This document shows, piece after piece, positions 1 to 64,000 of a stretch of DNA of 64,000 nucleotides (positions are counted from its first letter, which is position 1; every line of letters begins with the position of its first letter). The stretch lies in NCBI GenBank assembly GCA_021802555.1, contig JAJZRU010000011.1, forward strand, positions 1 to 64,000. Direction: 5' to 3'. The position numbers and the translations under genes were made by a program. The DNA is from Pseudomonadota bacterium. Its GTDB lineage: Bacteria; Pseudomonadota; Gammaproteobacteria; Burkholderiales; Thiobacillaceae. Below the pieces are notes generated by a model, which made no database searches, was not told where the DNA came from, and was given only the letters and a program-made list of their open reading frames with translations.

Positions 1-149
<149 letters not shown>

Positions 150-157
150 ACATAGCG

Positions 158-1480
158 ATGAGCGCCGCCCCCGCCTCCTCCGTGCATGCCGGCGAAGCAC
201 TGCTGTACTTCACCCTGCTGCAGCTCGCCGTCATCGTGCTGGCCGGGCGCCTGGGCGGCGCGCTGGCGGTGCGGCTGGGGCAGACCGCGGCGGTGGGCGA
301 AATCATCGTCGGCATCCTGCTGGGGCCGTCGCTGCTGGGCCTCTTGGCGCCGCAGGTGTTCGGCTACGTGTTCCATTCCGCCTCGGGCACGCCGCTGCAG
401 ATGCTCTCTCAAATCGGCCTGGTGCTGCTGATGTTCCAGATCGGCCTGGAGTTCGACTTCGGCCACCTGCGCGAGCCCCGACACCGCCGCAGCGTGCTGT
501 GGATAGGCGCCGCCAGCATGATCCTGCCCTTCGCCCTGGGCCTGAGCTTCGGCTGGGTGAGCGCGCCAGAGCTTTCGCCGCAGGCCGCGCGCAAGGCCTC
601 GGCGCTGTTCGTTGCCACGGCGTTTTCCATCACCGCGCTGCCCATCCTCGGCCGCATCCTGATGGATTTCGGGCTCACCAGGCTTCCGCTGGGCGTGGTG
701 GCGATCAGCGCAGCGGCGATCAATGACGTGGTCGGCTGGCTGCTGCTGGCGCTGGTCACCCTGCTGTCGGAGAGCCACTTCGCCCCAGGCGCCTTCGCGC
801 TGCAGGTGGCGCTGGTGCTGGGCTTCGGCCTGCTCTGGCTGTATGGGCTGCGGCCCGTCGCCTGCGCGGTGGTGCGGCGCATGCAGGCCGGCGGCGACGA
901 CCTGCCGCCGCACCTGCTGGGCATGGTACTGGCCGCGGTGTTCGTCTCGGCGATGGCGACCTACCAGCTCGGCATCTTCGCCATCTTCGGCGGCTTCGCC
1001 ATGGGTGTGGTGCTGCACCAGGAAGCCCGCTTCGTGCGCGCCTGGAGGGCGCAGATCAGCCCCTTCGTGCTGGTGTTCTTCCTGCCCATCTTCTTCACCT
1101 ACACCGGGCTGCGCACCGACATCGGCAGCCTCTCCAACGCGACCCTGTGGGGCTGGTGCGCGCTGCTGGTGCTGCTGGCCACCGTGGGCAAGTTCGGCGG
1201 CGCCTACTGGGCTGCGCGGCGTTGCGGCATGCCACGCGCCGAAGCCGGGGTGATGGGCGCGCTGATGAACACCCGCGCGCTCATGGAATTGATCGTCATC
1301 AACGTCGGCTACGATCTCGGCGCGATTTCGCACAACGTGTTCACCATGCTGGTCATCATGGCCATATTCAGCACCGTGATCACCGCTCCGCTGCTGCGCC
1401 TGTGGTTGCCGCGCGCCGGCTACGCAGCCGCGCCGCGCGCGCCCACGGCGCAAGCCACGCCCGATCGCCTGGCACCCTGA
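158..1480 (+). CDS. cation:proton antiporter (CPA2/Kef-type membrane protein)
   Basis: A 440-residue, strongly hydrophobic protein with about 12 predicted membrane segments and no soluble regulatory (TrkA-N) tail. An early GEIIVGILLGPSLLG segment and the later NTRALMELIVINVGYDLG segment are typical of the Na+/H+ exchanger domain of the CPA2 family. The family exchanges Na+ or K+ for protons at the inner membrane. The gene starts eight bases after the upstream reductase stop, so it is probably in the same transcript, and it ends nine bases from the convergent glycosyltransferase. The ion is not predictable. Its link to pigment synthesis is only positional, although pH-homeostasis transporters do occur near such clusters. 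Confidence 0.85.
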   Translation: MSAAPASSVHAGEALLYFTLLQLAVIVLAGRLGGALAVRLGQTAAVGEIIVGILLGPSLLGLLAPQVFGYVFHSASGTPLQMLSQIGLVLLMFQIGLEFDFGHLREPRHRRSVLWIGAASMILPFALGLSFGWVSAPELSPQAARKASALFVATAFSITALPILGRILMDFGLTRLPLGVVAISAAAINDVVGWLLLALVTLLSESHFAPGAFALQVALVLGFGLLWLYGLRPVACAVVRRMQAGGDDLPPHLLGMVLAAVFVSAMATYQLGIFAIFGGFAMGVVLHQEARFVRAWRAQISPFVLVFFLPIFFTYTGLRTDIGSLSNATLWGWCALLVLLATVGKFGGAYWAARRCGMPRAEAGVMGALMNTRALMELIVINVGYDLGAISHNVFTMLVIMAIFSTVITAPLLRLWLPRAGYAAAPRAPTAQATPDRLAP

Positions 1481-1489
1481 GAAAAACTA

Positions 1490-2272
1490 TCAACGCCCGC
1501 GCAGCCACCGCCACAACAGCATGGGTAGGCGCAGCAGAAAGCCAGTGAAGAGGCGCGCGTGCATCCAGCTCAGCAGGGCGTTGTCGCGCAGATATTTGAA
1601 ATGCGACACGCCGCCTTCCTCGGCGCGCAGATAGCGCACCGGTGCCGGCAGGTTGACGGCCGGCACGCCGGCCCAGCTCAGGCGCACCGCCGCCTCGGGA
1701 TCGAAATCGAAGCGCCGCATCCAGCGCTGTCCGTGCATGATGCGGCGCAGCGGGGCGATGGGATAGACGCGGAAGCCGTAGAGCGAGTCGCCGATGCCGC
1801 CCCACAGGGTTTCCAACTGGGCCCAGGTATTGGAGATCTTGCGGCCCTGCACGCGCAGTTGCGGCGCATCGGCGGCGAATACCGGCTTGCCCAGCACCAT
1901 GGCCTGCGGCTGCGCGCGCGAGGCGGCCATGAAATCCGGGATCAAGGCCGCCGGATGCTGGCCGTCGGAATCCATGGTCAGCACGTGGCTGTAGCCTGCG
2001 GCGGCTGCGGCCTCCAGCCCATGCAGCACGGCGGCGCCCTTGCCGCAGTTCTCTGCCAGCACCAGGACGCGCAGCTGCGGATCGGCGGCCGCCATGGCTT
2101 GCAGGCCTTCGGCCGTGCCGTCCGTGCTGCCGTCCACCACCATCCAGACTGGCGCCCAGAGTGCACGCGCCGCGCGTACCGTGTCGTACACCGCCGCGCC
2201 GGGGTTGTAGCTGGGGATGAGCACCAGATGGCTGGCGCTGGGGACAGAGGAGGCCGCGCTGGGCTCAGCCAT
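1490..2272 (-). CDS. family 2 glycosyltransferase
   Basis: A 260-residue GT-A fold glycosyltransferase. The N-terminal strand LVLIPSYNPG, the nucleotide-binding VVDGSTDGT and the metal-binding DSDGQHP segment are in the expected order. The C-terminal third is basic and hydrophobic (LLRLPMLLWRWLRG), suggesting membrane association. I chose the ATG at 2272 because it overlaps the stop of the acyltransferase by eight bases; an upstream in-frame start at 2308 would add 12 residues inside that gene. In aryl-polyene clusters such enzymes are thought to glycosylate the lipid anchor or aryl head group. Donor and acceptor are unknown. It is the last gene of the leftward operon. Confidence 0.85.
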   Translation of the reverse strand: MAEPSAASSVPSASHLVLIPSYNPGAAVYDTVRAARALWAPVWMVVDGSTDGTAEGLQAMAAADPQLRVLVLAENCGKGAAVLHGLEAAAAAGYSHVLTMDSDGQHPAALIPDFMAASRAQPQAMVLGKPVFAADAPQLRVQGRKISNTWAQLETLWGGIGDSLYGFRVYPIAPLRRIMHGQRWMRRFDFDPEAAVRLSWAGVPAVNLPAPVRYLRAEEGGVSHFKYLRDNALLSWMHARLFTGFLLRLPMLLWRWLRGR

Positions 2273-3062
2273 CGCGCGTCGTACCCAAGAACGGCGGCAG
2301 GCACGCATCGGCCAGCGCCGTGTTGAAATAGTCCCCTAGCTCGCCCACGAAGGCATGTACGTCCTCGGGAGGGTCGAAACGCCGCCCCAGGCGCACGCGA
2401 TAATGGATGGGCAGGCGCGGACAGCGCGACAGCGGCCAGCCCTTGGTGAGAAAAGCCGAGTCGGTTTCGATGAGGACGGTCTGCACCGGCACGCGCGCCT
2501 GCTTGGCGATGAGCCCCGTGCTGCCGCGTATCGGACCGACCGGACGGGCGGTGCTGCGGGTGCTTTCAGGAAACAGCAGCAACTGGCGGCCGGCCTGCAG
2601 CTCGGCCACCGCCTGGTGGATCATGTTGCGCGGATCGTCGTTGCGGATGTAGCCGGCCAGGCGCGCTCCGGCGCCGAACACGGGGCTGCCCAGGATGCTG
2701 GCCTTCATGATGCAGGCCAGGCGCGGCAGGCGGGAGAGCACCAGGACAGCATCGATCAAGGCGGGGTGGTTGGGCGCGATGATCATGGGCCCCTGGCCGG
2801 CGAGCGCATCGAGCGCGGCGAGATCGAAGCGGCAGGCGCCCACGCCCGCCAGCACAGACAGATAAAAACGGAAGCCGCCGCGGATCACCCCGCGGCCGAG
2901 CGCCAGCCCAGCGCGCCCGGGCAGCAGGTAATACAGCGGCACCGCCAGCAGCGACCAGCCCAGGCCCAGCAGGCCCAACAGGCCCAGGCCGAAGCAGGCG
3001 CGCGCACCATCCCAAAGCGCGCGGCCGCGCCCCGGCGCGGGCGCGGCATATCCTTCGTTCAT
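2265..3062 (-). CDS. 1-acyl-glycerol-3-phosphate-type acyltransferase (PlsC/LPLAT family)
   Basis: About 265 residues with an N-terminal hydrophobic stretch (LGLLGLLGLGWSLLAVPLYYLL) and the LPLAT motifs: NHPALID (the HX4D catalytic pair) and FPESTRS (the substrate-binding FPEGTRS block). It should transfer an acyl chain from ACP or CoA to a glycerol or similar acceptor at the inner membrane. In xanthomonadin and aryl-polyene clusters these enzymes are believed to attach the polyenoic acid to a lipid. The start at 3062 (MNEGYA) is preferred over 3095; 3071 is also possible. It overlaps the glycosyltransferase start, implying translational coupling. Confidence 0.85.
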   Translation of the reverse strand: MNEGYAAPAPGRGRALWDGARACFGLGLLGLLGLGWSLLAVPLYYLLPGRAGLALGRGVIRGGFRFYLSVLAGVGACRFDLAALDALAGQGPMIIAPNHPALIDAVLVLSRLPRLACIMKASILGSPVFGAGARLAGYIRNDDPRNMIHQAVAELQAGRQLLLFPESTRSTARPVGPIRGSTGLIAKQARVPVQTVLIETDSAFLTKGWPLSRCPRLPIHYRVRLGRRFDPPEDVHAFVGELGDYFNTALADACLPPFLGTTRDG

Positions 3063-3140
3063 GTGGTCACCCATGCGGGACAACGGCCGTTCCAAAATCG
3101 CACGCTCGCGACAGGGGGGCGCACGAGAGGCCGAACCGCA

Positions 3141-4118
3141 TTACGCTTCCCCGCCCCCCGCGGCCTCGATCTCCACCAGCAGTTCGCCGCGGCAGACGTC
3201 GGCCTGCAACGCCAGCACCGCGGCCCGGCCGCCAATGGTGCGGCGCAATTCGGCTTCGATCGCCGGCCAGTCGGCCGGGTTCCGCACATAGACTTTGTAA
3301 TGCAGTTGAGAAAATTCCCAGCGCGCCGCCGTCAGGCCCGCGGCCGCATCCAGCACGGCTTGCAGGTTGCACAGGGTCTCGCGCGTCTGTGCGAGCGCGT
3401 CGCCGGCGTGCAGGCTGCAATGGCCGACGATGCTGGCGGTGCCGGAAATGAACAGCAGCGGTCCGGCGCCCGCCCGCACCAGCGTGGCGCGCGAGAAAGT
3501 GGGGCTGCGCGGGCCATATTCGGCCGGATAGCGGTAGGCGCTCGTCTGGCGCGGGTTCTCGACAGCCTGCACGGGATGGCGCGTGGCCAGGGCGTAAAGG
3601 GTGAAGGGCGCGCCGGCGGCGGCACCCAGCGCGCTGGCGGCGGGCACGCCGCCGCCTGCAACGCTGTACCCCCCGGCCAGCAAGGCATCCTGGCGGCCGA
3701 TGTTGAATTGCCGGTAACGCTCCAAGCCGTTGCCGTCGCCATTGATGTCGGCGATGTGGTTCCACACCCGCACCAGGCGCTCGAAGCCCGCGGCCGCCGC
3801 CGCCTCCATGAGCTGGGTGTAGGCACGCTGCACCGTCTGCTGCAAGGGCGCGGCGGGCTCGCCGATTCGCGCAGCGCCGAACCACCAATGCTCGCTGCAG
3901 CGCCAATGCCAGGGTCCGTGGCGCCCTTCGCGCAGCGGGCCGGCCGCGGCAAAGGCTTCGCAGGGCGCAGGCGGACCAGCCAGCACCGGCGCCTGCACGT
4001 GCGCGCACGGCAGGGCGAAATCGGGCGCCGCGCCGCCGAAACAGGCCGCCCCCAGCCACGCGCCCGCGGGCGGCGGCGCGCCCAACGCGCCAGCCGGCAG
4101 ATGAAACAAGTGCAACAT
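3141..4118 (-). CDS. chorismatase (XanB2/FkbO/Hyg5-type), hydroxybenzoate starter synthase
   Basis: A 325-residue protein of the chorismate-lyase-like chorismatase family. Diagnostic blocks are RVWNHIADIN (from 117), ERYRQFN (133-139), NPRQTSAYRYP (188-198) and SGTASIVGH (225-233). Members convert chorismate either to 3-/4-hydroxybenzoate (XanB2, Hyg5) or to dihydroxycyclohexadiene acids (FkbO). Inside an aryl-polyene cluster, a XanB2-like role making 3-hydroxybenzoate as the aryl starter is the natural reading. It begins the stretch of leftward genes after a 188-bp gap holding a palindromic repeat. The subtype cannot be fixed from motifs alone. Confidence 0.88.
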   Translation of the reverse strand: MLHLFHLPAGALGAPPPAGAWLGAACFGGAAPDFALPCAHVQAPVLAGPPAPCEAFAAAGPLREGRHGPWHWRCSEHWWFGAARIGEPAAPLQQTVQRAYTQLMEAAAAAGFERLVRVWNHIADINGDGNGLERYRQFNIGRQDALLAGGYSVAGGGVPAASALGAAAGAPFTLYALATRHPVQAVENPRQTSAYRYPAEYGPRSPTFSRATLVRAGAGPLLFISGTASIVGHCSLHAGDALAQTRETLCNLQAVLDAAAGLTAARWEFSQLHYKVYVRNPADWPAIEAELRRTIGGRAAVLALQADVCRGELLVEIEAAGGGEA

Positions 4119-4159
4119 GCGCGGGTCAGCCTGAACGTCGCGAGGCGGACACTATGCCG

Positions 4160-4250
4160 CCTCACCCTCATCCGGCGCTACGCGCCACCTTCTCCCAGGG
4201 GGAGAAGGCATCAAGCCCCTCTCCCCCTGGGAGAGGGGTTGGGGTGAGGG
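4160..4250. repeat. REP-like nested palindromic element
   Basis: A 91-bp nested palindrome in the gap between the chorismatase and the flavin enzyme. The outer arms CCTCACCC (4160-4167) and GGGTGAGG (4242-4249) enclose two strong hairpins, CCTTCTCCC/GGGAGAAGG (4189-4209) and CCCCTCTCCC/GGGAGAGGGG (4217-4238). It resembles the short CCCTCTCCC-type intergenic repeats common in proteobacterial genomes. It could act as a transcript-end stabiliser or partial terminator inside the leftward operon. A degraded half-copy is visible near 47620-47650. Confidence 0.75.
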
Positions 4251-4306
4251 AAAAGGCCATGACGAGCGGCGTTTCATGATACGGGGCGGCAATGCGCCAT
4301 GTCCGT

Positions 4307-5638
4307 TCAGGTGCCCGACACGCCGGGCAGATGCTCCGGCCGGATCTGGCGCCGGCGCAACGCGCGCGCCTTCAGGCTGCGGGCGAAGTGGCGCAGGCAG
4401 GATAGGTAATAAATGCCCTTGAGTGCACGCACCGATGCCCAGATCGGCGTGCTGCCGTAGATGTCGCCCGCCAGCACCGACAGGAGCGCCTCCTTGACGC
4501 GGAAGATATTGCGCGGGCGCATGAAGAGATCGCGCATGGTGGGATGGTTGACGCGAAAGATGAACCAGGAGAATTCATGCGGGCCGTGCCGGATCGCGCG
4601 GTCGAAGCGCGCCAAGGCCTCGGCCGCCCGGCTCGGCTCGCGCAAACAGGTCTGCACCGTGTCGGCGGCAAGAAAGCCGCCCTGCATGGCCAGCATGACG
4701 CCGGAGGAAAACACCGGGTCGATGAAGGCATAGGCGTCGCCGATGAGCAGATAGCCGGGGCCGTGGGTGCGGTCGCAACTGTAGGAAAAATTGCCCGTGG
4801 CCTGCACCTCGGAAATGCGCGTGGCGCCGGCCAGGCGCTCAGCCAGCGCGGGTGCCATGGCAATGGTGTCGTCGAAAAACTGCTCCAGCGGCTTATCGCG
4901 CGTCTTCAGATAATAAGGCCACACCACGCAGCCCACGCTGGTGACGCCGTCGGCCAGAGGGATGAACCAGAACCAGCCGTGTTCGAACCAAAAGATGGTG
5001 ATGTTGCCCTGGGCCTTGCCGTCCAGGCGCCGCGCGCCGCTGTAGTGGGCGAAAATGGCCGCACTGCAATGCTTGGGATTGGGCTGCTTGGCCTTGAAGC
5101 GGCCGGCCAGGAAAGTGTCCCGCCCCGAGGCGTCGATGACCCAGCGCGCGCTCCAGGCGGCCCGCGCGCCGTCCTCGTGTTCCGCGGCCACCACCGCACC
5201 GCCCCCGGGCAGGAATTGCACGTCTTGCACCTTGCAGCCTTCGATCACCTGCGCGCCCCGGTCCGCGGCATTGCGGATGAGGATGCTGTCGAATTCCGAG
5301 CGCCGCACCTGATAGGCCATGGGCATGGATTTGTCCCAGGCCTCGGCGAACTGGAAGGTCTGGCTTCTTTCCGCGTGCCAGGGCGAGACGAATTCGGCGC
5401 CCCATTTCTCCATGCCGATGGCGCGCACCGCGTCGGCCACGCCCAGTTTTTCCAGCAGCTGCAAATTGGCCGGCAACAGCGACTCGCCGATATGGAAGCG
5501 CGGATGGCGGTCCTTTTCCAGCAGCACCACGCGCAAGCCCCGCTGCGCCATCAGCGCCGCTGCCGTGGAACCCCCGGGGCCGCCGCCGATGACGACGACG
5601 TCGGCATCCTGCCCGTCTTGTGTCGAAGAATATGCCAT
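4307..5638 (-). CDS. FAD-dependent oxidoreductase, flavin-dependent halogenase-like
   Basis: A 443-residue flavoprotein. Residues 17-24 form the dinucleotide-binding IGGGPGGS; GESLLP (51-56) follows; a lysine at 78 (MEKWG) sits where FADH2-dependent halogenases carry the active-site Lys; and WFWFIP (222-227) matches the halogenase signature WxWxIP. GDAYAFIDPVFSSG is the second FAD-contact block. The family also includes geranylgeranyl-reductase-like and hydroxylating enzymes, so halogenation is not proven. Homologues in xanthomonadin clusters fit bromination or other tailoring of the aryl ring. The start at 5638 follows a good GAGGGA ribosome-binding site; an upstream start at 5671 lacks one and would reach the dehydratase stop. 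Confidence 0.85.
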   Translation of the reverse strand: MAYSSTQDGQDADVVVIGGGPGGSTAAALMAQRGLRVVLLEKDRHPRFHIGESLLPANLQLLEKLGVADAVRAIGMEKWGAEFVSPWHAERSQTFQFAEAWDKSMPMAYQVRRSEFDSILIRNAADRGAQVIEGCKVQDVQFLPGGGAVVAAEHEDGARAAWSARWVIDASGRDTFLAGRFKAKQPNPKHCSAAIFAHYSGARRLDGKAQGNITIFWFEHGWFWFIPLADGVTSVGCVVWPYYLKTRDKPLEQFFDDTIAMAPALAERLAGATRISEVQATGNFSYSCDRTHGPGYLLIGDAYAFIDPVFSSGVMLAMQGGFLAADTVQTCLREPSRAAEALARFDRAIRHGPHEFSWFIFRVNHPTMRDLFMRPRNIFRVKEALLSVLAGDIYGSTPIWASVRALKGIYYLSCLRHFARSLKARALRRRQIRPEHLPGVSGT

Positions 5639-5667
5639 GCGTTTCCCTCGCGAGTATTTACTTGGCC

Positions 5668-6135
5668 TCAAGTTTGACTGGTCCCCAGCTGCTGGCGCGG
5701 CGTGTTGACGAGCAGGAGTTCCACACTCGCCACCTCTGCATCCTCCAGGCTCAGCCGGCCGGACAAGGCCGCGACGTTATCCGACATCTGGCGCGAACTC
5801 ATCTCGATGGCCACCCAGGCGTCGGCCGGCACGGGGCGCCGGAAACTGCACTTGCGTATGCCCGCCAGCATGCCGATATAGCCATCGCCCATGCCGGCCG
5901 CGTGGGGGTCGCCCGCCAGCATGCCGGCACCGGCCACCTGCGCGGCCGCTTCCACCAGCAGCACGCCCGGCACCAGAGGCATGCCCGGGAAATGTCCCTG
6001 CAGGATGGACAGCTCGCGCGGCCAGATTGCGTGGCCGACATAGCGGTCGTGCGCCAGCACGGTGATGCGCTTGACGAACAGACTTTCGCCGCGGTGCGGC
6101 AGCAGGCGTTCGATGGCCGCCGCATCCAGTTCCAT
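5668..6135 (-). CDS. FabZ-like 3-hydroxyacyl-ACP dehydratase (hotdog fold)
   Basis: 155 residues with the FabA/FabZ hotdog signature: LLPHRGESLFVKRI near the N terminus and GHFPGMPLVPGVLLVEAAAQ, in which His48 is the catalytic histidine and Glu62 the likely acidic partner. It should dehydrate 3-hydroxyacyl-ACP to the trans-2-enoyl form. With no enoyl reductase in the window, repeated dehydration would leave the conjugated polyene. ATG at 6135 is taken as the start; a TTG at 6167 overlapping the upstream stop (TTGA) is an alternative adding about 11 residues. It lies between the PAP2 gene and the flavin enzyme on the same strand. Confidence 0.9.
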   Translation of the reverse strand: MELDAAAIERLLPHRGESLFVKRITVLAHDRYVGHAIWPRELSILQGHFPGMPLVPGVLLVEAAAQVAGAGMLAGDPHAAGMGDGYIGMLAGIRKCSFRRPVPADAWVAIEMSSRQMSDNVAALSGRLSLEDAEVASVELLLVNTPRQQLGTSQT

Positions 6136-6164
6136 GGGATAGCACAGGGCCGGCTGAGCCGCGC

Positions 6165-6893
6165 TCAAGGTATCACCCCTGCGCCGGCCCGACGCCGATA
6201 GGTGCGCGGTGCGGACACCCAGGCCACGAGAGCGCCCAGCAGCGCCCCGGCCGCGACATCGACGAAGACATGCTGCTTGGTGGCCATGGTGGAATAAGCG
6301 ATGGCCATACACCACAGCCAGTTGAAGCGCCTGAGACGCTCCCCCCAGCCCAGGGCGGGCGCCATCCAGTTGAGCCACAGCGCCGTGAACACCGCGCTGG
6401 CCACATGCAGCGAGGGGCAGGCGTTGCCGGCGGCGTCTATCCCATGCAGCAGGGAAAACCCCGGGTAGAGCGCCCAGTCCTCCGTCACCCGCGGCACTTG
6501 CGTGGGCCACAGGTAAAAAACCGCAAGACCCAACAAACACAGAGTACCGATGCGCAGGCCGTAGGCGGCGATCTCGCGCGGCGATGACATCAAGGCCACG
6601 GGCAGCGAGACGTAAACCCACAGCGAGAGATAGATGGGCAGCGCCCAGGGCTGAAAGCCGATCCAGCGATCCGGCGCCGTCAGGGGCATGACGGTCACCG
6701 ACGCGGTAGGATGCTCGAGCAGATAAAAATACGCGCGGAAAAAGACCGTCATGAAGAGGGCCGTGCCCAAGGCCTTGAACCAGGCCAGGCGCATGGAGGT
6801 GCGCAGCGTCCGCAGGGCCAGATCGAGCGCGCCCGCAGGCATCGGGGAGAGCTGCGCGCCGGGGACTGCTACGGCCGATTCTTCCTCGCGCAT
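6165..6893 (-). CDS. PAP2-superfamily membrane phosphatase
   Basis: 242 residues with about six membrane segments. The acid-phosphatase motifs are PSLH (160-163) and a C-terminal S-(6)-H208-xxx-D212 in STMATKQHVFVD; the first Lys/Arg-rich motif is weak, as in the inositolphosphotransferase-like branch of the superfamily. Members dephosphorylate lipid phosphates or transfer head groups on the periplasmic face. In this cluster a role in making or recycling the lipid carrier of the polyene is plausible but unproven. The gene starts one base after the ketosynthase stop, so the two are in one operon. Confidence 0.85.
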   Translation of the reverse strand: MREEESAVAVPGAQLSPMPAGALDLALRTLRTSMRLAWFKALGTALFMTVFFRAYFYLLEHPTASVTVMPLTAPDRWIGFQPWALPIYLSLWVYVSLPVALMSSPREIAAYGLRIGTLCLLGLAVFYLWPTQVPRVTEDWALYPGFSLLHGIDAAGNACPSLHVASAVFTALWLNWMAPALGWGERLRRFNWLWCMAIAYSTMATKQHVFVDVAAGALLGALVAWVSAPRTYRRRAGAGVIP

Positions 6894-6894
6894 G

Positions 6895-8154
6895 TCAAGG
6901 CTCCGCGCGGCGCGCGATCAGACAGGCATTGCTGCCGCCGAAGGCGAAGGAGTTGGACATCACGGCCTCGATGCGGCAGCCGTGCCTGGCCTCTAGGGGC
7001 ACGTAATCGAGCGTGCAGCGCGGGTCGGGGTCCAGCAGATGCGCCGTGGGGGGAATCGAGCCGCTCTCCAGCGCCATGATCGCGAGCGCCAGTTCCAGCG
7101 CACCCGCCGCGCCGATCAAGTGGCCGTGCACGGCCTTGGTGGAGCTGACCGCCAACTGCCGGCTGGCGCTGCCAAAAACCTCAGCGATGGCCTGCGACTC
7201 GACCACGTCGCCGACTTCGGTGGCCGTGCCGTGGGCGTTCACATATTGAATTTGTCCGGGCTCCATGTCGGCCTGCGCCAGAGCCTGGCGCATGGCCGCG
7301 GCCTGGCCGGCCTGCGCCGGCTGGGTGAGATGGCCGGCATCGGCGCTCGCGCCATAGCCGGCCAGTTCGGCGCGCGCGCGGGCACCGCGGCGCTCGGCGC
7401 GCACGCGGCTTTCCAGCACCAGGGCCGCAGCGCCCTCGCCCAGCACGAAGCCGCTGCGCGCGCGGTCGAAGGGGCGGCAACTCGCGGCGGGATCGACCGC
7501 ATGCACCCGTGCCATCACCCGCAGCGCGTTCCAGGCCACCATGGAGCCGGGAGTGAGCATCGCCTCGGTGCCGACCACCAGCGCGGCATCCAGATAACCG
7601 TGCCGAATGGCGCGCATGGCCTCGCCCGCGGCAATGGCCGAGGACGCGCAGGCCACGGAATAAGTGTTGCCCATGCCGCGCAGGCCGTAGCGCAGGGAGA
7701 TGAGCGCGCCAGGGGCGTTGGCCATCATGCGCGGCACCGACAAGGGATGCACCACGGCAGCGCGCCGGCGATTGTTTTCATCGCCGCCCAGCGTCGCGCA
7801 ATAGCGCGCATACATGGCATCCAGGGTATGGGCGCCGCCGAAACCGACGCCGACGAAGACGCCGAAGCGCCCGGCGTCTGCCGGCGCTTGCGAAATGCCG
7901 GCGTCGGCCATGGCTTCCTGCGCGGCCGCCAGGGCGAACTGCGCGGCGCGATCGCTGCCGGCATAGCCGCTCTCCAGCAGGGGCAGGGGCTCGGCCGCCG
8001 CCGGCGCCATGAGCAGATCGGGCAGACCGGCGCTCAGTTCGGCCGAAGCGCGCCGGATGGCGCTTTGTCCTGCAAGGGCCGCAGCGAAGCTCGTCTTGCA
8101 GTCCGCGCCCAGGGGGGAAATCATCCCCAGACCGGTGGCCAGCACAGACGTCAT
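6895..8154 (-). CDS. beta-ketoacyl-ACP synthase (FabF-type, aryl polyene)
   Basis: 419 residues with the full ketosynthase triad: Cys169 in SVACASS, His308 in VNAHGTATEVGD and His345 in HGHLIGAAG. It should condense malonyl-ACP with the growing aryl-polyene chain in a type II system. Length and motifs are those of FabF/KAS II rather than the shorter KAS III. Its start overlaps the upstream carrier-protein stop by four bases. Other aryl-polyene systems use two or more ketosynthases; only one lies in this window, so a partner may be to the left. Confidence 0.92.
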   Translation of the reverse strand: MTSVLATGLGMISPLGADCKTSFAAALAGQSAIRRASAELSAGLPDLLMAPAAAEPLPLLESGYAGSDRAAQFALAAAQEAMADAGISQAPADAGRFGVFVGVGFGGAHTLDAMYARYCATLGGDENNRRRAAVVHPLSVPRMMANAPGALISLRYGLRGMGNTYSVACASSAIAAGEAMRAIRHGYLDAALVVGTEAMLTPGSMVAWNALRVMARVHAVDPAASCRPFDRARSGFVLGEGAAALVLESRVRAERRGARARAELAGYGASADAGHLTQPAQAGQAAAMRQALAQADMEPGQIQYVNAHGTATEVGDVVESQAIAEVFGSASRQLAVSSTKAVHGHLIGAAGALELALAIMALESGSIPPTAHLLDPDPRCTLDYVPLEARHGCRIEAVMSNSFAFGGSNACLIARRAEP

Positions 8155-8441
8155 CGCGCGCCGGCCGGCGAGTCGAAAGCCGCGATATCCGGCAATTCGC
8201 CATTGTGGTGCGCGCGCACCTGGGATTCGATGTCGGCCACCATGGCGTCGAAGGTCATGCTCTGGTAGCGCATGGGATCGGCAATCTGAAAGCCGAATTT
8301 GTCTTCCACCTCGAAGAGCATTTCGATCAGACCCAGCGAATCCAGGCCCAGGTCGGCGACCTTGATGTCGGGCTGGTCGAATTTGGCCGGATCCACCTTG
8401 GCGCTGGTGATCAGATAATGCTTAATCAGTTGGGCTAACAT
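8151..8441 (-). CDS. acyl carrier protein
   Basis: 96 residues with the phosphopantetheine-attachment motif LGLDSLG (Ser35) followed by an acidic helix II/III region. It carries the growing chain for the adjacent ketosynthase and dehydratases. The C-terminal 15 residues (from about ELPDIAAFDSPAGAR) extend past a minimal ACP and overlap the ketosynthase start by four bases. It is the first gene of the leftward operon, transcribed from the 8442-8801 divergent region. Confidence 0.92.
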   Translation of the reverse strand: MLAQLIKHYLITSAKVDPAKFDQPDIKVADLGLDSLGLIEMLFEVEDKFGFQIADPMRYQSMTFDAMVADIESQVRAHHNGELPDIAAFDSPAGAR

Positions 8442-8801
8442 GCATCTCCCAGTGCTGGCCTTGGTAACCAGTCCATGTCATGAGCGGTGATATAGGTCAT
8501 GGATTTTTGCGTCGGCCGCGCGCCGGCCCGGCGCGGAAATGTTACTTAACAATGCCGGTGCCAGGCAACCCAGTTCCTCCCGGCAGCTGGACGTACCGGG
8601 CGCCGGAAGAGGTTTTTTATTATCATTGGCCCCTGCGCCGGGGACCCGATTCTCCACTTGCGATGTAAACCGCCGTGCCAACATCAGCCGAAATTGCCAG
8701 ACGCCTTCGGATATCCATGGTTGCCAAGAGCATCCTACCTCCGCCACCGCCCCCGCTGCCTTGTGCCCGCCGGCTCGGCATGCCGCGAACCTAAGGGTAG
8801 G
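8442..8801. promoter_or_regulatory. divergent intergenic region between the two pigment operons
   Basis: A 360-bp gap without a credible gene separates the leftward operon (ACP first) from the rightward operon (membrane protein first), so both promoters must lie here. It holds a GC-rich inverted repeat, CGCGCCGG/CCGGCGCG with one central base (8519-8535), and an AT-rich patch (about 8611-8630). I could not assign clear -35/-10 boxes. The rightward gene has GGGTAGG just before its ATG. Confidence 0.6.
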
Positions 8802-9500
8802 ATGAGGCTGACCGGCGCCGCCTGGGCGCGCACCACTCTGGCCATGGCGGGCGCCGCCGCCTACGCCTGGCTGGCCTATCGCAGCGCCGGCCAGGCCGCG
8901 CCCAGCCTGTTCGGCGCTGCGCTGGGTTTCGCCCCGCTGATCGCCCTGGCCCTCTGGCTGGCCTGGCAATCGCCCCTGCGCCTGCCTCTGCTCGCCTTGC
9001 TGGGCCTTGCCGCCACACTCGGCTGGGCACACGCCGACCTGCTGCTGACCCACTACCGCTGGGCCTACCTGGCGCAGCACGCCGGCGCCATGATGCTGTT
9101 CGGCGTGATGTTCGGCCGCACCCTGCTGCCCGGACAGGAGCCCATGGTCACGCGCTTCGCCCGCCACACCCACGCCAGCCTGTCGCCGCGCGTGGCCCGC
9201 TATACGCGCGGCGTGACCTGGGCCTGGACGCTGTTTTTCGCCGCCATGGCGTTGGCCTCGCCGGCGCTGTTCGCCACCGTCCCGCCCCGCGTCTGGGCGT
9301 TGTTCGCCGAGGGCCTGACGCCGCTGCTGGTGCTGGCGCTGTTCGTCGCCGAATACCTGGTGCGCCTGCGTGCCTTGCCGGCGCACGAGCGCGCCGGCCC
9401 CGTACAAGCGGTGCTGGCCTACGCGCGCTACCGTGCCGCCACGTCGCGCCCGCAGCCTGCAACAGCCGACGCCGGCGCGCCGCGCGGCACGGAGCGATGA
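8802..9500 (+). CDS. COG4648-type inner-membrane protein of aryl-polyene clusters
   Basis: A 232-residue protein with about six hydrophobic segments and an Arg-rich cytoplasmic tail. It resembles the COG4648 membrane proteins that regularly precede the AMP-ligase gene in aryl-polyene clusters; their biochemical role is unknown. The start is set at the ATG at 8802 after a purine-rich AGGGTAGG. The open frame runs further upstream but has no good start there. The stop overlaps the ligase start by four bases (ATGA). Confidence 0.75.
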   Translation: MRLTGAAWARTTLAMAGAAAYAWLAYRSAGQAAPSLFGAALGFAPLIALALWLAWQSPLRLPLLALLGLAATLGWAHADLLLTHYRWAYLAQHAGAMMLFGVMFGRTLLPGQEPMVTRFARHTHASLSPRVARYTRGVTWAWTLFFAAMALASPALFATVPPRVWALFAEGLTPLLVLALFVAEYLVRLRALPAHERAGPVQAVLAYARYRAATSRPQPATADAGAPRGTER

Positions 9501-10858
9501 AAGCGCTGCCCCTGCTTTCCGTTGCCGCACCCGAGGCGGTGTTCGCCTGGCGCAGCGGCCGGCCGCTGCGCGCGGCGGATTTCCTGCACGAGGTCCGGCG
9601 CCTGGCGGCAACGATGCCGCCCGGCCGGCATGTGCTCAACCTGTGCCGGGACCGTTACCGCTTCGCCGTTGGTTTTGCCGCCGCCATGGTGGCCGGCAAG
9701 ATCACCCTGCTGCCGTCCACGCGCACCCCGGAAACGCTGCGCCGCCTGCGCGCGCTGACGCCCGATCTGTTCGCCCTCGTGGACACACCCGACGACCTCG
9801 ATTTGCCCTGTCTGCGCTACCCCGACGAAGACCCCGCGCCCGCAGCGGCACCGCCAGTTATGCCCATGATCGAGGCCGAGCGCGTGGTCGCCCTGGTGTA
9901 CACCTCCGGCTCCACCGGCGACCCCCTGCCGCATGCGAAAACTTGGGGCAATCTCGTGCACTGCGTGCAGACCGGGGCCGTCTGTCTGGGGCTGGCCGCG
10001 CATGCCGGGCTCACGCTGGTGGGCACCGTGCCCGCCCAGCACATGTATGGCTTCGAGTCCACCCTGCTGCTGGCCATGCAGGCGGGCGTGGCACTCGGCG
10101 CCGCACACCCCTTCTATCCCGCCGACATCGCCGCCGAACTGGCGCAAGTGCCGGCACCACGCCTGCTGGTGTCCACCCCCATACATCTGCGCGCACTGCT
10201 CGACGCCGGCGTGCGCCTGCCGCCAGTGGCCGCCGTGCTGTGCGCCACCGCGCCGCTCGATCCGGCGGACGCGCGTGAGGTCGAAGCGCGCCTGGGTGCG
10301 CCTCTGCTGGAGATCTACGGCGCCACCGAAACCGGCCAGATCGCCACGCGCCGTCCCGCGCAAAGCGACGTCTGGAAGCTCTTCCCGGATGTCGGCCTGA
10401 GCCCGGACGGCCGGGGCGGCTGGATCGCCGGCGGCGGCCACGTGGCATCGTCCTGCACGCTGGGCGATGCCCTCGAAGTGCTGGATGCGCGCCACTTCCG
10501 CCTGCTGGGACGGCTGGCCGACATGGTCAACATCGCCGGCAAGCGCAGTTCCCTGGCCCACCTCAATCACCATCTGTGCGCCATCCCCGGCGTGCGCGAC
10601 GGCGCCTTCTTCCTGCCCGACGACGGCGGCCCCGGCGTCACCCGCCTCATGGCCTTTGCCGTGGCGCCGGGGTGCACGCGCGAGCAACTCATGGCCGCGC
10701 TGCGCCAGCGCATCGATCCGGCCTTCATGCCGCGCCCGCTGGTCCTGCTGGAAGCGCTGCCGCGCAATGCCACCGGCAAACTGCCGCGCAGCGCCCTGGC
10801 CGAACTGGCGGCGCGCCACACCCAAGCCTGCGAGACCGCGCATGACACAGCGCGCTGA
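9497..10858 (+). CDS. AMP-dependent acyl/aryl ligase (aryl-polyene starter activation)
   Basis: 453 residues of the ANL adenylate-forming family. The P-loop YTSGSTG is at 135-141, the aryl/acyl-binding EIYGATETG follows, and the C-terminal catalytic lysine is Lys428 in NATGKLP. The P-loop is followed by DPLPHAKTW rather than the common PK, a variant I associate with the aryl-polyene subfamily. It probably activates the hydroxybenzoate starter, or the finished acid, as an adenylate for transfer to ACP. Its 3' end overlaps the next dehydratase gene by 17 bases. Confidence 0.88.
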   Translation: MKALPLLSVAAPEAVFAWRSGRPLRAADFLHEVRRLAATMPPGRHVLNLCRDRYRFAVGFAAAMVAGKITLLPSTRTPETLRRLRALTPDLFALVDTPDDLDLPCLRYPDEDPAPAAAPPVMPMIEAERVVALVYTSGSTGDPLPHAKTWGNLVHCVQTGAVCLGLAAHAGLTLVGTVPAQHMYGFESTLLLAMQAGVALGAAHPFYPADIAAELAQVPAPRLLVSTPIHLRALLDAGVRLPPVAAVLCATAPLDPADAREVEARLGAPLLEIYGATETGQIATRRPAQSDVWKLFPDVGLSPDGRGGWIAGGGHVASSCTLGDALEVLDARHFRLLGRLADMVNIAGKRSSLAHLNHHLCAIPGVRDGAFFLPDDGGPGVTRLMAFAVAPGCTREQLMAALRQRIDPAFMPRPLVLLEALPRNATGKLPRSALAELAARHTQACETAHDTAR

Positions 10859-11144
10859 ACCCTTGCCCTCCTACCCGCCCGAGCACCCGGCCTTCGCCGG
10901 GCACTTTCCCGGCCGCCCCATCGTCCCCGGCGTGCTGCTGCTCGATGCCGCCCTGCACGCGCTGGGGACCGACGGCGCAGTCTGCCGCATCGCCAACGCC
11001 AAGTTCCTGCAGCCGGTCGCGCCCGGCGCTGCCCTGCGCCTGCAGGTCGTGCCCGCCGGAGCGGGGGGCTGGCGCTTTGCCGTGCACGGCGCGCAGGGCG
11101 AAGTCGCCAACGGCCGGGTCGAACCCGCCGCGGGCGAACCATGA
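10842..11144 (+). CDS. small hotdog-fold dehydratase (ApeI/FabZ-like)
   Basis: A compact 100-residue protein with the hotdog dehydratase core GHFPGRPIVPGVLLLDAAL, His21 being the catalytic histidine. It is shorter than FabZ (about 150 residues) and lacks the N-terminal helix region, as is common for the second dehydratase of aryl-polyene clusters. It may form a heterodimer with the longer FabZ-like enzyme encoded at 5668. It is translationally coupled at both ends: its start lies inside the ligase gene and its stop overlaps the next start by four bases. Confidence 0.85.
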   Translation: MTQRAEPLPSYPPEHPAFAGHFPGRPIVPGVLLLDAALHALGTDGAVCRIANAKFLQPVAPGAALRLQVVPAGAGGWRFAVHGAQGEVANGRVEPAAGEP

Positions 11145-12082
11145 ACGCGCGGCCACCCGTCACGCTGCCGCCGCCCGATGCGGCCTGGGCGCGCGACGGC
11201 GAACGCAGCAGCCCGATGATGCTGCGCCTCATGACCTGGATCTCCCTGCGCCTGGGACGCCGCCTGGCGCGCGGGGTGCTGGTTGGCGTCGCGGCCTATT
11301 TCGTGCTGTTCGCCCCGCGCGCCCGGCAGGCTTCGCGCCGGTATCTGCGGCGCGCGCTGGGGCGCGAACCGGGCTGGCTGGACGGCTTCCGCCACGTGTT
11401 CAGCTTCGCCGCGACGGTGCACGATCGCGTCTACCTGCTCAACGACCGCCATGACTTGTTCGACATACGCGCCCATGGTCTGGAGCACATCGAAGCCGTA
11501 CTCTCAAGCGGTCGGGGCGCCTTTTTGCTCGGCGCGCATTTCGGCAGCTTCGAAGTAATGCGCGCGCTCGCCCGGCGCCGCGGCGGGCTGGAGGTATCCC
11601 TGCTGATGTACGAGGACAACGCGCACAAGATCAATGCCGCGCTCAGTGCCATCAATCCGGCGGCGGCGCAGGACATCATCCCGCTGGGCCGGGTCGATTC
11701 CATGCTGCGGCTGCAGGAGCGGCTCGATGCCGGTGCCGTGGTGGGCATGCTGGGCGACCGCTCGCTGCGCGACGCCGCCGCCGCTACCCTGCCCTTCCTG
11801 GGCGCGCCCGCGCCCTGGCCGCGCGGCCCGCTGCGCCTCGCCGCGCTGCTGCGCCGGCCGGTGCTGTTCATGGCCGGCACCTACCTCGGCGGCAACCGCT
11901 ACGAAATACATTTCCAGCCGCTGGCCGACTTTACCGACACGCCGCGCGGCGAACGCGATGCGGCGCTGGATGCCGCACTCGCAGCCTATGTCGCGCAACT
12001 GGAAACGCACTGCCTGGCCGCACCCTACAACTGGTTCAACTTCTACGATTTCTGGCAGGGACCGAACCCGCAGGAACCCTGA
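11141..12082 (+). CDS. LpxL/HtrB-like lipid acyltransferase
   Basis: 313 residues. GAHFGSFE contains the HX4E catalytic pair (His133, Glu138) of the lipid A acyltransferase-like family, after an N-terminal hydrophobic anchor (about residues 45-60). GMLGDRSLRDAAAATLPFLG and the following GPLRLAALLRRPV block are also family-typical. In aryl-polyene clusters this enzyme is proposed to acylate the lipid to which the polyene is attached, and it is distinct from the lipid A enzymes. Its start overlaps the dehydratase stop (ATGA). Confidence 0.85.
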   Translation: MNARPPVTLPPPDAAWARDGERSSPMMLRLMTWISLRLGRRLARGVLVGVAAYFVLFAPRARQASRRYLRRALGREPGWLDGFRHVFSFAATVHDRVYLLNDRHDLFDIRAHGLEHIEAVLSSGRGAFLLGAHFGSFEVMRALARRRGGLEVSLLMYEDNAHKINAALSAINPAAAQDIIPLGRVDSMLRLQERLDAGAVVGMLGDRSLRDAAAATLPFLGAPAPWPRGPLRLAALLRRPVLFMAGTYLGGNRYEIHFQPLADFTDTPRGERDAALDAALAAYVAQLETHCLAAPYNWFNFYDFWQGPNPQEP

Positions 12083-12089
12083 ACACGTC

Positions 12090-12701
12090 ATGCCATACAC
12101 CCGCTTCTCCCTCCCTGCGCCCAACCTTGGCCGCCTGCGCGGCCTGTTGCTGTGCGCGGCCCTGTTGCTGACCCCCCCGGCCGTCGCCGGGGCATGGAAT
12201 CTCGACGCCCTCATGCAGGCCCTGGCCCAGCATCCGGCGAGCCGCGCCAGCTTCGTCGAGAGCAAGACCCTGGCCATGCTCGATGCACCCATAGAATCTT
12301 CCGGCGAGTTGCGCTTCCGCGCACCCGACACTCTGGAAATGCGCACCCTCAAGCCGCGGCCGCAGACGCTGATCCTGGAGGGCAACCGCCTTACCGCCGA
12401 CTTCGACGGCCGTATCCACCACATCAACCTGGACGACCATCCCGACGCCGCCGTCCTGGTCGACAGCATCCGCGCCACGCTCAACGGCGACCGCGCCGCC
12501 CTGGAACGCGAATACACCGTGACTCTGGTCGGTGACCGCGCCCACTGGACTCTCACCCTGGTGCCCCTGAACGCACGTGCGCGGGCACGCGTGAGCGAGA
12601 TACGCATCGCCGGGCGGCGCGGCCAGGTGCGCAGCATCGCCGTTGAGCAGGCCGACGGCGACCACTCACTCATGACCATCCGCGAGCAGGCCGAGCCGTG
12701 A
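12090..12701 (+). CDS. LolA-like periplasmic lipid-carrier protein
   Basis: 203 residues with a clear signal peptide (LLLCAALLLTPPAVAGA) and a LolA-like beta-rich body. SSGELRFRAPDTLEMRTLKP is the characteristic strand pair of LolA relatives in aryl-polyene loci. Such proteins are thought to ferry the polyene lipid across the periplasm from the MMPL exporter. It starts seven bases after the acyltransferase stop and overlaps the exporter start by four bases, so it is tightly coupled to export. Confidence 0.82.
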   Translation: MPYTRFSLPAPNLGRLRGLLLCAALLLTPPAVAGAWNLDALMQALAQHPASRASFVESKTLAMLDAPIESSGELRFRAPDTLEMRTLKPRPQTLILEGNRLTADFDGRIHHINLDDHPDAAVLVDSIRATLNGDRAALEREYTVTLVGDRAHWTLTLVPLNARARARVSEIRIAGRRGQVRSIAVEQADGDHSLMTIREQAEP

Positions 12702-15070
12702 GCCGGGCTGTGCTGGCGCTGTGGCTCGCCGTGCTCGCGGCCTGCGCGCTGGTCATTGCCCACAGCCGCTTCGCCGCCGACCTGTCGGCCTTTCTGCCGC
12801 GCGCGCCCAACACGCAGCAACAGGTGCTGGTGGACCAGTTGCGCGACGGCATGGTGTCGCGCCTCGTCTTCGCCGGCATCGACGGCGCCGACGCTCCCAC
12901 CCGCGCGGCTCTATCCAAGGCATTGGCGCAGCACCTGCGCGCCGGGGGGCTGTTTCTTTCCGTCAACAACGGCGAGCCGGTGAACGCGGGGCGCGATTAT
13001 GCCCTGCTGTCCCGCTATCGCTATGTGTTGAGCCCGGACACCACGCCCCAGGCCTTCAGCGCGGCCGGCCTGCACACAGCCATCCAGACCGCCATCGACC
13101 GGCTCGCCTCGCCTCTGGGCGGCGATCTCAAGACCCTGCTGCCGGCCGATCCCACGGGGGCCACTTTGCAAGTCCTGAGCCGCCTGTCCGCCGCCGCGCG
13201 TCCGCACGAAATCGATGGCGTATGGGCCTCGCCCGCCGGTACGCGTGCCCTGCTGCTGCTGCAGACCCGTGCTGCCGGCACCGACACCGACGGGCAGCAG
13301 GCCGCCCTCGCCGCCGTGCGCGAGGATTTTGCCGCCGCCCAGCGCGAACTGGGGCCGCAGGCCACACGCGCCACCCTGGTGTTGAGCGGCCCCGGCGTCT
13401 TCGCGGTCCAATCGCGCGCCACCATCAAAGGCGCCGCCGAGCGCGTGTCGCTCATCGGCAGCGCGCTCATCGTCACCCTGCTGCTCTTGGTATACCGTTC
13501 CCTGCCGGTGCTGCTGCTGGGCCTGCTGCCCGTGCTCACCGGCGTGGCCGTCGCCATCGCCGCCGTGGGTCTGGGCTACGGCGTGGTGCAGGGCGTCACC
13601 CTGGGCTTCGGCACCACGCTCATGGGCGAGGCGGTGGACTATTCCATTTACCTGTTCGTGCAATCCGGCACGCGCGGCAACGGCGCCGACGCCCGCCGCG
13701 ACTGGCTGCGCCGCTTCTGGCCCACCATCCGCTTGGGCATGCTGACCTCGGTGGCGGGCTTCGCCACCCTGCTGCTGTCCGACCTGCCCGGCCTGGCCCA
13801 GCTCGGCGCCTATTCCATCGCCGGGCTGATAAGCGCCGCCCTGGTCACCCGCTTCGTCCTGCCGCAACTGCTGCCGCGCGCTTTCGCGGTGCGCGACCTG
13901 AGCGCCGTGGGCGAGCGGCTGCTAAACGTCGTGGCAAGGCTGCGACGGCTGCGCCGGCCGCTCGCTCTGCTGGTGCTCGCCGCAACCGCAGTGCTACTCG
14001 CCCAGCGCGCGCATTTATGGAACACCCGGTTGTCCGCCCTGAGCCCCATCAGCCCCGCGGCGCTGGCCCTGGACGCGCAGCTGCGCAGCCAGTTGGGCGG
14101 CCCCGACTCCGGCGATCTGGTGGCGGTGAACGGCGCCAGTGCCGACACCGCCCTGGCCGCCGCCGAAGCCGTCGCCCCGCGCCTGCGCGCGCTCCAGGCG
14201 CAAGGGATCATCGCCGGCTTCGACAGCCCGGCGCGTTATCTACCCAGCCGCGCCACCCAGCGCGCGCGCCAGGCCGCGCTGCCCGATGCTCCCACCCTGC
14301 AGCGGCACTTGGATGCCGCCGTGCAGGGCCTGCCCGTCAAGGCCGCGCTGTTCGCCCCCTTCGTGCGCGACGTCGCAGCGGCGCGGACGGCCGCGCCGCT
14401 CACGCGCGCGGACCTGGCCCATACTTCCTTCGCCCTGGCGCTCGACGGCATGCTGCTGCACGGCGCAGACGGCCGCTGGACCGCGCTCCTGCCCCTGCGC
14501 GCGCCCGCGGCGGGTGACATCGACGGCGCCCGCGTCGCCGCCGCGCTGGCCGGCAGCGGCGCGCATTACATCAACCTGGGGCAGGCCAGCAACACACTTT
14601 ACGACGGCTATTTGAAGAGCGCGGCGCGGCTGTCGCTCGCCGGGCTGGGCGCCATCGCCCTGCTGCTGGTCATTGCCCTGCGCTCGCCCCGGCGCGCGGC
14701 GCGTGTGCTGGCGCCGCTGCTTGCCGCGGTTGTGGTGGTGGCCGCCGGTTTGCTGCTTCTGGGCGTGAAGCTCACCCTGCTGCATCTGGTGGGCATGATG
14801 CTTATCGTCGCCGTGGGCTCCAACTATGCGTTGTTTTTCGATCGCGGCAACAGCACAGGCGGCATCGCACCCCGCACACTGGCCTCGCTGGTGTTCGCCA
14901 ACCTCACCACAGTGGCCGGGTTCGGCCCGCTGCTGTTCTCCGGCGTGCCGGTGCTGCAGGCCCTGGGCGCCACCGTCGGTCCCGGCGCGCTGCTGGCGCT
15001 ATGGTTTTCCGCCGTCCTGTCGGCGCCGCCGGCCAAGACAGCCGGAGTCCGGGCGGCAATCCCCCGGTGA
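12698..15070 (+). CDS. MMPL/RND-family lipid exporter
   Basis: 790 residues with two RND-like halves: an N-terminal helix, a large periplasmic domain (about 35-250), a helix bundle, then a repeat. The first half keeps GEAVDYSIYLF, with the proton-relay Asp-Tyr pair. In the second half the equivalent reads VGSNYALFF, with Asn instead of Asp. MMPL proteins of aryl-polyene and xanthomonadin clusters are the presumed exporters of the polyene lipid through the inner membrane. The start is GTG at 12698, overlapping the LolA-like stop. The loss of one Asp may be family-typical or may mean a single proton pathway. Confidence 0.88.
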   Translation: MSRAVLALWLAVLAACALVIAHSRFAADLSAFLPRAPNTQQQVLVDQLRDGMVSRLVFAGIDGADAPTRAALSKALAQHLRAGGLFLSVNNGEPVNAGRDYALLSRYRYVLSPDTTPQAFSAAGLHTAIQTAIDRLASPLGGDLKTLLPADPTGATLQVLSRLSAAARPHEIDGVWASPAGTRALLLLQTRAAGTDTDGQQAALAAVREDFAAAQRELGPQATRATLVLSGPGVFAVQSRATIKGAAERVSLIGSALIVTLLLLVYRSLPVLLLGLLPVLTGVAVAIAAVGLGYGVVQGVTLGFGTTLMGEAVDYSIYLFVQSGTRGNGADARRDWLRRFWPTIRLGMLTSVAGFATLLLSDLPGLAQLGAYSIAGLISAALVTRFVLPQLLPRAFAVRDLSAVGERLLNVVARLRRLRRPLALLVLAATAVLLAQRAHLWNTRLSALSPISPAALALDAQLRSQLGGPDSGDLVAVNGASADTALAAAEAVAPRLRALQAQGIIAGFDSPARYLPSRATQRARQAALPDAPTLQRHLDAAVQGLPVKAALFAPFVRDVAAARTAAPLTRADLAHTSFALALDGMLLHGADGRWTALLPLRAPAAGDIDGARVAAALAGSGAHYINLGQASNTLYDGYLKSAARLSLAGLGAIALLLVIALRSPRRAARVLAPLLAAVVVVAAGLLLLGVKLTLLHLVGMMLIVAVGSNYALFFDRGNSTGGIAPRTLASLVFANLTTVAGFGPLLFSGVPVLQALGATVGPGALLALWFSAVLSAPPAKTAGVRAAIPR

Positions 15071-15960
15071 TGGAGCCCCCTAATTCCGCCGTGCCGTTTC
15101 CGGCGGCGCCCCCTTGGCGGCCCACGCCTCTGCTGCGGGCCGTCATCGCCCTGCACGTCCTGGCCGTGATCGCGGTGATCGCACACCCCGGACTGTGGCC
15201 CTGGGCGCTCGGCACGGTGATCGCCAGCCATCTGTTGGTGGTGGCCGCGAGCCTGTGGCCGCGCTCCCGCTGGCTGGGGCCCAATCTGACCCGCCTGCCC
15301 GAAGCCAGCGCGGCACGGGGCGAAATCGCGCTGACCTTCGACGACGGCCCCGACCCCGAGGTCACGCCCGCCGTGCTCGATCTGCTCGACGCCCACGGCA
15401 TGCGCGCCACCTTCTTCTGCATCGCCCAGCGCGCCGCGGCACATCCCGAGCTGTGCCAAGACATCGTGCGCCGCGGCCATGCGGTGGAAAACCACAGCGC
15501 CCGCCATCGCCACAACTTCGCCCTGCTGGGCCCGTGCGGCTACGCGCGCGAGCTGCGCGCCGCCCAGCAGACCCTGAGCGCGATCACCGGCGCCATGCCG
15601 GCGTTCTTCCGCGCGCCGGCGGGCCTGCGCAATCCCTTGCTGTGGCCGGCCCTGACGCGCCACAACCTGCGCCTGGCGAGCTGGACGCGGCGCGGCTACG
15701 ACACCCGCAGCCGCGAGCCGGCGCGGGTACTGGCCCGCCTGCTGCGGAACCTTCGTACCGGCGACATCCTGCTGTTGCACGATGGCCATGCCGCGCGGGG
15801 CGCGTCCGGCCGGCCGGTGGTGCTCGACGTGCTGCCACCCCTGCTGGCGGCAATCCACACCGCCGGACTCAAGCCGGTGACCCTGCGTGCCGCCTTCGGC
15901 ATCCCGGACGTCGCCGAGCGCAGTGTCGACCGCAGCCCAACCCCCGGCACATCGTCCTGA
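15070..15960 (+). CDS. polysaccharide deacetylase (NodB domain) with membrane anchor
   Basis: 296 residues. Two hydrophobic segments (about 22-38 and 45-63) precede a NodB-type carbohydrate esterase 4 domain: TFDDGP (89-94, metal and catalytic Asp) and NHSARH (His142, His146, metal ligands). Family members remove N-acetyl or other acyl groups from glycans. The start (ATG 15070) shares its first base with the exporter stop, so it belongs to the pigment operon. Its substrate there is unknown; de-acetylation of a sugar in the anchor is one possibility. Confidence 0.85.
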   Translation: MEPPNSAVPFPAAPPWRPTPLLRAVIALHVLAVIAVIAHPGLWPWALGTVIASHLLVVAASLWPRSRWLGPNLTRLPEASAARGEIALTFDDGPDPEVTPAVLDLLDAHGMRATFFCIAQRAAAHPELCQDIVRRGHAVENHSARHRHNFALLGPCGYARELRAAQQTLSAITGAMPAFFRAPAGLRNPLLWPALTRHNLRLASWTRRGYDTRSREPARVLARLLRNLRTGDILLLHDGHAARGASGRPVVLDVLPPLLAAIHTAGLKPVTLRAAFGIPDVAERSVDRSPTPGTSS

Positions 15961-16252
15961 GCCGTTTGGGGCTTTGCGCCCTCCCCAGTGGGAACAATGA
16001 TCCTGTGCTATAAAACAGCTGACGGCTTGCCGTGCAACGCTCGCCCGGCGGCACGGAAATCACACCAAGGACAGGCGGCATAGGCCAGACACCTCGCCTG
16101 TCGCCGCGGCGCGGGGGCATCGGCTTCACCCCCCGCATACCGCCGGACACTACACTTCAGGGCATGAAAAGCCGGTGCATCATGCTCGGATCACGTCTTA
16201 CGGCGAGACCCCGTGTTTCGACGCGCGGGCGCAGCGATTGGAGGAGCACAAC
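15961..16252. other. intergenic region between pigment operon and copper module
   Basis: No convincing gene. It holds an inverted repeat GACAGGCG/CGCCTGTC (16070-16077 and 16095-16102) without a T-run, so it is at best a weak terminator or a protein-binding site. The promoter of the copper module should lie in its right half. Confidence 0.5.
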
Positions 16253-16519
16253 ATGGGCAATTTCGGAGCGGAAATGATGGGCGGCTATGGCATGGGCTGG
16301 GGTTTCGGCTGGTTCTTCATGCTGCTCTGGTGGATCCTGATCATCGCAGGGATCGTGGTGCTGGTGCGCTGGCTGGTCGGTTCCTCGCACAACTCGCACC
16401 CCATCCATGACAAGACTGCGCTGGACATCCTCAAGGAGCGTTACGCGCGCGGCGAGATCAATCGCGAAACTTATGAACAGATGCGGCGCGACCTCACGGG
16501 CCAGGGGGGAAGCGAATGA
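16253..16519 (+). CDS. SHOCT-domain small membrane protein
   Basis: 88 residues: a Gly/Met-rich N terminus (MMGGYGMGWGFGW), one strong membrane helix (FFMLLWWILIIAGIVVLVRWLV) and a C-terminal SHOCT domain (LDILKERYARGEINRETYEQMRRDL). SHOCT tails are found on many small bacterial proteins and probably mediate oligomerisation. The start at 16253 follows GGAGGAG and removes a 26-residue unlikely extension. It overlaps the Spy-like gene by four bases; such proteins are frequent companions of copper efflux genes. Confidence 0.85.
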   Translation: MGNFGAEMMGGYGMGWGFGWFFMLLWWILIIAGIVVLVRWLVGSSHNSHPIHDKTALDILKERYARGEINRETYEQMRRDLTGQGGSE

Positions 16520-17096
16520 ACCGCGCGAGAACCTTGTCGGCCTTGGTGGGGTTGGCCGTGCTGCTGGCGCTCGCGGGCAGCACCCTCATGTTCATGGCCG
16601 GCCACGCAAGATATGGCCCCTGGGGCACCATGCCTTTCGGCGGCCTCTACATGATGGAAGGCTATGGAGATGCCTACGGCGCAGGCGCGTGCGGCGCCGG
16701 ATATGGCTGCGGCATGATGGGTCGGTGGGGTGCTTCGATGCCTTATGGGCCCATGGACTGGAGTTACGGCGGGGGCCCGCGCTATTCCGCCCATGGTCGC
16801 CTGAATCTCACGCCGCAGCAGAGGGAGCAACTCGACCAGCTTCAGCTGGGTCTATTCCAACAGGAGGCGGCGCTGGCCGCACAGCTGCACGAGCCCGATG
16901 TCCAGCTTCGCAAGATGTACGCGGCGGGAACTGCCGACGCCGCGGCCCTGGACCCCGTGTTCGCCAAGATCGCCAACATCCAGCGCCAGATGTTCCAGGC
17001 AAGGCTCGCCGCGAAAACCCGCGTTGAAGCGCTTCTGACGCCGGCGCAAAAACAGCGTCTGAAGGAATTGCCGCAGGATACGGGAACACCGACGCC

Positions 17097-17103
<7 letters not shown>
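16516..17103 (+). CDS. Spy/CpxP-like periplasmic metal-stress protein
   Basis: 195 residues. An N-terminal signal or anchor ([20 protein letters not shown]) leads to a Gly/Tyr/Met-rich stretch (about 33-92), then a helical domain opening with [13 protein letters not shown] and ending with [13 protein letters not shown], i.e. two LTxxQ-type motifs of the Spy/CpxP/CnrX family. These proteins bind metals or unfolded proteins in the periplasm. The Met- and Gly-rich segment could bind Cu(I). It is coupled to the SHOCT gene upstream and overlaps the ATPase gene downstream. Confidence 0.82.
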
Positions 17104-19337
<2,234 letters not shown>

Positions 19338-19383
19338 ATGCGCGGGCGATCGGGATGGGGGCGAGTTTCCGCCGCGCCTGGCG

Positions 19384-19944
19384 TCAGAATTCGTTGCGGA
19401 TGCGCTTGTAACCGCGCACCAGTTCCAGGTTGGCCTGGGTGACGCTTTCGGAGAAGTCCGCCGCATCGGGCGTGACGCGCTCGATCTTGGCGAGCTCGGC
19501 GTCGGAATGGATGTTGCTGGTGGAAGGAATGTAAAAGCCCGGCGGCACCGCGCAGCCTTCGACCACCGAGTTGTGGCGGATGACGGAGCCGTCGCCCACG
19601 CTGCAGTTGAACAGCACGGAATTGAAGCCGATGAAGACGCCGTCGCCCACGCGGCAGGGACCGTGCACGATGGAGCGGTGGGCAATGGAAGTGGACTCGC
19701 CGATCACCACGCCGCCGCCGGCCTTGCAGTGGATCACCACGCCGTCCTGGATGTTGGAGTTGGCGCCGATGACGACGGGTTCCATGTCGCCGGCAGCGTC
19801 CACTTCGTCGGCGCGGATCACGGCGTAGGGGCCGATGAAGACGTTTTCGCCGACGACGATCTTGCCGCACAAGATGGCGGTCGGGTCGACGAAGGCGGAT
19901 TCGGCCACCACGGGAACGTGGCCGGAGGGGTTCTTGCGTATCAT
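19384..19944 (-). CDS. gamma-class carbonic anhydrase-like hexapeptide-repeat protein
   Basis: 186 residues built of left-handed beta-helix hexapeptide repeats. The three zinc/iron ligands of gamma carbonic anhydrases are present: His72 (NIQDGVVIH), His89 and His94 (SIAHRSIVHGP). A C-terminal helix (SESVTQANLELVRGYKRIRNEF) completes the fold. The KAGGG insert after the first His is like that of CamH/YrdA-type proteins, whose activity varies. The start at 19944 gives the usual length. It is convergent with the copper ATPase gene and monocistronic or with the downstream small gene. Confidence 0.85.
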   Translation of the reverse strand: MIRKNPSGHVPVVAESAFVDPTAILCGKIVVGENVFIGPYAVIRADEVDAAGDMEPVVIGANSNIQDGVVIHCKAGGGVVIGESTSIAHRSIVHGPCRVGDGVFIGFNSVLFNCSVGDGSVIRHNSVVEGCAVPPGFYIPSTSNIHSDAELAKIERVTPDAADFSESVTQANLELVRGYKRIRNEF

Positions 19945-20030
19945 GCGCTGCCCGGCTGAGAAACGAGTGGGCCAATTGTATGCGCACCGCCCGTCAGGGG
20001 AAACCCGCACGCCGCAGACAGGCGGCGCGG

Positions 20031-20237
20031 TCAGGCCGGGATATCCGGCACCAGCTGGACGCGCAGGTGCTCGATCTGATCCTTGAGCGCAAGCTTTTCT
20101 TTCTTCATGCGCTTGAGCACCAATTCGTCGCGGAACTCGGTGGCGAGCAGATGCGCGAGCACCATGTCGAGGTCGCGGTGGCGCGTCTCCAGGGAGGCGA
20201 TGCGCACTCGCAGGGCGATTTCTTCGATGGGCTGCAT
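20031..20237 (-). CDS. YdcH-family (DUF465) small protein
   Basis: 68 residues, a helical hairpin with the family pattern: RIASLETRHRDLDMVLAHLLATE, then KRMKKEKLALKDQIEHL. Proteins of this family have no established function. I use the ATG at 20237. A TTG at 20258 would add seven residues and has GAGGG close before it. Confidence 0.8.
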   Translation of the reverse strand: MQPIEEIALRVRIASLETRHRDLDMVLAHLLATEFRDELVLKRMKKEKLALKDQIEHLRVQLVPDIPA

Positions 20238-20331
20238 GAGCTTGGGTAGGGTAGACAACCCTCAGCATAACCCATGCGCCGCCGCCGCGGCGCTAAAATA
20301 ACGCCCCGACACAACGTCCCGGACCAAGCGC

Positions 20332-20664
20332 ATGGAACCAAGCATAGCCCCCGCCGACTTTCAGGCCATCCAGCATCGGATCCTGGTGCTGGACGTGCGC
20401 CGCAAGGCCGATTACGACGCCAGCACGGAAACGGTGCAGGATGCTTTCTGGAAGGACCCCGAGCAAATCCAGCGTTGGATCGGCGCCCTGCCCAAGACCC
20501 ATGACATCGTGGTGTATTGCGTGCGCGGCGGCGCGCTGTCGCAGGACATCGCCGCGCGCTTGCGGGACGAGGGCATCAAGGCGCGCTACATCGTCGGCGG
20601 CCTGGAGGGCTACAAGACCGCGGGCGGCAAGGTCGTCGCCAAGCGCGTGCGTCCCGCTCAGTAG
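20332..20664 (+). CDS. single-domain rhodanese (sulfurtransferase)
   Basis: 110 residues forming one rhodanese domain: ILVLDVRRKADYDAS near the N terminus and the active-site loop YCVRGGALS with the persulfide Cys. It moves sulfane sulfur to cyanide or a physiological acceptor. The WKDPEQIQRWIGALPK insert before the active site resembles rhodaneses linked to chromate or redox stress. It ends six bases from the convergent ribonucleotide reductase gene. Confidence 0.88.
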   Translation: MEPSIAPADFQAIQHRILVLDVRRKADYDASTETVQDAFWKDPEQIQRWIGALPKTHDIVVYCVRGGALSQDIAARLRDEGIKARYIVGGLEGYKTAGGKVVAKRVRPAQ

Positions 20665-20670
20665 TCGCCG

Positions 20671-22533
20671 TCAGACGCAGCCGCCGCCCAGCCTGCAACT
20701 CGGCCCGCCGCCGGCTTTCGGCAGCTCGCATTCCGAACAAGCCGGATCGGCATCGCGGCCGCCCAGCGCGGCGCTCAGCACCTGGCCGATCACGGCGTTG
20801 GGGCGGTAAGTCGCCAGCCCTTTCAGGCCCGTTTTCCAAGCCGCGGCATAGAGGCCGCGGAAATCCTCGTAAGGATAATCGGCGGCCACGTTCACCGTTT
20901 TGGAAATGCTCGAGTCGACATAAGGCGCCACCGCCGCCGCCATGGCCAAATGGTCGGCGGCGGAAATCTCCAGGGCGCTGACGAAGGCCTCCGGCAGCGG
21001 CGCCAGCGCGCCCGCCAGATGGCGGAACAGCCGGAAGGCGTGGTCCTCCACCGCATAGTCCTGCCAGCCCCCGTCCGCGCCGCGCTTGCGGCGCCGGTAC
21101 TGCCAGGCGTAGGGGGGCTCGATGCCGTTGGAGGCATTGTCGGCGAAGGCCAGCGAGATGGAGCCGGTGGGCGCGATGGACAGCAGATGGGAATTGCGCA
21201 GGCCGTCGCGCCGGATGGCCTCCTGCAAATCCTGCGGCAGGCGGCTGGCGAAATTGCCTTTGGAGAAATATGCCGCGGCATCGAACAGCGGGAAAGGCCC
21301 GCGCTCGCGTGCCAGCGCCACCGACGCCCAGTACGCCGCATCGCGCAGCTCGCGCGCCAGGTGCGCGGCGAATGCGCGCCCGGCGGCGCTGTCGTAGCGC
21401 AGCCCCAGCAGGATGAGCGCGTCGCCCAGGCCGGTGAAGCCCAGGCCGATGCGGCGCTTGGCATGCGCCTCGCGCTGCTGCTGCGGCAGCGGCCAGGCGC
21501 TGGCGTCCAGCACGTTGTCGAGCAGGCGCACCGCCGAGGGCACCCATACGCGCAGGGCGGCGAAGTCGAAGGACGCCTGCGCGCCGAAGGGGTCGCGCAC
21601 CAGGCGGGTGAGGTCGATGGAGCCGAGGCAGCAGCAGCCGTAGGCCGGCAGCGGCTGCTCGGCACAGGGGTTGGTAGCCTCGATGGTCTCGCAATAGCGC
21701 AGGTTGTTGTCGCGGTTGATGCGGTCGAGGAACAGCACGCCCGGCTCGGCATGGTCATAGGTGGCGGCCATGACCTCGTCCCACAGCGCGCGGGCGCGCA
21801 CGCTGCGATATGCCCACAGGCCGTCGGGGCGGCGGCGGGCGCCCGCCGCCTTCTGCGCCGGGCCCGGTGCGGCGCGATGCACCAGCTCCACGAGGGTGTC
21901 GTCTTCCACCGCCTGCATGAAGGCGTCGGTGACGCCGATGGAAAAATTGAAATTGGCGAAGCCGCCGCCATCCTTGGCGTGGATGAAATCGGCGATGTCC
22001 GGATGGTCGCAGCGCAGCACCGCCATTTGCGCACCGCGCCGGTTGCCGGCCGCCTCCACCGTCTCGCAGGAGGCATCGAACACGCGCATGTAGGAGAGCG
22101 GCCCGCTGGCCAGCGCCTGGATGCCGCGCACCCACGCGCCGCGCGGGCGGATGGGCGAGAAATCGTAGCCCACGCCGCCGCCGCGGCGCATGGTCTCGGC
22201 GGCCTCCTTGAGCGCGGCGTAGATGCCCGGCCGCCCGTCTTCCTCTTGGGAAATGGAGTCGCCCACCGGCTGCACGAAACAGTTGATGAGGGTGGCCTCG
22301 CGCTCCGTGCCGGCGGTGGCCTCGATGCGCCCGGCCGGGATAAAGCCCGCCGCCATGGCGGCGCAAAAACGCTCCTCCCAATGCGCGCGCGCCGCAGCCG
22401 GCTCCACGGCGGCCAGTGCACGCGCCACGCGGCGCTGCACCTGGGCGGGCGAACGCTCATCGCCCCAGGCATATTTCTCCTGCAGCACAGCCATGGAGAT
22501 GTCCTGCACGGGCAGGGCGAACGAGCGGCTCAT
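20671..22533 (-). CDS. adenosylcobalamin-dependent (class II) ribonucleotide reductase
   Basis: 620 residues of the class II reductase catalytic chain. INCFVQPVGDS carries the first redox cysteine (Cys85). NPCAEQ (288-293) holds the substrate Asn, thiyl Cys290 and Glu292. APTGSISLAFADNASNGIEP is the phosphate-binding/active-site block, and the C terminus has CSECELPKAGGGPSC, probably the cysteine shuttle. There is no N-terminal ATP-cone and no long Zn-finger tail, so this is a short form. It makes deoxyribonucleotides without oxygen but needs B12. No cobalamin riboswitch is evident in the 72-bp gap upstream. Confidence 0.9.
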   Translation of the reverse strand: MSRSFALPVQDISMAVLQEKYAWGDERSPAQVQRRVARALAAVEPAAARAHWEERFCAAMAAGFIPAGRIEATAGTEREATLINCFVQPVGDSISQEEDGRPGIYAALKEAAETMRRGGGVGYDFSPIRPRGAWVRGIQALASGPLSYMRVFDASCETVEAAGNRRGAQMAVLRCDHPDIADFIHAKDGGGFANFNFSIGVTDAFMQAVEDDTLVELVHRAAPGPAQKAAGARRRPDGLWAYRSVRARALWDEVMAATYDHAEPGVLFLDRINRDNNLRYCETIEATNPCAEQPLPAYGCCCLGSIDLTRLVRDPFGAQASFDFAALRVWVPSAVRLLDNVLDASAWPLPQQQREAHAKRRIGLGFTGLGDALILLGLRYDSAAGRAFAAHLARELRDAAYWASVALARERGPFPLFDAAAYFSKGNFASRLPQDLQEAIRRDGLRNSHLLSIAPTGSISLAFADNASNGIEPPYAWQYRRRKRGADGGWQDYAVEDHAFRLFRHLAGALAPLPEAFVSALEISAADHLAMAAAVAPYVDSSISKTVNVAADYPYEDFRGLYAAAWKTGLKGLATYRPNAVIGQVLSAALGGRDADPACSECELPKAGGGPSCRLGGGCV

Positions 22534-22605
22534 GCGCCCAGTATAGCCAGCCGCATCCGCGCGGAAATATCACGTTAAAATCCGCTTTTTGCCGGAAAGC
22601 CAGCC

Positions 22606-23097
22606 ATGCCCCATCCACTGATCGGTCTCGTCATGGGCTCGCAGAGCGACTGGGAGGTGATGCAGCATGCCGCCACCCAGCTCAAGCATCTGGGCATACC
22701 CTTCGAAGCGCGGGTCGTGTCGGCGCACCGTACGCCCGATCTGCTCTACCGCTACGCCGAGGAGGCGGAAGGGCGCGGGCTCAAGGCCATCATCGCCGGC
22801 GCCGGCGGCGCCGCCCATTTGCCGGGCATGCTGGCGGCCAAGACCCTGGTGCCCGTGCTGGGCGTGCCGGTGCCATCTAAATATCTCAAGGGCATCGATT
22901 CCCTGCTGTCCATGGTGCAAATGCCCAAGGGCATCCCGGTGGCCACCTTCGCCGTGGGCGAGGCCGGCGCCGCCAACGCCGCGCTGTTCGCCGCCGCGCT
23001 GATCGCGCGCTACGACGGCGGCCTGGCCGAGCAGCTGGAGGAATACCGCCGCGGCCAGACCGCCGCCGTGCTCAACATGAGCCTGCCCGATGTCTGA
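22606..23097 (+). CDS. purE: N5-carboxyaminoimidazole ribonucleotide mutase
   Basis: 163 residues of class I Pur[10 protein letters not shown] at the N terminus, SAHRTPD with the catalytic His, and [11 protein letters not shown] plus [24 protein letters not shown]. It rearranges N5-CAIR to CAIR in purine synthesis and pairs with PurK, whose gene overlaps it by eight bases. Full length. Confidence 0.96.
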
Positions 23098-24220
23098 GCC
23101 CCTGCTGCCCGGCGCCACGCTGGGCATCCTCGGCGGGGGCCAGCTCGGCCGCATGTTCACCATCGCCGCCCGCACCATGGGCTACCGGGTCATCGTCCTG
23201 GACCCCGATCCCGCAAGCCCGGCGGGGCAGTTGGCCGACCTGCATTTGCAGGCGGATTATCTCGACCGTGGCGCGCTGCGTCAGTTGGGCGCAGCCTGCG
23301 CCGCGGTGACCACCGAGTTCGAGAACGTCCCGGCCGAGAGCCTCATCGAACTGGCCCGCTATTGCCGCGTCTCCCCCGGCGCCGGGGCGGTGGCCATCGT
23401 GCAGGACCGCAGCCGCGAGAAAACCTGGCTGGCGCAGCACGGCTTTCCCACTGCGCCGTTCGCGCTGGTGAACGACAGTGCCGACCTCCCGGCCGCCTGC
23501 GCCAAGACCGGCCTGCCGGCCCTGCTGAAAGTGGCGCGCCTGGGCTACGACGGCAAGGGGCAGTTCCCGGTGGCCTCGGTCGAGGACGCCGGCCGGGCCT
23601 TTGCCACGCTGGGCGGCCAGCCCTGCGTGCTGGAAGGCTACCTGACCCTGGCGCGCGAGATCTCCGTGGTGCTGGGGCGCGACGATGCCGGCCGCTGCGC
23701 CCTTTTCCCGGTGGCCGAAAACCGCCATGCCGGCGGCATCCTAGACGTTTCCATCGTACCGGCACGCGTCGATGCCACGCTGGCCGAGGCCGCGTGCGGC
23801 ATGGCGCGCGCTGTGGCCGACCGGCTCGACTACGTGGGCGTGCTGGCGGTGGAGTTCTTCGTCACCCGACAAGGCGAACTGCTCGTGAACGAGATCGCTC
23901 CGCGCCCGCACAACTCGGGCCACTACACGCTGGATGCCTGCGTCACCGACCAGTTCGAGCAGCAGGTGCGCCTGCTGGCCGGGCTGCCGGCAGGCGACAC
24001 GCGCCTGCTCTCCCCCGTGGTGATGGTGAACATCCTGGGCGACCGCTGGAGCAACGGCGGCCCGCACTGGGCGCGCCTGCTCGCGCACGGCAACGTCAAG
24101 CTGCACCTCTACGGCAAGCAGGCCGCGAGAGCAGGCCGCAAAATGGGCCACTTCAACGTGCTGGATGCCGAGTTGACCGGCGCCCTGGCGCTGGCGGAGG
24201 AATTGCGCGGGGGCTTGTAG
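23090..24220 (+). CDS. purK: 5-(carboxyamino)imidazole ribonucleotide synthase
   Basis: 376 residues of the PurK ATP-grasp family: [12 protein letters not shown] at the N terminus, GYDGKGQ in the ATP-binding lid, and the metal-binding [27 protein letters not shown]. It carboxylates AIR to N5-CAIR with ATP and bicarbonate. It overlaps purE and ends 39 bases from the convergent phoU. Confidence 0.96.
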
Positions 24221-24259
24221 GCCCGGCAGTCAGGCGGGCGCCTTCCGCATCGAGCAGGC

Positions 24260-24961
24260 CTACATGATCTCGCGCTCGATCTCTTCTACCGAAGTGTGGC
24301 GCACGTCCTTGCCCTTGACCATGTAGACGACATACTCGGACATGTTCTTGGCATGGTCGCCCATGCGCTCGATCGCCTTGGCCACGAACAGGATGTCGAT
24401 GAACACGGAGATGGTGCGCGGGTCCTCCATCATGTAGGTGATGAGGTGGCGCAGGTTGAGCTGGAATTCCTCGTCCACCTCGCGGTCGCGGCGCGCCACA
24501 GCGGCGGCGTTGCTGACATCGAGACGGGCAAAGCCGTCGAGCGACTGACGCAGCATTTCCAGCACGATGCCCGCCATGTACTTCACTTCGTTGAAGCGCG
24601 GGGCGTTGAGCCGCCCGCCCTCATGGATCAGCTTGGCCATGCGGGCCACTTTGGCGGCCTCGTCGCCGATGCGCTCCAGGTCGGTGATGGTTTTCACCAC
24701 CATCATGATCATGCGCAAATCGGACGCCGTCGGCTGGCGCTTGGCGATGATCTGGGCGCAGGCCTCGTCGATCTGCACCTCCAGGGCGTTGACGGCATGG
24801 TCGTTGGCGATGACACGCTCGGCAGCCTCGGAATCCGCCTCGACCAGGGCATCGATGGCATGGGAGATCTGCTCTTCCACCAGGCCGCCCATCTGCAGCA
24901 CGCGGGCACGCACGTTTTCCAGTTCGGCGTCGAACTGCTTGAAAGTATGTTCACTGGGCAT
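24260..24961 (-). CDS. phoU: phosphate-signalling regulator PhoU
   Basis: 233 residues of two PhoU three-helix repeats. QMGGLVEEQISHAIDAL opens the first, and ERIGDEAAKVARMA and ERMGDHAKNMSEYVVYMVKG are the paired metal-binding E(R)xGD motifs. It restrains PhoR/PhoB signalling and the Pst transporter. The start at 24961 has a GGAG Shine-Dalgarno seven bases ahead. pst genes are not adjacent here. Confidence 0.95.
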   Translation of the reverse strand: MPSEHTFKQFDAELENVRARVLQMGGLVEEQISHAIDALVEADSEAAERVIANDHAVNALEVQIDEACAQIIAKRQPTASDLRMIMMVVKTITDLERIGDEAAKVARMAKLIHEGGRLNAPRFNEVKYMAGIVLEMLRQSLDGFARLDVSNAAAVARRDREVDEEFQLNLRHLITYMMEDPRTISVFIDILFVAKAIERMGDHAKNMSEYVVYMVKGKDVRHTSVEEIEREIM

Positions 24962-25044
24962 GGCAGGCTCCGGCAAAATGCCGCCTCTCATTCTAGGGAG
25001 GCGGCGAGACAGGGTTGTGACAATAGCATGTCGTCGACTTCAAT

Positions 25045-25470
25045 CTAACGGACGGAAAACGGCAAAGTATAGGTCGCCTCATCCACGCGCAAATTCGCCG
25101 CCCAGCTCACGCCGCCGTGGGCGCAAACCGGCAGGACGACGTTCTCGGCGGTGAAGACTCCGGGTTGGACTTGCTTGAGGACATAGCGGTTCTCGCCCAT
25201 GTCCATGTCGGGCATCTGAAAGTCGACCGCCACGGCCCGGGCGCCCGGGGCTTTCACCGTCAGCGCAAAACTTTGCATGGCGCTGGGCGGACGCGAGAAT
25301 CTTACTTGCGCGGCCTGCCCGCGAAAATCGAAGGCGCACCCCTGCGCGACATCGGCGCAGGCGATGGCCCGGGTCTGCGGCGGCGATTGCGCCCGGCGGG
25401 CGAAATGGGCGTAAAAGGCCACGCCCAGCAGGATCGCGACGAACACCCAGGGGGCGATTTTCCATTTCAT
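25045..25470 (-). CDS. FixH-like membrane-anchored periplasmic protein
   Basis: 141 residues with an N-terminal membrane helix (IAPWVFVAILLGVAFYAHF) and an immunoglobulin-like periplasmic domain. FQMPDMDMGENRYVL and PGVFTAENVVLPVCAHGGVSW resemble FixH/YtkA-like and copper-chaperone-like domains that carry Met and Cys near the surface. I do not recognise a precise orthologue. Its stop is close to the previous gene region and its start overlaps the MutT-ThiE stop by four bases. Confidence 0.7.
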   Translation of the reverse strand: MKWKIAPWVFVAILLGVAFYAHFARRAQSPPQTRAIACADVAQGCAFDFRGQAAQVRFSRPPSAMQSFALTVKAPGARAVAVDFQMPDMDMGENRYVLKQVQPGVFTAENVVLPVCAHGGVSWAANLRVDEATYTLPFSVR

Positions 25471-26402
25471 GTCCAGGCCCCTCTCAACATGGCGATGCCG
25501 TGGGCGCCGTGCGTACGCGCTTCGTCCAGCAGGTTTTCATGCATCCCTCCCAGGGCATAGACAGGCAAGGCGCAGGCCTGTGCCCAGGCGCCAAACTTCT
25601 CCCAGCCCAAGGTCGCCTCGCCCGGGTGGCTGGCAGTGGGCAGCACCGGACTCAAGACGGCAAAATCCGCGCCCAGGGCCGCAGCCCGGTCCAGCTCTGC
25701 GGGGCTGTGGCAGGAGGCCCCCAGCCACGCCACGTCCGGACGCCCGGCCAGCCGGGCGAGGCTCGCGCTATCGAGATGCACACCGTCCGCGTCCGCTGCC
25801 CGGCACAGCGCCGCGCTGCCGTTGACGAGCACCCGCGCCCCATGGACATGGGCGCGCGCCGCCACCTCGCGCGCGAGTTCCAAGCGCTCCGCTTCAGGCA
25901 GCTTCTTGTCCCTCACCTGGATGAGCTTAAGCCCTGCGGCCAGCGCTTTGTCCAGGCGCGCCAGGAAGGCAGCGGTGCCGAAGGCCTCGGCCTGGGTGAT
26001 GCCGTACACCTCCGGCAGCGACAACGCGCGCAGCACCGGCGCATTGGCGGGCAGCATCGGCTCGGGCAGAACGGCGCCGGGCGCCAGCCACGCCAGATTC
26101 TGGCCCTCGTGCGGGCGGGGCTCGCCTTCCCATTGCCGCACGCGGAAGAAATGCAGGCGCACGCGGCCATGGGGATAGGCGTGCTCGCGCACGATCCAGG
26201 GGTCGGCGCGCGTCACGCGTATGCCCAGCTCCTCGCGCAGTTCACGCACCAGCGCCGCGTGCGTGGATTCACCCGCCTCGACCTTGCCGCCGGGAAATTC
26301 CCAATAGCCGCCGTAGATCTTGCCGAGCGGCCGGCTCGCCATGAGAAAACGCTCCGCGCGCAGCAGCACGCCCACCGCCACGGCAATACTTGCCTGGGTC
26401 AT
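25467..26402 (-). CDS. Nudix hydrolase fused to thiamine-phosphate-synthase-like (TENI) domain
   Basis: 311 residues. An N-terminal MutT domain has the Nudix box GGKVEAGESTHAALVRELREELG (from about residue 38), including the REXXEE core. From about residue 135 a ThiE/TenI-like barrel follows (LIQVRDKKLPEAERLELA, GARVLVNG, GVHLDSASLARL, GASCHSPAEL). MutT-type domains clear 8-oxo-dGTP. The ThiE-like half is fused to it in many beta- and gammaproteobacteria and may not make thiamine phosphate. Full length for this architecture. Confidence 0.9.
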   Translation of the reverse strand: MTQASIAVAVGVLLRAERFLMASRPLGKIYGGYWEFPGGKVEAGESTHAALVRELREELGIRVTRADPWIVREHAYPHGRVRLHFFRVRQWEGEPRPHEGQNLAWLAPGAVLPEPMLPANAPVLRALSLPEVYGITQAEAFGTAAFLARLDKALAAGLKLIQVRDKKLPEAERLELAREVAARAHVHGARVLVNGSAALCRAADADGVHLDSASLARLAGRPDVAWLGASCHSPAELDRAAALGADFAVLSPVLPTASHPGEATLGWEKFGAWAQACALPVYALGGMHENLLDEARTHGAHGIAMLRGAWT

Positions 26403-26429
26403 TGCTCAAGGAAACGAAAAGGGTGGATT

Positions 26430-27854
26430 TTACCCTTGGCCGCCGGCCGCCGCCCGGAACAGGGCCAGGGCCCGCTGCCGCATGGCGGCATGGTCGACGA
26501 TGGGAGCGGGGTAGTCGCGCCCGAGCACCACGCCGAGCGCCTGCTGCCGGGCATACGGCAGTGTCCAGGGCGCGTGCAGGGCGGCATCGGGCAGGGGCGC
26601 CAACTCCGGCAGATAACGGCGGATGAAGTGCCCCTGCGGGTCGAATCTTTGCGACTGCATCACCGGGTTGAAAATGCGGAACCAGGGCTGGGCAACGCAG
26701 CCCGTGGAGGCCGCCCATTGCCAGCCGCCGTTGTTGGCGGCCAGGTCGTAGTCCAGCAGCCGGGCAGCGAAATATTTTTCGCCCAGGCGCCAGTCCACCA
26801 GCAGATCCTTGGTCAGAAAGGAGGCCGTCACCATGCGCAGGCGGTTGTGCATGTAGCCGGTCTGGTTCAGTTGGCGCATGGCGGCGTCCACCAGCGGGTA
26901 GCCCGTGCGCGCCTCGCACCAGGCCTGCAGATAGCCGGGGGGATTGGGCCAGGGCAGTGCGTCGAAGGCGCGCTGGTAGGCACGGCCCGCCGCCAGATCC
27001 GGGCGATGCCAGAGCACTTGATGATAGAAATCGCGCCAGGCCAGTTCCGCGAGCCAGGCCTGCGCACCGGACGTTCCGCGCGCCAGGGCCGCCGCCGCGA
27101 GCCGGCGCACGGAAAGCGTGCCGAAGCGCAGATGCGCGGAGAGATAGGACACGCCCTTCAGCGCCGGATAGTCGCGCGTCGCGCGGTAGCGGTCGATGCG
27201 CTGCATAAAGTCGTCGAACAGCGCCCGGGCGCCGGACTCGCCGGCGGACAGCGCCAGGTCCGCGGGCGCGAAGCCCAGCTCGGCGAGCGTCGGCATGGAG
27301 GCGGGCGCCAGGCGCGCCAGACGGTCCGCGTAGGGCGCGACCGGGTAGGCGGCAAGCCCTGCGCTCGCGAGTTTTTTGCGCCAGGCATCGAGATAGGGTG
27401 TGAACACGCCGTAGGGGCGGCCGGCTTGGGTCTGGATCTCGTCGCGCTCGAAAATCACGACATCCTTGTAGTCATGCACCGCCCGGCCGCGCTGCTGCAG
27501 GGCGCCGGTCACGGCCGCGTCGCGGGCGACGGCGGCAGGATCCTCGTCGTGGTTGAAAAAAACCGCCTGCGCCCCCAGCTCGCCGGCGAGGCGCGGAATG
27601 GCCGTGCGCGCCCGATCGTGCAGCACCACGAGGCTGCTGCCGAGCGCCTCCAGGTCTGCCTTGAGCGAGGCCACGCAGCGATGGATAAAGTCCACCCGCC
27701 GGTCCTGTGCCGGCAAGCGCTCCAGGATGTCGCGGTCGAACACGAACACGGGATACACGCGCCCGCTGGACCGGAGAGCATGGTGCAGCGCGGCATGGTC
27801 GTCCAGGCGCAAATCGCGTCTGAACCAGAGCAGGACGGCGTCGTAGCAGGCCAT
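26430..27854 (-). CDS. phrB: deoxyribodipyrimidine photolyase
   Basis: 474 residues of class I CPD photolyase. The N-terminal antenna domain starts [16 protein letters not shown], and the FAD-binding domain has [22 protein letters not shown] and [18 protein letters not shown], the segment that binds FAD and the lesion. It reverses UV-induced cyclobutane dimers with blue light. It is transcribed away from yqgE across an 86-bp gap and lies 27 bases from the MutT-ThiE gene. Confidence 0.95.
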
Positions 27855-27940
27855 GCAGCGGCAGGATACGCTGGCTTAAGGGGGAAGGAATGGTACTTTC
27901 GGGACGGACGGGCGTCACACAAAAGGCTAAAATGCGGATC

Positions 27941-28501
27941 ATGGAAACGGTCAATCTCACCCACCACTTCCTCATCGCCATGCCCAGCATGGCCGACCCG
28001 AATTTTTCCGGCACCCTGACCTACATCTGCGATCACGGCACCCAGGGTGCGCTGGGGTTGGTGGTCAACCGTCCCATCGAGCTGGAGCTTTCCAGCCTGT
28101 TTGAGCAGATCGGCCTGGAATTGCCCGACGAGATGCTGCGCCACCAGGCCGTGTACTACGGCGGCCCGGTGCAGACCGAGCGCGGCTTCGTGCTGCACCG
28201 GCCGACGCACCAGTTCCAATCCACCCTCACCGTCAACAATGCCGTCAGCCTGACCACCTCCAAGGACGTGCTGGAAGCGGTGGCGCAGGGCGAGGGGCCG
28301 GGCCAGTTCCTGGTGTCGCTGGGCTATGCCGGCTGGGGGCCAGGCCAGTTGGAGCAGGAGATGGCGCAGAACGCCTGGCTCTCGGTGGCGGCGGAGCCGG
28401 AGATCATCTTCGACCATACCCCGGAGGTAAGGCTGTCCGCCGCCATGAAGCTCCTGGGCATCGATTTCACCCATCTCTCCGACCTGGCAGGCCACGCGTG
28501 A
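27941..28501 (+). CDS. yqgE: YqgE/AlgH family protein
   Basis: 186 residues: [34 protein letters not shown] and [16 protein letters not shown] are the hallmarks of this family. Its function is unsettled; in Pseudomonas it is called AlgH. It sits in the conserved order yqgE-ruvX-pyrR-pyrB-pyrX. The ATG at 27941 is preferred; one at 27932 is possible. It overlaps ruvX by four bases. Confidence 0.93.
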
Positions 28502-28917
28502 TCTCCAAAGGCACGCTGCTGGCCTTCGACTTCGGCCTCAAGCGCACGGGCGTGGCGCAGGGCGAACTGGAAATCGGTGTCGCGCATCCGCTCGGCACGC
28601 TGCACGCAGCGGCGCGTGAAGAGCGTCTGGCCGCCATCGAACGCCTGGTGCGGGAATGGCGGCCCGCGGCCCTGGTGGTGGGCCTGCCGCTGCATCCCGA
28701 CGGCGCCGAACACGAAATGACGCGCGCAGCGCGCAACTTCGCCGCCGCGCTGGAAAAGCGCTTTGGCCTGCCGGTATTTCTCGCCGACGAACGCTACACC
28801 AGCGCGCTGGCGGAAAGCGAGCTGGCCGCCCAGGGCGCCAAGGGCAAGCATCAGGCCGACAGCCTCGCCGCGCAAATCATCCTGCAAGGATTCCTGGATG
28901 CTCGTCGCGCTGCCTGA
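28498..28917 (+). CDS. ruvX: YqgF/RuvX Holliday-junction-resolvase-like nuclease
   Basis: 139 residues with an RNase H-like fold: [14 protein letters not shown] (catalytic Asp11), [12 protein letters not shown] and [14 protein letters not shown]. In E. coli the homologue matures the 5' end of 16S rRNA. The start is GTG, in the overlap GTGA with the yqgE stop. The stop lies 20 bases inside the next gene. Confidence 0.93.
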
Positions 28918-29389
28918 CGCCGAAGACCTCATCGCCTGCCTGGCCGCCGCCGTGCGTCCTCAGCTTGCGGCCGACACCGCCATCGTCGGCATCCACACCG
29001 GCGGCGCCTGGGTGGCACAGCGGCTGCGCGACGCGCTGGGCGGCGACCATCCGCTGGGCGAGCTGGACATCTCCTTTTACCGCGACGATTTCTCGCGCAT
29101 CGGCCTGCACCCCCAGGTCAAGCCTTCGCGCATACCCTTCGCCGTGGAAGACCGCCCCCTGCTGCTGGTCGACGATGTGCTGTACACCGGCCGCACCGTG
29201 CGCGCGGCCATGAACGAGCTGTTCGACTACGGCCGCCCCAGCCGGATCCGCCTCGCGGTGCTGATCGACCGCGGCGGGCACGAACTGCCCATCCGCCCTG
29301 ACTTCGTCGGCGCCACCCTGGCCATCCCGCAAGGCCAGAACGTCGAGCTGCGGCGCGACGCCGGCCGCCTCTCCCTTATCCTCAGGTAA
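28898..29389 (+). CDS. pyrR: PyrR bifunctional pyrimidine regulator / uracil phosphoribosyltransferase
   Basis: 163 residues. The PRPP-binding loop LLLVDDVLYTGRTV (88-101) and the GIHTGGAWVA, SFYRDDFSRIG segments identify PyrR. In Gram-positives it attenuates pyr mRNA; in proteobacteria the phosphoribosyltransferase role is more certain. The start at 28898 overlaps ruvX by 20 bases and matches the usual length. pyrB begins four bases after its stop. Confidence 0.94.
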   Translation: MLVALPDAEDLIACLAAAVRPQLAADTAIVGIHTGGAWVAQRLRDALGGDHPLGELDISFYRDDFSRIGLHPQVKPSRIPFAVEDRPLLLVDDVLYTGRTVRAAMNELFDYGRPSRIRLAVLIDRGGHELPIRPDFVGATLAIPQGQNVELRRDAGRLSLILR

Positions 29390-29392
29390 CCC

Positions 29393-30349
29393 ATGGTCGA
29401 CCCGCAACTGACTCCCCAGGGAAAGCTGCGCCACCTGCTCACTCTCGACGGCCTGCCCGCCGCCACGCTCAGGCAAATCCTCGATACCGCGGAGTCTTTC
29501 ATGGACGTGGGCGAGCGCGATGTCAAGAAAGTCCCGCTGCTGCGCGGCAAATCCATTTTCAACCTGTTCTTCGAGCCCTCCACGCGCACGCGCACGACGT
29601 TCGAAATCGCCGCCAAGCGGATGTCCGCCGACGTCGTGAACCTCAACATCGCCACCTCCAGCCAGACCAAGGGCGAGACCATCCTGGACACGGTGGCCAA
29701 CCTCACGGCCATGCACGCAGACATGTTCATCGTGCGCCATGGGCAATCCGGCGCGGCCCATTTCATCGCGCGCCATGTCGCACCACACATTTCGGTGATC
29801 AATGCCGGCGACGGCCGCCACGCCCATCCCACCCAGGGCCTGCTGGACATGTTCACCATCCGCCGCTACAAGGGCGCATTCCAGCATCTGCGCGTGGCCA
29901 TCGTCGGCGACGTGCTGCATTCGCGCGTGGCGCGCTCGCAGATCAGCGCGCTCACCACCCTGGGCGTCCCCGAAGTGCGCGTGGTCGCCCCCAAGACCCT
30001 GCTGCCGCCCGGCGTGGAACAGCTGGGCGTGCAGATCCATTACGACATGAGCGAAGGCATCCGCGATTGCGACGTCATCATCATGCTGCGCCTGCAGAAC
30101 GAGCGCATGAAGGGCGCGCGCCTGCCCTCGGCCCAGGAATATTTCAAGCAATACGGCCTGACCGCCGCCAAGCTGGCACACGCCAAGCCGGACGCCATCG
30201 TCATGCATCCCGGGCCGATGAACCGCGGCGTCGAAATCGATTCCGAGGTGGCCGACGGCCCGCAGTCGGTGATCCTGCCCCAGGTCACCTACGGCATCGC
30301 GGTGCGCATGGCGGTAATGGCCATGCTCGCCGGAGGGGGCGGCGACTGA
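29393..30349 (+). CDS. pyrB: aspartate carbamoyltransferase catalytic subunit
   Basis: 318 residues. The carbamoyl-phosphate loop [12 protein letters not shown] (60-71), [16 protein letters not shown] and [15 protein letters not shown] are all intact. It makes carbamoyl-aspartate, the committed step of pyrimidine synthesis. No pyrI follows; instead the next gene is an inactive-looking dihydroorotase, matching the class A dodecameric enzyme of Pseudomonas and relatives. Confidence 0.96.
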
Positions 30350-30350
30350 A

Positions 30351-31625
30351 ATGAAGATACACATCAAGAACGGCCGCCTCGTCGACCCCAAGAATGCGCG
30401 CGACGGTCGCGCCGACGTTTATGTCGCGGCAGGCAGGATCGTCGGCGTGGGCGAGGCCCCGGCGGACTTCCACGCCAACCGCGTCATCGACGCCGCGGGC
30501 TGCGTAATCTGTCCCGGCCTGGTGGATTTGTCCGTGCGCCTGCGCGAGCCGGGCTACGAATACAAGGCCACGCTGGAATCGGAGATGCTGGCCGCGGCCG
30601 CCGGCGGCGTGACTTCGCTGGCCTGCCCGCCGGACACCGACCCCCCGCTGGACGAGCCCGGGCTCACCGAAATGCTCAAATTCCGCGCCCGCAACCTGCC
30701 CGGCCCGCGCGTCTATCCCATCGGCGCCATGACGCAAAAGCTCGAAGGCACGCGCCTCACGGAAATGGCGGAACTGAGCGAGGCCGGCTGCCTGGCCTTC
30801 TCCCAGGCCGACATCGCCCTGACCGACACCCAGGTGCTGCTGCGCGCCATGGAATATGCGGCCACCTTCGACTACGCTTTGTGGCTGCGGCCGCTGGACC
30901 CCTTCCTGTCGCGCGGCGGGGTCGCCCATGATGGGCCGGTGGCCGCGCGCCTGGGCTTGCCCGGCATCCCCACTCTGGCGGAAACCGTGGCCCTCTCCAC
31001 CATCCTCCTGCTGGCGCGCGAAACGGGCGTGCGCGTGCACCTGCGCCGCCTTTCGGCGCGCGAATCCGTCGCCATGGTGCGCGCCGCCAAGCTGCAAGGC
31101 GTGCGCGTGAGCTGCGACACGACCATCCAGAACCTGCATCTCTCGGAAATGGACCTGCTTGGCTTCGACAGCCACTACCATCTGCAGCCGCCGCTGCGCA
31201 GCCTGACGGACCGCGACGCCTTGCGCGAAGCGCTCAAGGATGGTTCCATCGATGCGCTTTGTTCGGATCACACGCCGCTGGACGAAGACGACAAGCAAAC
31301 GCCCTTCGGCGAATCCGCGCCGGGCGCCTCGGCGGTGGAGCTGCTGTTGCCGCTCACCCTCAAATGGGCGCGCGAGATGGCGGTGCCGCTGCCCAAGGCG
31401 CTGGACCTCGTGACCTGGAAGCCGGCCCAGGTCCTGGGCATCGACGCCGGCCATCTGAGCCTGGGCGCGCCCGCCGACCTGTGCATCTTCGACCCCGAGG
31501 CGGAATGGACGGTGAGCCCGGCGCTGCTGCGCAGCCAGGGCAAGAACACGCCCTTCCTAGGCCAGCGCCTGCAAGGCAAAGTCCGCTACACGATCATCGA
31601 CGGCCACCTGGATTACGAAGCCTGA
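30351..31625 (+). CDS. pyrX: dihydroorotase-like non-catalytic partner of PyrB (PyrX/PyrC')
   Basis: 424 residues of the dihydroorotase family, one base after pyrB. The metal-binding HxH of active enzymes (normally in PGxxDxHxHxREPG) is replaced: here PGLVDLSVRLREPG, Ser61-Val62-Arg63. The later VRVHLRRLSA and SDHTPLDED segments remain. Pseudomonas carries a similar pseudo-dihydroorotase needed to hold the aspartate carbamoyltransferase complex together, and the gene order is the same. A true pyrC would then be elsewhere in the genome. Its stop is three codons past IIDGHLDY. Confidence 0.93.
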   Translation: MKIHIKNGRLVDPKNARDGRADVYVAAGRIVGVGEAPADFHANRVIDAAGCVICPGLVDLSVRLREPGYEYKATLESEMLAAAAGGVTSLACPPDTDPPLDEPGLTEMLKFRARNLPGPRVYPIGAMTQKLEGTRLTEMAELSEAGCLAFSQADIALTDTQVLLRAMEYAATFDYALWLRPLDPFLSRGGVAHDGPVAARLGLPGIPTLAETVALSTILLLARETGVRVHLRRLSARESVAMVRAAKLQGVRVSCDTTIQNLHLSEMDLLGFDSHYHLQPPLRSLTDRDALREALKDGSIDALCSDHTPLDEDDKQTPFGESAPGASAVELLLPLTLKWAREMAVPLPKALDLVTWKPAQVLGIDAGHLSLGAPADLCIFDPEAEWTVSPALLRSQGKNTPFLGQRLQGKVRYTIIDGHLDYEA

Positions 31626-31959
31626 GCGCGGGCGCGCGGTGAAGCCCGTTCCTGCGATCTCATCATCGCCGCGGAGAATCTACCGCGGATGATTTTCTGC
31701 TAGACTTCAGGCGTCGGGAAACACGGACTCCCGGCCTGCCCCCAGACGGTGTCCCGTCCAAGTTCCGTTGAGACCACTTGGGTATTGCCATGGACACCGC
31801 CACCTCTCTTCCATCTGTACGAAATTTCACCGCGGCCCTCCCCGGCCAGTGGCCGCACGTACTCGCCGCCCTCGCCAACCGCTACACGCTGCGGAAGCAC
31901 CAGCAGGACGCCACGAAGGTCGGGCTGTCGCTTTCTTCATTCGCTGGAGGCAATCCCTC
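31626..31959. other. intergenic region between pyrX and the chromate genes
   Basis: A 334-bp stretch. An imperfect palindromic pair CCGCGG...CCGCGG sits near 31670-31690. A short open frame at 31790-31963 (57 residues, MDTATSLPSVRNFT...) overlaps the chrB-like start by four bases, but I see no relatives, no clear ribosome site and no domain. I regard it as a weak candidate for a leader peptide or a remnant. Confidence 0.4.
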
Positions 31960-32415
31960 ATGAAATGGATCACACGCGAACGCCCGAAGATCGACCGCAT
32001 CGCCTGCCCCTGGCTGATCGCCCGCTTCATCGATGCGAACCCCGAGTTTCTCTACGTCCCGGCCGGCGACGTCATGCGCGTCGCCGCCGCCACCGGCGCG
32101 ACACCTTACGACGTGCCCGGAGTCGAGTTGGGCCACCACGGCGAAAAATGCAGCTTCGACGCCTTCATCGCCAAGTACGAGCTCGACGATGCCGCGTTGA
32201 ACAAGCTCGCCCGGATCGTCCGCGCCGCCGACTGCGCCGCGCCGCAGCTCGCCCAGGAAGCCGCCGGGCTGGTGGCCATCTCCAGGGGTCTGTCGCTCAA
32301 CTTCGCGGACGACCACGACATGCTCGGGCACGGCATGGTGATCTATGATGCACTCTATGCCTGGTGCGCCGATATGCCCTTGCAGAAGCTCGCGCACCTG
32401 CCGGAGCTCCGATAG
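31960..32415 (+). CDS. ChrB C-terminal-domain chromate resistance protein
   Basis: 151 residues matching the ChrB C-terminal domain: RPKIDRIACPWLIARFIDANPEFLYVP and FDAFIAKYELDDAAL, with a conserved His-Asp pair in ADDHDMLGHGM. Full ChrB proteins have an additional N-terminal regulatory domain that is absent here, so this is the short form seen beside transporters. GGAGG stands about 10 bases before the ATG. The MFS gene starts two bases after its stop, making a two-gene operon. Confidence 0.85.
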   Translation: MKWITRERPKIDRIACPWLIARFIDANPEFLYVPAGDVMRVAAATGATPYDVPGVELGHHGEKCSFDAFIAKYELDDAALNKLARIVRAADCAAPQLAQEAAGLVAISRGLSLNFADDHDMLGHGMVIYDALYAWCADMPLQKLAHLPELR

Positions 32416-32417
32416 CA

Positions 32418-33620
32418 ATGCCGTTGCTCGCCAATGTCGCGCCCGCAGCCCGCCGGCTTCTGATCGGTCGCGCGCTGCGGGCTTTCAGCGACGGCTACGT
32501 CGCCATCCTGCTGCCCGTCTATCTGCTCGCCCTCGGCCTCGGCAAGTGGGAGGTCGGGCTGTTTTCCACCGCCACGCTGCTCGGTTCGGCCTTGATGACA
32601 CTCGCGGTCGGCCGCTGGGGACATCGCGTTCCACGGCGCCGCCTGCTGCTCGCGGCTACCTGGCTGATGTGCGCAACCGGCCTGCTGCTGGCCGGCTTCT
32701 CGGCGCTCTGGCCGCTGCTGGTCGTCGCCTTCGTCGGCACCATGAACCCGAGCTCCGGCGACGTCAGCATTTTTCTGCCGCTGGAACACGCGTGGCTGGC
32801 CGAGACGGCACAGGGCGAGGCCCGCACCACCCTGTTCGCGCGCTACACCTTCCTCGGTGCGCTCTGCGCAGCGGTCGGCTCGCTGGCGACCGCGATCCCG
32901 CAAATGCTCAGCACCGGCGGGATGGCGCAGCTCGATGCCTTGCGCCTCATGTTCGCGGCCTACGGCCTGACCGGTGCAACGGTTTTCTTTCTCTACCGTA
33001 CATTGCCCAATCATCACCCGCATGAACAGGCGGTGCCGCCGGCCCCTCTCGGACCGTCGCGCGCCATGGTCATCCACCTCGCCGCGCTGTTCTCGGTCGA
33101 CGCCTTCGCGGGCGGGCTGCTGGTGAATACCCTGCTCGCGCTCTGGCTGTTCGAGCGCTTCGATCTTTCGCTCGCCGCGGCGGGCCAATTCTTCTTCTGG
33201 GCCGGCCTGCTGTCGGCCGGCTCGCAGTTGGCAGCCCCCTGGGTGGCGCGCCGCATCGGCCTCATCAACACCATGGTGTTCACGCACATTCCGGCCAGCC
33301 TCTGCCTGATCCTCGCCGCTTTCGCCGCCAGCCTGCCCGTGGCGCTGGGCCTGCTGTTCGTGCGCGCCGCGCTCTCGCAGATGGACGTGCCGACACGCAC
33401 GGCCTTCGTCATGGCGGTGGTCACGCCGGCAGAACGCACCGCCGCGGCGAGTTTCACCGCCGTACCGCGCAGTCTGGCCGCGGCAGCCAGTCCGGCGCTG
33501 GGCGGCGCGCTGTTCGCCGCCGGCTGGCTCGCCGCGCCGCTGGTCGCCTGCGGGGCGCTGAAGATACTTTACGACATCGCCGTCTGGCGGGCTTTCCGCA
33601 AGGTCAGACCGATGCACTGA
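32418..33620 (+). CDS. MFS transporter paired with ChrB-like protein
   Basis: 400 residues, about 12 hydrophobic segments in two six-helix halves separated by a hydrophilic loop (NHHPHEQAVPPAPLGPS, about 195-212). The A-type signature between helices 2 and 3 is modest (GRWGHRVPRRRLL). Such MFS proteins commonly follow a ChrB-like gene in place of ChrA, suggesting anion (chromate or sulfate-like) or drug export. The start at 32418 comes after an AT-rich gap of only two bases. Its stop is followed two bases later by a transposable element. Confidence 0.82.
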   Translation: MPLLANVAPAARRLLIGRALRAFSDGYVAILLPVYLLALGLGKWEVGLFSTATLLGSALMTLAVGRWGHRVPRRRLLLAATWLMCATGLLLAGFSALWPLLVVAFVGTMNPSSGDVSIFLPLEHAWLAETAQGEARTTLFARYTFLGALCAAVGSLATAIPQMLSTGGMAQLDALRLMFAAYGLTGATVFFLYRTLPNHHPHEQAVPPAPLGPSRAMVIHLAALFSVDAFAGGLLVNTLLALWLFERFDLSLAAAGQFFFWAGLLSAGSQLAAPWVARRIGLINTMVFTHIPASLCLILAAFAASLPVALGLLFVRAALSQMDVPTRTAFVMAVVTPAERTAAASFTAVPRSLAAAASPALGGALFAAGWLAAPLVACGALKILYDIAVWRAFRKVRPMH

Positions 33621-33625
33621 GCAAG

Positions 33626-33785
33626 TACGCCAACCCATAAATTTCGCTATGTTCGACGCGCCCCGCATCGCCGATTGCTTTGTCGCTCATCCTCGCCATA
33701 GCTACGGCTATGGCTGCGGTTCGCTTCGCGCACTCGGCGCGCGGATGCGCGTCTCGGCATGTACGCAAACTTATGGGTCGGCGTA
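33626..33785. mobile_element. 160-bp MITE-like element, copy A
   Basis: A non-coding 160-bp element with imperfect 15-bp terminal inverted repeats: TACGCCAACCCATAA at the left and TTATGGGTCGGCGTA at the right. It is 158/160 identical to the copy at 47094-47253 (differences at 33632 and 33658). The right flank is CTAG; the left is CAAG, possibly a mutated CTAG target duplication of the type made by IS5-family transposases. It sits between the convergent MFS and toxin genes, six bases after the MFS stop. No transposase of its own. Confidence 0.82.
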
Positions 33786-33821
33786 CTAGTCGATGACGCG
33801 GATATGTCGGTAGCGCGGCGC

Positions 33822-34112
33822 TTATCCGCCGCCGACTTCACGCTGATGGCGGAACGCCAGCACCCTCACCACATCCTCGCTTTCCCGGTAGCGATAGAGC
33901 GCGACATAGCCGCTCTTGCCGTGCGAGATGACGAGCTCGCGCAAAATGACGGCGCGCGGTCTGCCGATTTTTGGATGCTGGCGCAAAATCTCGATAGCGG
34001 ACGTGATGAGCGGAATGATCTGGCGCGCGGCGGCCAGATCGGCTTCCAGCAGAAAATCTTCCAGACGTTCCAGATCGTGCAGCGCCCTGGGCGAATAAAC
34101 CACCTCGGCCAT
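33822..34112 (-). CDS. ParE/RelE-family toxin
   Basis: 96 residues with the RelE/ParE fold pattern: VVYSPRALHDLERLEDFLLEAD, IGRPRAVILRELVISHGKSGYVALYRYRESEDVVRVLAFRHQREVG. Proteins of this family poison gyrase (ParE) or cleave mRNA at the ribosome (RelE); motifs favour ParE. It follows its antitoxin by three bases, the usual antitoxin-first order, transcribed leftward. Confidence 0.87.
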   Translation of the reverse strand: MAEVVYSPRALHDLERLEDFLLEADLAAARQIIPLITSAIEILRQHPKIGRPRAVILRELVISHGKSGYVALYRYRESEDVVRVLAFRHQREVGGG

Positions 34113-34115
34113 TGG

Positions 34116-34397
34116 TCAAACTTTGACCGGCTTTGGACGCTTTACGGGTTTGCCTTTCAATTTTGCCAGTAGATATTGGTGCACGTCTTCCATCGCGTAC
34201 CCCAACCCTGTTTCGCTCATTTCACGGTCATTTTCCATGGCTTCGGCAACGAAGGCGGCATAGGCTTCGGACTGCGCCACCCGGTCTTCCAGCGCTTCGA
34301 TCATCCAGGCATGAGGCGACTTCCCCGCGGCCTCGGCGAGCGGCAGAATGCGCGCCTTGAGTTCTTCGGGTAGCTTGAGGGTGGTGGTCGCGGCCAT
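34116..34397 (-). CDS. ribbon-helix-helix antitoxin (ParD/CopG-like)
   Basis: 93 residues. The N-terminal TTLKLPEELKARILPLAEAAGKSPHAWMIEALEDRV is a ribbon-helix-helix DNA-binding domain. The basic C-terminal KLKGKPVKRPKPVKV probably wraps the toxin. It would both repress its own promoter and neutralise the downstream toxin. The pair sits beside the MITE, in an accessory stretch. Confidence 0.87.
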   Translation of the reverse strand: MAATTTLKLPEELKARILPLAEAAGKSPHAWMIEALEDRVAQSEAYAAFVAEAMENDREMSETGLGYAMEDVHQYLLAKLKGKPVKRPKPVKV

Positions 34398-34547
34398 GAA
34401 AAATCCCCGGCGATTATTTAAGTGTCACCAAAGTAACACCGCGATAGGTGGGTGTCAATCAGATTGGGGGGCGCGTCCGAGGGCGGCCTTCATTTACCTT
34501 GTTGTACATTGCAGACATGCAGCGGTCCCGGAATGCCACGCGTTCCC

Positions 34548-36329
34548 TCAGCCCCCCAGACTCTCCAGCCGCTTGATGAAGTTGCGCTTGGCCTTGTATT
34601 CCGTGCGCAGCGCGGCGAGTTCCTGGCGAAATTCTGCGAGCTTATCCTGGCGCTTGCGCAGTTCCCGGATCCGGCTAACCAATTCATACGCTTCGTCGTA
34701 GCGGGCGTTGCTTTGGCCTCGACGGACTGCGTCGGGCAGCAGCTTGCGGTAGATGGCGATGGCGTCGTCGGGGTGGGTCGCGCCGCGCAGTTGGGCGATC
34801 TGGGGCCAGAGGTTGGCGGCAATGGCATGGCCGCTGGCCAGTTCCCAGACCCGGTCGGCGTCTTTCTGATGAAGGCGGATGCGTATCAGGGTGGAGCGGG
34901 CGTCATTGCGCTCCCAAGCCCACGTGCGCGCCGGTTTTTTGGGCGCGCTTTCTTCGCGCTGCATGACTTCTTCCAGATGGGCGATACCGCGTTGGGCAGC
35001 TGCCTTGCGCTCGGCTTTCGGGCTGTGCTCGATCAGGCGCTGCCAGCTTTCGAAGCTCGGGCGACGGATGTATTGTTCCCACGCGAGTGCGTCGGCCCGC
35101 TCAGCCTGGCCCAGTTTGCGGTTGAGGGCTATGCAGAAATCCACCAGCCGGTCATCCTGCTTGTCTGGATAAGCCTTGAGTCCGCGTTCGGCCCATTCCA
35201 GGGCCTGTGCATGGCGGCCCGCCACTGCGTGGCGTTCGGCAAGCTTGAGGTATTGATACGCGCTGTCCAGTCCCTTTTCCAGGAAGCGCAGCATGGGCGC
35301 GTCGTCGCCGTCATGCCGGCAAAGCCTGTCGAGCAGTCGTTCCAGGGTATAACGCCTGACGCCAGTGGCGTTGACGGAGGTTTTGGTCTTGACCGGCAGC
35401 GCCTCGGCGGCCTCCAGCAGGCGCCGGCGATAATGGCGCAAGCCTTCGTCGCCCAGCACGTCGAGATAATGCGGGAGGGTGCTGGGGTAGAAATCCCACT
35501 GAGCGTTGGTTTCGATAACAAACAGCCGCTCGGCCAGTTCCACCGGATCGGGCCGGCTGGCGCGGCAAGCGGCGAGATGCGCCCGGCCCAAGCGGTGCAG
35601 CGCATCCTGCACGGCGCCGTCGGAATCGTCCACGTTTTCCAGCGAGGACTCCGCTTCCCGCAGGGTTTCCTCGATGATGGCGGGCAGGCCGGGCTCGGCT
35701 TGTGCCACCCGCGCTTCGATGAGGTCGGCGGCGTCGTGCAGGCGCTCGGCATAGCTGCCCACGGCGTGCCAGTCGAGAAAACCGCTCTGGCGCGCCGCCT
35801 TGAGCAGGGCGCTGCGCAGGGCGGCCAGTCCGCCGGCGGATTTGCCGCCCGTCGCGGCGCGCGCCTGCATCAGCAATTTGTCGCGCAGCCCGCGATCGCG
35901 CACGGCGGCTTCCAGCAACAATTCGCGCAGTGTTGCTTCAGACTGGGTGGCGAGAAACTCTGCGATGAGGTCGGCCTGGGTCTTGCGCTTCTTGCGCGGT
36001 TTGCCCGACGGCGCGGATTCCTCGGGCGGAAAATTCTCCTCGCCGGTGTTTTCCAGCCAGGACAAGGCCACCGCCACGGCGTGCTTGCAGAAATCGCCGT
36101 CCGCGCCCACGGGGCAGGTGCAATCGTATTCCAGTTCGTCGTCGGACGTAGCGGTGAGTGCCACGCGATAGGTGTGCGTGCCCTGCACGCGCGCACGTAT
36201 CTGACCGTCCGAGATGTCCAGCAGGCCCACCGCGCCTTCATGGAAATACGCCAGGCCGCGCGCGTAGGTTTTCTCGCCCGCCAGATCGCGCACCTCTTTC
36301 AGGGTGAGCGCATCGGCCAGTGCCACCAC
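34548..36329 (-). CDS. SWIM zinc-finger protein
   Basis: 593 residues. The SWIM motif CTC...CKH (Cys70, Cys72, Cys81, His83) follows a GEKTYARGLAYFHEGAVG segment, then a long helical region rich in TPR-like pairs (e.g. AVAGRHAQALEWAERGLKAYPDKQ, LPDAVRRGQSNARYDEAYELV). SWIM fingers bind DNA or protein; in bacteria the role is unknown. The start is GTG at 36329 (or 36326), four bases past the gltD stop, so it is probably cotranscribed with gltBD. It ends 150 bases from the antitoxin gene. Confidence 0.8.
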   Translation of the reverse strand: MVALADALTLKEVRDLAGEKTYARGLAYFHEGAVGLLDISDGQIRARVQGTHTYRVALTATSDDELEYDCTCPVGADGDFCKHAVAVALSWLENTGEENFPPEESAPSGKPRKKRKTQADLIAEFLATQSEATLRELLLEAAVRDRGLRDKLLMQARAATGGKSAGGLAALRSALLKAARQSGFLDWHAVGSYAERLHDAADLIEARVAQAEPGLPAIIEETLREAESSLENVDDSDGAVQDALHRLGRAHLAACRASRPDPVELAERLFVIETNAQWDFYPSTLPHYLDVLGDEGLRHYRRRLLEAAEALPVKTKTSVNATGVRRYTLERLLDRLCRHDGDDAPMLRFLEKGLDSAYQYLKLAERHAVAGRHAQALEWAERGLKAYPDKQDDRLVDFCIALNRKLGQAERADALAWEQYIRRPSFESWQRLIEHSPKAERKAAAQRGIAHLEEVMQREESAPKKPARTWAWERNDARSTLIRIRLHQKDADRVWELASGHAIAANLWPQIAQLRGATHPDDAIAIYRKLLPDAVRRGQSNARYDEAYELVSRIRELRKRQDKLAEFRQELAALRTEYKAKRNFIKRLESLGG

Positions 36330-36333
36330 GGTT

Positions 36334-42253
<5,920 letters not shown>

Positions 42254-42277
42254 AGCTCTTGCGTCACTGCCATAGGT

Positions 42278-42303
42278 AAAAATGGCCCGGAGTCCGGGCC
42301 ATT
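42278..42303 (-). terminator. hairpin with U-run in the gltB leader
   Basis: A perfect 10-bp inverted repeat, AATGGCCCGG / CCGGGCCATT with the loop AGT (42281-42303). Read leftward, the direction of gltB, the stem is followed by a run of T residues (complement of 42278-42282) and then the gltB ATG 25 bases on. This is the shape of an intrinsic terminator inside a 5' leader, i.e. a possible attenuator. Read rightward the stem is followed by TTATTATT and might also act in that direction, upstream of mpl. Confidence 0.65.
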
Positions 42304-42414
42304 TATTATTGTATTGTGGAGCCCCGCCGGGGGCAACGGCAGGATGCTGCCCCGCCGCCTGCCGCGGGAAGCGGCGCTTGGGGGATAATGCGCTTTTTTT
42401 GCGCCGGCGTTTTC

Positions 42415-43755
42415 ATGCACCTGCACATCCTCGGCATCTGCGGCACTTTCATGGGAGGCATCGCCGCCCTCGCGCGTTCGGCCGGGCACCGCGTCACCGG
42501 CTGCGATGCCAACGTCTATCCTCCCATGTCGGACCAGTTGCGCGCGCTGAGTATAGACCTCATCGAAGGCTACGACGCCGGCCAGGCCGACATCGGCACG
42601 GATGTGTTCGTGGTGGGCAACACCGTGAGCCGGGGCAAATATCCGCTCATGGAAGCCATCCTCGATCGCGGCCTGCCGTATGTCTCGGGGCCGCAATGGC
42701 TGGCAGAGCACGTACTGCGCGGCAAGTGGGTGCTGGCCGTAGCCGGGACGCACGGCAAGACCACCACCGCGTCCATGCTGGCGTGGATACTGGAAGATGC
42801 GGGGCTCGATCCCGGCTTTCTCATCGGCGGCATACCGCAAAATTTCGCCGTCTCGGCGCGGCTGACCGACAGCCCTTTCTTCGTCATCGAAGCGGACGAG
42901 TACGACACCGCTTTCTTCGACAAGCGCTCCAAGTTCGTGCACTACCATCCGCGCACGGCCTTGCTCAACAACCTGGAATACGACCACGCCGACATCTTTC
43001 CCGATCTGGCGGCCATCGAGACGCAGTTCCACCACCTGGTGCGCACTGTGCCCGGCAACGGCAAGCTCGTGGTCAACGGCCGCGACGACGCCCTTGAACG
43101 CGTATTGGCGCGCGGCTGCTGGAGCCCGGTGGAAACCTTCGGCGCAGCGCCGGGCTGGACCGTCGCGGGCGGCGAGTCGGCCTTCGACGTGCTGCTGGAC
43201 GGCAAGCCCCAGGGCCGGGTGCAATGGGATTTGCTGGGCGAGCACAACCGGCTCAACGCCTTGGGCGCCATCGCCAGCGCGCGCCACGCGGGGGTCAGCC
43301 CCGAAATTGCCTGCCTGGCGCTGGGCCGCTTCCAGAACGTGAAGCGGCGCATGGAAGTGCGCGGCATCGTGCGCGGCGTCACGGTGTACGACGATTTTGC
43401 CCATCATCCCACCGCCATCGCCACCACCGTGGGGGGCCTGCGCAACAAGGTGGGCAAGGCGCGCATCCTGGCCGTGTTGGAGCCGCGCTCCAACACCATG
43501 AAGCTGGGCACCCTGAAGGCGCAACTGCCGGACAGCCTCAAGGAGGCCGACCAGGTTTTCGTCTACAGCCACGACCTCGGCTGGGACGCCGGGGCCGTGT
43601 TCGCCGCGCAGGCGAACGCGCAAGTCCACGCCGACCTGGGCACGCTGGTGGATGCGGTTGCCCAGTCCGCGCAGGCCGGCGACCAGGTGCTGGTGATGAG
43701 CAACGGCGGCTTCGGCGGCATCCACGACAAACTGCTGCGGGCCCTTGCCGCATGA
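42415..43755 (+). CDS. mpl: UDP-MurNAc:L-Ala-gamma-D-Glu-meso-DAP ligase
   Basis: 446 residues of the Mur ligase family. The Mpl-specific N terminus MHLHILGICGTFMGGIAALA is followed by the ATP loop GTHGKTTTAS (from 111), VIEADEYDTAFFD, LNNLEYDHADI and DDFAHHPTAI. It recycles the murein tripeptide onto UDP-MurNAc. The start at 42415 matches the family; the longer frame upstream does not. It overlaps yqiA by four bases. Confidence 0.95.
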   Translation: MHLHILGICGTFMGGIAALARSAGHRVTGCDANVYPPMSDQLRALSIDLIEGYDAGQADIGTDVFVVGNTVSRGKYPLMEAILDRGLPYVSGPQWLAEHVLRGKWVLAVAGTHGKTTTASMLAWILEDAGLDPGFLIGGIPQNFAVSARLTDSPFFVIEADEYDTAFFDKRSKFVHYHPRTALLNNLEYDHADIFPDLAAIETQFHHLVRTVPGNGKLVVNGRDDALERVLARGCWSPVETFGAAPGWTVAGGESAFDVLLDGKPQGRVQWDLLGEHNRLNALGAIASARHAGVSPEIACLALGRFQNVKRRMEVRGIVRGVTVYDDFAHHPTAIATTVGGLRNKVGKARILAVLEPRSNTMKLGTLKAQLPDSLKEADQVFVYSHDLGWDAGAVFAAQANAQVHADLGTLVDAVAQSAQAGDQVLVMSNGGFGGIHDKLLRALAA

Positions 43756-44309
43756 TTCTCTACATTCACGGCTTCAATTCCTCCTCGCGCTCGGGCAAGG
43801 CCCAACAGTTGAGGGGTTGGCTGGCCGCGCGGGGACGCGAAGCGGAATACCGCTGTCCCGATCTCCCCCATCGACCGCTGGAAGCCGTCCGCCAACTGGA
43901 AGACCTCGTCGCCGGGCACGACGTAAACGACATCAAGCTGATCGGCAGCTCCCTGGGCGGCTTCTATGCCACGCACCTGGTGGAGAAGTACGGCATGAAA
44001 GCCGCGCTCATCAACCCTGCCGTGCATACCAACGTGCTGCTCAAGGCGGCGCTGGGGCCGCAAAAAAATTATTCCAGCGGCGAGGAGTACGTCTTCACGC
44101 CCGAACACCTGCGCGAGCTGGATGAATTGGATCAACCGACACCCAGGCGCCTGGCCAACTATCTGTTGCTGGCGGAGGAAGGCGACGAGGTGCTGGATTA
44201 CCGCCAGGCGGTGGCCTACTACGCGGGCTGCCGACAGATCGTGCACCCCGGCGGCAATCACAGCTACACGCACTTCCTCGACGATCTCCCTGCCATTCTG
44301 AACTTCTGA
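43752..44309 (+). CDS. yqiA: YqiA-like alpha/beta-hydrolase esterase
   Basis: 185 residues: MILYIHGFNSS (oxyanion region), GSSLGGF with nucleophile Ser67, and HPGGNHSYTHF with the catalytic His. YqiA is an esterase of unknown natural substrate. The ATG overlaps the mpl stop (ATGA), so they share a transcript; the RNase gene begins 26 bases on. Confidence 0.9.
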   Translation: MILYIHGFNSSSRSGKAQQLRGWLAARGREAEYRCPDLPHRPLEAVRQLEDLVAGHDVNDIKLIGSSLGGFYATHLVEKYGMKAALINPAVHTNVLLKAALGPQKNYSSGEEYVFTPEHLRELDELDQPTPRRLANYLLLAEEGDEVLDYRQAVAYYAGCRQIVHPGGNHSYTHFLDDLPAILNF

Positions 44310-44335
44310 GGGCTCCGGCCCGCGACGCATCGTCC

Positions 44336-46186
44336 ATGTACCTGCTTTACGAAGAAGACGGCCAATTCAAAGTCGGCACCATCCTGAGCGAGGCGGATGC
44401 CTCCCTGCAGATCGAGGCCCAGCACGGCAAGCGCGCCAAGATCAAAGCCGACCGCGTGATGCTGCGCTTCGCCGCGCCCGAGCCCGCCCAATTCCTGGAA
44501 GCTGCCCACCGGCTGCGTGACGATGCGGACACGGATTTTCTCTGGGAAGTGGCGGGCAGCGAGGAATTCGACTACCTGAGCCTGGCGCAGGATTATTTCG
44601 GCCACACGCCCACGCCCGTGGAAGCGGCCGGCATCCTGATGTGCCTGCACGACAGCCCCATCCATTTCCACAAACGCGGGCGCGGGCGCTACCGTCCGGC
44701 GCCGCCCGACATCCTCGCCGCCGCGCGCGCCGGCCAGGAAAAGAAGCGCCTGGCGGCGGAAAAACAGGCGCGCCTGGTGGAGGCGCTCTGCCGCTACGAG
44801 TTGCCCTCCGAACTGCCGCCCCTGCTGCCGCGCCTGGCGCTCAAGCCCGACAAGAACCTGCTGGAATGGAAGGCCCTGGAAGAGGCCGCCGCCAAGACCG
44901 GGCTCAGCGTCGCCCGCCTGCTGGAGCGCTGCGGCGCCATCCCCGATGTCGAGGCCTTTCACCTGGCCGCGTTCACTCTGGAGCATTTCCCCAAGGGCAC
45001 CGACTTTCCGGCGGTGGCAGAACCCTATGATCCGCCGGAACTGCCCCTGGCCGAGGTAACCGCCTTCAGCATGGACGATGCCGCGACGACGGAAATCGAC
45101 GACGCGTTTTCCGTGGCCTTCCGCGAAGACGGCAGCGTGCGCGTGGGCATCCATATCGCCTGCCCCGCGCTGGGCCTGCCTCCGGGCTCGGCGCTGGACG
45201 AGATCGCGCGGGCGCGGCTCTCCACGGTGTACTTTCCCGGCCGCAAGTTCACCATGCTGCCGGAGGCCTTCATCCGCCACTACACCCTGGGCGAGTCGCA
45301 CGCCTGCCCGGCGCTCTCGCTCTATCTCACGGTGGCGCCCGATTTCACCGTACAGGCGCAGGAAACGAAGCTGGAGCAAGTCGCCATCGCCGCCAACCTG
45401 CGCCACGAAACCCTGGACGCCTCGTTCAACGAAGACAGCATCGGCGATAGCGCCGCACCGGATTATCCCTACCGGCGCGAACTCGAATGGCTATGGGGCT
45501 TTGCCGCCACCCTGGAGGCGGCGCGCGGCGCCGCGAACCAGAACAACCGCCGGGACTACAGCTTAAAATTCATCGACGGCCACATCGTCATCGAGCCGCG
45601 GCGCCGCGGCAGCCCCATAGACAAGGTGGTGTCCGAACTCATGATCCGCTGCAACTCGTACTGGGGCACCTGGCTGGCGGACAACAAGGTCGCCGCACTG
45701 TATCGCAACCAGAGCATGGGCAAGACCCGCATGGCCACGCAGCCGGGGCCGCACCAGGGGCTGGGCGTGGAAAATTACGCCTGGTCCTCCTCGCCCCTGC
45801 GCCGCTATGTCGACTTGGTGAACCAGCGCCAGATCATCGCTCTGGTGCGCGCAGAAGCCCCCCCTTACGCGCCGCGCAGCGAATTTTTGTTCGCCACGGT
45901 GCGCGATTTCGAGCTGGCCTACGACGCCTACAACGAATTCCAGCGCAAGATGGAGCGCTACTGGGTGCTGCGCTGGTTCGAGCAGGAAGCCGTCACGGAA
46001 ATTACCGCGAGCGTCATCCGCGATGATCTCGTGCGCTTCGAGGGCGTGCCTTTCATCACCCGCATCGCCGGACTGCCCGCGCTGGAGCCGGCACAACGCA
46101 TCCGTTTGAAGCTCACACGCCTGGATTTCCTGGAAGTGGAGCTGGCGGCGGAATTCGCCGGCTTGGCGGAGGATGCCGCCTGTTAG
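44336..46186 (+). CDS. RNase II-family exoribonuclease (RNB domain)
   Basis: 616 residues. The RNB catalytic centre appears as MDDAATTEIDDAFSV with the clustered Asp residues that bind Mg2+ (about residues 247-261), followed by GSPIDKVVSELMIRCN and SSPLRRYVDLVNQRQ. Upstream lies a non-canonical N-terminal region (FKVGTILSEADASLQIEAQHGKRAKI), different from E. coli RNase II cold-shock domains; a C-terminal S1-like domain is short. It degrades single-stranded RNA 3' to 5'. Of the rnb-related subfamily found next to tonB-like genes. Confidence 0.88.
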   Translation: MYLLYEEDGQFKVGTILSEADASLQIEAQHGKRAKIKADRVMLRFAAPEPAQFLEAAHRLRDDADTDFLWEVAGSEEFDYLSLAQDYFGHTPTPVEAAGILMCLHDSPIHFHKRGRGRYRPAPPDILAAARAGQEKKRLAAEKQARLVEALCRYELPSELPPLLPRLALKPDKNLLEWKALEEAAAKTGLSVARLLERCGAIPDVEAFHLAAFTLEHFPKGTDFPAVAEPYDPPELPLAEVTAFSMDDAATTEIDDAFSVAFREDGSVRVGIHIACPALGLPPGSALDEIARARLSTVYFPGRKFTMLPEAFIRHYTLGESHACPALSLYLTVAPDFTVQAQETKLEQVAIAANLRHETLDASFNEDSIGDSAAPDYPYRRELEWLWGFAATLEAARGAANQNNRRDYSLKFIDGHIVIEPRRRGSPIDKVVSELMIRCNSYWGTWLADNKVAALYRNQSMGKTRMATQPGPHQGLGVENYAWSSSPLRRYVDLVNQRQIIALVRAEAPPYAPRSEFLFATVRDFELAYDAYNEFQRKMERYWVLRWFEQEAVTEITASVIRDDLVRFEGVPFITRIAGLPALEPAQRIRLKLTRLDFLEVELAAEFAGLAEDAAC

Positions 46187-46214
46187 AATGGCCGCGTAAA
46201 CCGGATTCGAGCTT

Positions 46215-47093
46215 TTGGCCCACGCCCCCCCGCCCCTCGCCGCCCCTTCCGAGAAGGGCATGCGCATCGCCATCGCCTTGATGGTGTCCGTGGCGCTGCA
46301 TGGCATCGTGCTCTCTACCCATTTCGTGCACGTCAATCCACGTCTGCTGGAAGACACCGGCCGGCGCCTGGATGTCGTACTCATCAACGCCAAGACCCGC
46401 GCAACCCCGCTCAACCCCGACGTGCTGGCGCAGGTAAGCCATATGGGCGGGGGCGAATCCGACGCCGATACGCGCGCCAAGAGCCCGCTGCCCGCGGCCG
46501 ACGTGGACAACGTCGCCGCGGCCCAGGCGCAGGTCAGGCAGCTGGAAGAAGAGGCGCGAGCGCTCATGACCCAGCTCAAGCAGGGCGCCCCGCCGCCCAG
46601 CACGCCCGCGCCGGAGCAGTCCAGTCAGAGCGGCCAGACCTCGCCCAGCGCCAGCCAGCTGCTGGAGCAGGGTCGCAACGCGGCACGCCTGGAAGCGGAA
46701 ATTTCGCGCCAATGGAACGCCTACCAGAAGCGCCCCCGGCTGCTCATCCCGGGCATCAACGCCAAGGGCTATGTATTCGCCGCCTATATCGCCGACTGGG
46801 TGGCCAAGATCGAGCGCATCGGCAACAACAATTACCCTGAGGCCGCCAAGCGGCTGGGCATCTACGGCAGCCTGGTGATGAGCGTCTCCATCCGTGCCGA
46901 CGGCAGCCTGGCGGGCGTGGAAATCGATCGCTCGTCGGGCTCCAAGATCCTCGATACCGCGGCGCAAAACATCGTCCATCTGGCCGCCCGTTTCGCCCCC
47001 TTCCCGCCCGAGATGCGCAAGGAGGGCGACATCCTGGTCATCACCCGCACCTGGACGTTCACCCGCTCCGACCGCATGTCGGGAAGCGACTAG
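46215..47093 (+). CDS. TonB-like energy-transducing protein
   Basis: 292 residues: one N-terminal membrane helix (IAIALMVSVALHGIVLSTHF), a coiled-coil segment (AAAQAQVRQLEEEARALMTQLKQ), a Pro/Ser-rich linker (about 117-140) and a C-terminal TonB domain (YPEAAKRLGIYGSLVMSVSIRADGSLAGVEIDRSSG). It probably transmits proton-motive energy to an outer-membrane receptor. The start is TTG at 46215; ATG at 46260 is an equally possible start. Its TAG stop (47091-47093) lies in the CTAG target site of the MITE that follows directly. Confidence 0.85.
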   Translation: MAHAPPPLAAPSEKGMRIAIALMVSVALHGIVLSTHFVHVNPRLLEDTGRRLDVVLINAKTRATPLNPDVLAQVSHMGGGESDADTRAKSPLPAADVDNVAAAQAQVRQLEEEARALMTQLKQGAPPPSTPAPEQSSQSGQTSPSASQLLEQGRNAARLEAEISRQWNAYQKRPRLLIPGINAKGYVFAAYIADWVAKIERIGNNNYPEAAKRLGIYGSLVMSVSIRADGSLAGVEIDRSSGSKILDTAAQNIVHLAARFAPFPPEMRKEGDILVITRTWTFTRSDRMSGSD

Positions 47094-47253
47094 TACGCCG
47101 ACCCATAAATTTCGCTATGTTCGACACGCCCCGCATCGCCGATTGCTTTGTCGCTCATCCTCGCCATAGCTACGGCTATGGCTGCGGTTCGCTTCGCGCA
47201 CTCGGCGCGCGGATGCGCGTCTCGGCATGTACGCAAACTTATGGGTCGGCGTA
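47094..47253. mobile_element. 160-bp MITE-like element, copy B
   Basis: Same 160-bp element as at 33626-33785, with perfect 15-bp terminal repeats TACGCCGACCCATAA / TTATGGGTCGGCGTA. Both flanks read CTAG (47090-47093 and 47254-47257), as expected of a 4-bp target duplication of IS5-family type. The left CTAG contains the TAG stop of the TonB-like gene. No coding capacity. Two differences in 160 bases from copy A imply recent spread. Confidence 0.87.
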
Positions 47254-47350
47254 CTAGTATTTATACCCGGCCATCTGTCGATTTCTTGCATAGCGCGAAA
47301 CTCGTCAACAAGACCGTTTCGGTCGAATCGAATTTCGCCGATTGTGATTG

Positions 47351-47468
47351 TCCGCAACCCCTGTCGTAAACGTTCCCGCTCGAACATGACAAGCCGGACG
47401 AAGTTTCGGCGCTCGCTTACATCGGCGCCCTTTTTCAGGGCGGTATCATAGGCCGGAAGCTGCAGCGG
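47351..47468 (-). pseudogene. decayed copy of glmS 3' end (left bracket of the efflux island)
   Basis: On the minus strand, 47379-47468 translates to PLQLPAYDTALKKGADV, then SERRNFVRLVMFE. This matches the intact GlmS C terminus ([17 protein letters not shown], then [13 protein letters not shown]) at 16 of 30 positions without gaps. The codon in place of the glmS stop is CGG instead of TAG. The sequence beyond it (47351-47376) agrees at 22 of 26 bases with the sequence beyond the second remnant (62125-62150). So it is an old copy of the glmS end plus flank, not a gene. The alignment was done by eye. Confidence 0.72.
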
Positions 47469-47741
47469 CCGATCAGCACACTTCCAGGTACGCCTGCGCA
47501 GTACCGCCATGTGCTGCCGGCTTACGGCAACGCCCTCGCCGCACCGCGGCCCGCGCCGGCGCGGCGCTGCGGCAGACAAGCGTCGATTGGCGTGAAACGG
47601 CGCGCAGCGTTGCCGCGTCCCCCTCGCCCTCTGGGAGAGGGCTGGGGGCAAGCACAGACCTTCCCTACACCCGCCGCCCATCCCAGCCGGCTTACGCCCT
47701 GCCGGGACATTGGCCGGGCCAGTTGAAGACGCGGGTGGCTT
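47469..47741. other. non-coding stretch with REP-like half element
   Basis: About 270 bases between the glmS remnant and the DUF302 gene without a credible reading frame. It includes GCCCTCTGGGAGAGGGC (about 47626-47642), a hairpin resembling half of the nested palindrome at 4160-4250. I see nothing else supportable here. Confidence 0.5.
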
Positions 47742-48131
47742 TTAAGCCGTCAAGCTGTCCCTTACCCGCTCCAGACGCCCCCTCACCTCCCGGGCGAGCT
47801 CGCCTATCCCCGCTTTATCCACGAGCTGCAGAACCGCGGCCGGATCCATGAAGGCGACGGTGACGGTCTTGTCCTCTTCTTCGCGCACGACCACGTTGCA
47901 GGGCAGCAAGGCGCCGATGTCGGGGTCCGTGGTAATGGCGCGGTGGGCCAAGGGGGGATTGCACGCCCCCAGAATGCGGTAGGGCCGCCCTTCGACATTC
48001 AATTTGGCCTTCATGGTGGCCTGTACGTCGATGTCGGTCAGCACGCCAAAGCCTTCGCGCTTCAGGGCCTCGATGGTTTTCTCTACGGCAACGGCAAAAG
48101 GCTGGTTCAGCTGCGCGGAAAATACGTACAT
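47742..48131 (-). CDS. DUF302-family protein
   Basis: 129 residues of the DUF302 family: [33 protein letters not shown] at the N terminus, [16 protein letters not shown] and [10 protein letters not shown]. Such proteins are small, of unknown biochemistry, and often adjoin copper or sulfur genes. The start at 48131 has TAGGAG nine bases ahead. The reading frame continues upstream without a start into a fragment of copB, so the longer open frame is not a real N terminus. Confidence 0.85.
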
Positions 48132-48171
48132 GCTATTTGCTCCTACGGTTGAAAATGAAAAAATCCCTCGA

Positions 48172-48370
48172 TGCCCGTCGTCGCGCACCGTCAAGGCATC
48201 GGCATCCCGGGTCTTGCCGTGGGCGTACTGGCCCCGGGAGCGTATCCATAGCTGGTTCAGGTTGTAGCCGATGCGCGCACGTCCATCCCAGGCAGCGCCC
48301 CAGCCGTTCTGGCCAGGCAGGTATTCGAGCTGGTCAGCATGGATTTGCTGATCAAGGGATCATCGTTCAT
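48172..48370 (-). pseudogene. truncated, frameshifted copB (copper-resistance outer-membrane protein) remnant
   Basis: Two minus-strand frames read as pieces of a CopB-like beta-barrel protein. One gives [11 protein letters not shown] (about 48339-48370). About 15 bases downstream a second frame gives [32 protein letters not shown] and GKTRDADAL (about 48172-48325), like the D(Q/R)LEW...AWD...NxLWLKSEG pattern of CopB. A frameshift separates them and the rest of the barrel is missing on both sides. I see no intact copA/copB pair nearby. Assignment is by remembered family pattern only. Confidence 0.55.
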
Positions 48371-48516
48371 GCCCCCAAGACCATTATGCCGTAGTGCGCA
48401 TACGAATACCGGGCGGAGTGATCTTTTTCGCACCTGCGTTGACCGTGATGACACAGGATGGCTTGCCCGGTATTCCACACGGCGACGGCAGCGGCGGCTA
48501 TGCGTGGTGATTGCAT

Positions 48517-51500
48517 TCACTCAACTGCCGCAGCGTTCCAGCGTCCGCCCAGATGCCGCCGATGCATCAGGATCAGGACGTAATAGACCACCGGCGTGGC
48601 GATGAGCGACAGCAGCACGGAGAAAGTTAGGGCGCCAATCACCGTGATTCCCAGCGGTTGCAGCATTTGCGCGCCGGCGCCCCCGCCGTAGGCCAGGGGC
48701 AGCATGCCCAGCGCCGCAGCGAGCGAGGTCATCAATACCGGCCGCAGGCGACGATGGCCCGCACGAACTAGCGCCTCGATGAGATCCATCCCCTCGGCCT
48801 GCAACTGCCGGAAGTAATCCAGCACGAGTATGCCGTTCTTGGCAACGATGCCGACGCCGATGATCGCTCCAAGATAGGAGACGATGTTCAGCGTGATGCC
48901 CGAGACCCACAACCCGAGCATCGCTCCGAACAAGGCCAGCACGGCGCCGAAAACGATGGCGATCGGCTCGTAGAATGAACGGAATTCGACCACCAGGACG
49001 ATGAACACGAGCAAGATGGCGGTGAGCAGCACTTCCAGAAGGGTATGGAACGATTTTTGTTGCAACCCGTAAAGGCCCGCATACTGTACCGTGCCGGGGG
49101 GTAGCCACTGGTCATGGCTCAGCGTGGCTTTGACCTCCCGTATGGCCGTGCCCAAATCGATTCCCTCCAGCCTGGCGTACACGGTGTCATCCTGACGCAG
49201 ATTGTCCCGATGGAGCACCATCTCGTTAGGCTGCTCTTGGACGGTGGCGACCTGATCCAAGCGGACCACCTGGCCGGTCGGCGTGCGGATGGGCAGGTTT
49301 CGCAAAGCGGCAAGATGGTCTACGGCCGACCGCTCCGCCAAAACACGGATGTTCACCACATGGTCGCCCGTGAGGACGAATGAGGAGATCTTGCCCAGCA
49401 GGGCGTTGTTGGCCTGATCCGCGATAGCCCGGGTCGTAAGACCGAAGCGTGCCGCATCCGCAGGCCGCACGCGCAGGTCGATGGCGGGCCCGCTCACCGT
49501 CAGGCCGTCAAAAGTGTCCACCAAGTGCGGAATTTTCTTGAGCTGATCCTGAACGCGTGGTGCGGTTGCCTTCAGCCATGCGAGGTCCGATGAAAACAGC
49601 CTGACTTCTATCGGATACGGCGCAAGTTGCAGATCGCCGATCAGATCATCGAGAAAGCCATGGATGTCCCAGCGCACCATCGGAAACCGGCTGTCGAATT
49701 GATGGCGGATATGCGCCATCACCTCGCGCGTCGTGTGCTTGCGGTCGGCTTTGAGCTTGATCAGGTAGCTGCCTACATAGGGCTGGCCCAGAAACGGTCC
49801 GAGCTGAAGTCCCAGCCGGCGCGAATAGCTCTGCACATCGGGATCGGCACGAATGATGTTTTCAGCCTGATCGAGAACGCGCGACGTCTCCGCCAGCGTC
49901 GTGCCCGGGAGTGCCGTGAAGTCGATATCGAAGCCGCCCTCGTCGAAATAGGGCAGGAAGTCGGTCTGCAGGCTCCGATAAACGAAACCGGCCCCGGCGA
50001 GCACCATGGCGCATGCAAGCAGCGTCACGCGCCAGTGCTCCAGGGCCCAGCGCAGCGCGCGTTCGTAGACCGACAGCACTCCCTTGAACAGCCTGCCGCC
50101 TTCCTCCTTTTTCTTCTCGCGGCCGCGGATGAACCACGCGGCCAGTGACGGCGTAAGGGTGACCGCAAGAACCAGCGATGCCAGCAGTGCCACCACCATC
50201 GCAAGTGCCAGCGCCCGGAAAAAAACCCCGGCAAGTCCATTCAAGAAAGCCAGCGGCAGAAATACCACCACGGGGGTCAGCGTCGAACTGACCAGCGCAG
50301 TGAGAATTTCCCCCATTGCGTTCTGGATCCCGGCGAGCCGCGGTTGTCCCGAGGAAATCTGGTGGCACATCGCCTCCACGACGATGATGGCGTTGTCGAT
50401 GATCAAACCAATGGACGCCGCGATGCCGCCGAGGGTCATCATGTTGAAACTGAGGCCCGCCAGCTTCATGACGACAAATGTCGCCAGCACCGAGACCGGG
50501 ATGGTGATGACTGCGGTCCAGACGCTGCCCCAGTCCTTCAGGAACAGGTAAAGGATCACCACCGAGAGCAACAGCCCGAAAATGATCGCATCCCAGACGT
50601 TGCTGATGGACTGCTGCACGAATGACGACTGGTCGTAATAGAGCACGAGGTGCATGTCCGGAGGGAGCTGCCGGTGCAGCCGTGCCAGATCGCTTTTCAG
50701 GGCCGCGGCAATGGACAAAATGCTGGCGTTGGAATGGGCCTCCACGTCGAACAGCACCGCCTGCCGTCCCTGCGCCGTGATGCTGGTGTACGCCGGCGCC
50801 GGTGCCCGTGTCACCTGCGCGACATCGCGAATCCGGATCGGATGGCCCGCATGAACGGCGACCACCAGGTTGCCGATGTCAGCCTCCGAGCGCACGCGCC
50901 CGTCCACCGTCGTCAGAAACAGGCGATAGTTGCGTTTCAGCAGGCCGGCGGACGCAATCAAGTTGTTCCGCTTCAGCGCTGCGCTCACGTCGCCGAGCGA
51001 CAGGTGCGCGGCCAGCAGTTTCGTCGGATCCACTACGATGTGATATTCCGGCACACGTCCACCGATTATCTGCACCCGGGACACCCCTGGAATCTGGAGA
51101 AACAGGGGCTTGATGGTGTAGGTCGCAGTATTCCACAGGTCCATGAGGCTGCGGTTGGGGTTGGAACTGGTCAGGCTGATTCCCATGATGGGATAGCTCA
51201 ACGTGAATCCGACCCGTGAAGCATCGGTGACGGTGCCCGGCGGCAGCTGGCCGCGTATCGTCGACAGCCGCCCCAGCACGTAGAGCTCGGATCGGCGCAT
51301 GTTCGCGTTCCAGTGGAACAGTACGTTGATGATGGCCGAGCCGCGCGTCGTGGAGGATCGCACCGAGCGCACCCCGGGGATTCGTTTCAGCGCATATTCG
51401 ATGGGGCGCGTCACCGTGGCCATCATCTGGTTCGCCGGCATGATGCCGTTGTGCACCGACACGACAATGCGGGGAAATGCCGTAGCCGGAAACACCGATG

Positions 51501-51615
51501 AGGGCATGCGCAAGGCCGCAAAAATGCCCGCCAGGCACAGCGTCACCGCGATGAAGGTGATGGCAAGCGCGTGCCGTGTGGCAAAACGTCCGACAGAGGA
51601 GGCGGGGGAACTCAT
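48517..51615 (-). CDS. RND efflux permease (system 1)
   Basis: 1032 residues of the RND superfamily: an N-terminal helix (FATRHALAITFIAVTLCLAGIFAAL), two large periplasmic loops and 12 helices in two halves. Helix 4 has MMTLGGIAASIGLIIDNAIIVVEAM, keeping the proton-relay Asp. Sequence character (PSSVFPATAFPRIVVSVHNG) fits the HAE-type or NFE-type rather than classical CzcA. It is the last gene of an OMF-adaptor-pump operon with four-base overlaps throughout. Substrate unknown; drugs, solvents or metals are all possible. Confidence 0.9.
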   Translation of the reverse strand: MSSPASSVGRFATRHALAITFIAVTLCLAGIFAALRMPSSVFPATAFPRIVVSVHNGIMPANQMMATVTRPIEYALKRIPGVRSVRSSTTRGSAIINVLFHWNANMRRSELYVLGRLSTIRGQLPPGTVTDASRVGFTLSYPIMGISLTSSNPNRSLMDLWNTATYTIKPLFLQIPGVSRVQIIGGRVPEYHIVVDPTKLLAAHLSLGDVSAALKRNNLIASAGLLKRNYRLFLTTVDGRVRSEADIGNLVVAVHAGHPIRIRDVAQVTRAPAPAYTSITAQGRQAVLFDVEAHSNASILSIAAALKSDLARLHRQLPPDMHLVLYYDQSSFVQQSISNVWDAIIFGLLLSVVILYLFLKDWGSVWTAVITIPVSVLATFVVMKLAGLSFNMMTLGGIAASIGLIIDNAIIVVEAMCHQISSGQPRLAGIQNAMGEILTALVSSTLTPVVVFLPLAFLNGLAGVFFRALALAMVVALLASLVLAVTLTPSLAAWFIRGREKKKEEGGRLFKGVLSVYERALRWALEHWRVTLLACAMVLAGAGFVYRSLQTDFLPYFDEGGFDIDFTALPGTTLAETSRVLDQAENIIRADPDVQSYSRRLGLQLGPFLGQPYVGSYLIKLKADRKHTTREVMAHIRHQFDSRFPMVRWDIHGFLDDLIGDLQLAPYPIEVRLFSSDLAWLKATAPRVQDQLKKIPHLVDTFDGLTVSGPAIDLRVRPADAARFGLTTRAIADQANNALLGKISSFVLTGDHVVNIRVLAERSAVDHLAALRNLPIRTPTGQVVRLDQVATVQEQPNEMVLHRDNLRQDDTVYARLEGIDLGTAIREVKATLSHDQWLPPGTVQYAGLYGLQQKSFHTLLEVLLTAILLVFIVLVVEFRSFYEPIAIVFGAVLALFGAMLGLWVSGITLNIVSYLGAIIGVGIVAKNGILVLDYFRQLQAEGMDLIEALVRAGHRRLRPVLMTSLAAALGMLPLAYGGGAGAQMLQPLGITVIGALTFSVLLSLIATPVVYYVLILMHRRHLGGRWNAAAVE

Positions 51616-52667
51616 TGCGCGCCCTCGCCATGCGGTTTGGCCGAAGCGGTTGCGGCTTCGTCTGGATGGATAATGCGGATTTCCGTGCGCCGCGGCAACC
51701 CGTAGGCGCCCACTGTGACCACCGGGTCGCCCGCCTTCAGGCCCGGCCCGCTGACCTGCACCCAGCCACTTTCTCGATAGCCGGTCTTCACCGCTGTGCG
51801 CACCGCTTGATCGCCTTGCACCAAGGAAATGAAGCTCTTCCCGGATATGCCGGTGATCACGCTCTCCGCAGGCGCGGCCAGCACATCCTTCTGCACGCCC
51901 ACGGTAATGCGCAACTGCACGAACTGGCCGGGACGCAAACCGCTATTGGCCGGCAGCGGGGCCCAGGTCGTGATCGAGCCGTCGGCCGGATCCACGGCAG
52001 GGCTGATATAGGCCAGAGGCACCGTCAAGGAGGGCTGCAGCACTTCCATGGGTTGGCCGGGCTGCAACTCGGCAGCCTGCATGGCCGGGATATCTGTCGT
52101 CACGACCAGGCGATGCAGGTTCACGATCTTCAGCAGCACCGTATCCGTATTGACGGCGGCACCGGGCGCGGCAGCGACATTCACCACCGTGCCGGACAAC
52201 GGCGCCGTCACGCGCAGCAGGGTAAGCTGCGCTTCGGCCGCCTGCAGCGTCTTGAGGGACGTATTGTGCTGCGCGTAGAGCTTCTCTTGCCGGGCTGCTT
52301 CCCGTTCCGCGTACCTCTCCGTCATGGTGCTGGAATTCAGTTCCGCCAGCAGTTGGCCGCGTCTGACTCGTTGACCCGGCGCAGCGTCCAGGCGGGTCAC
52401 GACTCCGGTTACCGGCGAGGCGACGGCGGCGAAGGCTGCCGGCTGCCTTGCCGTGGCCGGCGCCGCCGTCACTGTGCCGTAGCCGGTGACGTAGCGATGC
52501 AACGTCATGCGTTGGAGCGCGCCCACCTGCACGCTGATGCGGGTGGCGGTGGCGGCGCGCTTCTTGTCCGCGTCCGGAAAGTGAAGGCGCGACGCCATCA
52601 GCCAGGCAGCGCCGATGACTACGCCGATGGCGATGGCGCTGCGTAGAAAAACGGTTCTCGAATTCAT
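51612..52667 (-). CDS. RND periplasmic adaptor (membrane fusion protein), system 1
   Basis: 351 residues: a membrane anchor (SAIAIGVVIGAAWLMA), then a barrel-sandwich hybrid split by a short coiled coil (AVASPVTGVVTRLDAAPGQRVRRGQLLAEL ... EREAARQEKLYAQHNTSLKTLQAAEAQL ... VTAPLSGTVVNV) and a C-terminal beta-barrel. It links the pump to the outer-membrane channel. Its ends overlap both neighbours by four bases (ATGA). Confidence 0.9.
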   Translation of the reverse strand: MNSRTVFLRSAIAIGVVIGAAWLMASRLHFPDADKKRAATATRISVQVGALQRMTLHRYVTGYGTVTAAPATARQPAAFAAVASPVTGVVTRLDAAPGQRVRRGQLLAELNSSTMTERYAEREAARQEKLYAQHNTSLKTLQAAEAQLTLLRVTAPLSGTVVNVAAAPGAAVNTDTVLLKIVNLHRLVVTTDIPAMQAAELQPGQPMEVLQPSLTVPLAYISPAVDPADGSITTWAPLPANSGLRPGQFVQLRITVGVQKDVLAAPAESVITGISGKSFISLVQGDQAVRTAVKTGYRESGWVQVSGPGLKAGDPVVTVGAYGLPRRTEIRIIHPDEAATASAKPHGEGAQ

Positions 52668-54142
52668 GGGCTCGTCCTTTTCTGGGCGCGGGGCATATCG
52701 AATTGCGCTCGATGCAGCGCCATGGGTGACAGCGTAAGCGGACTCTCCACCGCCAGTTCCAGTCGGCCGAGCGCCTGCTGCGCTTGCACTTCGGCCCCGA
52801 GCCGCCTTCGCGCGCCGACATCCAACGCAACCTGCGCATTGGCGTAATCCAGAGGCTGCAGCTCGCCGGCCTCCACCTGCGCATGGATCGAATCCGTCTG
52901 TTTGTGCAGGCTGGCGAGCAGCAATGCCGCCGTTGCCATGCGTTCGCGGGCCGCGCGGTACGCGGCCAGTGCGCCGTCGATTTCGGCGATGGCACGGGCT
53001 TGCACGCTCAGGAAGCGTGCAGCCGCCAGTTCACGCCGTGCCTTCGCCTCGGCAATCGGCCCCTGATTGCGATTGAGGATGGGCAGGCTCAGGCCCAGCC
53101 CGATACTCCACTCGCTGTCGCCGGCAAGCTGCGCATTCCAGGCGTATCCCGGCCCAAGATGGATGTCCGGATATTGCAATGCGATCTGAAGTTGCAGGGC
53201 CGCCTGGCTGGCCGCGTACTCATCCAGCGCCGCGCGCACGTCCGCCCGGTTCAGCAGTGCTTTTTGCCGGATTTCAGCCCGGGTCAATTGCAGAGGGAAT
53301 GTCTTGAATGGGGCGAACGAGAGGCGCGCACCTTGCAGGGCGTGCAAAGGCAGCCCGAGCGCTTCAGCCAGGCGCACGCGCGCCTGGGATGCCCGCCCGG
53401 CGGCGGCTTGCTGCGCGAGGATCGTCGAGCTCAGTGCGGTGCGCGCCTGTTCGACGACATAGCTGGAAACGCTGCCAGCGGCAAACTGCTCGTCGAGCAG
53501 CCGGACGACAGTCCGGCGCGTCGATGCCTCGCGGCTCAGGAGCTCGTCGAGCCGGCGCGCCACGTAAAGATCCAGCAATGCGGCACGCACGCGACTGCGC
53601 ACCTGCCACACGGTGCCGATCAGTTTCCAGCGCGCGGCGCCGGCCCGCTCGCGCGCCTGCGCCATGCGGTCGCTGCGCTTGCCGGCGGTCTCGATGGTCC
53701 AGTCCAGGCGAAGCGGCACGATCCACGGACTCGTCGCGCCGGCAACACCCGCGTCGTATCCCGGCGTCACGGAGAGCGATGGATTGGGGCGTTCGCCCGC
53801 GGTGATCTGCGCGGCTTGAGCCGCCAGCAGGCGGGCCCGTGCTTCGGCAAGCACGGGCTGATAGTAAATCGCCGCCAGCGTGAGCGCCTTGAGATTCCAG
53901 GTTCCGCCCGGCGGAGGCGCCGTGACGTGATTCGCTGCGAGAAAGGTGCGCAAGCCGGAATTGTTCAGCGAGCGCGCGTCAAACGCCGCAGCGGTCATTC
54001 GGGGCGACAGGGGCCGGGAATGAAAATGCGCACAGCCGGAAATCAATCCGGAACAACAGAGCAGAAGCAGCCAGCGGCGGCTGCGGCGAGCCTTCCGCAA
54101 GCGCAGGGCTCGAAATACATTCGTAAGCACGGTAATCGGCAC
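52664..54142 (-). CDS. TolC-family outer-membrane efflux lipoprotein, system 1
   Basis: 492 residues. A basic N terminus leads into a lipoprotein signal with the lipobox LISGC (Cys37), followed by two OEP repeats of long helices (e.g. LRLDWTIETAGKRSDRMAQARERAG, LGLSLPILNRNQGPIAEAKARRELAAA). It forms the trimeric exit channel. First of the three pump genes; a small exported protein gene lies 125 bases upstream on the same strand. Confidence 0.9.
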   Translation of the reverse strand: MPITVLTNVFRALRLRKARRSRRWLLLLCCSGLISGCAHFHSRPLSPRMTAAAFDARSLNNSGLRTFLAANHVTAPPPGGTWNLKALTLAAIYYQPVLAEARARLLAAQAAQITAGERPNPSLSVTPGYDAGVAGATSPWIVPLRLDWTIETAGKRSDRMAQARERAGAARWKLIGTVWQVRSRVRAALLDLYVARRLDELLSREASTRRTVVRLLDEQFAAGSVSSYVVEQARTALSSTILAQQAAAGRASQARVRLAEALGLPLHALQGARLSFAPFKTFPLQLTRAEIRQKALLNRADVRAALDEYAASQAALQLQIALQYPDIHLGPGYAWNAQLAGDSEWSIGLGLSLPILNRNQGPIAEAKARRELAAARFLSVQARAIAEIDGALAAYRAARERMATAALLLASLHKQTDSIHAQVEAGELQPLDYANAQVALDVGARRRLGAEVQAQQALGRLELAVESPLTLSPMALHRAQFDMPRAQKRTSP

Positions 54143-54267
54143 GATCCCTCCAGGTCATGGTCCGGGAGACAAACGCCGGAAGGAATCTGACGAAGCAGGG
54201 CGGCGCCGCGCGCTGTTCGAGCGCGCCGGCGACATACTTCTGCTAGATCATCCCGACGGAAGCGGGA

Positions 54268-54723
54268 TCAGTGCGGAGGGGCGTGAGGCCAGGAAGCGCC
54301 CAGGACGAACGATCGTCGTGGAATGCGCAATGGGTTCTGTGTGAAGCCGGGTTTTGACGTTGCGACCGGGAAGGCGGCGAACACAACGGCGGCGACGGCC
54401 GGTGCCGCTTGCATGACGGAAACCGCCGCAACCCCGAAATCGCCGGTCTGGGCGACCGCGGAAAGATGTTGTTGCCCAGTGCAGCAACCGTTCGCATCCG
54501 CGTTCTTGCGGAAATGGCGGCCGGCAAGTATCGGGCTCGCAAAGCCGGCGACCTTAACTGCAGGCGCGTTGAAGTTGACTATGGCTTCGGCTTGCGGACA
54601 AAAGACGAGCGAAGTCAGCCACGCCAGCATCATCGCCAGGACACCGAACCGGTGCCCCAGACTTTCCCGTGTGTTTCCAGACAGCTTGCACGCAGCAGTC
54701 ATAACCTTTGAGCAATTTTTCAT
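54268..54723 (-). CDS. small exported Cys-Cys protein preceding RND system 1
   Basis: 151 residues, not recognised. An N-terminal signal-like helix ends WLTSLVFCPQAEA; a central NGCCTGQQHL carries a double cysteine; a hydrophobic segment follows (AAPAVAAVVFAAFPVA) and a Pro/Arg-rich tail. The layout (signal with a Cys near the cleavage point, CC motif, one more hydrophobic helix) is shared with the unrelated-looking protein starting at 54947 on the other strand. It may be a metal-binding or regulatory factor for the pump. The start at 54723 or 54741 is uncertain, and it could be spurious. Confidence 0.5.
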   Translation of the reverse strand: MKNCSKVMTAACKLSGNTRESLGHRFGVLAMMLAWLTSLVFCPQAEAIVNFNAPAVKVAGFASPILAGRHFRKNADANGCCTGQQHLSAVAQTGDFGVAAVSVMQAAPAVAAVVFAAFPVATSKPGFTQNPLRIPRRSFVLGASWPHAPPH

Positions 54724-54862
54724 TGCTGGAATTTTCCGCATCCTAGCCGAGCCCGGCGACGCCCGTCAAATCGCGGTCCGCCCGATGGATGGAGTGAAAC
54801 AGATTTTCCCGTGATAGCGGCGCTCACTCATTTATCCAGAAAATCCCTCCACCACTACCACC

Positions 54863-54915
54863 TTGACAAGGCGGCTTTGCGTAAATTATCTTGACGCGGT
54901 GCGAGAATTATTCTC
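54863..54915 (+). promoter_or_regulatory. candidate promoter with Fur-box-like palindrome before RND system 2
   Basis: TTGACA at 54863-54868 is a perfect -35 box. An AT-rich TAAATTATC (54882-54890) could hold the -10. At 54903-54915 stands the perfect palindrome GAGAAT-T-ATTCTC, the core of many Fur-type operators. Placed just past the presumed -10, it would block transcription when occupied. It lies upstream of the ATG I chose for the next gene. Confidence 0.5.
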
Positions 54916-54946
54916 ATCCAGACAGTTGCGTCGCCTGGCCTCGATA

Positions 54947-55297
54947 ATGGCTGTGGTGTGGCTTGCCTTTGTCGCGCTGGCCACGCTTCAGCGTTGTGAA
55001 GCGGCGGAAATCGACGCACACGGCGTACTGGAAGCTCAGCCTGCCGGTCAGCATGGCACCCAAGCTCCTCAAGACGATGCGTGCTGCCACTCGCAGGCCA
55101 GCAACCCTGATTTATTTCCGGGCTTATCGCTGAGCGACGGCAGCTTTAGCCTGTTCAAGCTGGTTCTATCGTCATTTTTGCCAACTTCGTTCCTGCTGCC
55201 GGCATCCGCCGGTCGTCCCGTCGCATCCCCCGCCTTGGGCGAACCTCCGCCCGCTCAAAGTAGCCCCTTCCTCGCTACGATCCGCCTGCTGATTTAA
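54947..55297 (+). CDS. small exported Cys-Cys protein preceding RND system 2
   Basis: 116 residues from the ATG at 54947, not recognised. A signal peptide (MAVVWLAFVALATLQRCEAA), a DDACCHSQ double-Cys motif with adjacent His, a hydrophobic segment (FSLFKLVLSSFLPTSFLLPA) and a Pro-rich tail. The frame is open back to a TTG at 54863, but that TTG is the -35 box of the candidate promoter, so the shorter protein is favoured; GTG 54899 is another option. It has the same architecture as the protein on the opposite side of the divergent region and may sense or bind a metal. The 211 bases after it hold no gene. Confidence 0.6.
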   Translation: MAVVWLAFVALATLQRCEAAEIDAHGVLEAQPAGQHGTQAPQDDACCHSQASNPDLFPGLSLSDGSFSLFKLVLSSFLPTSFLLPASAGRPVASPALGEPPPAQSSPFLATIRLLI

Positions 55298-55508
55298 AAG
55301 CGTCAGCTGCGCCGGCATTGCCAGGGGTGCTGTTTGCACGCCTCCAAGGCAACTGCGCATTGCCGTTATCACGGCCTTCTCCCGGCGTCCGCATCGTAAA
55401 AGTCGTCACCAGCGGACTTAATGCTGCCCCATTTCGGCGGGTAGCGTTTTGGGGGCGCGATACCGGCTCGCTGCACGTGGTGTCGTTAATCTTAGGGAGC
55501 AATTTTTC

Positions 55509-56843
55509 ATGCCCATATTGTGGAGAACCCACGCCAGTCGGGCCTTGTGGCGCTTGGTGTTTATCTTGATCGCCAGCGGAGGTTTCCATGCCACGGCGCA
55601 GGCCGCGGGTCTGGCTTTGGATCAGGCCATGCGCATGGTCCTCAAGGAAAACAAAGACTTGCGGGCTGCCCGCTATGTCGTCGAAATCGCCCGCGCCCGC
55701 CTACTGCAGGCCGGTCTGGCACCCAACCCCAGCTTGGAGATCGGCGGCCGCAACGACCTTCTGTTTGGCAACAACGGCGAATACACCGCAAGTGTCGCCT
55801 TTACCCAGCGTTTTCCGGTTGCCGGCCGCATCGCTCGCCAGAAGGACGTGGCGCGGGTCGACGTGGCTCTGGCCACGACCGAAATCAGCCAGGCCGAGCG
55901 CAAACTGGCCGATGAAGTCGCCAGGCGCTTTTACCGGGTGCTGGTACTGGACCGCCAAATTCAGGTATATGACCGCTTGATCGGCGTCGACCAGAAGCTG
56001 GTCAAGGTGACACGCGATCGCTACCGGGTAGCCGAGGTGTCGGAACTCGACGTGAACACCGCGCGGCTGGAATTGCAGCGCCTGTCGCAGGAACGTACTC
56101 TGCTGCAAAGCCAGCGTGTTCTTCAGCTCGCTCGCTTGAAGCAACTCCTTGGCCTCTCTGACGCCCAGCCACTGGCCTTGGATGACGATCTCCCCCCCCT
56201 GGCGCCGCTGCCGCCACTGGCCGAAGAGCAAAGCCGGGCGCTGGCCATTCGCCCCGACATGCAGGCGGCGTTGCTGGGAGCGGACCGCGCGCGCGCCGAA
56301 CTCGCCTTGGCCAAGGCACAGCGGTGGCAGGACTGGACGGTGAGCGTAGGCCTCGAACAGGGCCGGCGGGTGATCGAAGGCGTCCGCCCCCAGCCGAACG
56401 ACCGCGCGCTAGGCTTGAGCCTGTCCATCCCCTTGCCGTTGCTGAACAAAAACCAAGGCCGCGTTGCCGAGGCCATCGCCACCGGCACCCAGGCGGATGC
56501 GCGCATCGAGGCGCTCAAGTTCAACATCGGCAACGAGGTGGCCAGTGCCTATGTCGAGGCCGAGCGGCTGCAAGCCGTGGTGCGTCGATACCAGGACGGC
56601 ATGCTGGCCCTCAGCGACCGCAATGTGCGCTTGGCCCAGCAAGGCTACGACATGGGCCTGGCCCCGATACTCACGGTGGTACAGGCACAGCGTCAGCAGA
56701 GCGAGCTCTACGTCGCCTATCAGAATACCCTGGGCCAATACCTGCAGGCACTGGTGGCGCTGCGCACCGCGACGGGCGGTTATGCGGCGCAGCCCCTCCA
56801 GGCCGAACAGAAGGCCGCCGCCAACAACGCGAAGGAAAATTGA
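55509..56843 (+). CDS. TolC-family outer-membrane channel, CzcC-like (system 2)
   Basis: 444 residues: signal peptide (LVFILIASGGFHATAQAAG), then two OEP repeats (ALDQAMRMVLKENKDLRAARYVVEIARARL; LGLSLSIPLPLLNKNQGRVAEAIATG). It resembles the CzcC/CusC-like channels of metal pumps. ATG 55509 follows AGGGAG by ten bases. The adaptor gene begins two bases after its stop. Confidence 0.9.
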   Translation: MPILWRTHASRALWRLVFILIASGGFHATAQAAGLALDQAMRMVLKENKDLRAARYVVEIARARLLQAGLAPNPSLEIGGRNDLLFGNNGEYTASVAFTQRFPVAGRIARQKDVARVDVALATTEISQAERKLADEVARRFYRVLVLDRQIQVYDRLIGVDQKLVKVTRDRYRVAEVSELDVNTARLELQRLSQERTLLQSQRVLQLARLKQLLGLSDAQPLALDDDLPPLAPLPPLAEEQSRALAIRPDMQAALLGADRARAELALAKAQRWQDWTVSVGLEQGRRVIEGVRPQPNDRALGLSLSIPLPLLNKNQGRVAEAIATGTQADARIEALKFNIGNEVASAYVEAERLQAVVRRYQDGMLALSDRNVRLAQQGYDMGLAPILTVVQAQRQQSELYVAYQNTLGQYLQALVALRTATGGYAAQPLQAEQKAAANNAKEN

Positions 56844-56844
56844 C

Positions 56845-57843
56845 ATGAGCATCCGTGTCCACACAAAAAAATCATTGGGTTCAGGAATTCCGATGCCCGT
56901 TTTTCGGGCGCTCGGCGGCTTGCTGCTGCTTTCCCTTCTGGGGCTTGCCTCCGGCGCCCTACCCAGAGCCTTCGCCCATGGCGGTCAAATCGAGGTTGGC
57001 GGGGGGGCGCGCGGCCCGGTGCAATTGAACGCCGTGCAGCAAAAGGCCATCGCCCTCGAATTGGCTCCTGCCAGCATCCGCCCCTTGGAAAAGGTGCTGG
57101 ACCTGAATGGCGAAGTGCAATCGCTGCCCAACCGTCAAGCCGACGTCACTCTGCGCATCAGCGGCCAAGTCACGGGCCTCTATGCCAATCTGGGAGAAAC
57201 GGTGCGGGCCGGGCAAGCGTTGGCCAAGGTGCAGTCGCGCCTGATTGGCGATCCGCCGCCCAGCGTGACCATCACCGCCCCCATGCGCGGCGTCATCGAT
57301 GCCCGCAACATCGTTCTCGGGCAGGCGGTGGAGCCGAATACGGTGCTTTTCCATATCAGCGACCCGTCGCAGGTGATCGTGGTGGCCAGGGTCTATGAAG
57401 AAGACTTGGGAAAGGTCAAGCTGGGACAGGAAGCGCGCGTCCGCCTGCTGAGTTATCCGCAGCAGATCTTGAGCGGCAAGGTGACGCTCATCAGCCCGCA
57501 GCTGAATCCCCAGAACCGCACGGTGGCCGTATGGGTTCAGCTGCCCAATCCCCGGGGGATATTGAAACCCAACATGTTTGCCCGCGTGGCCGTGGTTCTG
57601 CAACGCGACAATGCCGCGCTGACGATTCCCAATGCCGCCATTCTCGAAGCCAACGGCGAGAAATTCGTATTCGTGCGCGAAGGGAACAAATACCACCGCG
57701 TGGAAGTGACCACCGGGGCCAGCGATGACGAATACACCGGAATTACCGGCGGCCTGGTGCCGGGCGACGAGGTGGTGACCCAGGGCAACCGCGAGATCTA
57801 CACCATGTGGCTGGCCGGCGGCCAGATGAAGGCAGGGGATTAA
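56845..57843 (+). CDS. RND adaptor, CzcB-like (system 2)
   Basis: 332 residues: a signal or anchor (FRALGGLLLLSLLGLASGALPRAFA) followed by HGGQIEV, a lipoyl-like half (LRISGQVTGLYANLGETVRAGQALAKVQSRL), ITAPMRGVIDARNIVLGQAVEPNTVLFHISD, and the beta-barrel. The coiled coil is very short, as in several metal-pump adaptors. Its stop is two bases before the pump start. Confidence 0.9.
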   Translation: MSIRVHTKKSLGSGIPMPVFRALGGLLLLSLLGLASGALPRAFAHGGQIEVGGGARGPVQLNAVQQKAIALELAPASIRPLEKVLDLNGEVQSLPNRQADVTLRISGQVTGLYANLGETVRAGQALAKVQSRLIGDPPPSVTITAPMRGVIDARNIVLGQAVEPNTVLFHISDPSQVIVVARVYEEDLGKVKLGQEARVRLLSYPQQILSGKVTLISPQLNPQNRTVAVWVQLPNPRGILKPNMFARVAVVLQRDNAALTIPNAAILEANGEKFVFVREGNKYHRVEVTTGASDDEYTGITGGLVPGDEVVTQGNREIYTMWLAGGQMKAGD

Positions 57844-57845
57844 TC

Positions 57846-61084
<3,239 letters not shown>

Positions 61085-61088
<4 letters not shown>

Positions 61089-61522
61089 GAACCCGCTTCA
61101 CACTGCTATTTTTGGGCATGCTGCTAGGCGGAAATCTGGCTTTCCAGCCCCGGGCGCTCGCCGGAGAAAAAGCGGAGGCGCCGGTGCGTATCCCACCGAC
61201 CGCCGCGGCCGTCTGGCAAGCCATAGACCAGCAGAGCGCGGCGCTGGGAAAGGCTATCCAGACGGGTGCGTTCACCGAAGTGCACCATCGTGCCTTTGCC
61301 ATCCGTGACTTGGCGGCATCCCTGCCCGCGCGCTCCGGCGGGCTGCCTCCCGACAAGCTGGCACAGGTCAAAGCAAACCTGCCATTTGTTGCCACGCTGG
61401 CACAGCGACTGGACGCCACCGGCGACGCCAAGGACCGGGCCGGCACAGAATCGAATTTCAGAAAGCTGCAAGCGATCTTGAAGCTTATGCGTGCCAATTA
61501 TCCGGAAACCGGTGGGAAATAA
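61085..61522 (+). CDS. conserved periplasmic protein of metal-efflux operons
   Basis: 145 residues with a signal peptide (FTLLFLGMLLGGNLAFQPRALA). The mature protein is helical: AAAVWQAIDQQSAALGKAIQTG, then EVHHRAFAIRDLAASLPARSG and RAGTESNFRKLQAILKLMRANY. The His pair in EVHHRAFAIRDL could bind metal. I cannot name a family with a known function. Translational coupling (ATGA) to the RND pump and 24 bases to the cupredoxin gene tie it to the pump. Confidence 0.7.
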
Positions 61523-61546
61523 TCTTGCTTGACAGGAGCGTACATC

Positions 61547-62011
61547 ATGAATCTCAACAAAAAATCCAAATGGGTCAATACTGCATTGTTGCTGGTGCTC
61601 AGCTTGCCTGGATACGCGCGGGCAAAAACCGAAGACTTTTCTTTCGGGCATCCCGGTCTAGCGGCGAAGGTGGGCCGCACCGTAAAGATCAATGCCTTGG
61701 ATAACATGCGCTTTAGCCCGGACAAGCTCCGGGTGCGGGCAGGAGAGACCGTGCGCTTCATCGTGACCAACAAGGGACAACTGGTGCATGAATTCATCCT
61801 CGGTGACCGCAAGGAGCAAGCTGAACACGAGCAGGAAATGAAGCGCATGGGGGGCATGGCCATGCCTGACGAGGCCAATGGCGTTACGCTTCGCCCCGGC
61901 CAGACCAAGACCCTTATCTGGACCTTCGGGAAGCCGGGTGAAGTCGAGTTCGCCTGCCACCAGCCTGGCCACTACCTGGCCGGAATGGTCGGAATAATCC
62001 AAGTCAAATAG
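61547..62011 (+). CDS. cupredoxin-like periplasmic copper protein
   Basis: 154 residues with a signal peptide (VNTALLLVLSLPGYARA) and a cupredoxin fold. His81 (LVHEF), Cys137, His142 and Met147 (CHQPGHYLAGM) form a complete type 1 copper site. A Met/His-rich loop (EHEQEMKRMGGMAMPD, about 94-108) lies between the ligands and could give extra Cu(I) sites. It probably hands copper to the efflux channel or oxidises Cu(I). AGGAG is eight bases before the ATG. Last gene of the operon. Confidence 0.9.
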   Translation: MNLNKKSKWVNTALLLVLSLPGYARAKTEDFSFGHPGLAAKVGRTVKINALDNMRFSPDKLRVRAGETVRFIVTNKGQLVHEFILGDRKEQAEHEQEMKRMGGMAMPDEANGVTLRPGQTKTLIWTFGKPGEVEFACHQPGHYLAGMVGIIQVK

Positions 62012-62124
62012 GAATTCCCTGCGTTGCGGCCGGCAAATTCAGGGGGGTTGCAAATCTTAGGCGACAGGTGATTCGCGCCACCAGGGTGTTCTGCCGCGCC
62101 TCTGCAAGCCGCGAAACCAGTGCC

Positions 62125-62191
62125 TCTGCAAACCCTGTCGTGAACGTCCCTATTCGACCGTCACAGACTTGGCGAGGTTTCGGGGCTTGTG
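62125..62191 (-). pseudogene. second glmS 3'-end remnant (right bracket of the efflux island)
   Basis: On the minus strand 62150-62191 encodes [13 protein letters not shown] followed by TAG, identical to the C-terminal 12 residues of the intact GlmS next door ([12 protein letters not shown]). Codon choices differ, so it is not a recent duplication. Past the stop, 62125-62150 matches 22 of 26 bases of the flank of the first remnant. Both remnants have the orientation of the intact glmS. Confidence 0.8.
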
Positions 62192-62247
62192 ACTCCGGCC
62201 GCCGCTTCGCGGCTTAACGTTCGCTCCGCTCACGTTAGCCTGCGCCG

Positions 62248-62261
62248 CAAGCCCAGGAACC
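62248..62261 (+). repeat. inverted 14-bp copy of the glmS tail
   Basis: CAAGCCCAGGAACC at 62248-62261 is the exact reverse complement of 62318-62331 within the intact glmS (codons for KPRNL). It might be a rearrangement scar at the attachment region, or simply pair with the transcript of the glmS 3' end. No functional terminator with a T-run is seen. Confidence 0.6.
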
Positions 62262-62291
62262 CGTGCCTTCCCCAACACTTGCGCAAACCAG

Positions 62292-64000
62292 CTATTCCAC
62301 GGTCACGGACTTTGCCAGGTTCCTGGGCTTGTCCACATCGGTGCCTTTTTGCAGGGCGGCGTGGTAGGCCAGAAGCTGCAAAGGCAGGGTGTGCAGTATG
62401 GGCGAGAGGGCGCCGCCGTGGCCGCCCGGCAGCTTGATGACGTGGACGAATTCGGATTCCTCGATGTTTACGTCGCCGTCGGCGAAGACGTAAAGCTCGC
62501 CGCCGCGCGCGCGCACTTCCTGGAGGTTGGATTTGAGCTTTTCCAGGAGCTGGTCGTTGGGGGCGATGGCGATCACCGGCATGTCCTTGTCCACCAGGGC
62601 CAGCGGACCGTGCTTGAGTTCACCCGCGGGATAGGCCTCGGCGTGGATGTAGGAGATTTCCTTGAGCTTGAGCGCGCCTTCCAGGGCGATGGGATAGTGC
62701 ACGCCGCGGCCCAGGAAGAGCGCGTGCTGCTTGTCGGCAAAGCGCTGCGACCAGGCCTCCAGGCGCGGCTCCAGGGCCAGCACCTGCTGGGCGCGCAGCG
62801 GCAGCTTGCGCATCTGGTCCAGATAATCGGCTTCTTGCTCGGGCGCCAGCCGGCCGCGCAGCTTGGCCAGCGTGAGGGTCAGCAGAAACAGGGCGGCCAG
62901 CTGGGTGGTGAACGCCTTGGTGGAGGCGACGCCGATCTCGGGGCCCGCGCGGGTGAGGAAGCGCAGGCTGGAGGCGCGCACCAGCGCGGATTCGGGTACG
63001 TTGCAGAGAGACAGGGTCAGGGTCTGCCCCAGGGCCTTGGCGTGGTTCAGGGCGGCCAGGGTGTCGGCGGTTTCGCCCGATTGCGAGATGGTGACGATGA
63101 GGGCGTCGGGGTTGGGCACCGAGCTGCGGTAGCGGTACTCGCTGGCGATCTCGGCGTTCGCCGGCACCCCGGCGATGTCTTCCAGCCAGTAGCTGGCCAC
63201 CTTGGCGGCATGGTAGCTGGTGCCGCAGGCGAGAAAGGTCACCGCCTTGACCCGGGCCAGCAGCGCCGGCGCCTCGGGGCCGAACAGCTCGGGCTGTATT
63301 TTGCCCTGCACCAGGGCGGTTTCCAGGGTATCGCTCAACGCTCTGGGCTGTTCGTGGATTTCCTTCTGCATGTAGTGCCGGTAGTTGCCCAGCTCCGCCA
63401 TGTCGGCGGTGAGTTCCGACATGTGCACCGGGCGCTCCACTTTACGGCCGCTGCGGTCATAGACGGCATAGCGCAGCAGGCCCAGGTCGGCCACGTCGCC
63501 CTCCTCCAGGAAGACCATGCGCTGGGTCACGGGCAGCAGGGCCGAGGCGTCCGAGGCGATGAAGTTTTCCTCGATGCCCAGGCCGATGAGCAGCGGGCTG
63601 CCCTTGCGCGCGCACACCAGTTGATGCGGGGCATCCCGGTGCACCACGCCGATGGCATAAGCGCCCTCCAGTTCCGCGACCGCCGTCTGGGTGGCCGCCA
63701 GCAGGTCGCGGCCCTCCCGGTAGTGGTGCTCGATGAGGTGGGCAATGACTTCGGTATCGGTGTCGGACTGGAACTTGTAGCCCAGGCCCTGCAGGCGCGC
63801 ACGCAGCGTCTCGTGGTTTTCGATGATGCCGTTGTGCACCACCGCCAAGCCGCCGCTCACATGGGGATGCGCGTTGAATTCGGTGGGGGCGCCGTGCGTG
63901 GCCCAGCGCGTGTGGGCGATGCCCAGGTGGCCGTGGATGTGCTCGGCCGCGGCGGCCTCCGCCAGACCGGCCACGCGGCCCACGCTGCGCACGCGGCGCA
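62292..64000 (-). CDS. glmS: glutamine--fructose-6-phosphate aminotransferase (isomerising), N terminus outside the window
   Basis: About 569 residues are in the window; roughly the first 40, including the Cys1 nucleophile, are cut off at the right edge. The amidotransferase part shows [14 protein letters not shown] and [10 protein letters not shown], and two SIS sugar-isomerase domains follow ([53 protein letters not shown]). It makes glucosamine-6-phosphate for peptidoglycan and LPS. The last 12 residues [12 protein letters not shown] are the conserved region that Tn7-type TnsD recognises. Confidence 0.96.

What the first reader, a model, noticed from the sequence alone, without database searches (positions are those of the whole stretch)
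47351..62331. Efflux island bracketed by decayed copies of the glmS 3' end: a probable integration scar at a Tn7-type attachment site
Two minus-strand segments (47351-47468 and 62125-62191) are homologous to the tail of the intact glmS beginning at 62292. They share the GlmS C-terminal codons (30-residue alignment, 16 identities, at the first; 12 of 12 residues, [12 protein letters not shown], at the second) and also the sequence just past the stop (22 of 26 bases between the two remnants). Both are in direct orientation and about 14.8 kb apart. Between them lies only accessory cargo: DUF302, broken copB, two RND systems and a cupredoxin. Outside on the left is core metabolism, and on the right glmS. 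Duplicated gene 3' ends in direct repeat are the classic signature of islands that integrate at that site, and glmS is the known Tn7/TnsD target. A standard Tn7 does not carry a glmS copy, so either successive insertions, a tyrosine-recombinase island or recombination between tandem islands must be invoked.
Basis: partly seen in the sequence, partly recalled or inferred. Interest (0 to 1): 0.85.

Follow-up and report, generated by a model that had tools for sequence, protein, structure and literature searches.

The report
Hairpin element swapping gene 3' ends
Next to the gene glmS sits a small hairpin-shaped DNA element that carries its own copy of the end of that gene; the same kind of element sits at the ends of many core genes in betaproteobacteria, which suggests an undescribed way of inserting DNA into essential genes without breaking them.

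Summary
The two glmS-tail remnants are real (scores beat all 500 shuffles). They do not look like a Tn7 scar. The remnant nearer glmS (R2) is the displaced tail left by a 142-bp unit at 62191-62332: new glmS tail, stop, spacer, arm complementary to that tail's start, and a ~57-nt structured core. The core gives model hits in 71 of 117 family genomes and across Betaproteobacteria, at 3' ends of glmS, ftsW, argF, nrdA, nrdB, accB, dapD, metK, smpB, recR and tRNA genes. Of 178 testable sites, 80 repeat the gene tail across the core (control 2 of 164). The arm pairs more often with the element's own tail than with the displaced one. Present and displaced tails differ mostly synonymously (159 to 101; 23% expected), so displaced tails had been functional. 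Five filled-versus-empty comparisons support insertion, one does not. All three tails in the window are followed by their own arm, suggesting layers. The efflux genes between R2 and R1 look acquired, but carriage by this element is not shown, and the tonB side is a rearrangement breakpoint. No enzyme was identified.

The parts
62292..63998 (-). glmS (5' end lies beyond the window)
   Evidence: ORF; relatives
62292..62332 (-). tail #1: the present glmS 3' end, ACAAGCC..stop, start of the inserted unit
   Evidence: differs from R2 at 7 of 36 coding nt, 0 of 12 residues
62262..62291 (-). spacer after the glmS stop
62248..62261 (-). arm GGTTCCTGGGCTTG, exact complement of the start of tail #1
   Evidence: score 28, 0 of 1000 shuffles as high
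62191..62247 (-). structured core ending GGCCGGAGTC; junction with R2 between 62191 and 62190
   Evidence: CM R1 hit 62182-62255, 95.6 bits, E 1.5e-22 in the window; this sequence is in the model's seed; covariation in 88 related cores
62150..62190 (-). R2: displaced former glmS tail, [12 protein letters not shown] and stop
62105..62118 (-). arm of an older layer, 13 of 14 complementary to the start of R2
   Evidence: score 23, 0 of 1000 shuffles; no core hit above 6 bits after it
47351..47469 (-). R1: oldest glmS tail remnant, homology from about 105 nt before the stop to 26 nt after it
47292..47306 (-). possible arm of R1 (15 of 17 with two 1-nt gaps)
   Evidence: score 20, 0 of 1000 shuffles; start point of R1 chosen by hand
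47742..62011 (.). accessory copper/RND efflux segment between R1 and R2 (DUF302, RND-HlyD-OEP, OEP-HlyD-RND, cupredoxin)
   Evidence: Pfam; for the permease 48517-51615 the only other matches at E<=1e-150 in 100 family genomes are three of 37% identity, in G000, G001 and G002
47089..47258 (.). dispersed ~170-bp element with 24-nt terminal inverted repeats, at the tonB breakpoint

Best explanation
The remnant next to glmS is the mark of a small element that inserts within the last codons of a gene and carries its own replacement for the gene's end. The unit is: a gene tail beginning AAAA or ACAA, stop codon, spacer, arm complementary to the tail's start, and a conserved core of about 57 nt with stem-loops. 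In the 64 sites whose repeat begins at the junction, tail+spacer+arm has a median of 88 nt. Insertion between core and AAAA pushes the old tail outward and leaves a complete gene. SHOWN: the unit, the conserved structure, the arm-tail match, displacement of tails that had been functional, matched empty sites at glmS. INFERRED: mobility rather than repeated local duplication, and that a folded unit (single-stranded DNA or RNA) is the active form with the arm helping to define the target, by analogy with integron cassettes. UNKNOWN: the enzyme. In the window two layers (glmS/R2 and R2 with its own arm) are clear, R1 may be a third, and the efflux genes lie between the second and the third.
For: Junction: right flank +1 is A in 174 of 185 non-redundant sites. 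Gene-tail repeat across the core: 80 of 178 testable sites vs 2 of 164 controls; 64 of the 80 begin within 6 nt of the junction; in 56 of 80 an open frame of >=100 codons ends between tail start and core. Arm pairing >=10 of 14: own tail 34 of 80, displaced tail 12 of 80, other sites' tails 0.56%; without the 17 sites that have another core junction in the interval, 28 and 11 of 63. Displaced vs present tail: 159 synonymous, 101 non-synonymous differences at 39 loci vs 23% synonymous expected; glmS: 6 pairs, 43 nt and 4 residue differences. Covariation in 88 cores (84 distinct): 222 double-changed cells, none of 500 shuffles as high; slid versions 24-50. Sequence after the displaced glmS tail matches relatives in which the tail borders that neighbour directly: 152/158, 135/154, 130/152, 131/155, 111/139. 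Tail length and remaining length compensate (r=-0.84, n=31; permuted with the same size filter mean -0.26, 0 of 2000 as low). Targets scanned are core genes.
Against: No enzyme found: Y1_Tnp matches in 16 of 26 genomes, RVT_1 in 6 of 26, integron integrase over its cut-off in 18 of 26, and none tracks copy number strictly. 98 of 178 testable sites show no tail repeat at the threshold used, and arms at many sites are short. Arm pairing is better with the displaced tail at 13 of 80 sites and ties at 35; without arrays 11 of 63 favour the displaced tail, 25 the own tail. One of six filled/empty comparisons fails: G081 vs G063. Several of the 39 loci in the synonymous test are mainly non-synonymous (L228, L409, L300, L303), and differences within one tail are not independent, so its p-value is optimistic. 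No long-range cargo at 68 further sites. Whether glmS tail #1 is closer to other genera was inconclusive. The model seed was five sequences typed by hand, and the 88-core alignment is fitted to that model.
Confidence: 0.62

Rival explanations
1. Ordinary homologous recombination: DNA circles or fragments carrying gene tail plus hairpin recombine with the resident gene through the 40-60 nt of tail homology (Campbell-type insertion). The hairpin is a passive terminator-like repeat.
For: It gives the same tail-hairpin-tail layout and tandem arrays, such as three near-identical units in L325 and four in L327, and needs no special enzyme.
Against: It does not explain how cores came to sit before AAAA/ACAA in many unrelated genes, nor the arm that matches the element's own tail.
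Confidence: 0.2
2. A conventional tyrosine-recombinase island integrated in the glmS 3' end; R1 and R2 are its two attachment-site copies.
For: Direct orientation, gene tails at both sides, accessory cargo between. Long tail remnants also lie downstream of glmS in L106 and L129, and an isolated one in L107.
Against: No integrase among the ten ORFs scanned between R1 and R2. R2 has a precise junction shared with hairpin units at glmS in G036, G004, G081, G078 and G021. R1's outer neighbour is a rearrangement breakpoint.
Confidence: 0.12
3. Tn7-like transposon scar at attTn7.
For: glmS is the known Tn7 target; the R1/R2 match runs to 26 bp past the stop, near where Tn7 inserts (distance recalled).
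Against: The R2 junction is inside the coding region and a new tail is supplied; elements of the same kind sit at many other genes.
Confidence: 0.03
4. Local tandem duplication around a transposed hairpin, followed by neutral decay.
For: Some copies are identical, such as G004 glmS tails (0 of 36 nt).
Against: Excess of synonymous differences between present and displaced tails; the arm matches the present tail more often than the displaced one.
Confidence: 0.08

Closest known systems
Integron gene cassettes and attC sites
   Same: Works like: a hairpin att site whose outer arm is complementary to the start of its own cassette rather than of its neighbour; tandem arrays; variable inner stems (the integron side is recalled knowledge).
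   Different: The junction motif GTTRRRY is found at 0 of 185 sites; sits at core-gene 3' ends instead of next to intI; no cargo at most sites; not concentrated near integron integrases.
Tyrosine-recombinase elements that integrate at the 3' ends of tRNA or protein genes and restore them (recalled)
   Same: Target is the end of a conserved gene; the element supplies a replacement end; the old end is displaced.
   Different: Unit of about 143 bp without a recombinase gene, with a constant core and a locus-specific arm.
Tsy, a tyrosine-recombinase transposon at comM (PMC10293859, passages read)
   Same: Inserts at a conserved gene, with short homology between ends and target and circular intermediates.
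   Different: Encodes its own recombinase and target selector; the passages seen do not describe a hairpin core or a replacement gene tail.
REP/BIME repeats with RAYT transposases
   Same: Small chromosomal palindromic repeats in many copies (recalled).
   Different: Gene tails are duplicated and replaced; Y1 transposases do not track copy number.
Tn7 and CAST at glmS
   Same: Target gene glmS.
   Different: Inserts after the stop without carrying a tail (recalled); here the junction is in the coding region.

Membership tests
Integron cassette / attC | RYYYAAC ... G^TTRRRY core sites at the junction | tested here: not met
   0 of 185 junctions carry GTTRRRY
Integron cassette / attC | hairpin arm complementary to the start of its own cassette | tested here: met
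   own tail 34 of 80 vs displaced tail 12 of 80 at >=10 of 14; 28 vs 11 of 63 without arrays
Integron cassette / attC | arrays next to an integron integrase gene | tested here: not met
   of the 30 loci L364-L393 fetched with the TIGR02249 search, one (L388, itself only a weak match to the integrase model) has a weak core hit
Tn7-like transposon | insertion downstream of the glmS stop | tested here: not met
   junction 62190/62191 lies inside the former coding tail
Tn7-like transposon | tns genes in or next to the element | tested here: inconclusive
   none in ten ORFs of the segment; genome not searched
Integrative island with gene-tail att sites | direct repeats of the gene end at both borders | tested here: met
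Integrative island with gene-tail att sites | site-specific integrase in the island | tested here: not met
   none in the ten ORFs scanned
REP/RAYT | Y1 transposase family accompanies the repeats | tested here: not met
   16 of 26 genomes have Y1; G015, G020, G028, G029, G065, G066 and G070 hold 11-36 core hits and no Y1 match; 1 of 30 Y1 loci (L343) has a weak core hit
Reverse-transcriptase element | RVT_1 protein in copy-rich genomes | tested here: not met
   6 of 26; of the first 15 genomes of that list, each with 9 or more core hits, 3 (G004, G012, G021) have one
Known Rfam RNA | match to a curated family | tested here: not met
   over 61900-62500 and seven loci, no match at the gathering score except tRNA

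The most novel reading that the evidence does not exclude
A nucleic-acid-guided mobile element: a constant structured scaffold (core) plus a locus-specific guide arm, in units of about 143 bp, that homes to the complementary 3' end of an essential gene and exchanges that gene's last codons. It would be used across Betaproteobacteria at more than a dozen core genes, with the enzyme supplied in trans and not yet known.
Probability: 0.28. Interest if true: 0.95.

Novelty: categorically new. Interest (0 to 1): 0.8.

Why it matters
If true, many essential genes of betaproteobacteria have had their last codons swapped by a small structured element, a route of gene evolution that leaves no broken gene and is easily overlooked. 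A constant scaffold with an arm that matches each target would be a new candidate for guided DNA insertion, and the units are short enough to test directly. It also warns that gene-tail duplicates beside glmS or tRNA genes need not mark a genomic island.

Tried and rejected
Tn7 scar: junction position and replacement tail argue against it. R1-R2 as simple island ends: R1 keeps more glmS than a hairpin junction leaves, and tonB is a breakpoint. Rfam families: none. Y1 transposase and reverse transcriptase: presence does not follow copy number. Integron integrase: common in the family but also in genomes without core hits (G077, G023, G005, G016, G067) and not over its cut-off in some with many (G012, G034, G036, G065, G070, G027); core hits not near it. 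A protein shared by core-bearing loci: the clusters printed are, by my reading, target genes, their neighbours and antisense frames. Plasmids and phages: no match to one 64-nt consensus core at E<=1e-3; 10 viral contigs by pattern. Tail phylogeny of glmS: too short to decide. Large cargo: only the 2.6-kb glmS case of G021, whose 623-aa ORF has no Pfam match over its curated cut-off and no PADLOC match. Core remains after the R2 arm: none above 6 bits. Literature: search listings, and passages of PMC10293859 and PMC2267715; nothing there describes this element. That library holds no preprints and few subscription papers.

Rows dropped: 209 core hits were entered: all 88, 37 of 41, 82 of 94 and 2. 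The 16 left out by hand are mostly, not all, second copies of a place already entered. Of the 209, 15 could not be anchored and 9 were redundant, leaving 185; 178 had enough flank. In one search, 39 of 56 coding sites passed length, identity and redundancy filters. In one search the length correlation used 31 of 46 coding sites (sum limited to 60-130 nt, which by itself gives a mean r of -0.26).
Full report
Observation. Both remnants exist at the stated coordinates and exceed chance: alignment scores 52, 47 and 42 against best shuffle scores of 31, 29 and 29 (500 shuffles each; repeats). The window is G000:C29:1-64000 of a 2.77-Mb, 48-contig assembly. G117, a member of genus g7 of the same family, is a Thiobacillus sp. 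(L174 and L230 agree in 16 of 16 sampled 40-mers), so the genome is a relative of Thiobacillus.

What lies beside glmS. Reading the minus strand outward: glmS tail (62332-62292), stop, 30-nt spacer, GGTTCCTGGGCTTG (exact complement of the tail start CAAGCCCAGGAACC), a hairpin-rich core ending GGCCGGAGTC, then R2 beginning ACAAGCCCCG. The same order, with the remnant starting at the same codon position, occurs at glmS in G036, G004, G081 and G078 (tails 118-140 bp apart), and with 2.6 kb between the tails in G021. A core also follows glmS in G060, of another family of the order.

A family of elements. A covariance model (24 pairs) built from five cores found matches at E<=0.01 in 71 of 117 family genomes, in all 12 genera, with up to 41 per genome; about 41 candidates per genome were scored, so counts are lower bounds. 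Their titles are mostly betaproteobacterial (Thiobacillus, Hydrogenophilus, Gallionella, Sideroxydans, Dechloromonas, Sulfuritalea, Methylophilus, Cupriavidus, Paraburkholderia, Pandoraea and others); some say only Proteobacteria, two say Gammaproteobacteria, and Streptomyces, Sphingomonas, Solirubrobacteraceae, Acidimicrobiia and Silanimonas occur once each. Of the first 80 loci, 75 gave a model hit at E<=0.001; L201, L219, L222, L231 and L269 did not.

Anatomy and statistics. Of 185 non-redundant sites, right flank +1 is A in 174. Left -1 and right +2 vary together (T/A 114, G/C 29). Of 178 testable sites, 80 repeat the right flank within 500 nt upstream (control 2 of 164), and 64 of these begin within 6 nt of the junction. 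The arm pairs at >=10 of 14 positions with the element's own tail in 34 of 80 sites, with the displaced tail in 12 of 80, and with tails of other sites in 0.56% of draws. In 17 of the 80 another core junction lies in the interval; without these the figures are 28 and 11 of 63. The part before the core has a median of 88 nt, 32 of 64 between 80 and 95. Tail length and the remaining length compensate: r=-0.84 in 31 sites, against a mean of -0.26 when one length is permuted under the same size filter (0 of 2000 as low). This suggests a size limit on the unit (median 143.5 bp). In 88 aligned cores (84 distinct), 15 of 24 pairs change on both sides (222 cells; no shuffle of 500 as high; slid structures 24-50 cells). 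That alignment was fitted to the model, which leans towards it.

Tails are replaced, not just copied. At 39 loci the present and displaced tails differ by 159 synonymous and 101 non-synonymous changes, where 23% synonymous is expected. For glmS, six pairs differ at 43 nt and 4 residues. So the displaced copy was coding until recently, and the present tail has a separate history. After the displaced glmS tail, sequence matches relatives in which the tail is followed directly by that neighbour: G036-G022 152/158, G004-G022 135/154, G081-G018 130/152, G081-G079 131/155, G021-G022 111/139; G081-G063 does not match (9/10 only). I could not show for glmS that tail #1 came from a given other lineage.

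Targets. Pfam and NCBIfam name scanned target genes as smpB, recR, trpE, argF, nrdA, nrdB, ftsW (family FTSW_RODA_SPOVE), alanine transaminase, accB, dapD, metK, ccmE and an acetate-CoA ligase; L322 and L282 had no match in the one library scanned for each. tRNA-Leu (L171) and tRNA-Phe (L331) are also targets (the amino acids are my reading of the anticodons). Six sites (L177, L180, L182, L188-L190) are at a cobW-like gene by my reading, not scanned; there the element faces the start of the gene, so 'gene end' is not universal.

The window's history. glmS, R2 and R1 are each followed by a complement of their own start (scores 28, 23 and 20; 0 of 1000 shuffles each). The simplest reading is successive layers: R2 was once the present tail, and R1 perhaps before it. 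R1 is weaker: its arm has two gaps, and R1 runs about 60 nt further into glmS than a hairpin junction would leave, so part of R1's story differs (an island, or a replaced glmS copy). The efflux segment is low in GC, and its first permease has no match at E<=1e-150 in 100 family genomes beyond three of 37% identity (best plasmid match 53%), so it was probably acquired. Whether the element carried it is open. tonB in G001 is followed by a part of the 170-bp repeat and fbp (class 1 fructose-bisphosphatase by NCBIfam); here fbp was not found by DNA search, and the genes beyond it lie on contig C30.

Mechanism. Shown: unit, structure, arm match, replacement of functional tails, empty sites at glmS. 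Inferred: insertion of a folded single-stranded DNA or RNA form, with the arm helping to choose the target. The layout follows the logic of integron cassettes, where the arm matches the start of its own cassette (recalled), but the integron junction motif is found at 0 of 185 sites. Tests for an enzyme were negative or mixed: Y1 in 16 of 26, reverse transcriptase in 6 of 26, integron integrase over its cut-off in 18 of 26, none following copy number strictly.

Novelty. No Rfam match and nothing in the papers searched. That library is limited to open papers, so a specialist may know this repeat under another name.

Noticed in passing
window 47089-47258: Dispersed repeat of about 170 bp with 24-nt terminal inverted repeats (96%); at least 14 further near-full-length places in the genome, one at window 33624-33790.
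   Followed up: partly
window 47587-47647: Short dispersed repeat of about 61 bp with over 25 further matches in the genome.
   Followed up: no
G000:C29:86564-87505 and 88580-88645 (L086): Integron integrase (TIGR02249, over cut-off) and one attC-like site, about 23-25 kb beyond the window's end.
   Followed up: partly
G000:C30:2000-2073 (L097): A core copy inside what reads as a type I restriction methylase gene, apparently without a gene-tail copy; the gene name is my reading.
   Followed up: no
G000:C30:158042-158258 (L098): Tandem array of 89-bp units that share part of the core's stem sequence.
   Followed up: no
L251 and L270: Larger palindromic element enclosing a core, with outer inverted arms in the flanks (about 17 nt in L251); read by eye.
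   Followed up: no
L106, L107, L129: Longer glmS-tail remnants, resembling R1, in other genomes; their junctions differ from the hairpin type.
   Followed up: no
G001:C109 (L075): In the same-genus genome the contig ends 2 nt after the glmS stop, so the neighbourhood cannot be compared.
   Followed up: no
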